Shown here piece after piece: positions 1 through 64,000 of a stretch of DNA of 64,000 nt. The translations under genes were made by a program, and so were the position numbers. The stretch is from contig JAENXC010000002.1 of the NCBI GenBank assembly GCA_016649715.1, forward strand, positions 1 through 64,000, written 5' to 3'. The notes under the pieces were generated by a model. It was not told the DNA's origin. It did not search any database and was given only the letters and a program-made list of their open reading frames with translations. Within the stretch, counting starts at the first letter, position 1. Each line of letters begins with the position of its first letter. The stretch comes from Flavobacteriaceae bacterium. Lineage in GTDB: Bacteria > Bacteroidota > Bacteroidia > Flavobacteriales > Flavobacteriaceae.

Positions 1-29
1 GAATGAGGAAACCGATACCTAACAATTAA

Positions 30-134
30 GGTGGTTATAGCGACGGGGCTCACCTCTTACCTTTCCGAACAGAGAAGTTAAGCCCGTTTGCGCCGATGGT
101 ACTGCACTCGTGGGAGAGTAGGTCGCCGCCTTCC
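30..134 (+). rRNA. rrf: 5S ribosomal RNA
   Basis: Bacteroidetes-type 5S sequence: ggtggttatagcgacggggctcacctcttac...gaacagagaagttaagcccg...gatggtactgc...gtgggagagtaggtcgccgcc. Confidence 0.93.
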
Positions 135-137
135 TTT

Positions 138-171
138 AAAGCCCCCTCACTTACGTGAGGGGGCTTTTTTT
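138..171 (+). terminator. Rho-independent terminator of the rRNA operon
   Basis: gccccctcac-ttac-gtgagggggc followed by ttttttt. Confidence 0.9.
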
Positions 172-745
172 ATGGAGAAAAGTGAGATAAATCCCTAACC
201 AGAATGCGTATAGGATTTTTCTTATCTCCACTGATTGCCCAAATAGGTTCGTAAGCAATCATGATGTTTTCCGGATTCTTCTTCGGTACTCGATTGAATA
301 CGTCTTTTAATTGTTGGGTAAGATTCTTTTTCCAGTTTCGGTCTCGTTGCTCCTCTCCCACACAGATAATAGGGGTCATTTCGTGCTCCAAAACGGCTGT
401 TACTTTGCGAGCAACATCAGATTTCGTCTCGAGGTGTCGACGTTCAGAATGTCCCAAAATTACATATTCAGCTCCAGCGTTCTTCATCATCAATACGGAG
501 GTTTCTCCGGTTCGTGAACCTGATTCCTCGGCATAGGCGTCTTGTCCTCCTACGCGATAGTTTGGGTGGTTCACGTGTTGTGCGACCTGGTTTACATACA
601 TATGAGGCGGGCAACAGATCATCCGTGTATAGTCGAGTTTTGCAACCACGTTACGAATAGAGAGGAACAGTCCCTCTGCGTCTTTTTCTGAGGTGACATT
701 CATCTTCCAATTTGCGACAATCAGTTTCTTTGGCTTATGTATCAT
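170..745 (-). pseudogene. tpiA: Triosephosphate isomerase, 3'-truncated, probably of foreign origin
   Basis: N-terminal VANWKMN, GHSERR and AYEPIWAI motifs; homology ends right after loop 6 (about position 212) and the last 13 residues are unrelated; the C-terminal phosphate-binding region is missing. Confidence 0.75.
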
Positions 746-826
746 ATTTTTCGATTATACCATAGCTTTCCAAATTGCGAAAATTATGGGTTTCTAGAGG
801 GATATGTTGAAATGCTTGAAAAATGC

Positions 827-858
827 TCATTCTAATATTCGTACGAATATTAGAATGA
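827..858. repeat. 32-bp perfect palindrome
   Basis: tcattctaatattcgtacgaatattagaatga equals its own reverse complement. Confidence 0.9.
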
Positions 859-1000
859 TTAAGTGATTGAATAAAAGATTGGATAAGGGGATTTGTCATC
901 ACTCAATCAAGTTGAGTGCAAGCTCTCAGCTTGCACTACAAGAGCACTTCCAAAAATATACTTCGTTATTTTTTAGGTCGCTGGGAATTCTGAGTGGTAC

Positions 1001-1050
1001 CTATCCTTTTCAAGACTGGATTCCCGCCTTCGCGGGAATGACAAGGATAG
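1001..1050. repeat. Nested inverted repeat with ATTCCCGC-CTTC-GCGGGAAT core
   Basis: Outer arms ctatcctt/aaggatag, inner arms attcccgc/gcgggaat. Confidence 0.85.
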
Positions 1051-1070
1051 TGTGGAAATAACAGAAAAAG

Positions 1071-1095
1071 AAAACCCCTCAAATTGAGGGGTTTT
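1071..1095 (-). terminator. Terminator hairpin
   Basis: aaaacccctcaa-a-ttgaggggtttt just downstream of the 1121-2554 gene. Confidence 0.8.
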
Positions 1096-1120
1096 AATCT
1101 ATTCTATTATTCCAAAAAAA

Positions 1121-2554
1121 TTAATTTTTAATTATTTTTTTGGTTACCGATTGTCCATCTTCGGCTTGTAAGTTAAGTAAATATATACCTGCATCCAATC
1201 CAGAAAGATCAATCTGTGGTCCGTCATAAGGAACATTAAGTTGCTTTCCTGACATATCAGTTACCATAAAATCGGTTACAAATACGTCACTTGGCAGTTC
1301 AATGTTCACAATTCCATTCGTTGGATTAGGATACAGCATGACACTTTCTTTGGTGAAGTCATTCACTCCAAGAGGGGTAGTGTTGATGTACAATTCCGCC
1401 GTCGGTTCATGGAAAGGAAAACCAATACCAGCATCTCCTGCAACAAAAATATCCAAATAAGCATCACCATTTGCATGTATTGCAGTAGGCTGCCCATTGT
1501 AAACTCCGGTAAATACTTGATTAGAGTTACTAAAATTTCCAATTCCGTCATTCAGGAACAACTTGGTAATCCTAGTTTCGTTTGAATTAAATAATTTTCC
1601 ATTAATTAACAAATCTTTATCCCCGTCATTATCGAAATCTTCCAATAATACCGATCCTTGTCGTACCTGTGGTAAGGTTTGCTGGAAACACGTAAAGGTC
1701 CCATCCCCATTCCCAAAACAAACTTTAGATTGAGCGCCTGTACTACTATTTGCAGCAAAAACTATGTCTGCAAATTCATCCGAGTTCAAGAAAGCTCCAG
1801 CCGCCTTACCATCAAATATTAAGGGAATTCCAATATTTGAAAGAGGTGAGCCAAAAATACCATTGGTATTCATTCGAACAACTGTATAAGTATCGTTGTT
1901 TCGTGTTCCGAAATAAAATAAATCAGGATCTCCATCATTATCAAAATCAGCTAATACTGAGCCTCCTCCATTAGCACCATCAAATTGTTGCGTTGAAAGG
2001 CTAAAACATCCGGTTCCATCATTAATTAATAAGTAAGCTAATTCTTCGCCAAAATCATCGTATCCTGAAAGGAACAAATCATCATCTCCATCGTTATCAA
2101 TATCTGCTCGTGAGAGCGTAACTGAATAGAGACCTAATCCATCCAAATCATTACAGCTTTTTAAGCTGAAATTTCCATTTCCAAGGTTTTCAAGAAATCC
2201 TATAACGTTTCCTGATAATGTGCCTCCAGTATAAAATAGGTCTTTATCTCCATCGGCATCAGCATCAAAAACAGCGGTGGCTCCCATTGAAAAAACAGGG
2301 GTGGTCATTGAATCAAGCGTAAAATTTGCAGATCCATCATTCGTGTAAAACAACGATTTGATTTCTTCTTCTACTGGATCATATCCATTATTGAAAAGAT
2401 CGTCGATGTTATCATCGTTAATATCAATAGCTACCGGTGCGGAGGCTATCAATCCTGTAAAGGTTTCATTTGAAATATCAAAGGTTACCGGTTGCTGTGC
2501 TACTACTGTTGTCATGGACAACATCATAGCTAAAAGTAAAAGTAGTGTTTTCAT
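1121..2554 (-). CDS. FG-GAP/VCBS-repeat secreted protein with T9SS type A sorting domain
   Basis: Signal peptide; repeated D-x-DNDGDxDLF motifs; C-terminal LYPNPTNGIVNIELP...GIYLLNLQAEDGQSVTKKIIKN. Confidence 0.88.
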   Translation of the reverse strand: MKTLLLLLAMMLSMTTVVAQQPVTFDISNETFTGLIASAPVAIDINDDNIDDLFNNGYDPVEEEIKSLFYTNDGSANFTLDSMTTPVFSMGATAVFDADADGDKDLFYTGGTLSGNVIGFLENLGNGNFSLKSCNDLDGLGLYSVTLSRADIDNDGDDDLFLSGYDDFGEELAYLLINDGTGCFSLSTQQFDGANGGGSVLADFDNDGDPDLFYFGTRNNDTYTVVRMNTNGIFGSPLSNIGIPLIFDGKAAGAFLNSDEFADIVFAANSSTGAQSKVCFGNGDGTFTCFQQTLPQVRQGSVLLEDFDNDGDKDLLINGKLFNSNETRITKLFLNDGIGNFSNSNQVFTGVYNGQPTAIHANGDAYLDIFVAGDAGIGFPFHEPTAELYINTTPLGVNDFTKESVMLYPNPTNGIVNIELPSDVFVTDFMVTDMSGKQLNVPYDGPQIDLSGLDAGIYLLNLQAEDGQSVTKKIIKN

Positions 2555-2814
2555 GACATATGTAATTTTAAAGGTTTAATATTTGTAGTTATCCTACCAT
2601 ACTTTATACAATTTTGTCAAGTTATATAAATATTTATCTGTTATCGTCTTTCTCAATATTAATTTTTAATAGCAATTAAGCCCTGCAAATTATAATTTCT
2701 TAATGAATTTACATTTTAAAAATTAAAATTATAGTATTATGAAGGAAAATAAAAATTTAAAAATAATTATATGAAGTTTAATTTATATAGACTAACCGAC
2801 TATAAAACAAATTT

Positions 2815-3483
2815 TTATAAAAAATAAGCCAACACAATTCCAATAATAACCGCTGTCATTTTTGTAAGATTGAATTTATGGTTCTTAGAACTTTCAAAAA
2901 GAATGGTGGTTGAAACGTGCAGAAAAATACCAATTACAACAGCTTCAATTTCTGTTTCATACTGGTGGACCATTTCATAATTGTTCGAGATAAAATTGCC
3001 AATAGGCGTCATTATTGCGAAAAAGAAAAGAAAAAGTAAAGTTATGTGACGCTTGTAACCGGCAGTTATAAAAAAGAAAGATAAAATTATTGCCACCGGA
3101 ATTTTGTGGACAATTATGCCAACCAAAAGATTATTGTCCTCTGAAATGGGAAATCCTTCCATAAACGCGTGAATACAAAGGCTTAAAAAAAGCAACCACG
3201 GGAAATTTTTGTTTTCTGCGTGTAGATGCACATGTCCGTGTTCTGCTCCTTTCGAGAAAAATTCCAGGAATATTTGCAGTAAAATACCAAGCATTACGTA
3301 AACGCCAATACTTTTTGATGGGGTTTCATAAACTTCGGGTATGAGTTCAAATACTGTGATTGACAAGAGAAAGGCTCCACTGAAGGCTAGAAAAACCTCC
3401 ATATTTCGAAATTCCCTTTTCTTTAGAAAAAGGGCAACTATATAGCCGACTGCTACTGCTAAAAAAAGTAATAGATAATTCAT
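2815..3483 (-). CDS. ZIP family metal transporter
   Basis: Multi-TM protein with HxHxHxE-like loop and HAFMEGFPIS / HKIPVAIILS signatures. Confidence 0.8.
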   Translation of the reverse strand: MNYLLLFLAVAVGYIVALFLKKREFRNMEVFLAFSGAFLLSITVFELIPEVYETPSKSIGVYVMLGILLQIFLEFFSKGAEHGHVHLHAENKNFPWLLFLSLCIHAFMEGFPISEDNNLLVGIIVHKIPVAIILSFFFITAGYKRHITLLFLFFFAIMTPIGNFISNNYEMVHQYETEIEAVVIGIFLHVSTTILFESSKNHKFNLTKMTAVIIGIVLAYFL

Positions 3484-4214
3484 TAATTAAAAATTAAAAT
3501 TAATCTTTCAGAAGTAATTTTATCAAAATCGTTAAGTTGATAATCGCCAAAGATGTTTTTCAGTTTTATTCCAGCTTCATTGAAATAGAACTCAAAATCT
3601 TTTAAAGTAAGTGCTTTTACTTTTTCAACGTAGTGATAATCGGTTCCGTCATCATTAAAACGAATATTTTTGATGATGTAATTCTCTTCAACGTATTTTT
3701 CAATATAAAAAACAATGTTGCCAACTTTCTTTTTTTCTAATGGAACCAAGTTTTTAATGGCCAATTCAACATTTAAAAAATCGATTACACCAAAACCATT
3801 GGGCTTTAATTCAGCTTTTATTGCTTTTATGGTGCGTAAATTATCTTCTTCTTTTTCAAAATATCCAAAACTGGTAAAGAGATTGAAAACAGCATCAAAT
3901 TGTTTTGGATAGGGCAGACACATATCGTGTACGTCAAAATGAAGTCCGGGTTTTTCGTACTGTTTGGCGTAGTTAATACTCTCTTCGGAAAGGTCTATGC
4001 CGGTAACATCAAAACCCTGCTTGTACAAATATTTTGAATGTCTTCCCCTGCCACAGGCAAGATCTAAAATAGAATCATTTTTTTGAAGGTTTAAATAATT
4101 GGTAAGTGTGTTCATAAACATTGCCGCTTCCCTATGTCCTCTATCTTTGTAGAGCAGATGATAGTATGGTGTGTTGAACCACCAAGCGTACCAATTGTCC
4201 TTTTCTTTTTGCAT
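3483..4214 (-). CDS. Class I SAM-dependent methyltransferase
   Basis: ILDLACGRGRHSKYLYKQGFDVTGIDLS motif; stop overlaps the start of the next gene. Confidence 0.88.
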   Translation of the reverse strand: MQKEKDNWYAWWFNTPYYHLLYKDRGHREAAMFMNTLTNYLNLQKNDSILDLACGRGRHSKYLYKQGFDVTGIDLSEESINYAKQYEKPGLHFDVHDMCLPYPKQFDAVFNLFTSFGYFEKEEDNLRTIKAIKAELKPNGFGVIDFLNVELAIKNLVPLEKKKVGNIVFYIEKYVEENYIIKNIRFNDDGTDYHYVEKVKALTLKDFEFYFNEAGIKLKNIFGDYQLNDFDKITSERLILIFN

Positions 4215-4243
4215 ACTTATCGTTTCGCCCTGCTAAAATACTG

Positions 4244-4251
4244 TATTTTTG
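4244..4251 (+). promoter_or_regulatory. Candidate Bacteroidetes -7 box (TAnnTTTG)
   Basis: TATTTTTG upstream of the likely 4273 start codon. Confidence 0.5.
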
Positions 4252-4272
4252 CAGGAAAACTGTTTATATAGT

Positions 4273-5430
4273 ATGGTAAAGAATTTTAAAATGGTGGCTA
4301 AAACCCTTTTCGGGATGGAAGAACTGCTAGCACAGGAACTTCGCCAATTGGGTGCTTCGTCCATTGAAGTTGGTATACGGAATGTTTCTTTTGAAGGCGA
4401 TTTAGGATTTATGTACAAAGCGAATCTTTGTTGCCGAACTGCTATCAAAATACTTAAACCGATCACTGCTTTCAATATTTTTACCGAAGAAGATCTTTAC
4501 AAGAAAATCTACGAAATGCCTTGGGAAAATTATATGGATGTGAAAGGCACATTGGCTGTAAACGCAACCGTTTTTTCTGAAGTTTTCACACATTCGCAAT
4601 ATATATCCCTTAAAACGAAAGATGCAATCGTAGATCGTTTTCGGGATAGGGAAGGAGTTCGTCCAGATGTGGATTTGGACCATCCCACACTTCGAATAAA
4701 CGTTCATATTGACCGAAATATTTGTACCGTTTCGTTGGATAGTTCAGGCGAATCATTGCACAAGCGCGGCTATAAAGTGGAAAGCACTTTGGCACCGATA
4801 AATGAAGTACTCGCAGCGGGAATCATTATGCTCTCGGGTTGGAACGGACAGTGTAATTTTCTGGACCCAATGTGTGGCGGTGGAACTATGCTAACCGAAG
4901 CAGCGATGATAGCTTGCAACATTCCACCAAACCTGAACCGCGAAGAATTCGGCTTTGAAACTTGGCCCGATTTTGATGTAGATCTTTATGAAAAAATAGA
5001 GGAAGCCGCACTTAAAAAAGTCCGCGATTTTCCACATAAAATTTATGGATTCGATTTAGATTCGGTAGCGATAAAAAAAGCGAAAGAAAACATTAAAAGC
5101 GCAAACCTGAACGATTTTATTGAGATGAAACAGCAGGATTTTTTCGAAAGTGAAAAAGAAAACGACAAACCTTTATATATTGTTTTTAACCCGCCGTATG
5201 ACGAACGTATATCTTTAAGCGATGTGGAAAATTTTTACAGTTCCATCGGGAATACGTTGAAACGCGGTTATCCGGGAACTCAGGCGTGGATGATTACTTC
5301 AAATATGGAAGCCTTGAAATTTGTTGGGCTTCATCCCTCAAAAAAGATAAAACTTTTTAACGGAAAACTGGAAGCGAAACTCGTGCGTTATGAAATGTAT
5401 GAGGGGAGTAGGAAGGCCAGTAAGCAGTAA
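4273..5430 (+). CDS. THUMP domain class I SAM-dependent RNA methyltransferase (RlmL N-terminal-domain-like)
   Basis: N-terminal THUMP region, LDPMCGGGTMLTEAAMIA, NPPYDERI; ATG at 4273 preferred over 4249 because of the -7 box. Confidence 0.88.
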   Translation: MVKNFKMVAKTLFGMEELLAQELRQLGASSIEVGIRNVSFEGDLGFMYKANLCCRTAIKILKPITAFNIFTEEDLYKKIYEMPWENYMDVKGTLAVNATVFSEVFTHSQYISLKTKDAIVDRFRDREGVRPDVDLDHPTLRINVHIDRNICTVSLDSSGESLHKRGYKVESTLAPINEVLAAGIIMLSGWNGQCNFLDPMCGGGTMLTEAAMIACNIPPNLNREEFGFETWPDFDVDLYEKIEEAALKKVRDFPHKIYGFDLDSVAIKKAKENIKSANLNDFIEMKQQDFFESEKENDKPLYIVFNPPYDERISLSDVENFYSSIGNTLKRGYPGTQAWMITSNMEALKFVGLHPSKKIKLFNGKLEAKLVRYEMYEGSRKASKQ

Positions 5431-5486
5431 ATCCCTCAAAGGGGGGACTTCCGAGCTGAAATGCCCCCTTTGGGGGTTAGGGGGCT
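5428..5486. repeat. Intergenic palindromic repeat (CCCTCAAAGGGGG...CCCCCTTTGGGGG)
   Basis: 12/13 matching arms around a ~17 nt loop; overlaps the stop codon of the minus-strand gene. Confidence 0.75.
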
Positions 5487-5953
5487 AATTCCTCCAGCTC
5501 CAATCTGTAATCGTACTGTAAATCTTCGTGCAGTGTGGCGACTTTCTTTTTAATGTATTCCAACTGCCTGCTGTATAAATTGGTGAGAGTTGTGTTCCGG
5601 TTTATTGAAGGTTTAAACTCTTTAAGTTTTTGACAAAAATAGAGCAATAGCTCTACTTCGGTTTCTTTGTTTTGTGAATAGCGGATGAATTTTTTAAGCT
5701 CTCTCAATATTTTTCGAACGCTTTTTTTTATGTAGAAAAAAGTTTTGGTGTTGATGGTTTCAAAATCGGCGTCCACTTTGGTTTTTATGCTTTGGATGAA
5801 ATTTTCCTCGTCTGCAGATTCAAACAATAAATAGGTAAGCAGTTCCTTGTTTTCCTTTTTGAATTTTGAAAGCCGAAGACACAACTCCAGCAATTCCTGA
5901 GTAGAACGGTGGTTGAGCTCGGTTTTTATTTCCTTTAAACTTGCGGCTTTCAT
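5477..5953 (-). CDS. Conserved hypothetical protein, helical
   Basis: Full ORF; likely start MKAASLKEIKTEL at 5953. Confidence 0.7.
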   Translation of the reverse strand: MKAASLKEIKTELNHRSTQELLELCLRLSKFKKENKELLTYLLFESADEENFIQSIKTKVDADFETINTKTFFYIKKSVRKILRELKKFIRYSQNKETEVELLLYFCQKLKEFKPSINRNTTLTNLYSRQLEYIKKKVATLHEDLQYDYRLELEELAP

Positions 5954-6100
5954 AATTGAATTTGCAGTAAAGGTACTATGGTTTTTCAGAAATAAAAACA
6001 CAGTGGGAATTCAATTGGGTTTTATTTCAAACAGAAAATCCACTGCTGAAAAGGTAAACCAAAACAACAGCGGACTTTCCTTTGAAAAAAATTACTTTTT

Positions 6101-6460
6101 CTAATCTTTGACCGTAACCGATCCCTTCATAACCAAGTGAATACTACAAAAATATTTAAAACTTTTCGTAACAACTTTTGAAAATGTATCTCCTTCGTTT
6201 AGTGGTTTTGAAGTCCACTTTTTATTGATTTCGGTCACGTCGTGCGGGACGAAATCTTTGTTAACCCATTCCACGATATCGCCTTTTTTTACCGATATGT
6301 TTTCTGGATTGAACTTCATTTGATAGATGGTAACAACGTGTTTAGTGGGAGTGTTTGGATTGACATCGGTATTATTAAAACCTGTCAACACCAAGAATAC
6401 GCAGGCCAATCCTACAACAAAAATAGCGAGACTTACACTATGATTCCTAACCGTATTCAT
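6101..6460 (-). CDS. Plastocyanin/cupredoxin-like copper protein
   Basis: WVNKDFVPHDV ... FKYFCSIHLVMKGSVTV copper-ligand pattern; N-terminal TM segment. Confidence 0.85.
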   Translation of the reverse strand: MNTVRNHSVSLAIFVVGLACVFLVLTGFNNTDVNPNTPTKHVVTIYQMKFNPENISVKKGDIVEWVNKDFVPHDVTEINKKWTSKPLNEGDTFSKVVTKSFKYFCSIHLVMKGSVTVKD

Positions 6461-6999
6461 TATTTTAAAATTTTACTTTGGGCCATTTCCGCATGGTGCA
6501 AATGTGTTTCCAAAATTGGCATTGCAGTTTCAAGCAAGGCTTTTAGTTCCGCATTTTGAGATTGTGGGATCAACACAGTTTTTACCGCACCAATTACTGC
6601 TTTGTGGTAGGCTACCTCATTGTCAATATAAGCTTTGTCAAAGGCTTTTCCTTTGGCAGCTTTCAATTTTTTGGTAGTTTCATCAGCTTGTTGCAATAAT
6701 GATTTGCTCATGGCATTGTCCTGTGGCACAACGCCAAGTTTGGTAACAAGCGCCACGGCTTGTTTAATGATTGCACTGTGGTCGGCAATCATGGTATTTG
6801 CAAATTCGCGCACATCGGGGTTTTTGGATCGGTCAATGGCGAGCTTGGCATAATCAACATCTATTTGATTGGCAACAACAGCCACTTTGGCAATTTCAGG
6901 ATCAGTAAGTTGTGGGGTGTCTTGTGCGAACCCACAAACAGAAGAAAATAGCGCTATTACAAGAATAGCTAACGTTTTGGTAATAAATTTTGTTTTCAT
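6460..6999 (-). CDS. DUF4142 domain-containing exported protein
   Basis: Signal peptide; ANTMIADHSAIIKQAVALVTKLGV...HKAVIGAV...HLHHAEMAQ. Confidence 0.82.
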   Translation of the reverse strand: MKTKFITKTLAILVIALFSSVCGFAQDTPQLTDPEIAKVAVVANQIDVDYAKLAIDRSKNPDVREFANTMIADHSAIIKQAVALVTKLGVVPQDNAMSKSLLQQADETTKKLKAAKGKAFDKAYIDNEVAYHKAVIGAVKTVLIPQSQNAELKALLETAMPILETHLHHAEMAQSKILK

Positions 7000-7214
7000 G
7001 ATAAATTGTTTTAAATGGTTTAACCTTTTTTATACCCGTTAGACGCCACCAATTTAGACTGGTTACAAATAAAAAAGAATTTTTTTAAAATTGCTTACCG
7101 TTTTCGTCTTAAGCTTTCATAATGAAACAATTAGACTATTTTTTGAATTTTCGTCTTTGAAATAACAGGAGAGCAGATGTTTTTTTGTGTATTTTTAAAC
7201 CGCAAAACACATAA

Positions 7215-7949
7215 ATGAAATTCATCAAAACTCTTCTAACCTATTCGCTTTGCGTTTTCATCGGGATTAACGCTTATTCTCAAGCCAATTCACAGGACAA
7301 AATATACGAAACTTACGATGCCATTGTGGGTTTAAACAACACAGGCCTTTACAACGGAACCGAATTTACAGACCTGTTTTTGAACACAGACGGCACCTAC
7401 CGATATTTTAATGGTTTTGATTACACGAAAGGTTCTGTTACATACAATGGTCAATATTACGTGAATGTGCCGTTGAAATACGACCTTTTGGAAGACAACC
7501 TGCTCACGCGTTCCGACGACAATTTGAGCATTTTCAACGTAAAACTGATTCCAGAATTTGTAGCATCGTTTTCAATTTATAACAAAAAATTCGTTCGGCT
7601 GTCAGATACCAAATTAGCACTTTCGGGCAATGGTTTCTTTGAAGTGGCTTATCTCGGAAATGCTTTACAGCTATACATAAAACACAGCAAGAAGAAAAAG
7701 GACAAAGCGCTGAATAGCGGTGTCCAATTCAAGTTTTCTGAAGATAATTTCTATGTGTTGAAAACTAACGGAAGCTATTCTGAAGTGCGTTCTATAAAAG
7801 ATGTACGGAAATTACTGCCCGAAAAAAATGACGAAATCCGGGACTTTCACAAAAGCTACAAAACACTTTATAAATCGAATCTTGATAGCTTTATGACAAA
7901 CCTCGTGAAACAGCTCGATACATCTTCCGAAGCAACCAAACAACCTTAA
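7215..7949 (+). CDS. Hypothetical exported protein
   Basis: Signal peptide, complete ORF. Confidence 0.7.
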   Translation: MKFIKTLLTYSLCVFIGINAYSQANSQDKIYETYDAIVGLNNTGLYNGTEFTDLFLNTDGTYRYFNGFDYTKGSVTYNGQYYVNVPLKYDLLEDNLLTRSDDNLSIFNVKLIPEFVASFSIYNKKFVRLSDTKLALSGNGFFEVAYLGNALQLYIKHSKKKKDKALNSGVQFKFSEDNFYVLKTNGSYSEVRSIKDVRKLLPEKNDEIRDFHKSYKTLYKSNLDSFMTNLVKQLDTSSEATKQP

Positions 7950-7965
7950 TCTTAAGATTTTTTTC

Positions 7966-10725
7966 ATGCAAAATAATTTTTTTGTAATTGTAATAATTTT
8001 ATTGTCAACGCTTGGAGTGTTTGGACAAACTGACCAAAACATTACGGTTACGTTCAATAATACCCCTTTAAATGATGCGGTTTTGAAAGTGGAAACTCTT
8101 TCAAACAAAACATTCTATTTTGATGAATCATGGTTGAAAGGACATTTTATAACCAAAACTTTTGAAAATGAATCGCTGCGGAATGTTCTTAACGGACTCT
8201 TTAGCAATACAAACATCAATTATGTTTTAAAGGATGGAAATGTAATCCTGCTCAATAATACGTACGTTTATACCGATTTACCTTCAGATTATTTCAATGA
8301 AAAGAAACCGGATGAAAAGAAAATTGAGGAAAACAATGCCCCGATATTTCAGGAAGAATATGCTTCGCAACAAACGGTTCAAAAAAGAAAATTGGTGACC
8401 ATTGGGAAGCAAAGCCCAAATTCTGCCAATAAAACCTACAACCTTTCCGGCGTTTTTAAAAATTCAAAAACAGGCGAACCGCTTCAAAATCTTTCCATTT
8501 CAAACATTGACAGAACCAAATATGCCGTAACCGATTCCGATGGACGATTCAGTATTCGTCTTCCATCTGGGCTGAACAAATTGGAAACTAATCTTTTGGG
8601 TTTTGAAAAAATCCGTCAAGACGTAATTATGTACGGCGATGGCTCACTGAATATTGATTTGAGGGAAAACACCGAATCGCTTGAAGAAGTGGTGGTTAAG
8701 TCCAAAAAAGACGCAAACGTGCGCGATGCCGTGGTGGGCGTTACCAATATTGATATTGAATCCATCAAAACAATCCCGCTGGTTTTGGGCGAGCGCGACA
8801 TTCTGAAAGTTGCCACCACAATGCCCGGAATAAAAACAACGGGCGAAGGTTCCAGCGGTTTCAACGTTCGCGGTGGAAGAGCGGATCAGAACCTTATTTT
8901 GTTGGACGACGCCGTGCTTTACAATCCATCTCACTTTTTGGGCTTTTTTTCCGCAGTAAACCCTTTTACCACGGGAAGTTTGGAAATTTACAAAGCCAGT
9001 ATTCCCGCGGAATACGGCGGACGGCTTTCTTCGGTTTTTGATATTGAAACCAAATCGGGAAGTATGGAAAAATTTAAGGGCGAAGGCTCCGTTGGCCCAA
9101 TAACCGCAAATCTTGCCGTAGAATTTCCTGTAGTAAAGGAAAAAGCTTCGTTGATTGCAGGCTTTAGAGCTACCTATTCCGATTGGATATTAAGAAGCCT
9201 TGACGAAGAAGAACTGAAAAATAGTGAAGCTTCCTTTTATGACGGCATCGTAAAATACAAACACAATATTGATAACAACAATAATATTCAAGCTACGGTC
9301 TATTTCAGCAAAGACCGTTTCAGCATCACTTCCGATTCTATTTTTGATTACAACAACCGTTTGATTTCGTTGAAATACGGACATACTTTTAGTGAAAAAA
9401 GCAGGGCTGAACTCGTTTTGGTAAACAGCCAATACAAATACGGAATAAACTATGAAGCTGACGCCAACGAGGATTTTGATTTTGGTTATGAACTCAACGA
9501 ATATCAAGCAAAGCTGAACTTCAATTATAAACTGAGCAACAAACACAAACTGAGTTATGGTCTAAGCAGCAAGTTATATTCCATAGACCCGGGAACCATT
9601 GCACCCATCGGTATAAATTCAGATGTGAAAGCAAAAACGGTAGATCGCGAAAGAGGATTGGAATCTGCAATTTACGTGGCCGATTTGTTCGAAGTGAGCG
9701 ACAAATTGCTGCTCGATGTTGGTTTGCGTTATTCGCTTTATGCAGCGTTGGGCGCCGCTACCCAAAATGTATATGCCGAAAGCCAACCCAGAAGCGAAAG
9801 TTCGGTAATTGAAGTGAAAACCTACGGAAATAACGAATTTATAAAAACCTATGGCGGCCCTGAATACCGGATTTCAGCGCGTTATTTGTTGGGGAACGAT
9901 TTTTCGGTAAAGGGTGGTTTCAACACAACCATTCAATATTTGCACCTGCTTTCCACAAATACCACCCAGTCGCCAACAGATATTTGGAAACTATCCGATT
10001 TGAATATTGCGCCACAACGCGCCAATCAATACAGTTTGGGCTTCTTTAAAAATCTTTCCGGGAAAGATGTTGAATTCAGTATTGAAGGTTATTATAAGCA
10101 AATGAAAGATTTGCTAGATTATAAAATTGGCGCACAGTTAATTTTAAATGACGACCTTGAAACCGAACTTTTGCAGGGCGAAGGAAAAGCCTACGGCGTG
10201 GAATTTCTTGTGAAAAAGAATAGCGGCAGATTTAATGGATATGTTGGTTACAGTTATTCGCGTTCCTTCGTGAAATTGGACAGTCAACTTATTCAGGAAC
10301 GCGTAAACAATGGCGATTTTTTCTCTGCAAATTATGACAAACCACATGATTTTTCAGTGGTTGCAAACTACAAACTCACGAAACGTTTTAGCTTTTCTGG
10401 CAACTTTACATATCAAACCGGGCGGCCAATTACGTACCCCATTGGGCGTTATATTTTCGCAGGCGAGGAACAAGTGCTTTACAGCGACCGCAACCAATTC
10501 CGTATTCCAGACTATTATCGTTTGGATTTGGGCGTAAACATTGAGGGCAACCACAAACTGAAAAAACTGGCGCACAGTTTTATCAATATTTCAGTTTATA
10601 ATGTTCTGGGCAGAAACAATCCGTATTCTGTATTTTTTGTGAATGACGAAGGGCAGATAAAAGCATACAAAACCTCGATATTTTCGGTCCCAGTACCAAC
10701 CGTAACGTATAACTTTAAGTTTTAG
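7966..10725 (+). CDS. TonB-dependent receptor with STN and carboxypeptidase-like domains
   Basis: Signal peptide, STN-like N-terminus, carboxypeptidase-like repeat, plug (GFNVRGGRADQNLILLDDAVLYNPSHFLG), barrel ending in F. Confidence 0.92.
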   Translation: MQNNFFVIVIILLSTLGVFGQTDQNITVTFNNTPLNDAVLKVETLSNKTFYFDESWLKGHFITKTFENESLRNVLNGLFSNTNINYVLKDGNVILLNNTYVYTDLPSDYFNEKKPDEKKIEENNAPIFQEEYASQQTVQKRKLVTIGKQSPNSANKTYNLSGVFKNSKTGEPLQNLSISNIDRTKYAVTDSDGRFSIRLPSGLNKLETNLLGFEKIRQDVIMYGDGSLNIDLRENTESLEEVVVKSKKDANVRDAVVGVTNIDIESIKTIPLVLGERDILKVATTMPGIKTTGEGSSGFNVRGGRADQNLILLDDAVLYNPSHFLGFFSAVNPFTTGSLEIYKASIPAEYGGRLSSVFDIETKSGSMEKFKGEGSVGPITANLAVEFPVVKEKASLIAGFRATYSDWILRSLDEEELKNSEASFYDGIVKYKHNIDNNNNIQATVYFSKDRFSITSDSIFDYNNRLISLKYGHTFSEKSRAELVLVNSQYKYGINYEADANEDFDFGYELNEYQAKLNFNYKLSNKHKLSYGLSSKLYSIDPGTIAPIGINSDVKAKTVDRERGLESAIYVADLFEVSDKLLLDVGLRYSLYAALGAATQNVYAESQPRSESSVIEVKTYGNNEFIKTYGGPEYRISARYLLGNDFSVKGGFNTTIQYLHLLSTNTTQSPTDIWKLSDLNIAPQRANQYSLGFFKNLSGKDVEFSIEGYYKQMKDLLDYKIGAQLILNDDLETELLQGEGKAYGVEFLVKKNSGRFNGYVGYSYSRSFVKLDSQLIQERVNNGDFFSANYDKPHDFSVVANYKLTKRFSFSGNFTYQTGRPITYPIGRYIFAGEEQVLYSDRNQFRIPDYYRLDLGVNIEGNHKLKKLAHSFINISVYNVLGRNNPYSVFFVNDEGQIKAYKTSIFSVPVPTVTYNFKF

Positions 10726-10727
10726 GG

Positions 10728-11939
10728 ATGATGAAGAAAACAACAATATATACTGCATTTCTTTCAATACTACTCTTTCAAATGGGCTGCACAGAGCCTT
10801 ATGAAATAGAGACAGTGAATTATGAAAAAGTCTTGGTGGTGGAAAGTACCATTACTGACGAAATGAAACCACAGATTGTAAAACTGAGCCGAACGTCAAC
10901 CCTTGAGAATCCTGGAGTTTTAATTGAAAATAACGCTTCAGTTATGGTTGAAGCAAGCAATGGTCAAACTTTTAGCTTTTCGCAAAACAACGAAATAGGA
11001 TTTTATGTTTCAGATCAAGCTTTTAGCGCGCAACCCAATGTTTCGTATACCTTAAACATTCATACTCAAGATGGCAAACAGTATACTTCTTCCGCAGTTA
11101 TTCTGCCTCCGGTAGTTGGAATGGACGAGGTTTACACTGAACGGATTGTGGATGCAACAAATAATAAGGACGGTGTACAGGTTTTGGTAAATACGGAAGA
11201 CCCTACGGGCAATGCTAGATATTTTAGGTATGAATATGAAGAAACCTATAAAATTACCGCCCCCTATCCATCGTCATTTGATGCTGAAATTATAAATTTG
11301 AATGAACAGAATTTTACATTCGATGTAAAACTTACGCCAAAAACACCTCAGGAAATTTGCTATTTGGGCGAAAAATCCATAGGAATTAACCAAACTTCTA
11401 CCACTGAATTTAATGAAAATAGGGTATTCCATTTCCCCGTTAGATATCTCTCAAAATTTGACCCTAAAATCCAAACCCGATACAGCATTTTGGTAAAACA
11501 ATATGTGCAAAGCGTTGAGGCCTATACTTTTTATAAAATCGTGAAAGAATTGGGAAGTGTAGAAAGTCTTCTTTCTCAAGGACAGCCAGGCTATGTGGCT
11601 GGAAATATGGTTTCCAAAGCTAACCCGGACGAAAAAGTACTCGGTTTTTTTGAAGCTTCATCTATGACTTCGCGAAGAATTTATTTCAATTATGAAGATT
11701 TCGGTTTGGAAAAACCACCCTATTTTGAGGACTGTGAAGTTCTTTTTCTCGACTATTTGGACAATACAACCCTTGACAACGACCCTAATGAGCGGGAAGT
11801 TTTGTTCGTTAGTATTAAATATGATAATTACCAAGTATTGGGAGTGGGACAGCAAACAATTTATACAATTGTGAAGCCTCGATGTGGCGACTGTACTACA
11901 TTTTCATCAAACGTAAGACCCGATTTTTGGGAAGATTGA
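10728..11939 (+). CDS. DUF4249 family lipoprotein
   Basis: Lipobox LFQMGCTEPYEIE; DUF4249-like sequence; directly follows the TonB receptor. Confidence 0.82.
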   Translation: MMKKTTIYTAFLSILLFQMGCTEPYEIETVNYEKVLVVESTITDEMKPQIVKLSRTSTLENPGVLIENNASVMVEASNGQTFSFSQNNEIGFYVSDQAFSAQPNVSYTLNIHTQDGKQYTSSAVILPPVVGMDEVYTERIVDATNNKDGVQVLVNTEDPTGNARYFRYEYEETYKITAPYPSSFDAEIINLNEQNFTFDVKLTPKTPQEICYLGEKSIGINQTSTTEFNENRVFHFPVRYLSKFDPKIQTRYSILVKQYVQSVEAYTFYKIVKELGSVESLLSQGQPGYVAGNMVSKANPDEKVLGFFEASSMTSRRIYFNYEDFGLEKPPYFEDCEVLFLDYLDNTTLDNDPNEREVLFVSIKYDNYQVLGVGQQTIYTIVKPRCGDCTTFSSNVRPDFWED

Positions 11940-11941
11940 TT

Positions 11942-13675
11942 ATGACAAAAAAACTAATTTTTATAGTATTCGTTTTCTTCGGAATAGTAGCACAAGCTCA
12001 GATTCCTATGGGAGAATTTTTGGTTGATAAAGATGTTTTTCCGGAGGAAAAAGTTGAGCTTTCCATAAACTCAAATGTGTTGTTAGCAGGGGAGTTGCTT
12101 CAGTACAAGGCTTTCAATCTTGATGTTGCAAACAAGCCGAGCAAACTCAGTAAAATTCTTTACGTTTCATTGCGGAATGAAAACGATTCGGTAGTTTTCA
12201 GCCATAAATTGAAAGTGGAAAACGGAGCTGCCAACGGAGACTTTTTTATTCCTTCCTCTTTAAAAACCGGAGTTTACAGGCTTATTGGTTATACCAATTT
12301 TTCACGGAACAACAGGCAAAACGCTTATGTTGAAAAAAATATTTACCTCATAAATACCTTTGTAAAAACGGTTGAAACAAAAAAAGTTACAGATACCGTA
12401 AATGTAAAATTGGCACCCAAAAGCGATGTTGGTTTCTTATATAAAGAGAACAAAAACGAAAAAGTTGAAATTACTTTAAACAAGCAGACTTATGGTTTCC
12501 GCGAAAAGGTAACGTTGAACCTTGAAAACCGTTTGGGCAACAAAGAGGGAAACTACGTACTTTCCGTGAGGAAAATAAATCCAGTGGAGATTTCGGGTAA
12601 CTTTTCAAAAAAAATAAATGATCTGTCTTCGGAAATAGTTTATATCCCCGAACTGCGGGGCGAGATTATTTCTGGAGTAGTTTTATCTAAAATTGATAAT
12701 GCACCTGTTGCAAACAAAGAAGTATCACTTACCATTCCCGAAAAGGATTTCGTCTTTAAGATTGCGAAAACCGATGCGAACGGAAGATTTTTCTTTTCTG
12801 TGAGTGAAGGATATAATGCTGAAAAGAGCATTGTTCAACTTTATGATTCCGAAAAGGAAGCCGCCAATTACTCCCTCGTTTTGGACAGCAAAGATTTTGA
12901 ATTGGGAAAAAGTGATGCCACCGAATTAAAGCTGGATGCAAATTTAAAAGACTGGCTTCAAAACCGAAGTGTGCAATTGCAAATAGAAAACGCATATTTT
13001 GATCTAAAAAAGGACAGCATTTTAAGTAACAAAATAAATCCGGCGTTTTACGATAATTTGGGAACGCTCTTTTTACTGGACGATTACACACGTTTTTCCA
13101 CTGTGAGAGAAACATTTGTGGAAGTCGTTACCCTTGCAGCAGTAAGGGGTTCTGGTGAAAACAGCAGGTTTTTGGTCAACAATGAATACGACCCAAACAG
13201 GGTTGCGAAATTCAATGATGTTCCCCCGTTGGTGCTAATGGATGGTATGTTGGTCCAAAACAATAATGACCTCATTAACTACAACGCCCGCGAAATAAAG
13301 AGCATTCGAGTGGTTGCCCAGCCCTACCGCTACGGTCCAAAAATATACAGTGGCATAATTGCCGTGGAAACCAAAAAGGGAGATTTTCAGCCAACACTAT
13401 CAAAAGATTACATAGTAGCGTTAATGCTACCGCCGGCAGTTAAGAAAAAGAAACAATATCGCCCAGTTTACAGTGAAAAATCAACACTTTCAAGAATTCC
13501 TGATTTTAGGGTACAATTGCTCTGGCAGCCAAATTTGAAGTTTTCATCAGAAAATAATTCGAGTTCTTTTTACACTTCGGATGTTTCGGGTGTCTTTGAA
13601 ATTTCTTTGGAAGGCTTTACCGATGATGGTAAATTTGTTTTTACAGAAAGCTATTTCACAGTAGCGGAAAATTAA
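11942..13675 (+). CDS. Exported MG-domain-like protein with a TonB-plug-like C-terminal segment
   Basis: Signal peptide MTKKLIFIVFVFFGIVAQAQ; VFPEEKVELSINSNVLLAGELLQYKA; later PLVLMDGMLVQNNNDLINYNAREIKSIRVV..GIIAVETKKG. Confidence 0.7.
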   Translation: MTKKLIFIVFVFFGIVAQAQIPMGEFLVDKDVFPEEKVELSINSNVLLAGELLQYKAFNLDVANKPSKLSKILYVSLRNENDSVVFSHKLKVENGAANGDFFIPSSLKTGVYRLIGYTNFSRNNRQNAYVEKNIYLINTFVKTVETKKVTDTVNVKLAPKSDVGFLYKENKNEKVEITLNKQTYGFREKVTLNLENRLGNKEGNYVLSVRKINPVEISGNFSKKINDLSSEIVYIPELRGEIISGVVLSKIDNAPVANKEVSLTIPEKDFVFKIAKTDANGRFFFSVSEGYNAEKSIVQLYDSEKEAANYSLVLDSKDFELGKSDATELKLDANLKDWLQNRSVQLQIENAYFDLKKDSILSNKINPAFYDNLGTLFLLDDYTRFSTVRETFVEVVTLAAVRGSGENSRFLVNNEYDPNRVAKFNDVPPLVLMDGMLVQNNNDLINYNAREIKSIRVVAQPYRYGPKIYSGIIAVETKKGDFQPTLSKDYIVALMLPPAVKKKKQYRPVYSEKSTLSRIPDFRVQLLWQPNLKFSSENNSSSFYTSDVSGVFEISLEGFTDDGKFVFTESYFTVAEN

Positions 13676-13774
13676 CATTTTGTGTTAAAATTTTAAGCTC
13701 TTTTGTTAAAATTCTTAAAAAAATGTTATAACTTTAGCTTCCATAGTTTAGACATCATTAACTAGTTTTTCTCT

Positions 13775-13945
13775 ATGCTTCACTGGAAAGCCACATATAT
13801 TATATTGGCCATCGTCTTTGGAATCATTGGTTTCATTGGCATTGGCGATGGCGGGCTACAACCAGCAAAATATATTTGCGGAATATTTGTTATTTTAGTG
13901 CTCTCGTTTTGGGTAGTAGATTTGGCAAATAGAAAGCGCGGATAA
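13775..13945 (+). CDS. Small DUF1328-like membrane protein (57-codon ORF, absent from the ORF track)
   Basis: MLHWKATYIILAIVFGIIGFIGIGDGGLQPAKYICGIFVILVLSFWVVDLANRKRG. Confidence 0.75.
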   Translation: MLHWKATYIILAIVFGIIGFIGIGDGGLQPAKYICGIFVILVLSFWVVDLANRKRG

Positions 13946-14012
13946 CTTTTTTTTAAAATCTTCGGCCCCTTTGTTTTTACTGCCAACTGCAACTGAACAC
14001 AGACACTTCTTC

Positions 14013-15120
14013 CTAAAGTTCATCCTTCTTTTCTTTCTGCCCCGTCATCATCAAATAAGCTTTCAAAAACCCATCAATCTCGCCATCCAGCATGGCGTCG
14101 GTGTTTCCCGTTTCGTGGGCGGTGCGCACGTCTTTAACCAATTTGTAAGGGTGCAAAACGTAGTTGCGTATCTGCGAGCCCCATTCTATGGCAAGTTTGC
14201 TATCCTCAATTTCGGCTCGTTGCGCAAGTTGTTTACGAAGTTCTATTTCATAAAGCTGCGATTTCAACATCTGCATCGCCTTTTCGCGATTGTCCAGTTG
14301 ACTTCGGGTTTCGCTGTTGTGGATTATGATTCCAGTAGGGTGGTGGGTAAGGATTGCCTTGGTTTCTACTTTATTCACATTCTGTCCGCCGGCACCGCTA
14401 CTCCGTGCAAAATCCCACGAAATATCGGCGGGATTTATTTCAATCTCAATTGTATCGTCCACCAACGGGTAGACGTAAACACTTGCAAAACTGGTGTGCC
14501 GTTTCGCATTGCTATCAAAAGGCGAAATGCGCACCAAACGGTGCACGCCGTTTTCACTCTTCAGCCAACCGAAGGCATATTCGCCCTCAATTTCAAGTGT
14601 TACGGTTTTCACACCCGCCACATCGCCTGCTTGAAAGTTGAGTTCCTTTACTTTATAACCGTTTTTTTGCGCCCACATTAGGTACATACGCATTAGCATT
14701 TGCGCCCAATCGCAGCTTTCGGTGCCACCGGCGCCAGCGGTAATTTGTAGCACGGCACTCATATCGTCGCCCTCTTCGCCCAGCATATTTCGGAACTCCA
14801 AAGCTTCTATTGCGATTTCGGCTTTTTTAAAAGCTGCGTCTACATTTTCAGCAACTCCTTCGCCTTCTTTGTAAAAATCGAGTAGGATTTCGGCTTCTTC
14901 GGTAAGACTTGTAGCGGTTTCATAGTCTGTGACCCATTTTTTTTTGGTGCGCAACACCTTCATAAAAACTTCTGCTTCACGAGGGTTGTTCCAAAAATTG
15001 GGATCGAATGTTTTTTCTTCGTCGTTTGTAATTTCTATGCTTTTGCCAGCAATGTCAAAGATATCGCCTCAAGGCATCTAACCGTGTCTTAAGGTCTTTG
15101 ATTTGGTCTGTTGTGGTCAT
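14013..15120 (-). CDS. prfB: Peptide chain release factor 2 with programmed +1 frameshift
   Basis: GAGGQNVNKVETKA motif; upstream frame MTTTDQIKDLKTRLDALRRYL-TGA-C continues in +1 frame as DIAGKSIEITNDEEKTFDPNFWNNPREAEVFMKVLR. Confidence 0.95.
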
Positions 15121-15246
15121 AATTAGGTAAGAATTTCAGCAAAAATACCATTAACTTCGTGAGCGTAACATATTTTTCGGCTAATTTTATACATTCAAAT
15201 AAATAGGTATTTCCGAAGTGATAATTCTTTTTTTAAATTGTTCCTC

Positions 15247-15876
15247 ATGAATAAAATACTCGTCTTTTTCGCATTAATTTTAACAAGTATTTGTTTCGCC
15301 CAAAATGATGAAGGCTTTGTGGATGCACTGGTTGCCCAAAAAATGGCGGAACTTGAAATGCAGGAAAACCCTGAATATTTTTTCAGAAAGGACTATTGCG
15401 ATGGAAACATCCAAATGTTCGTAATGCCCGATGGAAGTACTTGTACATCGAAGTCAACGTATTATGCGGTTTATGTTTTTTGGAAAGAGGATAAAGATAA
15501 TTTGAAGTTCCAAAAATTTGATAATTGTGGAAGTTTTAAACCGCTAACAATCAGTATCAACAAAACAATGGCAAAAGTATTAAAAGATAAACAAGCGCTG
15601 AAAACAGAGGAGGTAAAGCCTTATCAACCTGAAAAAGTTGACAATAACGCTTATGGCAATATGTCCGTGAAATCTTGCCATAAGGAATATAAATTTGTTT
15701 TTGAAGGGAAGATTTTTGAAAAGAGTTTTAAGGAATTTGATTTGACAGACGATTCTAAAAACAAAAACGTAAATGCGGATTACAACAATTCGCTAAACGT
15801 GATTAAACTTGACAACGAAATTTCAGAAATAGTGAAGAATTTTGAAAAAAGCGGAAGATTTTTTCGAGAAAACTAA
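15247..15876 (+). CDS. Hypothetical exported protein
   Basis: Signal peptide MNKILVFFALILTSICFAQ. Confidence 0.65.
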   Translation: MNKILVFFALILTSICFAQNDEGFVDALVAQKMAELEMQENPEYFFRKDYCDGNIQMFVMPDGSTCTSKSTYYAVYVFWKEDKDNLKFQKFDNCGSFKPLTISINKTMAKVLKDKQALKTEEVKPYQPEKVDNNAYGNMSVKSCHKEYKFVFEGKIFEKSFKEFDLTDDSKNKNVNADYNNSLNVIKLDNEISEIVKNFEKSGRFFREN

Positions 15877-15885
15877 AACATAAAA

Positions 15886-16911
15886 ATGATTATAGATTTA
15901 AGAAGTGACACCGTTACCCGCCCCACACCGGGAATGATGCAAGCAATACAAAATGCTGAAGTGGGTGACGATGTTTATAAAGAAGACCCCACGGCCAACA
16001 AACTGGAACAAAAACTCGCCGAAATGTTCGGGATGGACACTGCTCTGTTTTTCCCCACGGGAAGTATGGCCAACCAAGCAGCGATAAAAATACACACCCA
16101 GCCCGGCGAACAATTGATTGCCGATAAATGGGCCCACGTATACAATTACGAAGGTGGCGGCATTTCCTTCAACAGCGGGGTTTCCTGTAAATTGATTGAT
16201 GGTAACCGCGGGATGATTACCGCAGCCCAGGTGGAGGAAAACATCAACCCTCCAGATTTTTATCACAGTCCGTTAACGAGTTTGGTTTGTTTGGAGAATA
16301 CTACAAATAAAGGCGGCGGCGCGTGTTATGATTTTTCTGAATTTGAAAAAATCCGAAAAGTTTGCGACAATCACAAGTTGGGACTTCATTTGGACGGTGC
16401 ACGTATTTGGAATGCCTTAATTGCAAAAAAAGAAAACCCAAAGGATTTCGGAAAAATTTTTGACACTATTTCCGTTTGCCTTAGCAAAGGTTTGGGAGCG
16501 CCAATGGGCAGCGTTTTGTTGGGCAATAAAGAAATTATGAAAAAAGCCATTCGCGTCCGCAAAGTGCTGGGCGGCGGGATGCGACAAATTGGTTTTATGG
16601 CTGCTGCCGGGATTTACGCGTTGGACAATCACGTGAAAAGATTGGCCGAGGACCATAAAAAAGCTTCGGAAATTTCGGAAACGCTGGCAAAGCAATCTTA
16701 CATTAAAAAAGTGGAGCCAACCGAAACCAACATTGTTATTTTTTACCTTTCGGAAGGAATTTCCGAAGAAAAATTTATGAATGATTTACTTCAGAATAAC
16801 ATAAAAATAAGTGGAATGGGGCAGGGGAAACTCCGCATTGTTACCCATTTGGACTATACCGATGCAATGCACGAACGGTTTCTGCAAATCCTTAAAAGTT
16901 ATAAAAAATAG
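15886..16911 (+). CDS. ltaE: Low-specificity L-threonine aldolase
   Basis: IDLRSDTVTRPTPGM; GDDVYKEDPT; SVCLSKGLGAPMGSVL PLP-lysine region. Confidence 0.93.
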   Translation: MIIDLRSDTVTRPTPGMMQAIQNAEVGDDVYKEDPTANKLEQKLAEMFGMDTALFFPTGSMANQAAIKIHTQPGEQLIADKWAHVYNYEGGGISFNSGVSCKLIDGNRGMITAAQVEENINPPDFYHSPLTSLVCLENTTNKGGGACYDFSEFEKIRKVCDNHKLGLHLDGARIWNALIAKKENPKDFGKIFDTISVCLSKGLGAPMGSVLLGNKEIMKKAIRVRKVLGGGMRQIGFMAAAGIYALDNHVKRLAEDHKKASEISETLAKQSYIKKVEPTETNIVIFYLSEGISEEKFMNDLLQNNIKISGMGQGKLRIVTHLDYTDAMHERFLQILKSYKK

Positions 16912-16921
16912 AACTTCCACA

Positions 16922-18343
16922 ATGCTCGATATTTCAGCTATCTATACCGATTTGTACCAGTTGACAATGGCCCAGGTATATTTTAAAACCAAACCTAAGA
17001 GTACGGCGGTATTTGATTATTATTTCAGAAACAATCCTTTTAATGGCGGCTATACCATTTTTGCGGGACTTGAAAATATACTCGATATTATTGAAAACTT
17101 GCGGTTTACAGATACAGATATTGACTATTTGAAGAGTCACGGTTTTGAAGCGGACTTTCTGGAATACCTTCGGAATTTTAGGTTTTACGGGTCTATTTGT
17201 TCCGCTGCCGAAGGCGATATTGTTTTCCCAAACCGTCCCGTTTTGCAAGTGGAAGGTTGCATTATGGAAGTGCAGATTGTTGAAACCGTTTTGTTGAACA
17301 TCCTCAACTTTCAAACTTTGATTGCCACCAAAGCAAACCGTATTCGTCACAGTGCCGGCGATAAAGTTTTGCTCGACATGGGCTTGCGCCGTGCTCACGC
17401 CACGGGTGGCTATTACGCCAGTCGTGCTGCTGCCATTGGCGGTTTTGACAGTACGAGCAATGTGAAAGCTGCGGAAGATTTCAACATTCCATCTTCGGGG
17501 ACTATGGCCCATTCTTTTATTCAAAGCTATGTGGACGAGCTGGAGGCTTTTCGTGATTTTGCTGAATTTAGACCTAATAATTGTGTGTTTTTAGTGGATA
17601 CTTATAACACATTAAAAAGTGGAATGCCCAACGCAATTACCGTTGCAAAAGAAATGGAAAGTAGGGGCAGACGTTTGTTCGGAGTTCGTTTAGACAGTGG
17701 CGATTTGGCGTATTTAGCGAAAAGAACGCGCAAAATGCTCGATGATAATGGACTTGAATATGTGAAGATTGTTGCATCAAACCAATTGGATGAATACGTT
17801 ATAAAAAGTTTGAACGAGCAAAATGCTCCAATTGATATTTTTGGCGTGGGCACCAATTTGGTTACGGGCAAACCCGATGCAGCTTTGGACGGCGTGTATA
17901 AACTTTCTGAATACAACGGCGAACCGCGCCTAAAACTTTCGGAAAATATCATTAAAGTTTCGCTTCCATCAAAAAAGCAAGTGTATAGAATGATTGACCA
18001 AAATGGAATGTTTTACGGAGCCGACGTAATTGGCCTTGTTTCCGAAGCCGTGCCAGCCGGCAGGCAGGAAAAAATAACACAGATGTTCCATCCGTTTGAT
18101 GCCAATAAAAATTTGAATCTTCAAAACTTTGAGCACGAACCTTTACTGAGTGAAGTGATGACAAACGGGAAAAGAACAATTGAAAAAAGAACAGTTGCCG
18201 AAATTGCCGAATACGCCAAAGCCCGTTTGGCACTGTTACCCGAAGAATACAAGCGTTTTCAGAATCCACATATTTATAAAATTGGTTTGAGCGCAAAACT
18301 TAAAAACGAACGTGACCGGTTGATTGCAGAACATACATTTTGA
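16922..18343 (+). CDS. pncB: Nicotinate phosphoribosyltransferase
   Basis: IYTDLYQLTMAQVYF; LLDMGLRRAHATGGYYASRAAAIGGFDSTSNV; VRLDSGDL. Confidence 0.93.
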   Translation: MLDISAIYTDLYQLTMAQVYFKTKPKSTAVFDYYFRNNPFNGGYTIFAGLENILDIIENLRFTDTDIDYLKSHGFEADFLEYLRNFRFYGSICSAAEGDIVFPNRPVLQVEGCIMEVQIVETVLLNILNFQTLIATKANRIRHSAGDKVLLDMGLRRAHATGGYYASRAAAIGGFDSTSNVKAAEDFNIPSSGTMAHSFIQSYVDELEAFRDFAEFRPNNCVFLVDTYNTLKSGMPNAITVAKEMESRGRRLFGVRLDSGDLAYLAKRTRKMLDDNGLEYVKIVASNQLDEYVIKSLNEQNAPIDIFGVGTNLVTGKPDAALDGVYKLSEYNGEPRLKLSENIIKVSLPSKKQVYRMIDQNGMFYGADVIGLVSEAVPAGRQEKITQMFHPFDANKNLNLQNFEHEPLLSEVMTNGKRTIEKRTVAEIAEYAKARLALLPEEYKRFQNPHIYKIGLSAKLKNERDRLIAEHTF

Positions 18344-18346
18344 TAA

Positions 18347-18952
18347 ATGAAAACACTAATAATTGTTGACGCACAAAACGATTTCATGCCTGGAGGATCC
18401 CTTCCCGTTCCCGATGGTGATAAAATAGTTCCTGTAATAAACAGAATTCAAAATAAATTTGATTTGGTGGTGGCAACGCAGGATTGGCACCCACAAAACC
18501 ACATCAGCTTTGCTTCAAACCATCCGGGAAAATTGACTTTTGACGAGATTAAGGTTGAAGGGAAACCCCAGACTTTATGGCCAGATCATTGCGTTCAAAA
18601 TACCGATGGGGCACTTTTTCATCCAAATCTCCAAACTGAACGATGGGAGGTGATATTCCGAAAAGGAACAGACCCAAAAATAGATAGTTACAGCGCTTTT
18701 TATGACAATGACCATTTAAAATCTACCGGCCTCGCTGGATATTTGAAAGAGAAAGGTGCCAGCCAACTCTTTTTCTGTGGTCTCGCGGCGGATATTTGTG
18801 TTTATTACTCCATTTACGATGCTTTCAAGGAAGGTTTTGCCTGCTTTTTTATTGAAGATGCTTCCCAAGCTTTGAATATCGATGGTTTTGAAGAAATCAA
18901 AAAGAAAATGGCCCATTTGGGAATCCAGATTATATCTTCGGAAGAGATTTAG
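18347..18952 (+). CDS. pncA: Nicotinamidase
   Basis: IIVDAQNDFMPGGSLPVPDG; TQDWHPQNHISFASNHPG; WPDHCVQ; FCGLAADICVYYS. Confidence 0.93.
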   Translation: MKTLIIVDAQNDFMPGGSLPVPDGDKIVPVINRIQNKFDLVVATQDWHPQNHISFASNHPGKLTFDEIKVEGKPQTLWPDHCVQNTDGALFHPNLQTERWEVIFRKGTDPKIDSYSAFYDNDHLKSTGLAGYLKEKGASQLFFCGLAADICVYYSIYDAFKEGFACFFIEDASQALNIDGFEEIKKKMAHLGIQIISSEEI

Positions 18953-19060
18953 AAGTAATGATTATTAATTGTTTTATTGAAGTTAAGAGAATGTGAAACC
19001 AATTCATAATGATTGATTTTTCGGTAAATTTAAAAATTGTAAATTCTAAAAAACATATAA

Positions 19061-19300
19061 ATGTCTGAACAAGTTCAATTGATTCCCGGAAATTCCCTTA
19101 TAACTAAAACCGCTGAAGAAGGCCGCCAACTGGCCGTAAAAATGGCACGGTTAAATATTAAATTTACACAACCCGATGCCGCCGTCCGCGAAAAACTGCG
19201 CCCTATTTACGCCGAAGACGCGGCTATGCTTATTGCAATCGGACAAGTAGTGGCTACTGAATTTGCCACTATCGCCGCTGCCAATAATTATTGGAAATAA
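19061..19300 (+). CDS. Small conserved hypothetical protein (79 aa)
   Basis: Complete ORF following the pncB-pncA pair. Confidence 0.55.
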   Translation: MSEQVQLIPGNSLITKTAEEGRQLAVKMARLNIKFTQPDAAVREKLRPIYAEDAAMLIAIGQVVATEFATIAAANNYWK

Positions 19301-19404
19301 TTTTTTTAACCACAAAGTTTGCAAAGATTGTTTCGTAAAATCCACAGAGAATTTCTTTGCGAACTCTGTGATTTCTTTTAATTCTCAATTCTAATGAATC
19401 CCAA

Positions 19405-22218
19405 TCAATACCATCTTCGGGTAAACAATCCCAATAGGGTTTTGGGGCTTATGGTTACAATGAACCGTACTTTTTCATCGTAATGTGGTAAACTTGGCTC
19501 AAAACCTAAACTAGAATACACGGGAAAATAAAGCTCAAAATAATCGGCCACTAAACTAAGGCGGATTCCACTGTCAAAAACAGCATTCGTGCCGCGGGCT
19601 TTGTTGTGAACAAGGCCAACATCGCCATATGCGTAGATCCATTTCCAAATATTGGTGCTCGCATTTGTCGTAACTATCCAACTGTTGGCATAAGCTGGTT
19701 CCAATTGCGACTTGAAACCACCTTCGGCAATAATCAATTGCTGGCTGAAAAGCCCCGAATTCTCACTTCTTCCGTAATAATTATAATCAAAAAGATAATC
19801 GTTTGGACGATCCAGAGCAAAACTGAAGAAATCCTCGTTCTCGCGCGTATCATTAAAAAGAAATGCTCCTGCAAAAAAGCGAAGGTTCAGTTGTCTATTG
19901 CTCAAAAAGAGTTTTCGGTATTCCAAATTCACAGAAAGCTTACTGAATTTTGACGAAATTTCATAATCCACCACACCCCTAAAGTAATTGATAAGGTTTG
20001 GGTTGGAATACACATACTGCATATTGAAAACGCTGTAATTTGGTTCCAGCTTTAAGTTGCTTGAGTCCTCATCTCGATATACGTTTACGTTCCGAAGATT
20101 GATGAACTGTTTTTCGTTGTTGCGCAAATCATCATTTCTGAAAGCGAAAGTGATGTAGGGCGTAAAACGTTTATAAAACAAACCACGGTCGTAGGAATAA
20201 TAATTTCCGGAAAAACCATAGCGCATTGCATAGAGTTTTCCCTGCTCCATTCTTTGGGTGTAACTCACGGAAGCCTGCCCCACCAGTGTTTTGGAACGAA
20301 ACCCAAACTGCGGCTCCAAACTGTAATGCACCGCTTTGGGAAGCACCGTTTTGTTGTAAAGCCGAAGTCCTGCCGAAACGCCGTCATAAAGGTTGTACTC
20401 AAAGATAGGCATGAAGAAAAACTGCGTATAGTTAGGGTCTTCCACATCTTGAAAAAGGCGGAATTGAATGGGTTTGTCCAGCAGGCCTGTTACCACTTTA
20501 AAGTTGTTTCTGCGGTTGTATTCCGGCATTCTTCCTTCGTAATTGAGTGCCAACTTCCGGATGTTTTCCGAAGGAATTGTTATGGAAGAAACACTATCAA
20601 TGGGTTTAGTCCAGGTTTTATAAACTATTTCGTCTTTGTTGAGGCCATACAATGAAACGGGAAGCTCCGATTTTTGGTTGTTTTGGATGAATACTTCCAA
20701 AGAATCTCCTTTCTTCTTCACCTTTTTTATTTTGAAATCGATTGTGTTGCGCGTATCGGCGAAGTCTTCAAAAAACCAATTTATGGGAAGCGTCGTTCTT
20801 TCGGAAAGAAAAGTTTCAAAATCGACAGATTTTATAGGCTTCAGCTTGTTTTTCGCATAAAAATCCTTAATGCTTTTGTTTAAAATGTCATCGCCCAAAT
20901 AGTCGCCCAAATAGCGCAGTCCACTTGCACCGTAATATGCGTTGGCAATGTTCATATTGAATTTTAATAACGAATCCTTGGGCGTGGTGAGCGATTGGTT
21001 AAGGTTGTTACGTGCCATATTCAAATAAAGAATGGGATATTGGTCGTTGAATTCCAAGTCAGCCGCATGTGCCCAACGGATGACGAACCAATTGCTGAGG
21101 TTGCCTATTATTTTCATTTTGGGATAATAGGTATCCACATATTCCATCATCAAATAAATCTGCATTGCGTCCTGCAGCCAATAATCATTGCGTGAATTGA
21201 GCACCATTGTGTTGTCAATATAATGGCGGGTTATGGTTTTCAGCTGTTGCATGTCATACTCAAAACCATCGGGGAAGGGGCTGATAAAACGGGGCAATTG
21301 GTTAAGGCCATAAACGGGATTGGTTTTGTAATCCGTCTCGCTGACAACCATTTTTTCAAAGGGATATGGTCCCAGTTTTTTGTTTAAAAACTGAACAACC
21401 CTGTCAATCATCAAAGCCTGAACAGGTGGATTTATCCTGCTATTCTGAAGGTTGGTTACTATTTTTAAATTATCGGTTTCAATGGTTTCAAAATTTGGGG
21501 TTTTCTCAAGATATAAAACCGCGTTGTTTCTGTCTTTCCCAAAAAGTGTAGTGGTTTTTGTTTTTTCGGAAATGGTTTCAGAAACCAAATCAAAATCTGA
21601 AGTAACAGTATAGTTCTTTGGAAGATGGAGCGCGATGGAAAATTGTGAAGGCTCCAAAAATAAATCGTCCGTGTTTTTGTTGCTATAAACTTGCCATTCA
21701 CCATCGTAAACCGCTGGGACAATGTACCAATAACGCAGTTTGTAATCATTAAATTTATCAACTCCGTAGCGTGTAAACCTCTCGTCGGGAACCTTTACGG
21801 TGTATTCCAAATTGAAAGTGTAACTATCTCCTGGCAGAAGCGGTTTTTCGGGAATAATCTGTAAAATATCTGCAGCATCACCACGTTGCCACTGCAAAGG
21901 AATTTCGGAATTGGTATAAATTTTTTCAATGGTCGTTCTTCCGCGGTCTTTATCTTTTTCAAAATGGAACGCGCTTTCATAGTTTTCGGAAAAACGCTTG
22001 CCCAGCGGCGTGGTTTTGGACGAGAAACTGTTTGCCCAATCGAAAAGATAGATTTCTTTTAGAGTGTCTTTGGAAGAATTTTTATAAGTAATCTGCTGTT
22101 TTATGGAAAGCGTTTTTTGTGAAGGATTCAGCGTGGCATCAATATTTATGGCGTGCTGCGCCTTTGCTTGAAACGCCAAACAAAAAAGAATGCTATAAAA
22201 GATGCTTCGTATTTTCAA
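19405..22218 (-). CDS. M1 aminopeptidase-like protein lacking HEXXH, fused to an outer-membrane beta-barrel
   Basis: M1-like N-terminal domain; NDYWLQDAMQIYLMMEY aligns with the M1 NDLWLNEGFASYMEY region; C-terminal barrel ending in RRWY. Confidence 0.75.
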   Translation of the reverse strand: MKIRSIFYSILFCLAFQAKAQHAINIDATLNPSQKTLSIKQQITYKNSSKDTLKEIYLFDWANSFSSKTTPLGKRFSENYESAFHFEKDKDRGRTTIEKIYTNSEIPLQWQRGDAADILQIIPEKPLLPGDSYTFNLEYTVKVPDERFTRYGVDKFNDYKLRYWYIVPAVYDGEWQVYSNKNTDDLFLEPSQFSIALHLPKNYTVTSDFDLVSETISEKTKTTTLFGKDRNNAVLYLEKTPNFETIETDNLKIVTNLQNSRINPPVQALMIDRVVQFLNKKLGPYPFEKMVVSETDYKTNPVYGLNQLPRFISPFPDGFEYDMQQLKTITRHYIDNTMVLNSRNDYWLQDAMQIYLMMEYVDTYYPKMKIIGNLSNWFVIRWAHAADLEFNDQYPILYLNMARNNLNQSLTTPKDSLLKFNMNIANAYYGASGLRYLGDYLGDDILNKSIKDFYAKNKLKPIKSVDFETFLSERTTLPINWFFEDFADTRNTIDFKIKKVKKKGDSLEVFIQNNQKSELPVSLYGLNKDEIVYKTWTKPIDSVSSITIPSENIRKLALNYEGRMPEYNRRNNFKVVTGLLDKPIQFRLFQDVEDPNYTQFFFMPIFEYNLYDGVSAGLRLYNKTVLPKAVHYSLEPQFGFRSKTLVGQASVSYTQRMEQGKLYAMRYGFSGNYYSYDRGLFYKRFTPYITFAFRNDDLRNNEKQFINLRNVNVYRDEDSSNLKLEPNYSVFNMQYVYSNPNLINYFRGVVDYEISSKFSKLSVNLEYRKLFLSNRQLNLRFFAGAFLFNDTRENEDFFSFALDRPNDYLFDYNYYGRSENSGLFSQQLIIAEGGFKSQLEPAYANSWIVTTNASTNIWKWIYAYGDVGLVHNKARGTNAVFDSGIRLSLVADYFELYFPVYSSLGFEPSLPHYDEKVRFIVTISPKTLLGLFTRRWY

Positions 22219-22233
22219 GAAGTTTTAAGAAAA

Positions 22234-22923
22234 TTAAAAGTTTGGGCTCAAATTATATTCGTTGTAGAATTCATTGAGGATTGTTAGAACTTCATCCTCT
22301 GTATCAACCAAATGGACCAAATCCAAATCTTCAGAGTTTATGTTATTGTTAGCTTCCAAAAGAGTTGTTTTTATCCATTCAAAAAGACCTCTCCAAAACT
22401 CGGAGCCTACAAGTATTATTGGAAATTTGTCAATTTTATGGGTTTGTATAAGCGTCAGTGCTTCGAATAATTCATCAAGCGTTCCAAAGCCTCCGGGCAT
22501 AACCACAAAGCCCTGGGAATATTTCACGAACATTACTTTCCGCACAAAAAAGTAATCAAAATCAATGCTTTTGTCGCTGTCAATATACGGATTGTCGTGC
22601 TGTTCAAAAGGTAATGTAATATTTAAGCCAACTGAAGTTCCCCCAGCCAAGTGCGCCCCTTTGTTCCCTGCTTCCATAATTCCTGGACCGCCGCCAGTGA
22701 TAACTCCATAGCCGTTTTCAGTAATTTTCTTTGCGATGTTTTCAGCCAGTTTGTAATATTTTTGGTTTGGTTTAATTCGAGCGGAACCAAATATGGAAAC
22801 GCAAGGCCCAATGCGGCTCATCTTTTCATAACCATTTACAAACTCCCCCATAATTTTAAAAATGGCCCAAGAGTCATTGGTTTTCACTTCATTCCAGTTT
22901 TTTGGTACTTGTTCGTTTCTCAT
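22234..22923 (-). CDS. LOG family protein (TIGR00730-type)
   Basis: VSIFGSARIKP; ITGGGPGIMEAGNKGA; VMPGGFGTLDELFEALTLIQT. Confidence 0.92.
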   Translation of the reverse strand: MRNEQVPKNWNEVKTNDSWAIFKIMGEFVNGYEKMSRIGPCVSIFGSARIKPNQKYYKLAENIAKKITENGYGVITGGGPGIMEAGNKGAHLAGGTSVGLNITLPFEQHDNPYIDSDKSIDFDYFFVRKVMFVKYSQGFVVMPGGFGTLDELFEALTLIQTHKIDKFPIILVGSEFWRGLFEWIKTTLLEANNNINSEDLDLVHLVDTEDEVLTILNEFYNEYNLSPNF

Positions 22924-23011
22924 TAATTTAAGTATTCAGTTATTAAGGTTTAGATTTTTGTAGTTTTCACAAATATCCAGCATCTGTCATCCGTCATCCA
23001 GCCTCCAGCCT

Positions 23012-25879
23012 CTAAAGTAACTCTTTTTTAAGGAACCTTGCGGTATAGCTTTTTTTGTCTTCCGCAATTTCCTCGGGCGTGCCCAGAGCCATGATTTTTC
23101 CACCTTGTTTACCACCTTCCGGGCCGATGTCTATTACATAATCCACGGTTTTAATAACGTCCAAATTGTGCTCAATTATCAGTACGGTATTTCCTTTGTC
23201 AACCAATTTGTTCAGCACAATCATCAAAACACGAATGTCCTCAAAATGCAGCCCTGTTGTGGGTTCGTCCAAAATGTAAAAGGTGTTTCCGGTGTCTCGT
23301 TTGGACAGTTCCGTTGCCAATTTTATGCGTTGTGCCTCTCCGCCGGAAAGTGTTGTGGACTGTTGGCCCAGTGTTATGTAACCCAAACCGACGTCTTTTA
23401 TTGTTTTAATTTTTCGATGAATTTTCGGGATGTTTACAAAAAAATCGTCAGCTTCGTTTATAGTCATTTCCAAAACGTTGTAAATGGATTTTCCTTTGTA
23501 CCGAATTTCCAAAGTTTCGCGGTTGAAACGTTTGCCCTGGCAGGTTTCACATTCCACGTAAACATCGGGTAGGAAATTCATTTCAATTACACGTAATCCT
23601 GCGCCTTTACAAGTTTCACATCTTCCGCCAGCTACGTTGAAACTGAAACGTCCAGGCTTGTAACCGCGAATCATCGCCTCGGGAGTTTTGGCAAAAAGAT
23701 TTCTAATTTCCGAAAAAACACCCGTATATGTCGCCGGATTGCTACGGGGTGTACGACCTATTGGCGATTGGTTGATGTCTATTACTTTGTCAATATTATC
23801 AATACCTTCAATTTTTTTGTAGGGCATCGGTTTTTTGACGCCGTTGAAAAAATAAGCATTCAAAATAGGGTAGAGGGTTTCATTGATTAGTGTACTTTTT
23901 CCGCTTCCCGAAACACCTGTTACACCAATCATTTTTCCCAAAGGAAAATCTACAGATATATTTTTTAAATTATTCCCCGTAGCACCTTTAAGTGTAAGTT
24001 TTTTACCGTTTCCTTTTCGGCGTTTCAGAGGGATTTCTATTTCTTTTTTTCCGTTTAAATAGGCCGCGGTAAGGGTATCGTGCTTTTTTATTTCCGAAGG
24101 TATGCCTTCGGAAACAATTTCGCCGCCGTGTTTGCCGGCTGCTGGACCAATGTCTATCACGTAATCGGCACTTTCAATCATCTCTTTGTCATGTTCCACA
24201 ACAATCACGGAATTGCCGATATCCCTTAATTGTTTCAATGAAAAAATCAACCGCTCATTGTCGCGTTGGTGCAGGCCAATACTGGGTTCGTCCAAAATAT
24301 AAAGCACGCCAACCAACTGCGAACCAATCTGCGTTGCCAATCGGATTCGTTGTGCCTCTCCGCCCGAAAGTGATTTCGAGCTGCGGTCCAAAGCGAGATA
24401 GGTGAGCCCAACATCTACCAAAAACTGAAGTCGCGAGCGCACTTCTTTAATAATTTCCGAAGCAATTTTTTGCTGCGTTTCTGTAAGGTTTTTTTTGAGA
24501 TTTGCGAACCATTCAGCTAGTTCAACAACGTCCATATGAGCAAGTTCGGCAATGTTTTTTCCGTTCAATTTAAAGTAAAGCGATTCCTTCCGAAGCCTTG
24601 TGCCGTTGCATTCCGGACACGGAATTTTATCCATATATTCTTTAGCCCAACGTTTCAAAGATGTGGATTCGTTAGCATCGAAAGTATTCTGAATGAAGGT
24701 TGCAACACCTTCAAAATCTATTTTATAGCTTCGGGTAATACCCAAAGCCTTGGATTCAATATCGAACTTTTCATTTCCACCGAAAAAGATAACGTCTTTG
24801 GCTTCCTTCGGAATACTTTCAAAAGGGTCGCTCAATTTAAAGTTGAAGCGTTCGGCAATCAATTCAAGCTGCTTAAAAATCCAATTGTTTTTTTGTGTGC
24901 CGTGCGGCGCCAACGCTCCTTGTTTTATGGAAAGTTTGGGGTTTGGGACCAGTTTATTCAGATTCACTTCGTAAAGTTTTCCAAGTCCTTTACAATTGGG
25001 GCACATCCCTTTTGGGGAGTTGAACGAAAAGTTGTTCGGCTCCGGGTTGGGGTATGAAATTCCCGAAGAAGGACACATCAAGGAACGACTGAAATAGCGG
25101 GCTTCATCAGTATCGTTATCTAAAACCATCAACACATCATCGCCGTGATACATTGCGGTGTTTATGGTTTCGGAAAGGCGTTTTGTATTATCGCTTTCGC
25201 CCTCCTTCGCCAAGGCTTCGGAGGATGTGGGAATTTTAAGTCGGTCAATTACTATTTCAATATCGTGTGTTTTGTAGCGGTCCACTTTCATTCCCTTTAC
25301 AATATCGCGCACTTCGCCGTCCACGCGGACTTTCAGAAAACCCTGTTTTGCGATTTGCTCAAAAAGTTCGCGATAATGCCCTTTTCGGGAACGAATTACT
25401 GGGGCGAGAATGCTTACTTTTCTATCGGCAAAATCTTCGAGAATAAGCTGTTTTATTTGCTCATCGCTGTAACTGACCATTTTTTGACCCGTGTTGTAAC
25501 TATAGGCATCACTGGCGCGCGCATAAAAAAGGCGAAGAAAATCGTAAATTTCGGTAATGGTTCCCACAGTGGAACGCGGACTTTTGCTGGTGGTTTTTTG
25601 CTCAATGGCAATTACAGGGGAGAGGCCTTCAATTTTATCTACATCGGGACGTTCCAAGTTTCCGAGAAATTGACGCGCATAAGCCGAGAAAGTTTCTATG
25701 TAACGGCGCTGTCCTTCAGCATAAATAGTGTCAAAAGCCAAAGAGGATTTTCCGCTGCCCGAAAGCCCTGTGATAACCACCAATTTTTCCCGAGGGATGC
25801 GAACGTCAATGTTCTTTAAGTTGTGGACACGCGCTCCAAAAACTTCAATAAAGTCCTCATTTTTTGACATAGGCTGCAA
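23012..25879 (-). CDS. uvrA: Excinuclease ABC subunit A
   Basis: [25 protein letters not shown]; two LSGGEAQRI signatures; zinc-finger CPxCxG motifs. Confidence 0.97.
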
Positions 25880-25963
25880 AGGTACTTAATTGAACGGAAA
25901 TTAAAGAATGCATGCTATTGCACCAATGTTAATTTTTGCTGAAAAAGCGCTGTTTTTTACAAA

Positions 25964-26983
25964 TCAATTATTTGCTTCTTCTGTAAGAAATGTGTGGAAG
26001 GTGATTGCAACATGAAAAATGGTGCTTATTACAATTGAATAGCCCGCAATAATTGCAAGGTTAGAAAAATCGATCATCAAATAGAGGATGGGTAACAATA
26101 CACCAAAAATCACCAATATTAAAAAAACGAAATATAAATAGCGCACCAATCTAGGGGTAATTCGTTTCATTTGTCCATTAAATTGGTTGAGTTTTGGAAT
26201 GACCTCCTTGGTCATATATTCCCAAAGCTTTGCTAAAAATACATCATTGAACGAGGAACTTTCGAAAATCTCATGGTCAATAGTATTTGCAAGGGTTAGT
26301 ATTTTTTCTTGATGTCTTTCAAAAACCGCATCAAGATTTAATGAGTCTTTATAATTTCCATATTTATAACCGAAAACATACCACAACCCAGAGCCGCTTT
26401 TATGCTCCACCCATTTTTCAATTATTTTGTTGTCATAGGATTCGGGGTAGGTAATGGTTTCTGGAAGATGCTTTTCCTTGGGCTGCGTCATCAGCAGCGA
26501 TTTCATTTCTAAATAAAGATTTTCGGTTTCGCCAAAAGGGTGCGTTTCCTGAAGAAACTCTATAGCCATCTTGCAATTCCCTTTGTAAAATTCCTTAACT
26601 TCAAAATAGGTGAGGTCGGCAAAATCCTTTTCCATAAATTCCTTTAGACCGGGTTGCCAAATATTGGAATTGAACAGAATTTCCGCAATATTCCTTATAT
26701 GGTGCATTTGTTGCGTAATCTTACTGGTTCTGGAAATTATTTTCGCTTTGATTACATTAAGACTAAGTGCCGAACTTGCCAAAAAAACCATTAGTATAGC
26801 CGATAAAATTCCGCTCAAGCCAATGAAGATTATGGCGTGGGTTTTCAGCACCTCCCCAAACACCAAACTACTTTCATTTTTCTGCCAAAAAACAAATATC
26901 AAAACAACACAAAGTGCACCACTTATCACATAAGCGATAATGGCATATAAACCCTTGGTCCACGATTTATTTCTCATAGGCAA
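25964..26983 (-). CDS. Hypothetical membrane protein
   Basis: Four predicted TM segments by eye; complete ORF. Confidence 0.65.
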   Translation of the reverse strand: MPMRNKSWTKGLYAIIAYVISGALCVVLIFVFWQKNESSLVFGEVLKTHAIIFIGLSGILSAILMVFLASSALSLNVIKAKIISRTSKITQQMHHIRNIAEILFNSNIWQPGLKEFMEKDFADLTYFEVKEFYKGNCKMAIEFLQETHPFGETENLYLEMKSLLMTQPKEKHLPETITYPESYDNKIIEKWVEHKSGSGLWYVFGYKYGNYKDSLNLDAVFERHQEKILTLANTIDHEIFESSSFNDVFLAKLWEYMTKEVIPKLNQFNGQMKRITPRLVRYLYFVFLILVIFGVLLPILYLMIDFSNLAIIAGYSIVISTIFHVAITFHTFLTEEANN

Positions 26984-27420
26984 AACAATGCAATAATTTT
27001 TAGGGACAAGGATTTTTGGGGAAAGAAATTTTACAGAAATGCTTTTTTCGAAAGTATATATTTTTAAACTATATCTGTAAATTCCCGAAATTAGGAAAAT
27101 GAATAGTCTTTTGAAAAAGTCACTATCTTGGATTTCTAAAAATTCTTGATAAACTCGCTCAAATCTAATCTTTTTTATTAGGCCAAGTTTGACCTTTCGA
27201 CATAATGCAGAAGATTTCGTTTAAAAGAGCAAAATGTATATAATTGAATTTGTTTATCTGTTTAAAAACCTAAAAACTATATAAGGTGGTGAGGCATAGG
27301 AAATAGGACAAAATAATATAGAAATAACCATTTTTTTTTGTGAAAATTGATGCAGTATTACGGTATTTGCCTTTTTCGACTTATGATAGATGAAATAGGT
27401 TGATTTTGCTGGTAAGTAAT

Positions 27421-29133
27421 TTAATAACCAATTGCCGAATCGTCACCTCGGCTATCGGCACCTCCTTCAAGTTTGCCATTGGGAAGTTTTAAAATAGCAT
27501 CCACTTTACCGATTGTGGGGTCTGTGTCTATATTTTCGGGGTAGCCTTTTTGTTTGAGTTCTTCAATTAAATCTTTTGAAAACCGTTCAAATTCATACCG
27601 AAGGGCATCGGGCAACCATTGGTGGTGAAAGCGCGGTGCGTCCACGGCTTGTTGCATATTCATATTGAATTCATACACGTTCAAAATGGTCTGAGCTACC
27701 GAAGTTATAATTGTTGATCCTCCCGGCGTACCTACAACCATCCAAAGCTTTCCGTCCCTTTCAACTATGGTTGGCGTCATGGAGCTGAGCATCCGTTTTT
27801 GGGGTGCTATGGCGTTGGCCTTTCCGCCTACTAAGCCGTAAACATTGGGTTCGCCAGGTTTCGCACTGAAATCGTCCATTTCATTGTTTAAAAAGAAACC
27901 AAGGTCGTTTAAATATAGTTTTGAACCGTATTCCGAATTGAGCGTTGTAGATACCGAAACCGCATTCCCAAAGGAATCTACAATAGAGTAATGGGTAGTT
28001 TGTGGACTTTCATAACCGACAATAACGCCCGGTTTTATTTCTGAAGAAGGGATGGCGGCTTCAAAAGAAAAATTCTCCATCCGTTGGGAAAGATAAGTTT
28101 CCGAAAGCAGTGAATCTACGGAAATATCTACAAAATCGGGATCGCCCAAATAGAAACTTCTATCGGCATACGCGCGGCGTTCAGCTTCGGCTAGCACTTG
28201 AATGTATTTTTCACTGTTTTGGCCATATTCCGAAAGAGGAAATGGCTCCACCATTTTTAAAATCTGCGCCAAACAAATTCCTCCGCTGGAAGGTGGCGCC
28301 ATTGAAATTATTTTTAAATCTTTATACTTAAAAACAATGGGTTCGCGCCATTGGGCTTCGTAAGCTTCCAAATCTTTTAGGGTAATAATGCCACCTTTTT
28401 TCATCAGAAACGCAACCATTTTTTTACCCGTTTCGCCTCCATAAAATTCGGAGCGGCCGTTTTTTGAAATTCGCTCCAAAGTGTTTGCCAAAGCAGCGTT
28501 TTTCAGCGTATCTCCAACTTTATAATTTTTGGAATAAAGAATACTTCCACCATTGACTTCTTCAAACTGAGTTTTGAATTTTTCAAGTCTTTCAGCCTGT
28601 TGTTCGGTGATTATATATCCTTTTTTTGCGAGTTCGATTACGGGTTTTAAGATAACTTCCATTGGCAAGCTGCCATATTTTTCGTAGACTGCAAACATAC
28701 CAGCAATAGTTCCCGGAACGCCTACAGCCATTGCGCCCACCGAACTTTTATTGGGGATAACGTTTCCATCTTTATCTATATACATATTTTTTGTGGCGGC
28801 CATCGGGGCTTTTTCGCGATAGTCTAAAGAACCCATTTCGCCGTATTGGCTTCGGAAAACCATAAACCCGCCACCGCCGAGGTTTCCGGCGTAGGGATAA
28901 CAAACTGCCAAAGCCATTTCGGTAGCAATCATCGCATCAAAAGCATTTCCGCCGTTTTTAAGGATTTCTATTCCAATTTTGGAGGCTTCTGCACGTGCCG
29001 AAACCACCATTGCGCTGTCGGCGGTAATTGCTATTTTTTCAATTTTGGGCTGTTGAGCTATGGTTTGAGCTTTGGGTTTTTCTTTGCAAGCAAAAAACAA
29101 AAATGAAATCAGTAGGAGGGAAGTTAGTTTCAT
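27421..29133 (-). CDS. ggt: Gamma-glutamyltransferase, lipoprotein
   Basis: QTTHYSIVDSFGNAVSVSTTLNSEYGSKL; NPVIxLA region; PGGSTIITSVAQTILNV. Confidence 0.93.
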   Translation of the reverse strand: MKLTSLLLISFLFFACKEKPKAQTIAQQPKIEKIAITADSAMVVSARAEASKIGIEILKNGGNAFDAMIATEMALAVCYPYAGNLGGGGFMVFRSQYGEMGSLDYREKAPMAATKNMYIDKDGNVIPNKSSVGAMAVGVPGTIAGMFAVYEKYGSLPMEVILKPVIELAKKGYIITEQQAERLEKFKTQFEEVNGGSILYSKNYKVGDTLKNAALANTLERISKNGRSEFYGGETGKKMVAFLMKKGGIITLKDLEAYEAQWREPIVFKYKDLKIISMAPPSSGGICLAQILKMVEPFPLSEYGQNSEKYIQVLAEAERRAYADRSFYLGDPDFVDISVDSLLSETYLSQRMENFSFEAAIPSSEIKPGVIVGYESPQTTHYSIVDSFGNAVSVSTTLNSEYGSKLYLNDLGFFLNNEMDDFSAKPGEPNVYGLVGGKANAIAPQKRMLSSMTPTIVERDGKLWMVVGTPGGSTIITSVAQTILNVYEFNMNMQQAVDAPRFHHQWLPDALRYEFERFSKDLIEELKQKGYPENIDTDPTIGKVDAILKLPNGKLEGGADSRGDDSAIGY

Positions 29134-29214
29134 CTGTATATAATATTTGTTAAATTGGAAGATGGAATGCCCGGTTTATTCGTTTTTTTTATAGGTTAAT
29201 TGTAACTCGGCATT

Positions 29215-29799
29215 TCATAATTCTTTGAGTTTTTGTTTGGAAAAAGCCCGAAGTTCTTCAAAAAAGGAAGTGAACTCTGCTTCAAATTCGTCGTAAAATT
29301 CTTCGAGTTCCACTACGGCCAAGTCCATTTTCGCAATACCCTTGGTGCGCACGTTCATCTGAGCCAAGATTTTGCTTATTCCTTCAACGGTGGCATAACT
29401 TAAGAGCCAATTATCGGCAATCATATAGGGCATCATCCGTTGAATTCTGGCAGGGAGGATTGTGAAATTTTCCCGAAGCAATTCATAAAAATTCTGTACA
29501 TATTTATCTAAAGGTTCATCGGAATACTTGCTCCAGTTTTTTGCCAAAAAGTGGTCGTAGAGTATGTCCACAATCACGCCGCTGTAATGGCTATAATTTT
29601 TGTGAAGCCGCGCCGTGCTTTGATGTACAGTGGCATGAGCGTCCGTAAAACTGTCAATTCCGCGGTGCAATAAAATTCCTTTTGCAATGGAAGGAGGGAA
29701 TTTTTGATAACGTTTTCCTTTAATACCGTCTGCAATAAAGTTACCGATGATAACGCCTTCTTCCTTTCCGGAGAGATAGATGTGGGCTAAAAAATTCAT
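29215..29799 (-). CDS. ACP phosphodiesterase family protein
   Basis: MNFLAHIYLSG...IGNFIADGIKG...GILLHRGIDSFTDAH. Confidence 0.88.
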   Translation of the reverse strand: MNFLAHIYLSGKEEGVIIGNFIADGIKGKRYQKFPPSIAKGILLHRGIDSFTDAHATVHQSTARLHKNYSHYSGVIVDILYDHFLAKNWSKYSDEPLDKYVQNFYELLRENFTILPARIQRMMPYMIADNWLLSYATVEGISKILAQMNVRTKGIAKMDLAVVELEEFYDEFEAEFTSFFEELRAFSKQKLKEL

Positions 29800-29813
29800 T
29801 CAATAAATATATG

Positions 29814-29821
29814 TATTTTTG
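29814..29821 (+). promoter_or_regulatory. Candidate -7 box (TAnnTTTG)
   Basis: TATTTTTG 18 nt upstream of the acyltransferase TTG start. Confidence 0.45.
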
Positions 29822-29839
29822 AGCTGTAAAAACTGAAAA

Positions 29840-30910
29840 TTGAACAGGTTACCCAATTTGGACCCACTGCGGTTTTTTCTGGCTTCCATAGTGTTGCTCT
29901 TTCACTTGCCTCAACTTTCCCATAATCAGGGACTTCCTTATTTTGATGGACTTCCCATCTATCACCGTGGTTTGGAAGCGGTTTATATGTTTTTTGTGTT
30001 GAGTGGGTTTTTGATAATTCGTCTTATTTATCGCTCGAAAATCAGGGATGCTTTCTCCATAAAAGATTTTTATATAAGAAGGATTCTGCGGATTTTCCCA
30101 TTGTATTACCTCGTTTTAGGTTTTGGACTGCTTTTTTATAACGTGATTTTGCCTTTTTTGAATATTCCCTTCGAAATAAATTACACGTGGAAAGAAGCCT
30201 TATTTTACAATGTTTTCTTCCTTCCGAACGTGTTCGCAAAAATCTACGAACCCGGCGGGATAATTGAAATTCTATGGTCCATTGGGATTGAGGAGCAATT
30301 CTATTTAGTAATTGCGCCACTGCTCTTCTTCATAAACGTGAAATGGGTTTTGCGGCTTTTAAGTATTCTTCTGATTGGCTATTTCATCCTTTATTGGTCC
30401 GATGTTTTTGAAGTACTTCGGAAATTTACTTTTGTGTTTTTCTACCTTTTTTCGGGTGGGGTTATTGCTATTCTCGAAGAAAAGAAAAAACTGGAATTTT
30501 TGAAGCGATCGGCGATTTTCCCATTACTGATTTGCATTGGCACATTGCTCTATTTCACAACCGATTGGTTTATATTTGAATCTATGTGGTTTCAGGCGTT
30601 GTTCACTTGTTTGTTGTTTGGATTCTTCATCCATTCGCTGGCTTTCAACAATCGCGGAGTTGAATTAAATAGTAGGATTTTGAATCATTTCGGAAGTATT
30701 TCCTACGGAATTTACATGTTTCATGCCATTGTTTTAAACGCTGTTGTATTTTTGTTTCTGAAACTGGAATTCCTCCAAAATCTAAACGGAATTTGGTCCA
30801 TAGTTTTGATGCACCTGCTTACCTTCGCAGGCACGCTTTTGATAGCTCATTTGTCCTATACCTATTTTGAGCTTTACTTTTTAAAATTGAAAAATAAATT
30901 CAGAAAATGA
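29840..30910 (+). CDS. Acyltransferase family 3 membrane protein
   Basis: LDPLRFFLASIVLLFHL; FVLSGFLIIRLIY; IEEQFYLV; TTG start; 4-nt ATGA overlap with the next gene. Confidence 0.88.
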   Translation: MNRLPNLDPLRFFLASIVLLFHLPQLSHNQGLPYFDGLPIYHRGLEAVYMFFVLSGFLIIRLIYRSKIRDAFSIKDFYIRRILRIFPLYYLVLGFGLLFYNVILPFLNIPFEINYTWKEALFYNVFFLPNVFAKIYEPGGIIEILWSIGIEEQFYLVIAPLLFFINVKWVLRLLSILLIGYFILYWSDVFEVLRKFTFVFFYLFSGGVIAILEEKKKLEFLKRSAIFPLLICIGTLLYFTTDWFIFESMWFQALFTCLLFGFFIHSLAFNNRGVELNSRILNHFGSISYGIYMFHAIVLNAVVFLFLKLEFLQNLNGIWSIVLMHLLTFAGTLLIAHLSYTYFELYFLKLKNKFRK

Positions 30911-32295
30911 CTTTAATAAAATCTATATCAGGAATCCGAGGTACGATTGGTGGAATCCAAGGTGAAAACCTAACCCCGATTGACGCCGTAAAATATGCCG
31001 CAGCTTATGGAAGTTGGGTAAAACAACAACGCAACAAAGAAAATTATAAAGTGGTCGTGGGCCGCGATGCGCGGATTTCCGGCGAAATCATGCAGCAATT
31101 GGTAATGAACACCCTCGTGGGAATGGGCATTACGGTGATTGACCTAAACCTTTCAACTACCCCAACAGTAGAGATGGCTGTAGCCATGGAGCATGCCGAT
31201 GGTGGAATAATTCTCACCGCCAGCCATAACCCAAAACAATGGAACGCCCTAAAATTGCTGAACAATAAAGGCGAATTTCTGAATGCTGAAGCTGGTCAGC
31301 AAATCCTTGACATTGCAGAAAAAGGAATTATTGAATTCGCCGAAGTTGATAATCTGGGCGAAATTCATAAAAACGATGCTTACATAGATTTGCACATTGA
31401 CGAAATTTTAAACCTGCCTTTAGTGAAAGCTGATGCCATAAAACGATGCAAATTTAAAGTGGTTGTTGATGCGGTGAATTCCACTGGAGGAATTGCTGTC
31501 CCTTTGCTTTTGGAAGCTTTAGGCGTAGAGCCCGTAAAATTGCACTGTACGCCAAACGGTGAATTTCCGCACAATCCCGAACCGTTAAAAGAACATTTGG
31601 GCGATTTGATGAAAAGGGTGGTGAAGGAGCGCGCCGACTTTGGAATAGCAGTGGATCCCGATGTGGACCGCCTCGCTTTTGTGGATGAAAAGGGCGAAAT
31701 GTTTGGTGAAGAATATACTTTGGTTGTTGTTGCAGATTATGTTTTGCAAAACACACCCGGAAATACTTTGAGCAATATGTCTTCGTCAAGAGCATTGCGC
31801 GATGTTACCGAAAAACACGGTGGAACTTACACCGCCAGCGCTGTGGGCGAGGTGAACGTAGTTGAAAAAATGAAGGAAACCAATGCCGTGATTGGCGGTG
31901 AAGGCAATGGAGGAATAATCTATCCCGAACTTCATTACGGTCGCGACAGTTTGGTGGGAATTGCTTTGTTTTTAAGTTTTTTAGCTGAAGAAAAAATTGC
32001 GGTTAGCGAACTTCGGAAGAGATACACCGCTTATTTTATGAGCAAAAAGAAGATTGAATTAACGCCACAGTTAGATGTTGATGCAATTTTGAAAGCGATG
32101 GAAGCAAAATATTCCTCCGAAGAAATAAATACCATTGACGGAGTAAAAATAGATTTCTCTGAAAACTGGGTGCACCTTCGAAAATCAAACACGGAACCGA
32201 TTATTAGGATTTATACTGAAGCGAAATCTCAAGAGGAAGCAGATGCTTTGGCGGATAGGATTATTGGGGAAATTAAAGCTGTTGCAGGAGTTTAA
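30907..32295 (+). CDS. glmM: Phosphoglucosamine mutase
   Basis: ISGIRGTIGG; TASHNPKQWNALKLL; DPDVDRLAFVD; RKSNTEPIIRIY. Confidence 0.92.
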   Translation: MTLIKSISGIRGTIGGIQGENLTPIDAVKYAAAYGSWVKQQRNKENYKVVVGRDARISGEIMQQLVMNTLVGMGITVIDLNLSTTPTVEMAVAMEHADGGIILTASHNPKQWNALKLLNNKGEFLNAEAGQQILDIAEKGIIEFAEVDNLGEIHKNDAYIDLHIDEILNLPLVKADAIKRCKFKVVVDAVNSTGGIAVPLLLEALGVEPVKLHCTPNGEFPHNPEPLKEHLGDLMKRVVKERADFGIAVDPDVDRLAFVDEKGEMFGEEYTLVVVADYVLQNTPGNTLSNMSSSRALRDVTEKHGGTYTASAVGEVNVVEKMKETNAVIGGEGNGGIIYPELHYGRDSLVGIALFLSFLAEEKIAVSELRKRYTAYFMSKKKIELTPQLDVDAILKAMEAKYSSEEINTIDGVKIDFSENWVHLRKSNTEPIIRIYTEAKSQEEADALADRIIGEIKAVAGV

Positions 32296-32364
32296 CGTGA
32301 ATCTTACCATCACGAAGAGATGATATATTAATATTTTTTCATGCATTGTTGTGCGTTCGTTTTT

Positions 32365-32685
32365 TTACGCTATTTCAATTTTGTTGTTTTCTAGTTTTAC
32401 ATTGAATTGAATCTCGGCTTTTAATGCTTTGAACACTTTTATTATCGTTTCAATTCTGGCACTATTTGCATTATTCTCAAGTTTGGAAATTTGAGATTTA
32501 TTAACGCCAATCATTTCGCCTAATTTTTCTTGAGTTAAGTTTCTTTCTTTTCGGGTTGTTTTTATCATTCTACCCAACAAATCCATACGTAATTCATATT
32601 CGTATTCATCTCTTTCTTCTGTTCCTATCTTTCCGATATATTTATCTTCCATTTCAGATAAGCTATATGCTTTCATTTTTGCCAT
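32365..32685 (-). CDS. XRE-family HTH antitoxin (HigA-like)
   Basis: TRKERNLTQEKLGEMIGVNKSQISKLENNANSARIETIIKVFKAL; immediately downstream of the toxin gene. Confidence 0.87.
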   Translation of the reverse strand: MAKMKAYSLSEMEDKYIGKIGTEERDEYEYELRMDLLGRMIKTTRKERNLTQEKLGEMIGVNKSQISKLENNANSARIETIIKVFKALKAEIQFNVKLENNKIEIA

Positions 32686-32689
32686 AATC

Positions 32690-33019
32690 TCAATTATTTA
32701 GGTATTCACTCATTATTTTTTTCGCTTTATTAATGTCAGTTTTTGGAGTTTTCTGCGTTTTTTTTATAAACCCATTTGTTGCAACTACTAAGGTGTTTTC
32801 GTTGTTTCTTTTATCCCAAAACGCCAACAATCTTATCTGTTTGTTTGAAAACCGAATCCTAAATTCCCATATTTCATCTGTTAATTTTTTAAATAGTTTA
32901 GGGTCATTTGACCGTTCAGCTAATCTTACATTATAAAATACTTTCTTTCGAGTTTTAGCATCAAGATTTTTGATAAAATCATCGGCAGTTTCTAAAAATA
33001 TGGTTTTGAAATAGTCCAA
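32690..33019 (-). CDS. RelE/HigB-family toxin (Gp49-like)
   Basis: IWEFRIRFSNKQIRLLAFWDKRNNENTLVVATNGFIKKTQKTPKTDINKAKKIMSEYL. Confidence 0.87.
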   Translation of the reverse strand: MDYFKTIFLETADDFIKNLDAKTRKKVFYNVRLAERSNDPKLFKKLTDEIWEFRIRFSNKQIRLLAFWDKRNNENTLVVATNGFIKKTQKTPKTDINKAKKIMSEYLNN

Positions 33020-33034
33020 TTAAAAAACTTTTAG

Positions 33035-33066
33035 CAAATGTATATAAAGTTTCTAAATTTAGCAAC
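33035..33066 (-). promoter_or_regulatory. Promoter of the toxin-antitoxin operon with operator-like palindrome
   Basis: Minus strand TTG-N20-TACATTTG; GTTTCTAAATTTAGCAAC imperfect palindrome (33049-33066) between the boxes. Confidence 0.7.
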
Positions 33067-33171
33067 TTTTGTTGTAGAACGATTTTTTTTAGCAGATTAC
33101 GAACAACGTTTTCTACTGTTATACAGTCAGTATGTAGCTCAGGATATCGATAGTTTTATTTCCAACAAGGT

Positions 33172-34044
33172 TTAAACATCCCTCAGCTTCCACCGTTTAT
33201 GCGACCATAAATAATACTCTGGTTTTTCGCGGATTTGAGTTTCCAAAGCATCAAAAAACATGCGAGTGATTTGAAAATCTGGATATTCTTTTGGATTGTC
33301 AACCAAAGGAACAAAAGTGGCGGTGTAATAACCGCGTTTCACTTTTTCAACTTTTAGATAAAGTACGGCGAAGTCAAGTTTTTTTGCCAGTTCCTCAGTT
33401 CCCGTGAACATCGGGACGTTTATTCCCATAAACGTATCGCGGTGTTTAAAAGAGCCGAGCTTTGGGGTCTGGTCAGAAAGAATATAGGTTAGCGTTTTGA
33501 TTCCCTTTTTCCATTTTCTAAAAAGAACACCCACAATTTTTTTATTGCTCACAATGATGCCGCCAAAATGTTCCCGCGTTTTTTTTACCATCGCATCAAG
33601 CTGTTTGCTGCCCAAAGGTTTATAGACGGCATGGGCTTGATGTGGCATCAATTTGTTTAAAATTCCGCTCCATTCCCAGTTGCCGTAATGGCCGGCCATC
33701 ATCAGGATGCTTCGGTCGTTTTGGTAATATTTATCGAGTATTTCGGCATTGGTAACTACAAACCGTTTCCGGATTTCTTTTTCTGAAATGGTAAGAGCTT
33801 TTATGGTTTCAACAACAATATCGCACAAATGTTTGAAGAATCGCTGAGCTATTCGGTCTCTTTCTTGTTGTGTTTTTTCAGGAAAAACCAATGCCAGATT
33901 GTCTTTTACCACTTTTTTACGATAACCTATAATATAATAGACCAAAAAATAAATCGCACTGGATTTGATGTACAAAATGCGCATTGGCAAGATGGAAAGC
34001 AGCCAAAGAATTGGATATGCCAGTATATAAAGCAATCTTTGCAT
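33172..34044 (-). CDS. Lysophospholipid/lipid A acyltransferase family protein
   Basis: MMAGHYGNWEWSG; DQTPKLGSFKHRDTFMGINVPMFTGTEELAKK. Confidence 0.88.
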   Translation of the reverse strand: MQRLLYILAYPILWLLSILPMRILYIKSSAIYFLVYYIIGYRKKVVKDNLALVFPEKTQQERDRIAQRFFKHLCDIVVETIKALTISEKEIRKRFVVTNAEILDKYYQNDRSILMMAGHYGNWEWSGILNKLMPHQAHAVYKPLGSKQLDAMVKKTREHFGGIIVSNKKIVGVLFRKWKKGIKTLTYILSDQTPKLGSFKHRDTFMGINVPMFTGTEELAKKLDFAVLYLKVEKVKRGYYTATFVPLVDNPKEYPDFQITRMFFDALETQIREKPEYYLWSHKRWKLRDV

Positions 34045-34171
34045 AGGAATAGTTCCCGCAAAACTAACTAATTTTATTGCAAGAATTAGAATTCAAGATT
34101 TAAGATTCAAAATTCAAAATTCAAAATTCATTTTACCTATTAACCAATAACTTTTAACTTTTTTTCATAAA

Positions 34172-34822
34172 ATGCAAAACTTACATCTCGCAACAATAAT
34201 CATAATCGTCGCAAACGCAGTTATTTCAATAAAAGGCTTCAGCGACTTTGCTTTTTTCGAAAAATATAAATTCAACATTGCCGGAATCCGCCGTGGCGAG
34301 CAGATACGGATGTTCAGTTCAGCTTTTTTGCACGCAGATTTTTCGCATTTGCTTTTTAATATGCTTACGCTCTATTTTTTTGCAGATGTGGTCATTGCAC
34401 AAGTGGGTGTTACTTATTTTGTAATAATATATGTAGCAAGCCTTCTTGCTGGGAACCTTCTTTCGTTCTATTTTCACAAAGATGAATATCACTACAGCGC
34501 AATAGGGGCTAGCGGTGCGGTAATGGGAATACTGTACTCGGCCATATTGTTTTATCCAGATATGGGGCTTTACCTTTTCTTTATTCCATTTCCTATTCCA
34601 GCGTGGCTATTTGGAATGGCATATTTGTTGTATTCCATCTACGGAATGAAAAAAAGAATGGGAAACATTGGCCACGACGCCCACATTGGCGGTGCACTTG
34701 GAGGATATGTGTTGACGCTTTTATTTGCACCCTCTTTATTTGAAACCAGTTTGTGGATTGTTGTTTTACTAGCCATTCCGTTGATCATTTTATTTATTAT
34801 GCATAAACTAGGTAAATTATAA
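34172..34822 (+). CDS. Rhomboid family intramembrane serine protease
   Basis: HADFSHLLFNMLTLYFFA; GASGAVMGILYS; HDAHIGGALGGY. Confidence 0.92.
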   Translation: MQNLHLATIIIIVANAVISIKGFSDFAFFEKYKFNIAGIRRGEQIRMFSSAFLHADFSHLLFNMLTLYFFADVVIAQVGVTYFVIIYVASLLAGNLLSFYFHKDEYHYSAIGASGAVMGILYSAILFYPDMGLYLFFIPFPIPAWLFGMAYLLYSIYGMKKRMGNIGHDAHIGGALGGYVLTLLFAPSLFETSLWIVVLLAIPLIILFIMHKLGKL

Positions 34823-34880
34823 ATAAGTGAATAGAATATAGAATAGAGAAAAAAGAAGAATAATCAATAATAAAGAAGCT

Positions 34881-35570
34881 ATGAAATCATTTAAAACCCT
34901 TTTAATTTTAGCAATTACAACCACAACTATGATGGCTCAAAACACATTACCACCACCCACAATAGACGTTGCCGGCGAAGGCATTGTCCGTGTGGTTCCC
35001 GATGAAGTTACCATCAACATTCGCGTTGAAAATACAGGCGAAAACACAAAACTGCTGAAAGAGCAGAACGATGCTACAATCAATGAAGTTTTAAAATTTC
35101 TGAAGAAAATGGAAATTGCAGACAAAGACGTTCATACAGAATATATGAATCTCAGTAAAAATTATGACTACAACAGCAAAACCTACACTTTTGCAGCCAA
35201 TCAATCGCTTTCGATAAAGTTGCGCGATTTGAAAAAATATGAACCCGTGATGAAAGGACTTTTGGATACAGGCATCAACCGTATTGACGGTGTTTCGTTT
35301 TCTTCATCAAACAAAGAAGTGCTGGAAAGCCAAGCGCGTAAAAAAGCCGTGGAAAACGCTCAAATGAAGGCGAAAGAATACGCTTCTGTTTTAAACCAAA
35401 CGGTTGGCAAAGCTGTTTCTATCAGTGAATTCAGCAACAGTGTTGGGCCACAGCCAATGATGTATAAAAGCGCAATGATGTCCGATGAAAGCGGTGGAAG
35501 CCAACAAACAATCTCGCCCGGCGAAATGGAAATCAGAACAACAGTGAACGTTAGTTTTCTTTTGAATTGA
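34881..35570 (+). CDS. SIMPL domain-containing exported protein
   Basis: Signal peptide; DVAGEGIVRVVPDEVTINIRVEN. Confidence 0.88.
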   Translation: MKSFKTLLILAITTTTMMAQNTLPPPTIDVAGEGIVRVVPDEVTINIRVENTGENTKLLKEQNDATINEVLKFLKKMEIADKDVHTEYMNLSKNYDYNSKTYTFAANQSLSIKLRDLKKYEPVMKGLLDTGINRIDGVSFSSSNKEVLESQARKKAVENAQMKAKEYASVLNQTVGKAVSISEFSNSVGPQPMMYKSAMMSDESGGSQQTISPGEMEIRTTVNVSFLLN

Positions 35571-35629
35571 GAGTTGAAGAGTTTAAAAGTTTAAAGGGAT
35601 GAGATAACACAGAATCCTTTCCCCATAAA

Positions 35630-35665
35630 AAAAACCTCGGTTCTTAACAAGGAACCGAGGTTTTT
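35630..35665. terminator. Bidirectional terminator between convergent genes
   Basis: aaaaacctcggttc-ttaacaag-gaaccgaggttttt. Confidence 0.9.
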
Positions 35666-35687
35666 AATTTTGTCTAACGTCTAATAT

Positions 35688-36800
35688 CTAATTTCCACCC
35701 AAGAGCGTAGCAATCTTTGCCTCCAAAGCTGCCCCGCGAAGATCTTTGTCTATTATCATTCCATTTTCGTCAAGAAGGAATGTGGCGGGAATAGAGCGCA
35801 CACTGTATTGTTTCGCAATTGGGTCTTGCCAAAACTGAAGGTTGGAAACGTGGTACCAATCCATTTTGTCATCTTTTATGGCTTGCAACCATTTGTCTTT
35901 TTGATCTGCTTTGTCCAAGGAAACGCTGATGATGTTCAAACCTTTGTCGTGATATTTGTTGTAAACATTTACAACATTTGGGTTTTCCATACGGCAAGGC
36001 TTGCACCAAGAGGCCCAAAAATCAATGATGGTGTATTTGCCCATTGCGTCTTTTAATGACATTGTTTCGCCCGTTGGGGTCGGTGCGCTGAAATTAGGTG
36101 CAGCACTGCCCACATCTGCTTTTTTCAAGGCGTCAAGGTTTGTTTTTAAATCTTGAGCCAATTCTGAGGAGGCAATTTTTGGATCTAATTTTTCAAGATA
36201 TTCTGATGCCTCAGCCGGGGTGATTTCCTGTCTGCTCGCCATTTCGGAAATGAGCATTACCGAAAAAAGTGAATAGTTATTTTCTTTTAAAAATTCCTTT
36301 TTGTATTCAGTTTCTTGTGCTAAAGTGTTTAGATTTTCACTTTGTATTTTAGCAATTGCAGCAGTATCATTTGCTTGTCTTGCTTCACGAAAACGCTCCA
36401 TACTTGCCTGTTTTGTATTGTTGAATGAAACCATTTTATCAACAAAACCGCTATACGACTCATTTTGTTTTCCTCCAGTTACACGGGACGATTGAATGCT
36501 ATCCTTATAAACAGTGGCTTTCATATCAACGTTTTCGGGAAAAAACAGAACTGAGCCATTTACATCTGCCATACGCAAGAAATTTAAGGTTGCCGCATCG
36601 CTTTTTGGATAAGTTGCTGAAAATTTCCCTTCGGTAATTTTTAAAGTGTCAATTACTTTTGGTTGTTTGTTTTCCAAAGTGTAAACATAGATTTCGGTTC
36701 CATCGGCAAATCCAACGGCATCGCCTTCAAGTTTATAACTATTGGATTTATTACAGGAAATTAGTAAAACGGTAAGGAGTGATGCAAATATCAGTCTCAT
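35688..36800 (-). CDS. TlpA-type thioredoxin family lipoprotein with DUF4369-like N-terminus
   Basis: LISCNKSNSYKLEG lipobox; IIDFWASWCKPCRMENP. Confidence 0.9.
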   Translation of the reverse strand: MRLIFASLLTVLLISCNKSNSYKLEGDAVGFADGTEIYVYTLENKQPKVIDTLKITEGKFSATYPKSDAATLNFLRMADVNGSVLFFPENVDMKATVYKDSIQSSRVTGGKQNESYSGFVDKMVSFNNTKQASMERFREARQANDTAAIAKIQSENLNTLAQETEYKKEFLKENNYSLFSVMLISEMASRQEITPAEASEYLEKLDPKIASSELAQDLKTNLDALKKADVGSAAPNFSAPTPTGETMSLKDAMGKYTIIDFWASWCKPCRMENPNVVNVYNKYHDKGLNIISVSLDKADQKDKWLQAIKDDKMDWYHVSNLQFWQDPIAKQYSVRSIPATFLLDENGMIIDKDLRGAALEAKIATLLGGN

Positions 36801-37101
36801 AAAAATGGGTTTTTAAAATTTGGGCAAAAGTAGTGGTTTATTCCTTCAATGAATATTTTGGCCCGTGTTTTTTGTCATTATATTAACATTTTTTGAAATT
36901 ATTTTTTTATTTGTGATTGGTTTGTTTTTTTTCTGAAGGCTTTTAATGTTTACACAATGTTTTCTTTGGATTAATTCTTAAGGTGTTTGGATATCTATTT
37001 TGTGTTCTTGCGCACCTCTTTTTCAACAAAAAACAACCCCATTCCTTAATACTCAACAAAATAAATCTATAATCGTACCTCGTAATTCATAAATAAAACA
37101 C

Positions 37102-37109
37102 TACTTTTG
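37102..37109 (+). promoter_or_regulatory. Candidate -7 box of DEAD-box helicase gene
   Basis: TACTTTTG matches TAnnTTTG; about 140 nt upstream of the ATG. Confidence 0.5.
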
Positions 37110-37250
37110 CGCCCTTGAAAAATTCCAGCCTTCGTGGTTTGGGTTTTCAGGAAAAATCCTCAGGGTGAGGAGTGTTATAGTGAAGCTGTCCGTTTTTTTA
37201 TATGTCCAGTCGCTTCCCATTAGCACATATAAAAAAAATTATTTATAAAA

Positions 37251-39104
37251 ATGACAGCATTTAAAGCATTAGGCTTGGAAGAACATCTTCTAAAAGCCAT
37301 CGCCGACATGGGTTTTGAAACCCCTTCGGAAGTACAAGCAAAAGCAATTCCAATTCTCTTAGAGCGCGATACCGATATGGTTTCCTTAGCGCAGACAGGA
37401 ACAGGTAAAACAGCAGCCTTCGGTTTCCCGATGTTGCAAAAAATCGATGTAAAGAGTCGTACAACTCAGGGTCTTATCCTTTCGCCAACACGCGAACTTT
37501 GTCTACAAATTACAAACGAAATGATCAACTATGGCAAGTATATGCAGGGGCTAAACGTAACCGCTATTTACGGTGGTGCGAGTATAACCGACCAAGCGCG
37601 CCAGATTAAAAAAGGGTCGCAGATTATCGTTGCAACGCCTGGCCGAATGAAAGATATGATTGGCCGTGGTATGGTCGATATTTCAAAAATTGAATATTGT
37701 GTGCTCGATGAAGCAGATGAAATGCTCAACATGGGCTTTTATGAAGACATCACCGAAATACTTTCACATTCGCCGAAAGAGAAAAGCACTTGGTTGTTCA
37801 GCGCAACGATGCCGAAAGAAGTTTCTACGATTGCAAAAAAATTCATGCACACTCCCGTGGAAATTACCGTGGGAACCAAAAACGTAGGTTCAGACCAAGT
37901 TTCGCACGAGTATTATTTGGTGAACGCCCGCGACAGATATGATGCTTTGAAACGACTATCCGATGCAAATCCGGATATCTTTTCAGTGGTTTTCTGCCGA
38001 ACAAAACGCGACACCCAAAAAGTAGCCGAACAGTTGATTGAAGATGGTTATAACGCCGCGGCACTTCATGGAGATTTGAGCCAAAGCCAACGCGATATGG
38101 TAATGAAATCTTTCCGAAATCGGCAAATCCAAATGCTTGTTGCAACAGACGTTGCCGCTCGTGGAATTGACGTGGACGATATTACGCACGTAATAAATTA
38201 CCAACTGCCAGACGAAATTGAGATATACACCCACCGTAGCGGCCGTACCGGACGTGCTGGGAAAACTGGGATTTCAATGGTTATTGTTTCAAAAAGTGAA
38301 GTTCGAAAAATTCACACTATTGAAAAATTGATCCAAAAGAAATTCATTGCAAAGGAAATTCCATCAGGAATGGAAATCTGCGAAGTTCAGATGTTCCATT
38401 TGGCAAACAACATTAAAAACACCACAATAAATCCTGAAATCAACGCCTATCTTCCAAACATAAACGAAGTATTGGCAGATTTTTCGAAAGAAGAACTTAT
38501 CCAAAAAGTGTTTACTGTTGAATTTACCCGTTTTTTGAATTACTACAAAAACAGTAAAGACCTTAATATTTCCGGAGGCGGCGAACGCAATTTCGCAGAA
38601 GAAAATAAAGACAGCACGCGCTATTTCATAAATATTGGCGGTAAAGACGATTTCGATTGGATGAGTATGAAGGATTTCCTTCGTGATCTGCTTCAACTTG
38701 GAAAAGACGATGTTTATAAGGTTGATGTGAAGGACAGTTTTTCATTCTTTAATACAGACACAACGCACCAAGAATTGGTGATGGGCATCTTCAAGGATTT
38801 TAAACTTGAAGGGCGACAAATCAATATTGAAATTTCCAAAGACACTGGTCGTAGCAAGGGCAGAAGTGGTGGCGGTGGCGGACGAGATCGAGACCGTGGA
38901 AAAAGAAGAGGCGATAGAAATGACCGTGGTGATAGAGGCGGAGACCGCGGAGATCGTGGCGAACGCAAAGGCAGTTTCAAAAAACGAAGTGGCAGCGGTG
39001 GCTTTGGCGGTGGCGACAAACCAGCTTTTAAAGGTAAAAGCCGAAGAAGCAGTGAACGTCCAGAAACAAAAGGAACTGGTGGAAGACGCAGAAGAAAAGA
39101 TTAA
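37251..39104 (+). CDS. DEAD/DEAH-box RNA helicase with RGG-rich tail
   Basis: AQTGTGKTAAF, VLDEADEML, SATMP, HRSGRTGRAG; Arg/Gly/Asp-rich C-terminus. Confidence 0.95.
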   Translation: MTAFKALGLEEHLLKAIADMGFETPSEVQAKAIPILLERDTDMVSLAQTGTGKTAAFGFPMLQKIDVKSRTTQGLILSPTRELCLQITNEMINYGKYMQGLNVTAIYGGASITDQARQIKKGSQIIVATPGRMKDMIGRGMVDISKIEYCVLDEADEMLNMGFYEDITEILSHSPKEKSTWLFSATMPKEVSTIAKKFMHTPVEITVGTKNVGSDQVSHEYYLVNARDRYDALKRLSDANPDIFSVVFCRTKRDTQKVAEQLIEDGYNAAALHGDLSQSQRDMVMKSFRNRQIQMLVATDVAARGIDVDDITHVINYQLPDEIEIYTHRSGRTGRAGKTGISMVIVSKSEVRKIHTIEKLIQKKFIAKEIPSGMEICEVQMFHLANNIKNTTINPEINAYLPNINEVLADFSKEELIQKVFTVEFTRFLNYYKNSKDLNISGGGERNFAEENKDSTRYFINIGGKDDFDWMSMKDFLRDLLQLGKDDVYKVDVKDSFSFFNTDTTHQELVMGIFKDFKLEGRQINIEISKDTGRSKGRSGGGGGRDRDRGKRRGDRNDRGDRGGDRGDRGERKGSFKKRSGSGGFGGGDKPAFKGKSRRSSERPETKGTGGRRRRKD

Positions 39105-39189
39105 TGAGTTGATGGGTTTAGAAGTTGAGAAGTCGATGGGTTTAGGGTTTAAAAGTTTAGGGTCTAAAATTATGATAGAAAAAAAATTA

Positions 39190-39236
39190 CCCCAGCCCTA
39201 AAGGGTGCGAGTAATGCTCCTCTTTAGGGGCTGGGG
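39190..39236. repeat. Intergenic palindromic repeat (CCCCAGCCCTAAAG...CTTTAGGGGCTGGGG)
   Basis: Near-perfect inverted arms. Confidence 0.75.
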
Positions 39237-39386
39237 GCAATGCTGATTAGTTTAATTCAAATTTTCTAAATCCTAATCCCTTGATTTCGATTTCGATTTC
39301 AAAAGATTAAACTTTAGCACCACATTAACGTCTATATAATTATATTTACGAGCCTTTTATAACGAGGCCCGTATTTTTTAAGACTT

Positions 39387-40007
39387 ATGCAAACCTTCAA
39401 CTTTCTGCAGGAACATATACTCGAAAACGACCGTGTACGGCTCAATCCGTTGCACCATCAAGATATTGATAAACTCGTGCATTTTTCAGAACAACAGCCC
39501 GAACTTTGGAAATACTCCCTTCAACCAGCCAATGGTTTAGAGAATTTAAAAACCTATATAGACTTCGCTTTGCGCGGAAGAAAAGAAGAAACCGCATACC
39601 CCTTTATTGTTTTTGACAAGCGTATCCAGCAAATTGCTGGCAGTACCCGTTTTTGTGATTTTCAGAAAAACCATAACACCGTGCAACTGGGTTACACCTG
39701 GTACGGCAAGGAATTTCAAAGCACGGGCCTCAACAAACAATGCAAATTACTAATGCTTGAGTTCGCTTTTGAAAAACTTGACGTAGAACGCGTAGAGTTT
39801 CGCGCTGATGCAAATAACGCTCGCAGTATTGCAGCTATGAAAAGTATCGGTTGCACTGTGGAAGGTATTCTGAGAAACAATTGCACAGCACCAGAAGGAA
39901 GGCGCGACAGCATCGTTTTAAGCATTTTGAAAGACGAATGGTTTGGCGGCGTAAAAGAAACATTGAAATCTAAAATTGAAAAAGAAAGGAAGTTTTCGCC
40001 TCAATGA
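39387..40007 (+). CDS. GNAT family N-acetyltransferase
   Basis: RimJ-like: LGYTWYGKEFQSTGLNKQCKLLMLEFAFEKLDVERVEFRADANNARSIAAMKSIG. Confidence 0.9.
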   Translation: MQTFNFLQEHILENDRVRLNPLHHQDIDKLVHFSEQQPELWKYSLQPANGLENLKTYIDFALRGRKEETAYPFIVFDKRIQQIAGSTRFCDFQKNHNTVQLGYTWYGKEFQSTGLNKQCKLLMLEFAFEKLDVERVEFRADANNARSIAAMKSIGCTVEGILRNNCTAPEGRRDSIVLSILKDEWFGGVKETLKSKIEKERKFSPQ

Positions 40008-40033
40008 AATTTTTCCGTATATTAAAACACTTT

Positions 40034-40798
40034 ATGAAAAAATATATCCTACTTATTGCCCTATTTCTGATTGCCGCAAATTCCTTTGCACAAGATCAGC
40101 ACACCATCAAGGGAATCGTGATGAACGATGCAGACGACAAGCTTTTGGAAAACGTGAACATCGTAAACCTAAACCAGGTAAAGGGAACTACTACCAATGA
40201 AAAGGGTGAATTTGTAATTAAAGCGGCAGTAAACGATACGTTGTTTTTCTCCTATTTGGGTTTTAAATCTCTGCGCGTTCGCGTGACCAATGACTGGCTA
40301 AAGTTTGTAGATATTAAAGTGAAAATGACCGAGCTCGGCATTGCCTTGGAAGAAGTTGTTATCAGACCGGTCCAGCTTACGGGATATGTTGAAATTGATG
40401 CCAAACTCATTCCTATTTATGACAATTACCGTTACCGAATTTCAGGACTCAGCTCTGGTTACGAGGGTGGAAGCAACCAGCCCGGCGCAGTCAGCAAGGT
40501 TTTGAGCTCCATTTTCAATCCAGCCGATTTTCTGTATAATGTCTTTGGAAAACGACCCAAACAGATGAAAAAGCTCCGGCAAATGAAGGACGACGACGAA
40601 ATAAGAAACCTCCTTCAAAGCAAGTTTGACCGAGAGACCCTAATGGCCGTGCTCCAACTGGAACGTGTTGATATTGACGAAATACTTAACAAATGCAGCT
40701 ATTCCAAAGACTTCATCCGCACCGCCAACGACCTGCAAATTCTCGATGCCATCAGCGGGTGTTATGAAGAATACAAAATTTTGAATAGGGATAAATAG
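40034..40798 (+). CDS. Carboxypeptidase-like regulatory domain exported protein
   Basis: Signal peptide; IKGIVMNDADDKLLENVNIVNLNQVKGTTTNEKGEFVIKA. Confidence 0.82.
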   Translation: MKKYILLIALFLIAANSFAQDQHTIKGIVMNDADDKLLENVNIVNLNQVKGTTTNEKGEFVIKAAVNDTLFFSYLGFKSLRVRVTNDWLKFVDIKVKMTELGIALEEVVIRPVQLTGYVEIDAKLIPIYDNYRYRISGLSSGYEGGSNQPGAVSKVLSSIFNPADFLYNVFGKRPKQMKKLRQMKDDDEIRNLLQSKFDRETLMAVLQLERVDIDEILNKCSYSKDFIRTANDLQILDAISGCYEEYKILNRDK

Positions 40799-40950
40799 GA
40801 GGGAAAATCGAAACTGAGATCGATTCCGGGAACTCTCGGAATGAAAATTGAAATCTTCTTGAAAATAATTGTGCAATTTTACATAAGTCGCAATAATTTC
40901 ATCTTTTAAATTTTCACTACCTTCCCCTAACAAAATCAAAACCACTTCCT

Positions 40951-42597
40951 ATGAAAAAGTTTTACGTACTCCTTTTAATCCTTACCACTCAGTTCACCTT
41001 CGCCCAAATACGTTTTCAAAATATTCCTGAAAACGCAATATATCCAGAAAGCAAGGCGGTTGAAACAATAACAGCAAACATCGGCTACCAAGGTTATGAA
41101 GAAACCCAAGCCTATTTCGGAGAGGGCGAATACGAAATCTTTTTAGACAATCTAGATGGTGTGCTGGATAAACCCATCATTGTCCTCGACGGTTTTGATC
41201 CCGGCGATGCCAGAAACATCAGCGGCCTCTACGCCAGCCTGAGTTTTGGCGGCCAAAACATGGCAGACATCCTTCGCGATGAAGGTTTTGACATTGTGGT
41301 ACTCAATGCGCCACTTTACAACACAGGCGGCAAAGACATAGACGGCGGGGCAGACTACATTCAGCGCAACGCTATGGTTTTGATTGCAATGATCCAAAAA
41401 TTAAACGCAGATAAAGTAGGCAATGAAAAACTCGTCGTTCTCGGTCCAAGCATGGGTGGCCTCATTGCTCGTTATGCACTTTCATATATGGAAAACAACA
41501 GCCTCGATCCTGAAATGCGTCTCTACATTTCGTTTGATGCGCCACATCGCGGCGCAAACATTCCCATCAGCCTTCAATATTTAATAAACTATTTCGCAGA
41601 CCAAGTGGGTGATGCCACCGCACAACAAGTTGTTGACCAATTGTTGAGTTCCCCAGCCGCTAAGGAAATGCTTGTTGATCATTTGTTGGGCCATCTTTTA
41701 ACAGGTTCAACCTATGAGCAAGACCCTACAAAAGTATTGCCATTGGGTGCTCCAGGTTTTAGAAATGAATTTCAGGCAGAGCTGGACGCATTAGGTTTCC
41801 CCAGCAATGTTAGAAACGTAGCAATGATAAATGGAAGCGGAAACGGTACAACCACCGGAAGTCCCGGTATCACTATTGTTAATACCAACCTGACTATCAG
41901 CGCCACCACCGATGTGGATGTAGCACTAAAATTCACTCCAGTTGCAAATCAAACCAACACGGTTACTGATGTTACGGTCAACTTTTTTGGTATTCCTATA
42001 AGCACCTTTCAAACTACTTCACAGTCGCCAAGTAGCAGTGATGGAGTAGATAGCGCACCGGGAGGAACAGGAAGCATCAGCGATGCCCTTGGCGATGGCG
42101 GTGGCAATCAAGTTTTGATAGATTTTATCAACGCTTTGCAACAGGATTTGTATTCTTTCATTCCCGCAATGAGCTCTTTGGCGATAGAAAATTCAGATTG
42201 GTTCGCCACGCCAGATTTAAACGATTCACCTTTTGTGAATTTCTACATTCCTAACGAAAATGAGCCACACGTTACTGTAACTGGCGCGAATGCACAGTTC
42301 GCTTTGGACGAAATAAGGAATGGTTTGATTTCTGTTGGGGAGAATCAATTTTCAAATCAGTTCATTCTTTCACAAAACCCTGTTCAGAAAACCATTAATA
42401 TTGCGGTTCCAAAAAATTATTCAACAGAAAAATTGACAACAACCGTTTTCAGTATTACCGGACAGCGGTTGATGCAAAAAACTTGGACAAACCCAAGTGA
42501 AGAATTATCGTGGAGTCATTATTTATCTTCCGGAATTTATTTTTTGAAATTAAATGATGGCCCTTCTGTACAAACCATAAAGATGGTGGTTGAGTAA
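40951..42597 (+). CDS. Secreted alpha/beta hydrolase (lipase-like) with T9SS sorting domain
   Basis: VVLGPSMGGLIARYAL (GxSxG); C-terminal SQNPVQKTINIAVP...GIYFLKLNDGPSVQTIKMVVE. Confidence 0.85.
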   Translation: MKKFYVLLLILTTQFTFAQIRFQNIPENAIYPESKAVETITANIGYQGYEETQAYFGEGEYEIFLDNLDGVLDKPIIVLDGFDPGDARNISGLYASLSFGGQNMADILRDEGFDIVVLNAPLYNTGGKDIDGGADYIQRNAMVLIAMIQKLNADKVGNEKLVVLGPSMGGLIARYALSYMENNSLDPEMRLYISFDAPHRGANIPISLQYLINYFADQVGDATAQQVVDQLLSSPAAKEMLVDHLLGHLLTGSTYEQDPTKVLPLGAPGFRNEFQAELDALGFPSNVRNVAMINGSGNGTTTGSPGITIVNTNLTISATTDVDVALKFTPVANQTNTVTDVTVNFFGIPISTFQTTSQSPSSSDGVDSAPGGTGSISDALGDGGGNQVLIDFINALQQDLYSFIPAMSSLAIENSDWFATPDLNDSPFVNFYIPNENEPHVTVTGANAQFALDEIRNGLISVGENQFSNQFILSQNPVQKTINIAVPKNYSTEKLTTTVFSITGQRLMQKTWTNPSEELSWSHYLSSGIYFLKLNDGPSVQTIKMVVE

Positions 42598-42612
42598 AAT
42601 GCTTCTTTTAAC

Positions 42613-43302
42613 ATGAAGAAATTTGTAATAGCAATGCTTATTCCTTAGGTCTTGGGAGTTTTTTAGTGTTCCCAAAAGAAGAAAAATATAATTGCGGTAG
42701 ATGTACTTCTGACACCTTCGGAAGAAATGCGCGCCCAAGCCATCCATCTAAATACCTTAATAAAACAGAACAATCCCGAAACTATAAAGCTCGACGAAAA
42801 CCACATTCCTCACATCACGCTTTTGCAAGGTTTCATCAATGAAAAAAATTTACCCATAGTGAAAGATGCTTTGAATGTTCTCTTCAAAACTATTGAAAGC
42901 GATACAATGCAAGCCGAAAGCATTTTCTATTACAAAGACAAAGAGGAAAGCTTCGCAATGATTGTTGTTGAAAAAAGCGATCAATTATTGAAACTTCACG
43001 AGAAAACAATTGAAATAGTAAAACCTTTTATTGTGAAGAACGGTTCCGAAGCATCTTTTGTTCCAAACCCAGATGGAAGCCCTATCAGTGAATCAACGAT
43101 TAAGTATGTTCCCGAATTTGTGGAAAAATACAGTTATGAAAACTTTGACCCACATATCAGTCTTGGAGTGGCGCAGAAAGTTTTGTTGGATAGCTTGACA
43201 GAAAATGTTTTCAACCAAATTCAATTTCAACCCACATCTGTAAGTGTTTATCAGTTGGGAGATCACGGCACAACGCGGAAATTGCTTTGGAAGTCGGATT
43301 AA
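42613..43302 (+). pseudogene. 2'-5' RNA ligase-family lipoprotein interrupted by two in-frame TAG codons in the signal peptide
   Basis: MKKFVIAMLIP-TAG-VLGVF-TAG-CSQKKKNIIAVDVLLTPSEEMRAQ in one continuous frame; HIPHITLLQGF and FDPHISLGVAQ HxT/S motifs intact downstream. Confidence 0.65.
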
Positions 43303-43399
43303 TTTAAGCTATCTTTTTGAAGGTTTATTTAGAGAGAAATCTCTGTGCAACTCTGTGTTTCTCTGTGTATCTTTGCGTAATAACCCACATACATTGAAT

Positions 43400-44281
43400 A
43401 TGGATTACACTTCAAAAATGCTTCGCGACAACGCGCTGAAAGGAAAAACTATAGTAGTAACCGGCGGCGGAAGCGGTCTTGGCAAAGCAATGACAACCTA
43501 CTTTTTGGAACTTGGCGCCAATGTGGTAATCACTTCCAGAAACATAGAAAAACTGCAAACCGTAAAAGAAGAATTGGAGACAGCCACCGGCGGAAAAGTA
43601 CTTCCCGTGCAATGCGACGTCCGTAATTACGACGAAGTTGAAGCAATGGTTGCAGCTTCCGTAAAAGAATTTGGCAGTGTTGATGTTTTGTTGAACAACG
43701 CCGCAGGCAACTTCATTTCACCAACAGAAAGACTTTCCGCAAACGCTTTTGACACGATTATAGACATAGTTTTAAAAGGAACAAAAAACTGCACCCTCGC
43801 CTTTGGGAAGTATTGGATTGAGAAAAAGGAAACCAATAAAGTAGTTTTGAATATTGTTACAACTTACGCGTTCACAGGGTCGGCATACGTCGTTCCCAGC
43901 GCCACGGCAAAAGCTGGCGTCTTGGCAATGACGCGCTCTTTGGCGGTTGAATGGGCTAAATACGGCATCCGTTTTAACGCCATCGCTCCGGGACCTTTCC
44001 CAACAAAAGGAGCTTGGGACCGATTGCTTCCGGGCGATTTAAAAGAAAAATTTGACCCCGCAAAAAAGGTTCCTGTGAAACGCGTTGGCGAACATCAAGA
44101 ATTGGCAAATCTCGCAGCTTATCTTGTTTCAGATTTTTCAGCATACATCAACGGCGAAGTTGTAGTTATAGACGGTGGCGAATGGCTAAAAGGGGCTGGA
44201 CAAATGAACCTCCTGGAAGAAGTTCCACAGCAAATGTGGGATATGCTGGAGGCAATGATCCGGGAAAAGAAAAAATCTTAA
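43400..44281 (+). CDS. SDR family oxidoreductase (2,4-dienoyl-CoA reductase-like)
   Basis: KTIVVTGGGSGLGKAM; LLNNAAGNFISPTERLS; start at 43400. Confidence 0.9.
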   Translation: MDYTSKMLRDNALKGKTIVVTGGGSGLGKAMTTYFLELGANVVITSRNIEKLQTVKEELETATGGKVLPVQCDVRNYDEVEAMVAASVKEFGSVDVLLNNAAGNFISPTERLSANAFDTIIDIVLKGTKNCTLAFGKYWIEKKETNKVVLNIVTTYAFTGSAYVVPSATAKAGVLAMTRSLAVEWAKYGIRFNAIAPGPFPTKGAWDRLLPGDLKEKFDPAKKVPVKRVGEHQELANLAAYLVSDFSAYINGEVVVIDGGEWLKGAGQMNLLEEVPQQMWDMLEAMIREKKKS

Positions 44282-44352
44282 AAGTTATGGGTTATGAGTT
44301 ATGAGTTATGAAATTGGCAACCCTGAACTCATAACTCATAACCCAAAACTTT
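44281..44352. repeat. Long hairpin built from 7-nt repeats
   Basis: aaagttatgggttatgagttatgagtt versus aactcataactcataacccaaaacttt, 27-nt arms with one mismatch. Confidence 0.85.
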
Positions 44353-44436
44353 CTCTGTTGACTTCCTGTTAACAAAAATCATTTTCTATCCACATAATTA
44401 ATTGTACTTTTAACTGCTAAAATTTCAAGCAAATTA

Positions 44437-45207
44437 ATGGGTAAAATTATTGCAATTGCAAACCAAAAAGGAGGAGTAGGAAAAACAACTACCTCGGTAA
44501 ATTTAGCGGCCTCACTGGGCGTTTTGGAGAAGAAGGTTTTACTTATTGATGCAGATCCACAGGCCAACGCAACCTCAGGGTTGGGCATTGATGTGGAAAG
44601 CGTAGAAATTGGAACTTACCAATTGCTTGAGCACAGTGCCACGGCAAAAGAAGCCATTATTTCCACAAATTCACCCAATTTAGATTTAATACCCTCACAT
44701 ATAGATTTGGTGGCTATCGAAATTGAATTGGTGGACGTGGAAAACCGCGAATATATGCTGAAAAAAGCCATTGAAGGCTTAAAAGATGATTACGATTATA
44801 TCCTTATTGATTGTGCGCCATCATTGGGATTGCTTACATTGAACGCCCTAACAGCTGCAGATTCGGTTTTGATCCCGATCCAATGTGAATATTTCGCTTT
44901 GGAAGGATTGGGAAAACTTTTGAACACTATAAAAAGCATTCAAAAAATACACAACGCAGACCTCGATATTGAAGGATTGTTACTAACGATGTACGACCAA
45001 CGTTTGCGACTTTCAAACCAAGTGGTGGACGAGGTGAAAAAGCATTTCGGCGAAATGGTTTTTGAAACAATCATTCAGCGCAATGTGCGTTTAAGTGAAG
45101 CGCCCAGCTATGGTGAAAGCATCATCAGTTACGATGCCGCAAGCAAAGGAGCCGATAATTATTTAAGTCTGGCCCACGAATTAATCCAGAAAAACGAAAA
45201 AGAATAA
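44437..45207 (+). CDS. parA: Chromosome partitioning ATPase ParA/Soj
   Basis: AIANQKGGVGKTTTSVNLAASL; LIDADPQANATSGLG. Confidence 0.95.
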   Translation: MGKIIAIANQKGGVGKTTTSVNLAASLGVLEKKVLLIDADPQANATSGLGIDVESVEIGTYQLLEHSATAKEAIISTNSPNLDLIPSHIDLVAIEIELVDVENREYMLKKAIEGLKDDYDYILIDCAPSLGLLTLNALTAADSVLIPIQCEYFALEGLGKLLNTIKSIQKIHNADLDIEGLLLTMYDQRLRLSNQVVDEVKKHFGEMVFETIIQRNVRLSEAPSYGESIISYDAASKGADNYLSLAHELIQKNEKE

Positions 45208-46107
45208 ATGGCGAAAGCGACCAAAAAACAGGCCCTCGGCCGCGGACTTTCAGCTTTGTTGAAAGACCCGTCCAACGATATAAAATCTGTTGCAGACAAA
45301 AATGCCGACAAAGTAGTTGGCAGTATTGTGGAGCTGGATTTGAGAAGCATAGAAGTAAATCCTTTTCAGCCCCGGACTAGTTTCAATGAAGAATCGCTTC
45401 GCGAATTGGCTTCGTCCATTCGAGAACTCGGTGTGATTCAGCCAATAACCGTTCGTAAATTAGATTTCAATAAATATCAATTAGTGAGTGGGGAACGCCG
45501 TTTTCGCGCTTCAAAATTGGTTGGTTTGGAAACAATTCCTTCCTACATCCGCATTGCGAATGATCAGGAATCGTTGGAGATGGCTTTGGTTGAAAACATC
45601 CAAAGACAGGATTTGGATCCCATTGAAATTGCACTTTCATACCAACGTTTGATTGAAGAAATAAACGTCACCCAAGAAGAATTGAGCGACAGAGTTGGGA
45701 AAAACCGTTCCACTATCGCAAACTATTTGCGTCTGTTGAAGTTGGATCCAATTATCCAAACAGGAATGCGCGATGGTTTCATCAGTATGGGCCACGGCCG
45801 AGCGTTGATAAACGTTGATGATTTAAGCGAACAGCTTGATATTTACGAAAACATTTTAAGCCAAAATCTTTCTGTTCGCGACACCGAAGCTTTAGTTCGG
45901 AATTTTAAAAACCCAGACCAAAAAACTGCTCCACAAAAAGTGAGCGCACCTCCTTTCGCCAAAAAGGCGAAGAAGGAATTGACAGATCTTTTTGAAACTT
46001 CGGTAGATGTAAAGGTTTCAAAGTCGGGCAAGGGACATTTAGTAGTTCCTTTCAAAAATCAAGAAGACTTCGAACGTATTTTGAAGCTGATAAAAAGTGA
46101 AAAGTAA
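45208..46107 (+). CDS. parB: ParB/RepB/Spo0J family partition protein
   Basis: ELDLRSIEVNPFQPRTSFNEESLRELASSIRELGVIQPITVR; LVSGERRFRAS. Confidence 0.95.
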   Translation: MAKATKKQALGRGLSALLKDPSNDIKSVADKNADKVVGSIVELDLRSIEVNPFQPRTSFNEESLRELASSIRELGVIQPITVRKLDFNKYQLVSGERRFRASKLVGLETIPSYIRIANDQESLEMALVENIQRQDLDPIEIALSYQRLIEEINVTQEELSDRVGKNRSTIANYLRLLKLDPIIQTGMRDGFISMGHGRALINVDDLSEQLDIYENILSQNLSVRDTEALVRNFKNPDQKTAPQKVSAPPFAKKAKKELTDLFETSVDVKVSKSGKGHLVVPFKNQEDFERILKLIKSEK

Positions 46108-46678
46108 TTTTCTAAATATTTTTTTTTTAATCTTCGCCACATCCCTGTTTGCGCAAACTTCTGATTCTTTAGTTGTAAAAAAAGAAGAAAGGGTAATCGT
46201 GGTCAGTGATTCACTTTTACCTAAGGAAGAATACAATCCGTTGGCTCCTGCCAAAGCTGCTTTTTATTCGGCAGTGGTTCCCGGACTGGGACAGGTTTAC
46301 AACAAAAAATATTGGAAAATCCCGATTATTTATGCGGGAATGGCTGCCGGAATTTATTTTTACAAACAACAAGACAAAGATTATGACCGTTTTAGAAATG
46401 CTTACAAAAGAAGACTAGCCGGTTATACCGATGATGAATTTCAAGGAATTTCGGACGACCGATTGATAAACGCCCAAAAATCTGCCCAAAAAAATAAAAG
46501 CATCAGTATTATTGTAACTGTTGCTTTTTATTTACTCAACGTTGTAGATGCCAATGTGGACGCACATTTGCAGCAGTATGAAGTGAGCGAGGACCTCTCA
46601 TTGCAACCAAATTTTGATTACAATCAATTCAATGCGAAGCCACAATATGGAATGTCATTGACCTATCGGTTTAAATAG
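46097..46678 (+). CDS. DUF5683 domain-containing protein
   Basis: PAKAAFYSAVVPGLGQVYNKKYWKIPIIYAGMA. Confidence 0.88.
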   Translation: MKSNFLNIFFLIFATSLFAQTSDSLVVKKEERVIVVSDSLLPKEEYNPLAPAKAAFYSAVVPGLGQVYNKKYWKIPIIYAGMAAGIYFYKQQDKDYDRFRNAYKRRLAGYTDDEFQGISDDRLINAQKSAQKNKSISIIVTVAFYLLNVVDANVDAHLQQYEVSEDLSLQPNFDYNQFNAKPQYGMSLTYRFK

Positions 46679-46680
46679 AG

Positions 46681-46757
46681 GGTAGTTGGTAGAGGGTAGA
46701 GAGTAGAGAAAAAAGAGTAAAGATGAAAGAATCAAGAAGCGGAAAACAGGAGACAGG
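46681..46757. repeat. Degenerate 7-nt-period tandem array
   Basis: ggtagtt ggtagag ggtagag agtagag aaaaaag agtaaag atgaaag aatcaag ... aaacagg agacagg. Confidence 0.7.
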
Positions 46758-46829
46758 ACGACCAGAAAACTCAAATTTTGTTGTTACGCGTCACCTGTCA
46801 TCCATCATCCATCTTCAAACATCCAGTTT

Positions 46830-47540
46830 ATGAAGATAGCTTTATTGGGATACGGAAAAATGGGGAAGACAATTGAAAGATTGGCTTTAGAAAAAGGTCA
46901 TTCCGTGGTTTTTAAAAGCAGCAGCGATTCTTCCGAAGGAAATTTTGAAGATGCTGAGGTTGCGATAGAATTTTCATCGCCCGAAGCTGCCGTCGCAAAT
47001 ATTTCAAAAGCACTGGAAGCAGGAATTCCTGTAGTTTCGGGCACTACGGGTTGGTTGAATAAATATTCTGAAATGGTAAAATTATGCGAAAAACGTAACG
47101 GAAGTTTCATCTCTGCGTCAAACTTCAGCGTTGGGGTCAATCTTTTCTTTAGCATAAATGAATACGCCGCAAAGCTGATGCAACCTTGGAAAGAATACGA
47201 TGTTTCGGTGGAGGAAATTCATCACCTCGAAAAGAAAGATGCGCCCAGCGGTACAGCAATCACTATTGCAAAAGGAATTTTAAAGCACAGTGATAAAAAG
47301 GATTGGAAGCTAAATTCCTCTGAAGATAACAGTTTAAATATCACCGCAAAAAGAGAAGAAGATGTAAAGGGGACACATATAGTTTCATATACTTCAGATA
47401 TAGATACTATTTCCTTTAAGCACGAAGCCCACAGCCGTGAAGGTTTCGCAAAGGGCGCAATTTTGGCTGCGGAATGGGTGAAGGATAAAAAAGGTATTTT
47501 TACAATGAAAGACGTGTTGGGATTGAAGATTAACGATTAA
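46830..47540 (+). CDS. dapB: 4-hydroxy-tetrahydrodipicolinate reductase
   Basis: IALLGYGKMGKTIERLA; VSGTTGW; EIHHLEKKDAPSGTAI. Confidence 0.94.
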   Translation: MKIALLGYGKMGKTIERLALEKGHSVVFKSSSDSSEGNFEDAEVAIEFSSPEAAVANISKALEAGIPVVSGTTGWLNKYSEMVKLCEKRNGSFISASNFSVGVNLFFSINEYAAKLMQPWKEYDVSVEEIHHLEKKDAPSGTAITIAKGILKHSDKKDWKLNSSEDNSLNITAKREEDVKGTHIVSYTSDIDTISFKHEAHSREGFAKGAILAAEWVKDKKGIFTMKDVLGLKIND

Positions 47541-47597
47541 CGATTGCAGATTACTGAATCCCAATTAACATTTATCATTTAACAATTAACATATTTT
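47521..47597. repeat. Degenerate 7-nt-period tandem array spanning the dapB stop to the lepB start
   Basis: gattgaa gattaac gattaac gattgca gattact gaatccc aattaac atttatc atttaac aattaac atatttt. Confidence 0.75.
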
Positions 47598-47600
47598 AAA

Positions 47601-49160
47601 ATGAGTTGGACAGGTTGGTTTCTATTTTTTTTAGTGGTTCAGGTAATCCATTTTGCCGGAACGTGGAAGTTGTATCAAGTTGCAGGCAGAAAAGCTTGGG
47701 AAGCAGCGGTACCAGTTTACAATTCGGTGGTTTTGATGAAAATCATCAACCGTCCGTGGTGGTGGACTATTTTGCTTTTTGTGCCGATTGTAAATTTAAT
47801 TATGTTCCCAGTTGTTTGGGTGGAAACATTGCGCAGTTTTGGCCGCAATTCCACCACCGATACCATTTTGGGAATCGTAACTTTGGGCCTTTATATTTAT
47901 TATATCAACTACACCCAAAAGATAACTTACATTGAAAATAGAAGTTTAAAACCGCGCACTTCAACTGGGGAGTGGGTGAGTTCCATTCTTTTTGCCGTGG
48001 TTGCCGCAACCATTGTGCATACTTATTTTATGCAACCTTTTACCATCCCAACTTCTTCATTGGAAAAAACTCTTTTGGTAGGCGATTTCCTTTTTGTGAG
48101 CAAATTCCATTACGGCGCGCGTACACCGATGACGCCAATCGCATTCCCAATGGTGCACGATACCATTCCAGTGGTCCATTCAAAATCATATCTATCAGAA
48201 CCACAGATTCCGTATTTCAGAATTCCCGGTTTTCAGGATATAAAACACAATGATATTGTAGTTTTTAACTGGCCAGTAGATACTGTTAACGCTTTCCAGC
48301 AATACGGCGACGGAAAATATTATTACAAACCGATCGACAAAAAATCGAACTATGTTAAGCGATGTGTGGCTTTGCCTGGCGATTCTTTGGAAGTGCGCGA
48401 TGGTTATGTTTTTATCAACGGAAAAAAGAATGATTTGCCCGATCGCGCAAAAATCCAGTTTTCCTATGAAGTGAAAGTAAACGGACCGCTAAATCCTGAA
48501 ATGCTTCACAACCGTTATAATATCACAGATCGCTATGGCTTCGGAAACAATACCTACCGTTTTGCCGCCATTTCTGAGGAGTCTTTGAATTTGCTGAAAA
48601 ACAATCCAAACGTGGTTGAGGTTAATCTGCTTCACAGCGAAAAAGGGCAATGGGACCAAGGCATTTTTCCAAACAACCAAAATTATCCATGGAACAATGA
48701 TTTCTTTGGCCCATTATACATTCCGAAGAAAGGCGCAACGGTTTCCATCACCCCTGAAACATTGCCATTGTACCGACGTGTGATTGAGGTTTACGAAGGA
48801 AGTGAACTTGGCATCAACAATAAAATAACACAATCCGGCACCGAAATTTTGCTGAACGGCAAGCCATTGACCAACTACACTTTCAAAATGGATTATTATT
48901 GGATGATGGGCGATAACCGCAACAACAGTGAGGACGCCCGAACCTGGGGCTTTGTGCCTTTCAATCACGTGGTGGGAAAACCCGTATTCGTCTGGATGAG
49001 CTGGGATAGTGTAAACAAAAAAGTACGCTGGGATCGAGTTTTCACTACCGTTGGCGGCAGTGGAAAACCAGTTTCCTATTTAATGTATTTTGTGATTGTA
49101 CTAATCGGTTGGTTTGCTTTTGACTTTTATAGAAAAAGAAAGAAAGCAGCTAAAAAGTAA
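47601..49160 (+). CDS. lepB: Signal peptidase I
   Basis: IPTSSLEKTLLVGDFLFVSKFHYGAR; KRCVALPGDSLEV; YYWMMGDNRNNSEDARTWGFVP. Confidence 0.94.
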   Translation: MSWTGWFLFFLVVQVIHFAGTWKLYQVAGRKAWEAAVPVYNSVVLMKIINRPWWWTILLFVPIVNLIMFPVVWVETLRSFGRNSTTDTILGIVTLGLYIYYINYTQKITYIENRSLKPRTSTGEWVSSILFAVVAATIVHTYFMQPFTIPTSSLEKTLLVGDFLFVSKFHYGARTPMTPIAFPMVHDTIPVVHSKSYLSEPQIPYFRIPGFQDIKHNDIVVFNWPVDTVNAFQQYGDGKYYYKPIDKKSNYVKRCVALPGDSLEVRDGYVFINGKKNDLPDRAKIQFSYEVKVNGPLNPEMLHNRYNITDRYGFGNNTYRFAAISEESLNLLKNNPNVVEVNLLHSEKGQWDQGIFPNNQNYPWNNDFFGPLYIPKKGATVSITPETLPLYRRVIEVYEGSELGINNKITQSGTEILLNGKPLTNYTFKMDYYWMMGDNRNNSEDARTWGFVPFNHVVGKPVFVWMSWDSVNKKVRWDRVFTTVGGSGKPVSYLMYFVIVLIGWFAFDFYRKRKKAAKK

Positions 49161-49168
49161 AATTTAAA

Positions 49169-49220
49169 TAGCCACAAATTCACGAATGTTTTTAGAAAAA
49201 CATTCGTGAATTTGTGGCTA
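49169..49220. terminator. Perfect 25-bp-arm hairpin between convergent genes
   Basis: tagccacaaattcacgaatgttttt-ag-aaaaacattcgtgaatttgtggcta. Confidence 0.85.
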
Positions 49221-49223
49221 ATC

Positions 49224-50345
49224 TTATTCGGGAATCAATCTAAAAATTCCCTGTCCTTCCAAAGCAATATAAATCAATCCATCAGGTCCCATTTTTACGT
49301 TTCGTACTCGCCCAATATCCTGTGCAATTTTTTCGCGATCGGTCACTTTTTCTCCTTCCAGCGTAAGCAATTCAACATAACCAAATTTCAGCGAGCCCAC
49401 CAATAACTGGCCTTTCCATTGTGGATATTTATCGCCCGTAACGAATGCCATTCCGCAAGGTGCGATTGATGGCACCCAATAGTAAATGGGTGGTTCTATT
49501 CCTGGTTTTGTGATTTCATTAGTAATTTTTGTGCCGCTGTAATTGATGCCATAGGTTACGAGCGGCCAGCCGTAATTTGCACCTTTTTTAACAATGTTTA
49601 TTTCGTCACCACCTTTTGGGCCGTGCTCGTGCATCCAGATTTTCCCAGTTTCAGGATGTTTTGCCATTCCTTGAGGATTGCGATTTCCATAGGTAAAAAT
49701 TGCTTTTTTGGCGTTCGGTTCATTGTAAAATGGATTGTCTGCTGGGATGCTTCCGTCATCGTTCAATCGGTAAATTTTTCCACCGTCGCGGCTTATGTCC
49801 TGCGGATTTACATCGCGTTCGCCGCGCTCACCAATGGAGAAATATACAAAACCATCGTTGTCAAATTCAATCCGTGAACCAAAATGTTCCCCAGCCGTGG
49901 TGTTGGGTCCAGCCTTATAAAGCGTTTCAATATTTGTAAGCGAATTGTCTTCCAATTTGCAGCGCATCAGAGCAGTGTGTCCGCCTTTGCCTTCGCCTTT
50001 TTCCGAAGCGTACGTCATATAAATCCACCCGTTTTCCTTATAGTTTGGATGTAATTCAATATCAAGTAAACCGCCTTGCCCGCTGTTATAAACTTTCGGC
50101 ACGTTTGCTATTTCGGTCTTTTCATCATTTTTAAAATGAATTAATCTGCCCTCTTTTTCCGTAATGAGCATACTGCCATCGGGTAGCCAAGCCATTCCCC
50201 ACGGATTGGAGAGATTTTTCACAACTTTCTCAATTTTATAGGAAGGTGCTTCGGTTTGCAGGGCGACGTCTTTGTTTTTTTTCTGAATACAGGACACTGA
50301 AAACGCCAAGAACATATAGCATATAAATTTTAACTTCATCATCAT
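49224..50345 (-). CDS. PQQ-dependent sugar dehydrogenase family lipoprotein
   Basis: NLSNPWGMAWLPDGSMLITEKEGRL; GGLLDIELHPNY; NRNPQGMAKHPETGKIWMHEHGPKGGDEIN. Confidence 0.93.
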   Translation of the reverse strand: MMMKLKFICYMFLAFSVSCIQKKNKDVALQTEAPSYKIEKVVKNLSNPWGMAWLPDGSMLITEKEGRLIHFKNDEKTEIANVPKVYNSGQGGLLDIELHPNYKENGWIYMTYASEKGEGKGGHTALMRCKLEDNSLTNIETLYKAGPNTTAGEHFGSRIEFDNDGFVYFSIGERGERDVNPQDISRDGGKIYRLNDDGSIPADNPFYNEPNAKKAIFTYGNRNPQGMAKHPETGKIWMHEHGPKGGDEINIVKKGANYGWPLVTYGINYSGTKITNEITKPGIEPPIYYWVPSIAPCGMAFVTGDKYPQWKGQLLVGSLKFGYVELLTLEGEKVTDREKIAQDIGRVRNVKMGPDGLIYIALEGQGIFRLIPE

Positions 50346-50677
50346 TTTGTTTTCAAAAAAGATACTGAAATTATGCCATAAAATTGGAAACCTTTCAAAA
50401 ATTTGTGATGTGAAAAAATAATCATTTAAGTATTTAAAAAATTCTACGGATAAAACTTTGTTGGGATTTGAAAAATATTGTAACTTTTTAAAATCCTCAC
50501 AAAAAACTTTTTTTATTTTTAATTAATTCATAGTCAATAATTTGAAGTTGGATTAATTAATTTAACCTTACATTTATTGTCATTTAAATTATCGAGATTG
50601 AGTATTGTACGCTCCATTTCAGATTTTTAGTGAACAATGACGCATCTATTTTTTTAAATAACCTAATACCCATTATT

Positions 50678-52741
50678 ATGGAACCGATCAAAAAACTTGT
50701 GGTTTATGGCAAAAAGGAAATCAACGAAGAAGGAGCTGTTGTTTATAATTTACAGGCCAGCAATAGGGATGTTTCCAATCAACACGAAATCCAGTTGGAG
50801 GAAAATGATAAGTTGTTGGAATTGGTCCTTGACGACGGCACCTCTTGGATGTGCGATGCCTCTACCTTGCACGAGGTGTACCCGGAACTTGATCCAGCCT
50901 TAAGACCACCCGGTAGCCGCGACATGCAAGCGGATGTTTTTGTACTGCCCGATTCCGTGGAGGCACCATCAACAGAAAGGGGAGTTATTGGTAAAATTGC
51001 GGTAAAACTGCTGAAGGTGGTTGCAAAAAAGGCTATTGGGAATGGAGTGGCAGAGCTTTCGAAAAAATTGGAAGACAAACATTTGCAGAATGAGATTGAC
51101 AGTTCTATTATCCCAAAAAACTTTTTGGAAACGGGTGCGGCCTTATTCACTGTTGATAAGGATTTTAAATTTGGGATTTTTGATGGAAAACCGTCCAACA
51201 ATCCGTTTTTTCTTTTTATCCACGGCACAAACTCTGATTCATTCGGGGCATTTCAAGATTTAAAGGCTTCTCCAGCCTGGAATACACTACATCAAATGTA
51301 CGGCAAAAACGTACTGGCTTTTCAGCACAGAACCCTTACCGAAAGCCCATTGCTCAATGTGGTGAAACTGGCCCAAATGCTTCCCGATCACTCCGTGGTT
51401 CATATGCTTACCCATTCCAGGGGTGGAATTGTAGGCGACATTTTGAATAAATACAGTAGTAATAATGAAGAATCGTCCATTGGGTTTACCAGTGACCACA
51501 TTGCATTGCTTGAAAAAGAAGGCGATAGGGAAGAAGACATTGAGAATATTGGAGACCTCAACAAGATTTTTAAAAACAAAACGATAACGGTCACCAAATT
51601 TATTAGGGTAGGCTGTCCCGCCGCAGGTACCAAGTTGGCTTCCAAAAGACTGGATCATATTTTGAATGTCTTCTTTAATTTGATAACCTTGGTTGGAGGT
51701 GCGTTCGGTGATATTTTAAAGGAACTGCTTTCCGCGGCGGTGGAGAGCAAAGACGACGTATCTGTGCTTCCCGGTTTGGAAGCCCAAAGACCAGAATCGC
51801 CCTTTATAAAAATATTAAACGATCCATCACCGGCAACCGCCATTAACGGGAAACCGTTGGCTATTATTTCGGGAAATGGAAGAGTAAGTTTTTCGGGACA
51901 AGGGCTTTTTGTAATCCTCGGAAAATTGTTTTACTGGCAACGCAATGATTTGGTGGTGAACACGGATTCCATGTACTTGGGCGCAAAACGTAAAGACAAT
52001 ATTCAGTATTTCTTTGACCAAGGTGCCGACGTAAACCACGTAAAGTACTTTGAAAATGATAAAACTCGCGAAGCAATAGACTTGGTTCTCAAAACAGCTG
52101 AAGGAGAACTCATTCCGGGATTTAAATGTATTGCACAGGATGAAATCCCCGGAAGCGACAGAGCTCTTGTGGAATCTGGTGAACTGTATCCTTCCGCACA
52201 GCCACCTTCGGGCACAAAACCCATTGTGGTAATGCTTCCGGGAATCATGGGCTCCAACCTCACACAATCGGACAAGGAAATATGGCTCCATTATGGACGT
52301 ATTCTTACTGGAGGATTGATCAATCTCGGATATTCCAATGTGAACAAAATTGTAGCGGATTCCGTGGTAAAAACTTCCTATTTTAAACTTTACAAATGGC
52401 TATCGGCCAAATACGATGTGGTAGTCTTTCCTTTTGATTGGCGAAAACCACTTCCAGAATGCGCAAGCGAATTCAATATAAAAATTAAAAGTTTACTTAA
52501 AGTTGGGCAGCCCATAAAGATTATTGGGCATTCCATGGGCGGACTTTTGGCACGCGATTTTATCCTTAATCACGATGATACCTGGCAGGATTTGAAAGCT
52601 TCAAAAGGCTTTAGAATGCTCTTTCTTGGATCACCGCTCGGGGGTTCGTTCCGGATTCCTTCGGTTTTGTTCGGAGAAGATGCCATAATCCAAAAGTTGA
52701 GCAAACTGGATCTTTTTCCACACCAAGGAAGGCTTGCTTAA
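50678..52741 (+). CDS. N-terminal part of an alpha/beta hydrolase-LCAT-CHAT protein
   Basis: Two hydrolase modules: FFLFIHGTNSDS...LTHSRGG and VVMLPGIMGSNL...IIGHSMGGLLARDF; frame ends 8 nt into the next ORF. Confidence 0.8.
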   Translation: MEPIKKLVVYGKKEINEEGAVVYNLQASNRDVSNQHEIQLEENDKLLELVLDDGTSWMCDASTLHEVYPELDPALRPPGSRDMQADVFVLPDSVEAPSTERGVIGKIAVKLLKVVAKKAIGNGVAELSKKLEDKHLQNEIDSSIIPKNFLETGAALFTVDKDFKFGIFDGKPSNNPFFLFIHGTNSDSFGAFQDLKASPAWNTLHQMYGKNVLAFQHRTLTESPLLNVVKLAQMLPDHSVVHMLTHSRGGIVGDILNKYSSNNEESSIGFTSDHIALLEKEGDREEDIENIGDLNKIFKNKTITVTKFIRVGCPAAGTKLASKRLDHILNVFFNLITLVGGAFGDILKELLSAAVESKDDVSVLPGLEAQRPESPFIKILNDPSPATAINGKPLAIISGNGRVSFSGQGLFVILGKLFYWQRNDLVVNTDSMYLGAKRKDNIQYFFDQGADVNHVKYFENDKTREAIDLVLKTAEGELIPGFKCIAQDEIPGSDRALVESGELYPSAQPPSGTKPIVVMLPGIMGSNLTQSDKEIWLHYGRILTGGLINLGYSNVNKIVADSVVKTSYFKLYKWLSAKYDVVVFPFDWRKPLPECASEFNIKIKSLLKVGQPIKIIGHSMGGLLARDFILNHDDTWQDLKASKGFRMLFLGSPLGGSFRIPSVLFGEDAIIQKLSKLDLFPHQGRLA

Positions 52742-55700
52742 AATGTTCTCCCAATTTCCCGGTATATTGGCCTTGCTGCCTTTAACAACCGACCCGAAAA
52801 ACGATTTCGCAAAAATGGAAACTTGGGAAAATATGCGGAAGTATTTCGGAAAACCAGATTGGCCATTGCCTCTCAAAAGCGATCTTGATTATTTTAAAGA
52901 TTACCGCGATAACATATTGAAGAAAAGGGATGAGATAGATTATTCAAGTATGGTATATATTGCCGGCAAGGATAAAATGACTCCTTGTGGTTACTATTTG
53001 GACGAAATTCCCCCGAAAAAACAACTCTATTTCCTTTATACCAGTGAAGGGGATCAAAGTGTAACTTGGGAATCCGGCATCCCAAAACAGCTTATAGAGG
53101 CCAATGCCGTTTACTATTCGCGCGTAACGCACGGAGCACTCGCCAATGAACCTGACCTTTTTAATGCCATAGCGGAAATATTGACCACTGGTCAAACCCA
53201 GTTACTCCGCAATACAAAACCATTATTACGGGGCGAAGAAAAAATATTCAGGGCTGAACCGGATATAGATTTTGATCTTTCCGAAAATGGATTGGAAAAA
53301 ACCATTTTAGGTCTCGGGGCTGAAATAGAACCTGTTAGCAGCCAAATCCCCGTTACCGTTACCGTTAGCAATGGTGATTTACGATATGCTGAATACCCAA
53401 TTATTGCAGGACATTTTTTGAATGATGGAGTGCTTTACGCCGAAAAGGCCATAGACAATTACCTTGACGGAAGTCTAACTTCAAAACACAGATTGGGACT
53501 TTATCCTGGGGAAATTGGTACCAACGCCATTTTTGGAAAGATGGATGGAAGTGATTTTGAAGGTGCCATAATTGTAGGGCTAGGCGAACCGGACCAGCTA
53601 ACCTCTTTTCAGCTTTCAAAATCTGTGGAACAAGGGGTGCTGAATTATTTGTTAAGCATCCGAGGCAATACCGCTCCTAAGAAAGGCATCGGAGTTTCCA
53701 CCTTGATCGTTGCAACGGGTTACGGAGGTCTTTCGGTTGAAGGTTCCATTAAAGCTATTATTGAGGGCGTTAACCGAGCTAATGAAAAAGTGAAGATGTT
53801 GTCGAGTGAAGGTTACAAAACCGTTCAAAATATTGAAATCATTGAGCTTTATGCAGATAGGGCACTGAATTGTATGTACGTTCTCAACAAAATTGCCAAT
53901 AAGGAAAATTCAACTTTCAACATCATAATTGGCAACAAGCGAATCAAAAACCTATTGGGAATTCAAAAAAGAACGCCCTTGGACAATGCCGAGGATTGGT
54001 GGAACAGAATGACGGTTAAATACAAAGAAGCCAACGAGCAAACCGGGGAACCATCCAGTATGGTTTTTGGATCTTCCACTAACGATTCCAGGGAGGAAGA
54101 AAATGAACTTTACAGTAGCACTCCGTTGATAGACCTCTTTATCTCAGAAGTTTCGAGCACTAACCAATGGTCTGCCTGCACCGCAAAAACCCTTTTCGAA
54201 TTATTGATTCCCAATAATTTAAAGGAAAAACTTAAACGAAAAGGAAATATTTCTTGGATACTCGATGCCAAAACGGCTTCCTATCCTTGGGAATTGCTCC
54301 AAGACAACACGACCAATGCCAAACCCCTATGCATTAATGCGGGAATGATTCGGCAGTTATCCACCAAAGATTACAGGATAAATATAAAACGCGTGGCCGA
54401 TAAAGGTGCCTTGGTTATTGCCGATCCAATCCTGGATGGTTTCATTTCCCAGTTGCCCGGCGCAAGGGAAGAGGGAATGATGGTTAAGGATACTTTGGAA
54501 AATGTAGGCTATCCTACCACTCAACTCATTGGTACAGATGCCGAAAGCATAGTCAAGAATTTTTTCTGCAATGATTATACAATAATACATTTGGCAGGTC
54601 ATGGGGTCTTCAATCCAAAAAACCCGAAAAAATCTGGAATGGTGATCGGTAAGGATATTTTCCTTACAGTATTCGAAATTCAGCAGATGCCAGTGGTGCC
54701 AGAGCTCGTTTTTGTGAACTGCTGCCACCTTGGGTATAGCGATGCCGAAGACGAAAAATATTATCGCGATCGCTACAAATTGGCTGCAAACATTGGTACA
54801 GAATTGATAAGCATAAGCGTGAAAGCTGTAATAGCTGCCGGTTGGGCGGTTAATGACGCTGCGGCTATGGATTTTGCGCAGATTTTTTACAGCAGTATGT
54901 TCTCTGGAGATAATTTTGGGGATTCCGTAAAAAATGCCCGCAATTACATTTATGAAAAACACCCGGGCAACAATACTTGGGGCGCCTATCAATGTTATGG
55001 TGATCCATTCTTCAAACTTAAAGGCATCTCTGGAGGAAGCGGTTCTTGGTCGCCAAGTTATATTGTTCCGCAGGAAGCCGAGATAGATCTCGATAACCTA
55101 CTCAACCAGTTGCAAATGGCAACAAGTGCAGATAAGGACCATTTGGCAGAATTGAACACTATTATGAAGGCGGTGGATAGAGACGTTTTCAGAACACCTC
55201 AAATTATAGAAAGAGTAGCCAAGATTTATCAAGAATTGGCAATGTATATTGAGGCTAGTGCAAATTACGAAGAACTCCTAAAAATGGAAAATGCAGATTT
55301 CTCCTTTTCCTGTATGGAAAAATATTGCAACACAAGGGCAAAAATGTATATCCGAGAAATTTTTGAAAGTGAAGAGGCAACAGCAGCGGAGAAAAAAGAG
55401 GCCTACAAAAAAACGGAACGGGTAATCAGTGACCTTACTGTATTGCTTTTTGCGGGGGAAACCGCCGAACGTCACAACCTTTTGGGAAGTTCCTACAAAC
55501 GCTTGGCCATGTTGTCTCCAGATTCCAAAAAGCGAACCAACGCCTATAAAATTGCAGTTTCACATTATGACAGGGCCTATAGCAATGACTTCAATTCAAA
55601 CAAAATTTATTCTATTGCGAATTCCATCGAACTCGCTTGTTTGTTGGTTTTTAGCGGAGCTACGAAATCTGGGGGAGAATTTACTGTAGATGCGAAGAAA

Positions 55701-56180
55701 TATAAATTAAGGTCCATATCCGAAGCGCAACAAATGCTTGAGGAGGAACAAAATAAATTGAAACAAAAATCGGAGGCCGAAGACCTTAATTATTGGGATT
55801 TGATTGCCTTCTTAAATATTGATTTATGCCTTCTCTTAATTATTGAAGATGAAAAAATTGAAACCAAATGGGATGAAGTCATTCAAAATTTTAAAAAGAT
55901 TTGGAAAAAGGCTGGTTCCGAAGCAAAAAAAGCAGCAGAATTGGAACACCTCGAATTTTTAACCCAAAGCCTTAATTCTATTGCCGGTTTAGACGACGAG
56001 GCTTATAAACCGCAAAATGATTTGGAAACTCATATAAGTGAATTGAGAACTGCATTGAGTGGTGTTAGAAAAAAGATGAAGTCAGAGAACTCCGCAAAAT
56101 CGAAACCCAAAACAACAAAACCAAGTCCGCAACCGAAACCGAAACCCAAAACGAAATCAAAATCGAAGCCTAAAAAATAA
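52719..56180 (+). CDS. C-terminal part of the same protein: LCAT C-terminus, central domain, CHAT protease, helical repeats, Lys/Pro tail
   Basis: HTKEGLLKMFSQFPGILALLP continues the LCAT fold; CHAT motifs IIHLAGHGVF and FVNCCHLG; AYQCYGDPFFKL. Confidence 0.82.
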   Translation, partial: HTKEGLLKMFSQFPGILALLPLTTDPKNDFAKMETWENMRKYFGKPDWPLPLKSDLDYFKDYRDNILKKRDEIDYSSMVYIAGKDKMTPCGYYLDEIPPKKQLYFLYTSEGDQSVTWESGIPKQLIEANAVYYSRVTHGALANEPDLFNAIAEILTTGQTQLLRNTKPLLRGEEKIFRAEPDIDFDLSENGLEKTILGLGAEIEPVSSQIPVTVTVSNGDLRYAEYPIIAGHFLNDGVLYAEKAIDNYLDGSLTSKHRLGLYPGEIGTNAIFGKMDGSDFEGAIIVGLGEPDQLTSFQLSKSVEQGVLNYLLSIRGNTAPKKGIGVSTLIVATGYGGLSVEGSIKAIIEGVNRANEKVKMLSSEGYKTVQNIEIIELYADRALNCMYVLNKIANKENSTFNIIIGNKRIKNLLGIQKRTPLDNAEDWWNRMTVKYKEANEQTGEPSSMVFGSSTNDSREEENELYSSTPLIDLFISEVSSTNQWSACTAKTLFELLIPNNLKEKLKRKGNISWILDAKTASYPWELLQDNTTNAKPLCINAGMIRQLSTKDYRINIKRVADKGALVIADPILDGFISQLPGAREEGMMVKDTLENVGYPTTQLIGTDAESIVKNFFCNDYTIIHLAGHGVFNPKNPKKSGMVIGKDIFLTVFEIQQMPVVPELVFVNCCHLGYSDAEDEKYYRDRYKLAANIGTELISISVKAVIAAGWAVNDAAAMDFAQIFYSSMFSGDNFGDSVKNARNYIYEKHPGNNTWGAYQCYGDPFFKLKGISGGSGSWSPSYIVPQEAEIDLDNLLNQLQMATSADKDHLAELNTIMKAVDRDVFRTPQIIERVAKIYQELAMYIEASANYEELLKMENADFSFSCMEKYCNTRAKMYIREIFESEEATAAEKKEAYKKTERVISDLTVLLFAGETAERHNLLGSSYKRLAMLSPDSKKRTNAYKIAVSHYDRAYSNDFNSNKIYSIANSIELACLLVFSGATKSGGEFTVDAKKYKLRSISEAQQMLEEEQNKLKQKSEAEDLNYWDLIAFLNIDLCLLLIIEDEKIETKWDEVIQNFKKIWKKAGSEAKKAAELEHLEFLTQSLNSIAGLDDEAYKPQNDLETHISELRTALSGVRKKMKSENSAKSKPKTTKPSPQPKPKPKTKSKSKPKK

Positions 56181-56309
56181 TTGAAAAATCTAAATTTTGA
56201 AATGAAAAAACCTTGCTGATGTCTCTTATCGTCGAGGTTTTTTACTTTACTGGGAATAAGCAGTGGCATAATCTTCCCACAAATATTACCTTTATCAAAA
56301 TTTCTGTTT

Positions 56310-56801
56310 ATGGAAGAAAAATTTAAAGCCATTGTCAATGATACCTTCGAGTTTTCATTGTCATTGAAGGATTTGGAAACCCTCGATGTTATTTCCGACA
56401 GCAAAAAATCCAATATCATCTATGCTCACAAATCGGTTGAGGCCAATATCTTTGAAACAGATTTCAGAAATAGAATTTACACTGTATCAATAAATGGCAA
56501 TCGCTATCAAGTTAGGTTGAAAAACAAACTTGATGCCCTTATCGCTAAAATGGGACTATCGCTTGGCAATACTGCGATTGAAGACGAAATTCTAGCACCC
56601 ATGCCGGGGATTATTTTGGAAGTGAACGTTTCCGAAGGCGATGAAGTTAAAAAAGGTGATTTTCTTTGCGTTCTTGAAGCGATGAAGATGGAAAACACGC
56701 TAACCGCGCCGCGTGATGGTATTGTAAAATCTGTTAACATCGCAAAAGGCGAAACGGTCGATAAAGGAAAATTGTTAATTGAATTCCATAAAAATGATTA
56801 A
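56310..56801 (+). CDS. Biotin carboxyl carrier protein subunit of an acyl-CoA carboxylase
   Basis: APMPGIILEVNVSEGDEVKKGDFLCVLEAMKMENTLTAP. Confidence 0.93.
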   Translation: MEEKFKAIVNDTFEFSLSLKDLETLDVISDSKKSNIIYAHKSVEANIFETDFRNRIYTVSINGNRYQVRLKNKLDALIAKMGLSLGNTAIEDEILAPMPGIILEVNVSEGDEVKKGDFLCVLEAMKMENTLTAPRDGIVKSVNIAKGETVDKGKLLIEFHKND

Positions 56802-58236
56802 AAAAATCTTGGTTGCCAACCGTGGCGAAATTGCTTTACGAATTATGAAAACCGCCCGAAATATGGGCATTAAAACGGTTGCCATTTTTTCAGAAGCAGA
56901 TAGAAATGCTCCGCACGTAAAGTATGCTGATGAAGCCGTTTGCATCGGCCCGCCGCCTTCCAACGAATCGTATCTTTTGGGCGATAAAATAATTAAAGTT
57001 GCTAAAGAACTAAACGTTGATGCAATCCATCCCGGTTACGGATTTTTGAGTGAGAATGCTGATTTTGGTGAAAGCGTTGAAAAAAGTGGAATGATTTTCA
57101 TCGGTCCAAAATCGCACGCCATTCGCATAATGGGCAGTAAACTCGCTGCAAAAGATGCAGTGAAAGAATACAACATCCCAATGGTTCCCGGCACCGCGGA
57201 AGCAATTACAGATGTTTCGGCAGCGAAGGAAATTGCGAAAAAAATTGGTTTCCCAATCCTTATAAAAGCTTCTGCTGGTGGTGGTGGAAAAGGAATGCGC
57301 ATTGTTGAAAACGCCGAAGAATTTGAAGACCAAATGAAGCGCGCCATCAGCGAGGCCGAAAATGCTTTTGGCGATAGATCGGTTTTTATTGAAAAGTTTG
57401 TCACTTCGCCAAGACATATCGAAATCCAGGTTTTGGCAGATAATTTCGGAAATACGGTTTACCTTTTTGAGCGAGAATGCAGTATTCAGCGTCGCCATCA
57501 AAAAGTTGTTGAAGAAGCGCCTTCATCGGTTTTAACTTCAGAATTGCGCAAACAAATGGGTGAAGCAGCCGTGAAAGTTGCAAAAGCCTGTGATTATGTG
57601 GGCGCAGGAACGGTGGAATTTTTGTTGGACGAGAAAAACAATTTTTACTTCCTAGAAATGAATACGCGTCTTCAAGTGGAGCATCCAGTAACAGAACTGA
57701 TTACTGGGCTAGATTTGGTGGAACAACAGATAAATGTTGCCAATAATGAAAAACTTTCCTTTTCGCAGGAAGATCTAAAAATCAATGGCCACGCCTTTGA
57801 ACTACGAGTTTACGCAGAAGATCCGCTGAACAATTTTATGCCCAGCGTTGGAAAACTGGAAGTTTACCGTCCGCCGAGCGGAAAAAATATTCGGGTGGAC
57901 GACGGGTTTACCGAAGGGATGCAAGTGCCAATACACTACGACCCTATGCTTTCAAAATTGATAACCTTCGGAAAAACTCGAAACGAGGCGATGCAAACAA
58001 TGCTCGAAGCCATTTCAGAATACGATATTGAAGGCGTTAGCACAACGCTTTCGTTCGGAAAATTCGTCTTTGAACACGAAGCCTTCCGCAGCGGAAATTT
58101 CGATACCAATTTTGTAAAAAAATATTATTCCGAAGAAAAACTGAAAGCAATCAACGAAGAGGAAGCAAAAATCGCGGCACTTTTCGCATTGAAACAGTAT
58201 TTAAAGGACTCAGAAAAACTTCGATTACCAAAATAA
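56794..58236 (+). CDS. accC: Acyl-CoA carboxylase, biotin carboxylase subunit
   Basis: KKILVANRGEIALRIMKTAR; GGGGKGMR; EMNTRLQVEHPVTE; 8-nt overlap with the BCCP gene. Confidence 0.94.
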   Translation: MIKKILVANRGEIALRIMKTARNMGIKTVAIFSEADRNAPHVKYADEAVCIGPPPSNESYLLGDKIIKVAKELNVDAIHPGYGFLSENADFGESVEKSGMIFIGPKSHAIRIMGSKLAAKDAVKEYNIPMVPGTAEAITDVSAAKEIAKKIGFPILIKASAGGGGKGMRIVENAEEFEDQMKRAISEAENAFGDRSVFIEKFVTSPRHIEIQVLADNFGNTVYLFERECSIQRRHQKVVEEAPSSVLTSELRKQMGEAAVKVAKACDYVGAGTVEFLLDEKNNFYFLEMNTRLQVEHPVTELITGLDLVEQQINVANNEKLSFSQEDLKINGHAFELRVYAEDPLNNFMPSVGKLEVYRPPSGKNIRVDDGFTEGMQVPIHYDPMLSKLITFGKTRNEAMQTMLEAISEYDIEGVSTTLSFGKFVFEHEAFRSGNFDTNFVKKYYSEEKLKAINEEEAKIAALFALKQYLKDSEKLRLPK

Positions 58237-58238
58237 AA

Positions 58239-58295
58239 CCTCTGTGTTCTCTGTGGTGAAAAAATAACCACGAAGGCACAGAGGGCACAGAGAAA
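58239..58295. repeat. CACAGAG/CTCTGTG-type dispersed intergenic repeat
   Basis: cctctgtgttctctgtggtgaaaaaataaccacgaaggcacagagggcacagag. Confidence 0.65.
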
Positions 58296-58308
58296 AGCAT
58301 AGACTTAT

Positions 58309-59850
58309 ATGACAGACAATAATAAAAAACTGCACCAAATAATTTCCGAAGCCAAGAAAGGCGGCGGTGAAAAACGAATTGCAAAACAGCACGAAAAGAA
58401 AAAACTTACCGCCCGCGAACGAGTGGAATATCTTCTCGACCAAGGCTCCTTTGAAGAAATGGGAATCCTCGTAACCCACAGAACCACCGACTTCGATATG
58501 CAAAAAGAAGTGTATTATGGTGATGGCGTTGTTACGGGCTACGGAACCATAAACGGTCGTTTGGTATATATTTTCGCGCAGGATTTTACGGTTTTCGGTG
58601 GTGCACTTTCCGAAACCCACGCCGAAAAAATATGTAAAATAATGGATCATGCCGTGAGCGTTGGCGCTCCAATAATTGGTTTGAACGATTCGGGCGGGGC
58701 GCGAATTCAGGAAGGCGTTCGCTCTTTGGGCGGATATGCCGATATTTTTTATAGAAACGTACAAGCTTCGGGCGTTGTTCCACAGATTTCGGCAATTATG
58801 GGACCGTGCGCCGGCGGAGCCGTTTATTCTCCGGCAATGACAGATTTCACTTTGATGGTGCAGGGCAGCAGCTACATGTTTGTTACGGGGCCAAATGTGG
58901 TGAAAACCGTTACCAATGAAAACGTAACTTCCGAAGAATTGGGCGGTGCGCGAACACACGCCACCAAAAGCGGAGTGACCCATTTCACTGCTGCGAATGA
59001 TATAGTTTGTTTGGAACAGATTAAAACTTTGCTCAGCTATCTTCCGCAGAACAACAAAATGGTTACCGAGAAATTGCCTTTTGAAACTGCCGATGAATTT
59101 CGGGATGAACTGGAAACCATCATCCCAGATTCCGCAAACAAACCGTATGATATGCACGAAGTAATAAAGGGAATTATTGATGCCGATTCCTTTTTTGAGG
59201 TGCACAAAGATTACGCAGATAATATAATAGTTGGTTTTGCGAGACTTGGGGGAAGAAGCATCGGCATCGTTGCAAACCAGCCGATGAGTTTAGCGGGCGT
59301 TTTGGATGTGGACAGTTCCAAGAAAGGAGCACGATTTACGCGTTTCTGCGATTGCTTCAACATTCCACTTTTGGTTTTGGTAGATGTTCCGGGCTTTCTT
59401 CCGGGAACGGACCAAGAATGGAACGGAATTATTCTGAATGGAGCCAAGTTACTTTACGCTTTAAGTGAAGCCACTGTTCCGCGTGTTACAGTAATCACCC
59501 GAAAAGCTTACGGCGGCGCGTATGATGTGATGAACAGCAAACACATAGGCGCAGATATGAATTATGCTTGGCCAACTGCCGAAATCGCGGTAATGGGAGC
59601 AAAGGGCGCCAGTGAGATTATTTTCAAAAATGAAATTTCTGAAGCTGCAAATCCTGAATTGAAACTTTCGGAAAAGGAAGCTGAATATGCTGAAAAATTC
59701 GCCAATCCTTTTAAAGCTGCACAACGCGGATTTATTGATGAAGTAATCCAACCGCGCGAAACACGCCGAAAATTATTGAAGGCTTTTGCAATGCTTGAAA
59801 CGAAGGATGTGTCGGGGCCAAACCGAAAACACGGAAATATTCCATTGTAA
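58309..59850 (+). CDS. Acyl-CoA carboxylase beta (carboxyltransferase) subunit
   Basis: [54 protein letters not shown]. Confidence 0.95.
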
Positions 59851-60036
59851 ATTTTCTACTAAAATATTTGGGGTCGCTACAGTTGATGATTATCACAAAT
59901 CGAAATACTCAAGATAAACTAGAGGCAAGACCTCATTGATTTCTTTTGAACAGGTTAGTTTCAGAAAATGATGATTGTCATAAATTAGTGGAAGTACAAT
60001 TCATAAATTTATTGATTAATTAAAAGCGCACTATAA

Positions 60037-62547
60037 ATGTCCATAACAAACTTCGACATTAACGGGCTGACGGATTCCGAAGTTTTGGCTTCTCGAAAAA
60101 GATTCGGCAGTAATATTCTTGAATCAAAAAAGAAAAATCACTTCCTCGAAGCAATTAAAGGCTTGGCTAAGGAACCAATGGTCATTTTATTGCTGGTTGC
60201 AGCGACACTGTATTTTTTTACAGGAAATACGGGTGACGGAATTTTCCTCGCTGCGGCAATACTTTTGGTTGCTGCAATTTCGCTCTATCAAGATGCCAAA
60301 ACTCACAATGCACTCGAAAAGCTGAAAGAACTTTCGCAACCCCATTGTAAGGTAATCCGCAACGGAGAAGTTGTGGAAATTAACAGCCAAGAGGTTGTGG
60401 TCGGCGACTTTTTGATGGTAGAGGAAGGTTCAACAATTGTTGCAGATGGGACCATAGTTCATTCCAATGATTTTTCGGTGAACGAATCCATTTTAACTGG
60501 GGAATCGTTTTCCGTTGAAAAAGTTGCCAATTCCGAAGACAACAAAATTTTTATGGGAACCCAAGTTGCGGGAGGGCTTGCCATTGCTAAAATCTCAGCC
60601 ATTGGCAATCAAACGGAGGTCGGGAAAATCGGTAAAAGCATTGAAGCCATTTCTTCTGAAAAATCGACGCTTGAACTCCAAATAAACGATTTTGTAAAAA
60701 AGATGGTAATCGCGGGAGCGGTTGTTTTTCTGTTGGTTTGGGGCATCAATTATTACAATTCCGAAAACGTTTTAGACAGTCTTTTAAAAGCACTGACCCT
60801 TGCAATGAGCATTTTACCGGAGGAAATCCCCGTGGCTTTTACCACTTTTATGGCTATTGGAGCTTGGCGACTTATGAATATGGGGGTAATAGTAAAACAG
60901 ATGAAAACCGTGGAATCCTTGGGCAGTGCCACCGTTATTTGTGTTGACAAAACGGGCACAATTACCGAGAATAGAATGCGACTCGATAAGATTTATACTT
61001 TGGAAACCGATAAAATCACTTCGGTTGAAGAAACGCATTCCGCAAGTGAAAAAGAACTTATAACCATTGCCATGTGGGCCAGCGAGCCCATTCCATTTGA
61101 TACGATGGAGCAATCGCTACACAATTTTTACGGTTCCATTATTGAAAATGACGAAAGACCTAATTTCAAAATGGTGCACGAATATCCACTGGGCGGCAAA
61201 CCCCCAATGATGACGCATATTTTTGAAAATGCGGAAGGCAACCGAATCATTGCGGCCAAAGGTGCGCCCGAGGCATTGATTGCAGTTTCAAATTTAAGCG
61301 GAGAGCAAAAGGATAAACTAAAAGAAAAAATCACCGTTTTGGCAGCGGAAGGGTATCGTGTTTTGGGCGTTGGAATTTCAAATTTTGAAGGGACAGCTTG
61401 GCCAAAAAAGCAACAGGATTTCCGTTTTGAATTTAAGGGATTGGTTGCGTTTTATGATCCACCGAAAGGAAATATAGAGAAAGTATTTCAGGATTTTTAC
61501 AATGCTGGAATCGCTGTTAAAATCATTACGGGCGATATTGCGGAAACCACCGCCGCCATTGCAAAAAAGGTAAACTTTAGAGGTAGCGAAGAGGTTGTTT
61601 CGGGCGATGATCTTGTGGCTTTGGATGCTGCGGAACTTCAAAAAATAACTTTAGAAAAAAATATTTTTGCACGAATGTTTCCCGAAGCAAAACTTAAAAT
61701 AATCAACGCCCTCAAAGCACAGGGTCACATTGTTGCAATGACCGGCGATGGCGTAAACGACGGGCCGGCGTTAAAAGCCGCAAATATTGGCATTGCGATG
61801 GGGAAGAAGGGAACTGAAATTGCAAAACAATCCGCCTCGCTGATTCTTGTGGATGATGACCTTTCCAAAATGGTAGAAGCAGTGGCTATGGGGAGAAAAA
61901 TCTATTTCAATCTTAAAAAAGCCATTCAATATATTATTTCAATCCATATTCCCATCATACTTACTGTTTTCATTCCTTTAGTTTTGGGGTGGGTATATCC
62001 CAATATTTTTACGCCAATACACGTAATTTTGTTGGAATTGATAATGGGTCCAACCTGCTCGATAGTTTATGAAAACGAACCGCTGGAAAAGGATTCCATG
62101 CTGCAAAAACCGAGACCTGTAAGCAGTACGTTTTTCAATTGGAGCGAACTATTAACAAGTGTAATCCAAGGATTGGCAATTACGGCTGGAGTTCTTACTG
62201 TATATCAAATAGCAGTAAATAATGGTGCTAACGAAGCAATAACCCTAACGATGGTCTTTACCGCGCTCATTACTGCCAACATTATGCTCACTTTCGTAAA
62301 CCGTTCATTTATTCATTCCATTTTCGAAACTTTTAAATACAAAAACAACTTGGTGCCGATTATGGTTGGGATTACCATTGGCATAACGTTGTTGCTTCTT
62401 TTTGTTCCACCCTTCACTAAATTCTTCGGATTTGAAAGACTTGGGTTAAGCCAGATAGGTATCAGTGTTGGGATTGGGATGATAAGTGTGCTGTGGTATG
62501 AAATTGTGAAATTTTGGAAACGCAATAAAAATAAACCAAAAATATAA
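60037..62547 (+). CDS. Cation-translocating P-type ATPase
   Basis: CVDKTGTITENRM; TGDGVNDGPALKAANIGIAMG; MSILPEEIPVAF. Confidence 0.94.
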   Translation: MSITNFDINGLTDSEVLASRKRFGSNILESKKKNHFLEAIKGLAKEPMVILLLVAATLYFFTGNTGDGIFLAAAILLVAAISLYQDAKTHNALEKLKELSQPHCKVIRNGEVVEINSQEVVVGDFLMVEEGSTIVADGTIVHSNDFSVNESILTGESFSVEKVANSEDNKIFMGTQVAGGLAIAKISAIGNQTEVGKIGKSIEAISSEKSTLELQINDFVKKMVIAGAVVFLLVWGINYYNSENVLDSLLKALTLAMSILPEEIPVAFTTFMAIGAWRLMNMGVIVKQMKTVESLGSATVICVDKTGTITENRMRLDKIYTLETDKITSVEETHSASEKELITIAMWASEPIPFDTMEQSLHNFYGSIIENDERPNFKMVHEYPLGGKPPMMTHIFENAEGNRIIAAKGAPEALIAVSNLSGEQKDKLKEKITVLAAEGYRVLGVGISNFEGTAWPKKQQDFRFEFKGLVAFYDPPKGNIEKVFQDFYNAGIAVKIITGDIAETTAAIAKKVNFRGSEEVVSGDDLVALDAAELQKITLEKNIFARMFPEAKLKIINALKAQGHIVAMTGDGVNDGPALKAANIGIAMGKKGTEIAKQSASLILVDDDLSKMVEAVAMGRKIYFNLKKAIQYIISIHIPIILTVFIPLVLGWVYPNIFTPIHVILLELIMGPTCSIVYENEPLEKDSMLQKPRPVSSTFFNWSELLTSVIQGLAITAGVLTVYQIAVNNGANEAITLTMVFTALITANIMLTFVNRSFIHSIFETFKYKNNLVPIMVGITIGITLLLLFVPPFTKFFGFERLGLSQIGISVGIGMISVLWYEIVKFWKRNKNKPKI

Positions 62548-62557
62548 TTCTAAAACT

Positions 62558-63646
62558 ATGAAGGCTGTTTTTGCAATTTTTCTGATTTCTCACGGACTGA
62601 TTCATATAATGGGGTTTTTAAAAGCATTCGGCTTTGCTGAAATTCCGCAACTATCACACACCTTTTCAAAACCGATTGGGCTTTTGTGGCTCGCGATTAC
62701 TTTTGCTTTTATGATTGTAGCCGTAATTTTTCTACTGAAGAACAATCTCTGGTTTTGGGTGGCAATGGTTGTGGCATTTGTTTCGCAAGTATTGATTTTT
62801 ATGAATTGGCAGGATGCAAAATTTGGCACCATTGCCAATTTGATTGTTTTGATAGTTGCGCTTGTGGCAATGGCGAACTGGAATTTTGAAAGAAAATATA
62901 GAAATGATGTTTCCGATGCTTTTAAAAAGGTAACCTTTTCCGAAGAAATAATTTCCGAAAAAGACATTGTAAATCTTCCTGTTCTCGTTCAAAAATATTT
63001 GAAATACGTCGGGGTGCTCGGCAAGCCCAAAATTGAAACTGTTAAAGCTATTTTTAAAGGCGAAATGCGCGAAAAAGGAAAGGATTGGTTTACTTTCTCA
63101 TAGGAACAATATAACTTTTTTGAAAATCCATCCCGTTTGTTTTTTATGAAAGCGAATTTTAAAGGCCTGCCAACCCAAGGTTATCATTGTTATAAAGACG
63201 GAAAAGCTTCGATGCTCATAAAACTTTTGTCTCTTTTTCCAGTAGTAGATATAAAGAAGCCTGAAATGTTCAAAACAGAAACCGTAACCTTTTTTAATGA
63301 TATGTGTCTTTTTGCCCCTGCGGCTTTGATTGATGAAAAAATTGAATGGGAAACTATTGATGATACTTCCGTAAAAGCAATCTTCACCAATGGGGGTACA
63401 ACCATTTCGGCGACCTTGTTTTTCGACGAAAACGGCCAACTGGTCAATTTTGTTTCCGAAGATAGGATGGATGTGAATTCAAACAGAAAAATTCCGTTTT
63501 CAACACCGATAACAAAATATGGGAACATCAATGGGTATAATTTGCCAGTTGCTGCTGATGTCGTATGGCATTTTCCCGATGGCGATTTTGTGTATGGGAA
63601 GTTTTATTTGCAGGACGTTCAGTATAATTTGAAAAATTCAGATTGA
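62558..63646 (+). pseudogene. DUF6920-like membrane protein gene interrupted by one in-frame TAG (63101-63103)
   Basis: ...KGEMREKGKDWFTFS-TAG-EQYNFFENPSRLFFMKANFKGLPTQGYHCYKDG... in one frame. Confidence 0.7.
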
Positions 63647-63650
63647 AAAA

Positions 63651-63998
63651 ATGCCTGATTCAAACAAAATTAAAATTATATTAATAAAAAGCATTCACAC
63701 CGCTATTTGGCTGTTTTTCAACGTGGTCATTTTCTATCTGTTGTATGCCGCCATTGCTGACAAAATTGATATATGGGTTTGGATATGCATCGGGCTGGTA
63801 TTAATGGAAGGGTTGATATTGCTCGCTTTTAAAATGTTTTGCCCGCTCACGATCCTGGCGCGAAAATATTCCAGTTCAACGAAAAATAATTTTGATATTT
63901 TTCTTCCGAATTGGTTGGCAAAATATAACAAATTGATTTATACAACCATCTTTGCAATAGCAGTTACTATTTTGATTTACAGGTTGCTATCAACTTGA
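63651..63998 (+). CDS. Hypothetical membrane protein
   Basis: Three TM segments, complete ORF to the window edge. Confidence 0.6.
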   Translation: MPDSNKIKIILIKSIHTAIWLFFNVVIFYLLYAAIADKIDIWVWICIGLVLMEGLILLAFKMFCPLTILARKYSSSTKNNFDIFLPNWLAKYNKLIYTTIFAIAVTILIYRLLST

Positions 63999-64000
63999 AG

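Follow-up and report, generated by a model that had tools for sequence, protein, structure and literature searches.

A single-chain protein of Aequorivita with two lipase-like hydrolases, a macro-type domain and a CHAT protease: a candidate cell-death or anti-phage switch

The window analysed here, a stretch of 64,000 nucleotides from the 3.4-Mb genome of an Aequorivita sp., raises the question of what a giant gene for two lipase-like hydrolases and a CHAT protease does in a flavobacterial cell. The preliminary description of the locus proposed a protease/lipase pair for regulated cell death. Its observations (motifs, domains and the reading as a single gene) were confirmed, and its interpretation was partly supported: the anatomy agrees (intact triads and dyad, folds, lack of a signal peptide, neighbours in relatives) and the defence role is what we infer, while the sensor parts, the fixed accessory site and the association in trans with PGDYG and TIR genes had been missed. 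The protein probably serves as a self-contained switch for cell death or phage defence; its activity is predicted. The more specific reading as a cytoplasmic, signal-gated suicide effector is put forward tentatively, as plausible but short of probable. The family tells more than the window copy alone.

Gene structure and domain architecture

The gene is present in the window as ORF1 (50678-52741) and ORF2 (52734-56180), which are different frames of one gene (Table 1). The same stretch, previously read as one gene of ~1,830 aa, is indeed a single uninterrupted ORF of 1,820-1,871 aa in 11 relatives (10 Aequorivita and one Gelidibacter); a twelfth copy, which starts at a contig end, is not among these intact copies. 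The ATG at 50678 is the start codon, and the alignment gives the same start in all relatives. The break lies within hydrolase 2, at a T-run, and is either a true frameshift or a homopolymer assembly error. Programmed frameshifting at the ORF junction was considered and dropped, since no relative changes frame there and the break is thus peculiar to this assembly. The comparison of the window gene with six relatives gave dN/dS values of 0.04-0.08 in both halves; the gene has been under strong purifying selection, at minimum until very recently, so any break is recent. The one-base difference in the T-run, seen in no relative, would suit a recent pseudogene in the window genome, in which translation would stop within hydrolase 2 and yield no functional protein. 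However, draft assemblies often contain homopolymer errors and the constraint still holds in both halves, and a pseudogene appears somewhat unlikely; such a status would have no bearing on the function of the family. The strong conservation of the gene, unlike that of many arms-race genes, is an observation that weighs against the suicide-effector reading.

Table 1. Features of the giant gene and its flanks (positions in the window)
Feature	Positions	Strand	Remarks
Left flank, sorbosone-dehydrogenase-like gene	49224..50345	-	not part of the system
Whole gene	50678..56180	+	single ~1,830-aa protein in relatives, two frames here; syntenic in Aequorivita
Small N-terminal beta-rich domain	50678..50905	+	~aa 1-75; alignment, strands in predicted model
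Hydrolase 1, DUF7379 (PF24096), alpha/beta	51125..52105	+	Pfam profile
Hydrolase 1 triad	Ser 51416-51418, Asp 51947-51949, His 52037-52039	+	invariant in 31 homologues
Hydrolase 2, LCAT (PF02450)/lysosomal PLA2-like	52193..53218	+	profile and fold
Hydrolase 2 triad	Ser 52532-52534, Asp 53052-53054, His 53130-53132	+	invariant in 31 homologues
Frameshift T-run	~52713..52717	+	one-base difference, window versus every intact relative
Macro-type domain, Peptidase_M17_N-/ADP-ribose-binding-macro-like	53343..53942	+	profile and fold
CHAT protease (PF12770)	54180..55004	+	profile, fold, invariant residues
CHAT residues	His 54600-54602, Cys 54720-54722, Cys 54723-54725	+	
Alpha-helical TPR array	55068..56099	+	includes TPR-S (PF20308) 55245-55628
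Lys/Pro/Ser-rich disordered tail	56100..56177	+	low model confidence; poorly conserved in alignment
Right flank, accB (biotin carrier)	56310..56801	+	allele class tracks gene presence/absence

From the N-terminus, the window protein carries a small beta domain that matches no Pfam family, a DUF7379 hydrolase (E 6e-29, above the Pfam cut-off), an LCAT/lysosomal-phospholipase-A2-like hydrolase (Pfam LCAT, E 1.9e-9, 37.7 bits against a cut-off of 21), a macro-type domain, CHAT (E 2.3e-23, 83.5 bits against a curated cut-off of 24), a TPR-S array and a Lys/Pro tail. The helical repeats noted earlier include TPR-S above the Pfam cut-off (E 1.6e-8, 35.5 bits against 27.6), and TPR-S falls under the cut-off in several homologues. 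NCBIfam has no family for either half of the protein. In agreement with the cytoplasmic location proposed before, the sequence has no signal peptide and the hydropathy scan found no clear membrane helix.

Nine catalytic residues, namely two Ser-Asp-His triads and the CHAT His and Cys-Cys, are invariant in the alignment of 31 full-length proteins from Bacteroidota and Proteobacteria, many of them only ~28-33% identical (Ser247/Asp424/His454, Ser619/Asp792/His818, His1308 and Cys1348/Cys1349 in Gelidibacter numbering). This invariance at such divergence, together with the low dN/dS, is not due to chance. The serines of LTHSRGG and IIGHSMGG, as well as the CHAT His and second Cys, are located where the preliminary description had placed them, and comparison with CHAT motifs indicates that the second Cys is probably the likelier nucleophile. 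Neither of the two points on which the earlier proposal could have failed went against it: the triads and the CHAT dyad are complete, and in homologues the parts consistently form a single gene.

AlphaFold models of the two halves had mean pLDDT values of 79.4 and 79.5, with unreliable inter-domain placement (pTM 0.52 and 0.75); rows from plasmid records were left out of the alignments used for prediction. The folds nearest to the N-half were lysosomal phospholipase A2 and LCAT (Foldseek E 2e-9 to 3e-8), which are also nearest to hydrolase 2 by profile, and this hydrolase is predicted to be of the LCAT/lysosomal PLA2 type with phospholipase or acyltransferase activity. The C-half matched Craspase TPR-CHAT, leucyl aminopeptidase N-domains, macro domains and a SAVED-CHAT filament (8tl0). 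In the model, CHAT has a caspase-like fold (Foldseek matches to Craspase TPR-CHAT and SAVED-CHAT), and protease activity is predicted. The central domain, formerly described as of unclear fold, is macro-type and Peptidase_M17_N-like, judged by profile and model, with putative ADP-ribose binding. The macro-type assignment had a TM-score to the target of up to 0.75 in Foldseek, and the sequence profile of the central domain matched the aminopeptidase N-domain at E 0.0012. PF02789 is above the cut-off in the homologues L049 and L050 (E 6e-8) and gives no above-cut-off match in the window protein itself. To our knowledge, no M17 N-domain is known to bind ADP-ribose, which counts against the suicide-effector reading. 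In Pfam, M17_N belongs to the macro clan (PMC6500376).

Distribution, chromosomal site and neighbours

The gene is carried by 14 of 28 Aequorivita genomes, 18 of the 399 Flavobacteriaceae sampled (absent from ~95%) and 5 of 395 genomes in the class sample. It is also present in Proteobacteria, where its occurrence is known from plasmids only; no relative was found in phage records, and viral contigs gave no confirmed one. Azotobacter, Paracoccus, Ensifer and many Flavobacteriaceae share the same domain order. The Rhizobium form is shorter, with the macro-like, CHAT and TPR-S parts only, and the distant Bacteroidota homologues L049 and L050 have macro and CHAT without TPR-S, an LCAT match being recognised in one. 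These reduced forms suggest that macro and CHAT together make up the core of the family.

The gene is located between the sorbosone-dehydrogenase-like gene and accB in every Aequorivita genome checked, and these two genes are ~110-120 bp apart at the empty site of 11 non-carriers. Presence and absence require at least three, and best five, changes on the accC+pccB tree. The accB genes fall into two allele classes that match gene presence and absence (identity 75.6% and 75.5% within the classes, 60.7% between them), and no such split exists in accC, pccB, the dehydrogenase gene or lepB. Exchange of the gene and accB as one block by homologous recombination would be the simplest reading. Gelidibacter algens has a 91%-identical copy at a different site.

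As an alternative, the protein could be a housekeeping enzyme that serves lipid or membrane homeostasis in a regulated way, such as a stress-gated phospholipase in which sensor and protease tune lipid turnover. This would agree with the low dN/dS, with a fixed chromosomal site common even to other genera, with the solitary position of the gene in most loci and with the adjoining acyl-CoA carboxylase genes. Nevertheless, half of the genus lacks the gene and shows a clean empty site, most of the sampled family lacks it as well, the fusion of protease and sensor is atypical of housekeeping lipases, and relatives have TIR, KAP, STAND or restriction neighbours. The housekeeping role is unlikely on this balance.

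The earlier statement that the neighbours give no contextual support is true of the window, but relatives supply immune-type neighbours. These are type I restriction and Fic genes in Azotobacter, TIR-nSTAND1-WD40 genes in Rhizobium, nSTAND1 in Ensifer, a ThsB-type TIR and a TIR-nSTAND1 gene at locus L048, TIR and pYEATS-TIR genes at L096, two caspase genes at L098, one of which is a caspase-hydrolase-TPR-S fusion, and a KAP NTPase akin to QatA/PifA models at L106. At L111, a weak TIR match is located 3 bp upstream of the giant gene, whose protein has an N-terminal pYEATS-like stretch below the cut-off. Of 21 other genomes, 3 have a TIR gene on the same strand within 5 kb, where 0.137 would be expected (P 4e-4; post hoc test, chosen after the data were seen). 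Within Aequorivita, the window included, the giant gene has no immune gene next to it, which counts against the suicide-effector reading.

The operon of a second clade differs: besides a PG_binding_1 protein that has a YkuD-like motif, it encodes a lipoprotein, a membrane protein and an FAD-binding protein, which also argues against a suicide effector. The protein may alternatively be a lysis device or antibacterial effector whose lipases open membranes for a partner peptidoglycan enzyme, in self-lysis or against competitors. In 9 of 26 loci, a neighbouring gene encodes a protein of 404-425 aa that has PG_binding_1 and the YkuD-like motif 'IHWxGxGxxNxSAGCQV' and lacks a visible signal peptide; a GH108/PG-binding gene follows the short Rhizobium form, and the T6SS genes TssD-TssC precede one homologue. 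However, no such partner adjoins the gene in Aequorivita, neither an immunity gene nor a toxin-delivery domain was seen, and the YkuD reading comes from the motif alone, with no significant transpeptidase match; a role as lysis device or antibacterial effector is improbable.

An unlinked PGDYG/TIR cassette and the proposed function

Among the 28 Aequorivita genomes, a PGDYG-like gene is present in 14/14 carriers versus 1/14 non-carriers (Fisher P 7.5e-7), and at least one TIR gene in 14/14 versus 3/14. The PGDYG-like protein has 74 aa, and its gene lies next to a TerC-like gene, at another fixed site. A TIR gene adjoins it in 12 of the 14 carriers, and the remaining two have TIR genes elsewhere in the genome. 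The site holds only the PGDYG and TIR genes in three carriers, without a local caspase-hydrolase-TPR-S gene, and the sole TIR gene of the window genome is ~220 kb from the giant gene. When kinship was taken into account, 3/3 independent pairs on well-supported branches were concordant, too few to reach significance. Family-wide, PGDYG occurs in 5/18 carriers versus 23/381 non-carriers (P 0.005, kinship ignored). It is missing in 13 of these 18 carriers, an observation against the suicide-effector reading. A homology between the PGDYG protein and the N-terminal domain of the giant protein, suggested by a shared 'G..w.cDa....y' look, was rejected (hhalign probability 0.95%). No paper naming DUF7379, PGDYG or the TPR-S domain was found in the literature search. 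The cassette is probably a partner of the giant gene, located elsewhere in the chromosome.

A soluble chain that combines candidate sensors (macro, TPR-S), CHAT as a protease switch and two hydrolases directed at membranes is consistent with a signal-gated suicide effector. Its signal, substrates and trigger by phage, and the sequence of steps, are what we infer as follows. Both lipases would be kept inactive in the resting chain. Infection would be sensed by a TIR enzyme, whose gene adjoins the giant gene in some genomes and has another location in Aequorivita, and which would make an ADP-ribose-type signal from NAD+. A TIR product is the natural candidate for this signal, given that ADPR and IAD are ligands of the Thoeris TM-macro effectors, which also oligomerise (PMC11204291). 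The signal may be bound by the macro domain, the TPR-S array or both, and the chain would then rearrange or oligomerise and CHAT become active. The protease would cut its own chain or a partner and free the DUF7379 and phospholipase-A2-like hydrolases, which may attack membrane lipids and cause death or growth arrest ahead of phage multiplication. The fuller proposal of a two-locus, TIR-signalled immunity, in which a single-chain receiver (a macro domain for ADP-ribose sensing joined to a caspase-like protease and two lipases) and a PGDYG/TIR cassette elsewhere are gained and lost together, and Thoeris-like signalling is coupled to phospholipases set free by proteolysis, is rather unlikely as a whole.

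Bacterial caspase-like proteases are mostly known for activating separate partners, such as gasdermins, Csx30 and anti-sigma cascades. The giant protein unites a signal receiver, a protease and two candidate membrane-lipid enzymes in one chain; this single-chain protease-lipase architecture is unusual, and a full detect-cleave-kill pathway could thus be tested with one gene and the TIR cassette. If the macro domain does read a TIR product, proteolysis and lipolysis would be a new output of TIR signaling. The co-occurrence in trans is also a warning that neighbourhood-based defence searches overlook systems split across two sites.

Comparison with known systems

The giant protein may resemble Thoeris (TM-macro ThsA and TIR ThsB) in its TIR association, in a macro-type domain as the probable receiver of an ADP-ribose-type signal and in a membrane target (PMC11204291). 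In contrast to ThsA, it has lipases and a protease, its macro subtype is M17_N-like, and no SIR2, SLOG or transmembrane segment was found with Pfam and the hydropathy scan; no ThsB TIR gene is adjacent in the window neighbourhood. The type III-E Craspase TPR-CHAT (Csx29) shares CHAT and a TPR array and gave the best fold matches, but the TPR follows CHAT in the giant protein, the protease probably has the fused lipases as its targets, and no gRAMP/Cas7-11 is present among the neighbours in the window and relatives. The type III CRISPR protease SAVED-CHAT (fold match 8tl0) receives its ligand in a domain that precedes CHAT, as the giant protein may do, whereas here a macro-type domain replaces SAVED and the window neighbourhood has no CRISPR locus.

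Borvo (BovA) is also a single-gene CHAT defence protein (PMC10952713), and BovA was the sole PADLOC match, a weak one (E 1.5e-5) covering CHAT only, ~150 of the 711 positions of the model; the lipases, macro domain and TPR-S are unmatched. In predicted conflict systems, a caspase-type peptidase always comes together with an alpha/beta hydrolase (Kaur et al. 2020, PMC7159879). The parts there belong to neighbouring genes (MoxR/vWA/VMAP), whereas two hydrolases and CHAT are joined here in one chain, and no MoxR, vWA or VMAP gene was present among the neighbours examined. Neither did these neighbours match gasdermin in a Pfam scan, which was run without a dedicated gasdermin profile. Hydrolase 2 is similar to lysosomal PLA2 and LCAT in profile, fold and Ser-Asp-His triad, but is bacterial, cytoplasmic and part of a multidomain protein.

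TPR-S is reportedly predicted, in work by Burroughs and Aravind in J Bacteriol from 2020, to be a sensor of NAD-derived signals. The TPR-S/pYEATS conflict proteins appear close to the present family, in which TPR-S, TIR and pYEATS recur. The giant protein is not a member of Thoeris, Craspase or Borvo and is probably a variant of the CHAT/TPR-S conflict proteins.

accB alleles and probable transfer of the giant gene

The biotin carrier gene accB, on the right flank of the giant gene's fixed Aequorivita site, falls into two allele classes that track giant gene presence and absence, with identities of 75.6 and 75.5% within classes versus 60.7% between them. Compared likewise, accC, pccB, lepB and the left-flank sorbosone-dehydrogenase-like gene were not split by giant gene presence or absence. 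The Gelidibacter algens copy of the giant is probably the product of a recent transfer, because it is about 91% identical and its location is unrelated to the Aequorivita site.

Architecture and neighbourhoods of giant homologues

One giant homologue carries an additional N-terminal pYEATS-like stretch, scoring below the Pfam cut-off, and has a TIR-like gene immediately upstream; another is extended at the C-terminus by ~400 aa that match no recognised family. Type VI secretion genes (TssD, TssC) immediately precede a third, and on two Paracoccus plasmids a co-directional gene lies immediately upstream of the giant. Within a single clade of Flavobacteriaceae, four conserved operon partners accompany the giant.

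Coordinates of features (L, locus; G000, the window's own genome)
Feature	Size	Location
accB		window 56310-56801; homologues L021-L032, L064-L076
Gelidibacter algens giant		L023 7946-13423
pYEATS-like homologue		L111:7569-14039
C-terminally extended homologue		L109:6915-13469
Homologue after TssD, TssC		L110:3590-12272
Paracoccus upstream gene	~1,090 aa	L034:6366-9650, L037:6512-9757
Partner 1, PG_binding_1 protein with YkuD-like motif		operon L099:3718-7625 + 8 further loci
Partner 2, lipoprotein		same
Partner 3, FAD_binding_4 protein		same
Partner 4, coiled-coil membrane protein		same
TPR protein	655 aa	operon L113:3436-8974 (G000:C34, about 274435-279973)
Caspase-DUF676-TPR-S fusion	746 aa	same operon
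PGDYG-like protein	74 aa	same operon
TIR protein, probable membrane helix	337 aa	same operon

A separate PGDYG/TIR operon

Apart from the giant gene, the window's own genome carries a separate operon, encoding the TPR, caspase-DUF676-TPR-S, PGDYG-like and TIR proteins, whose site in Aequorivita is likewise fixed and adjoins a TerC-like gene.
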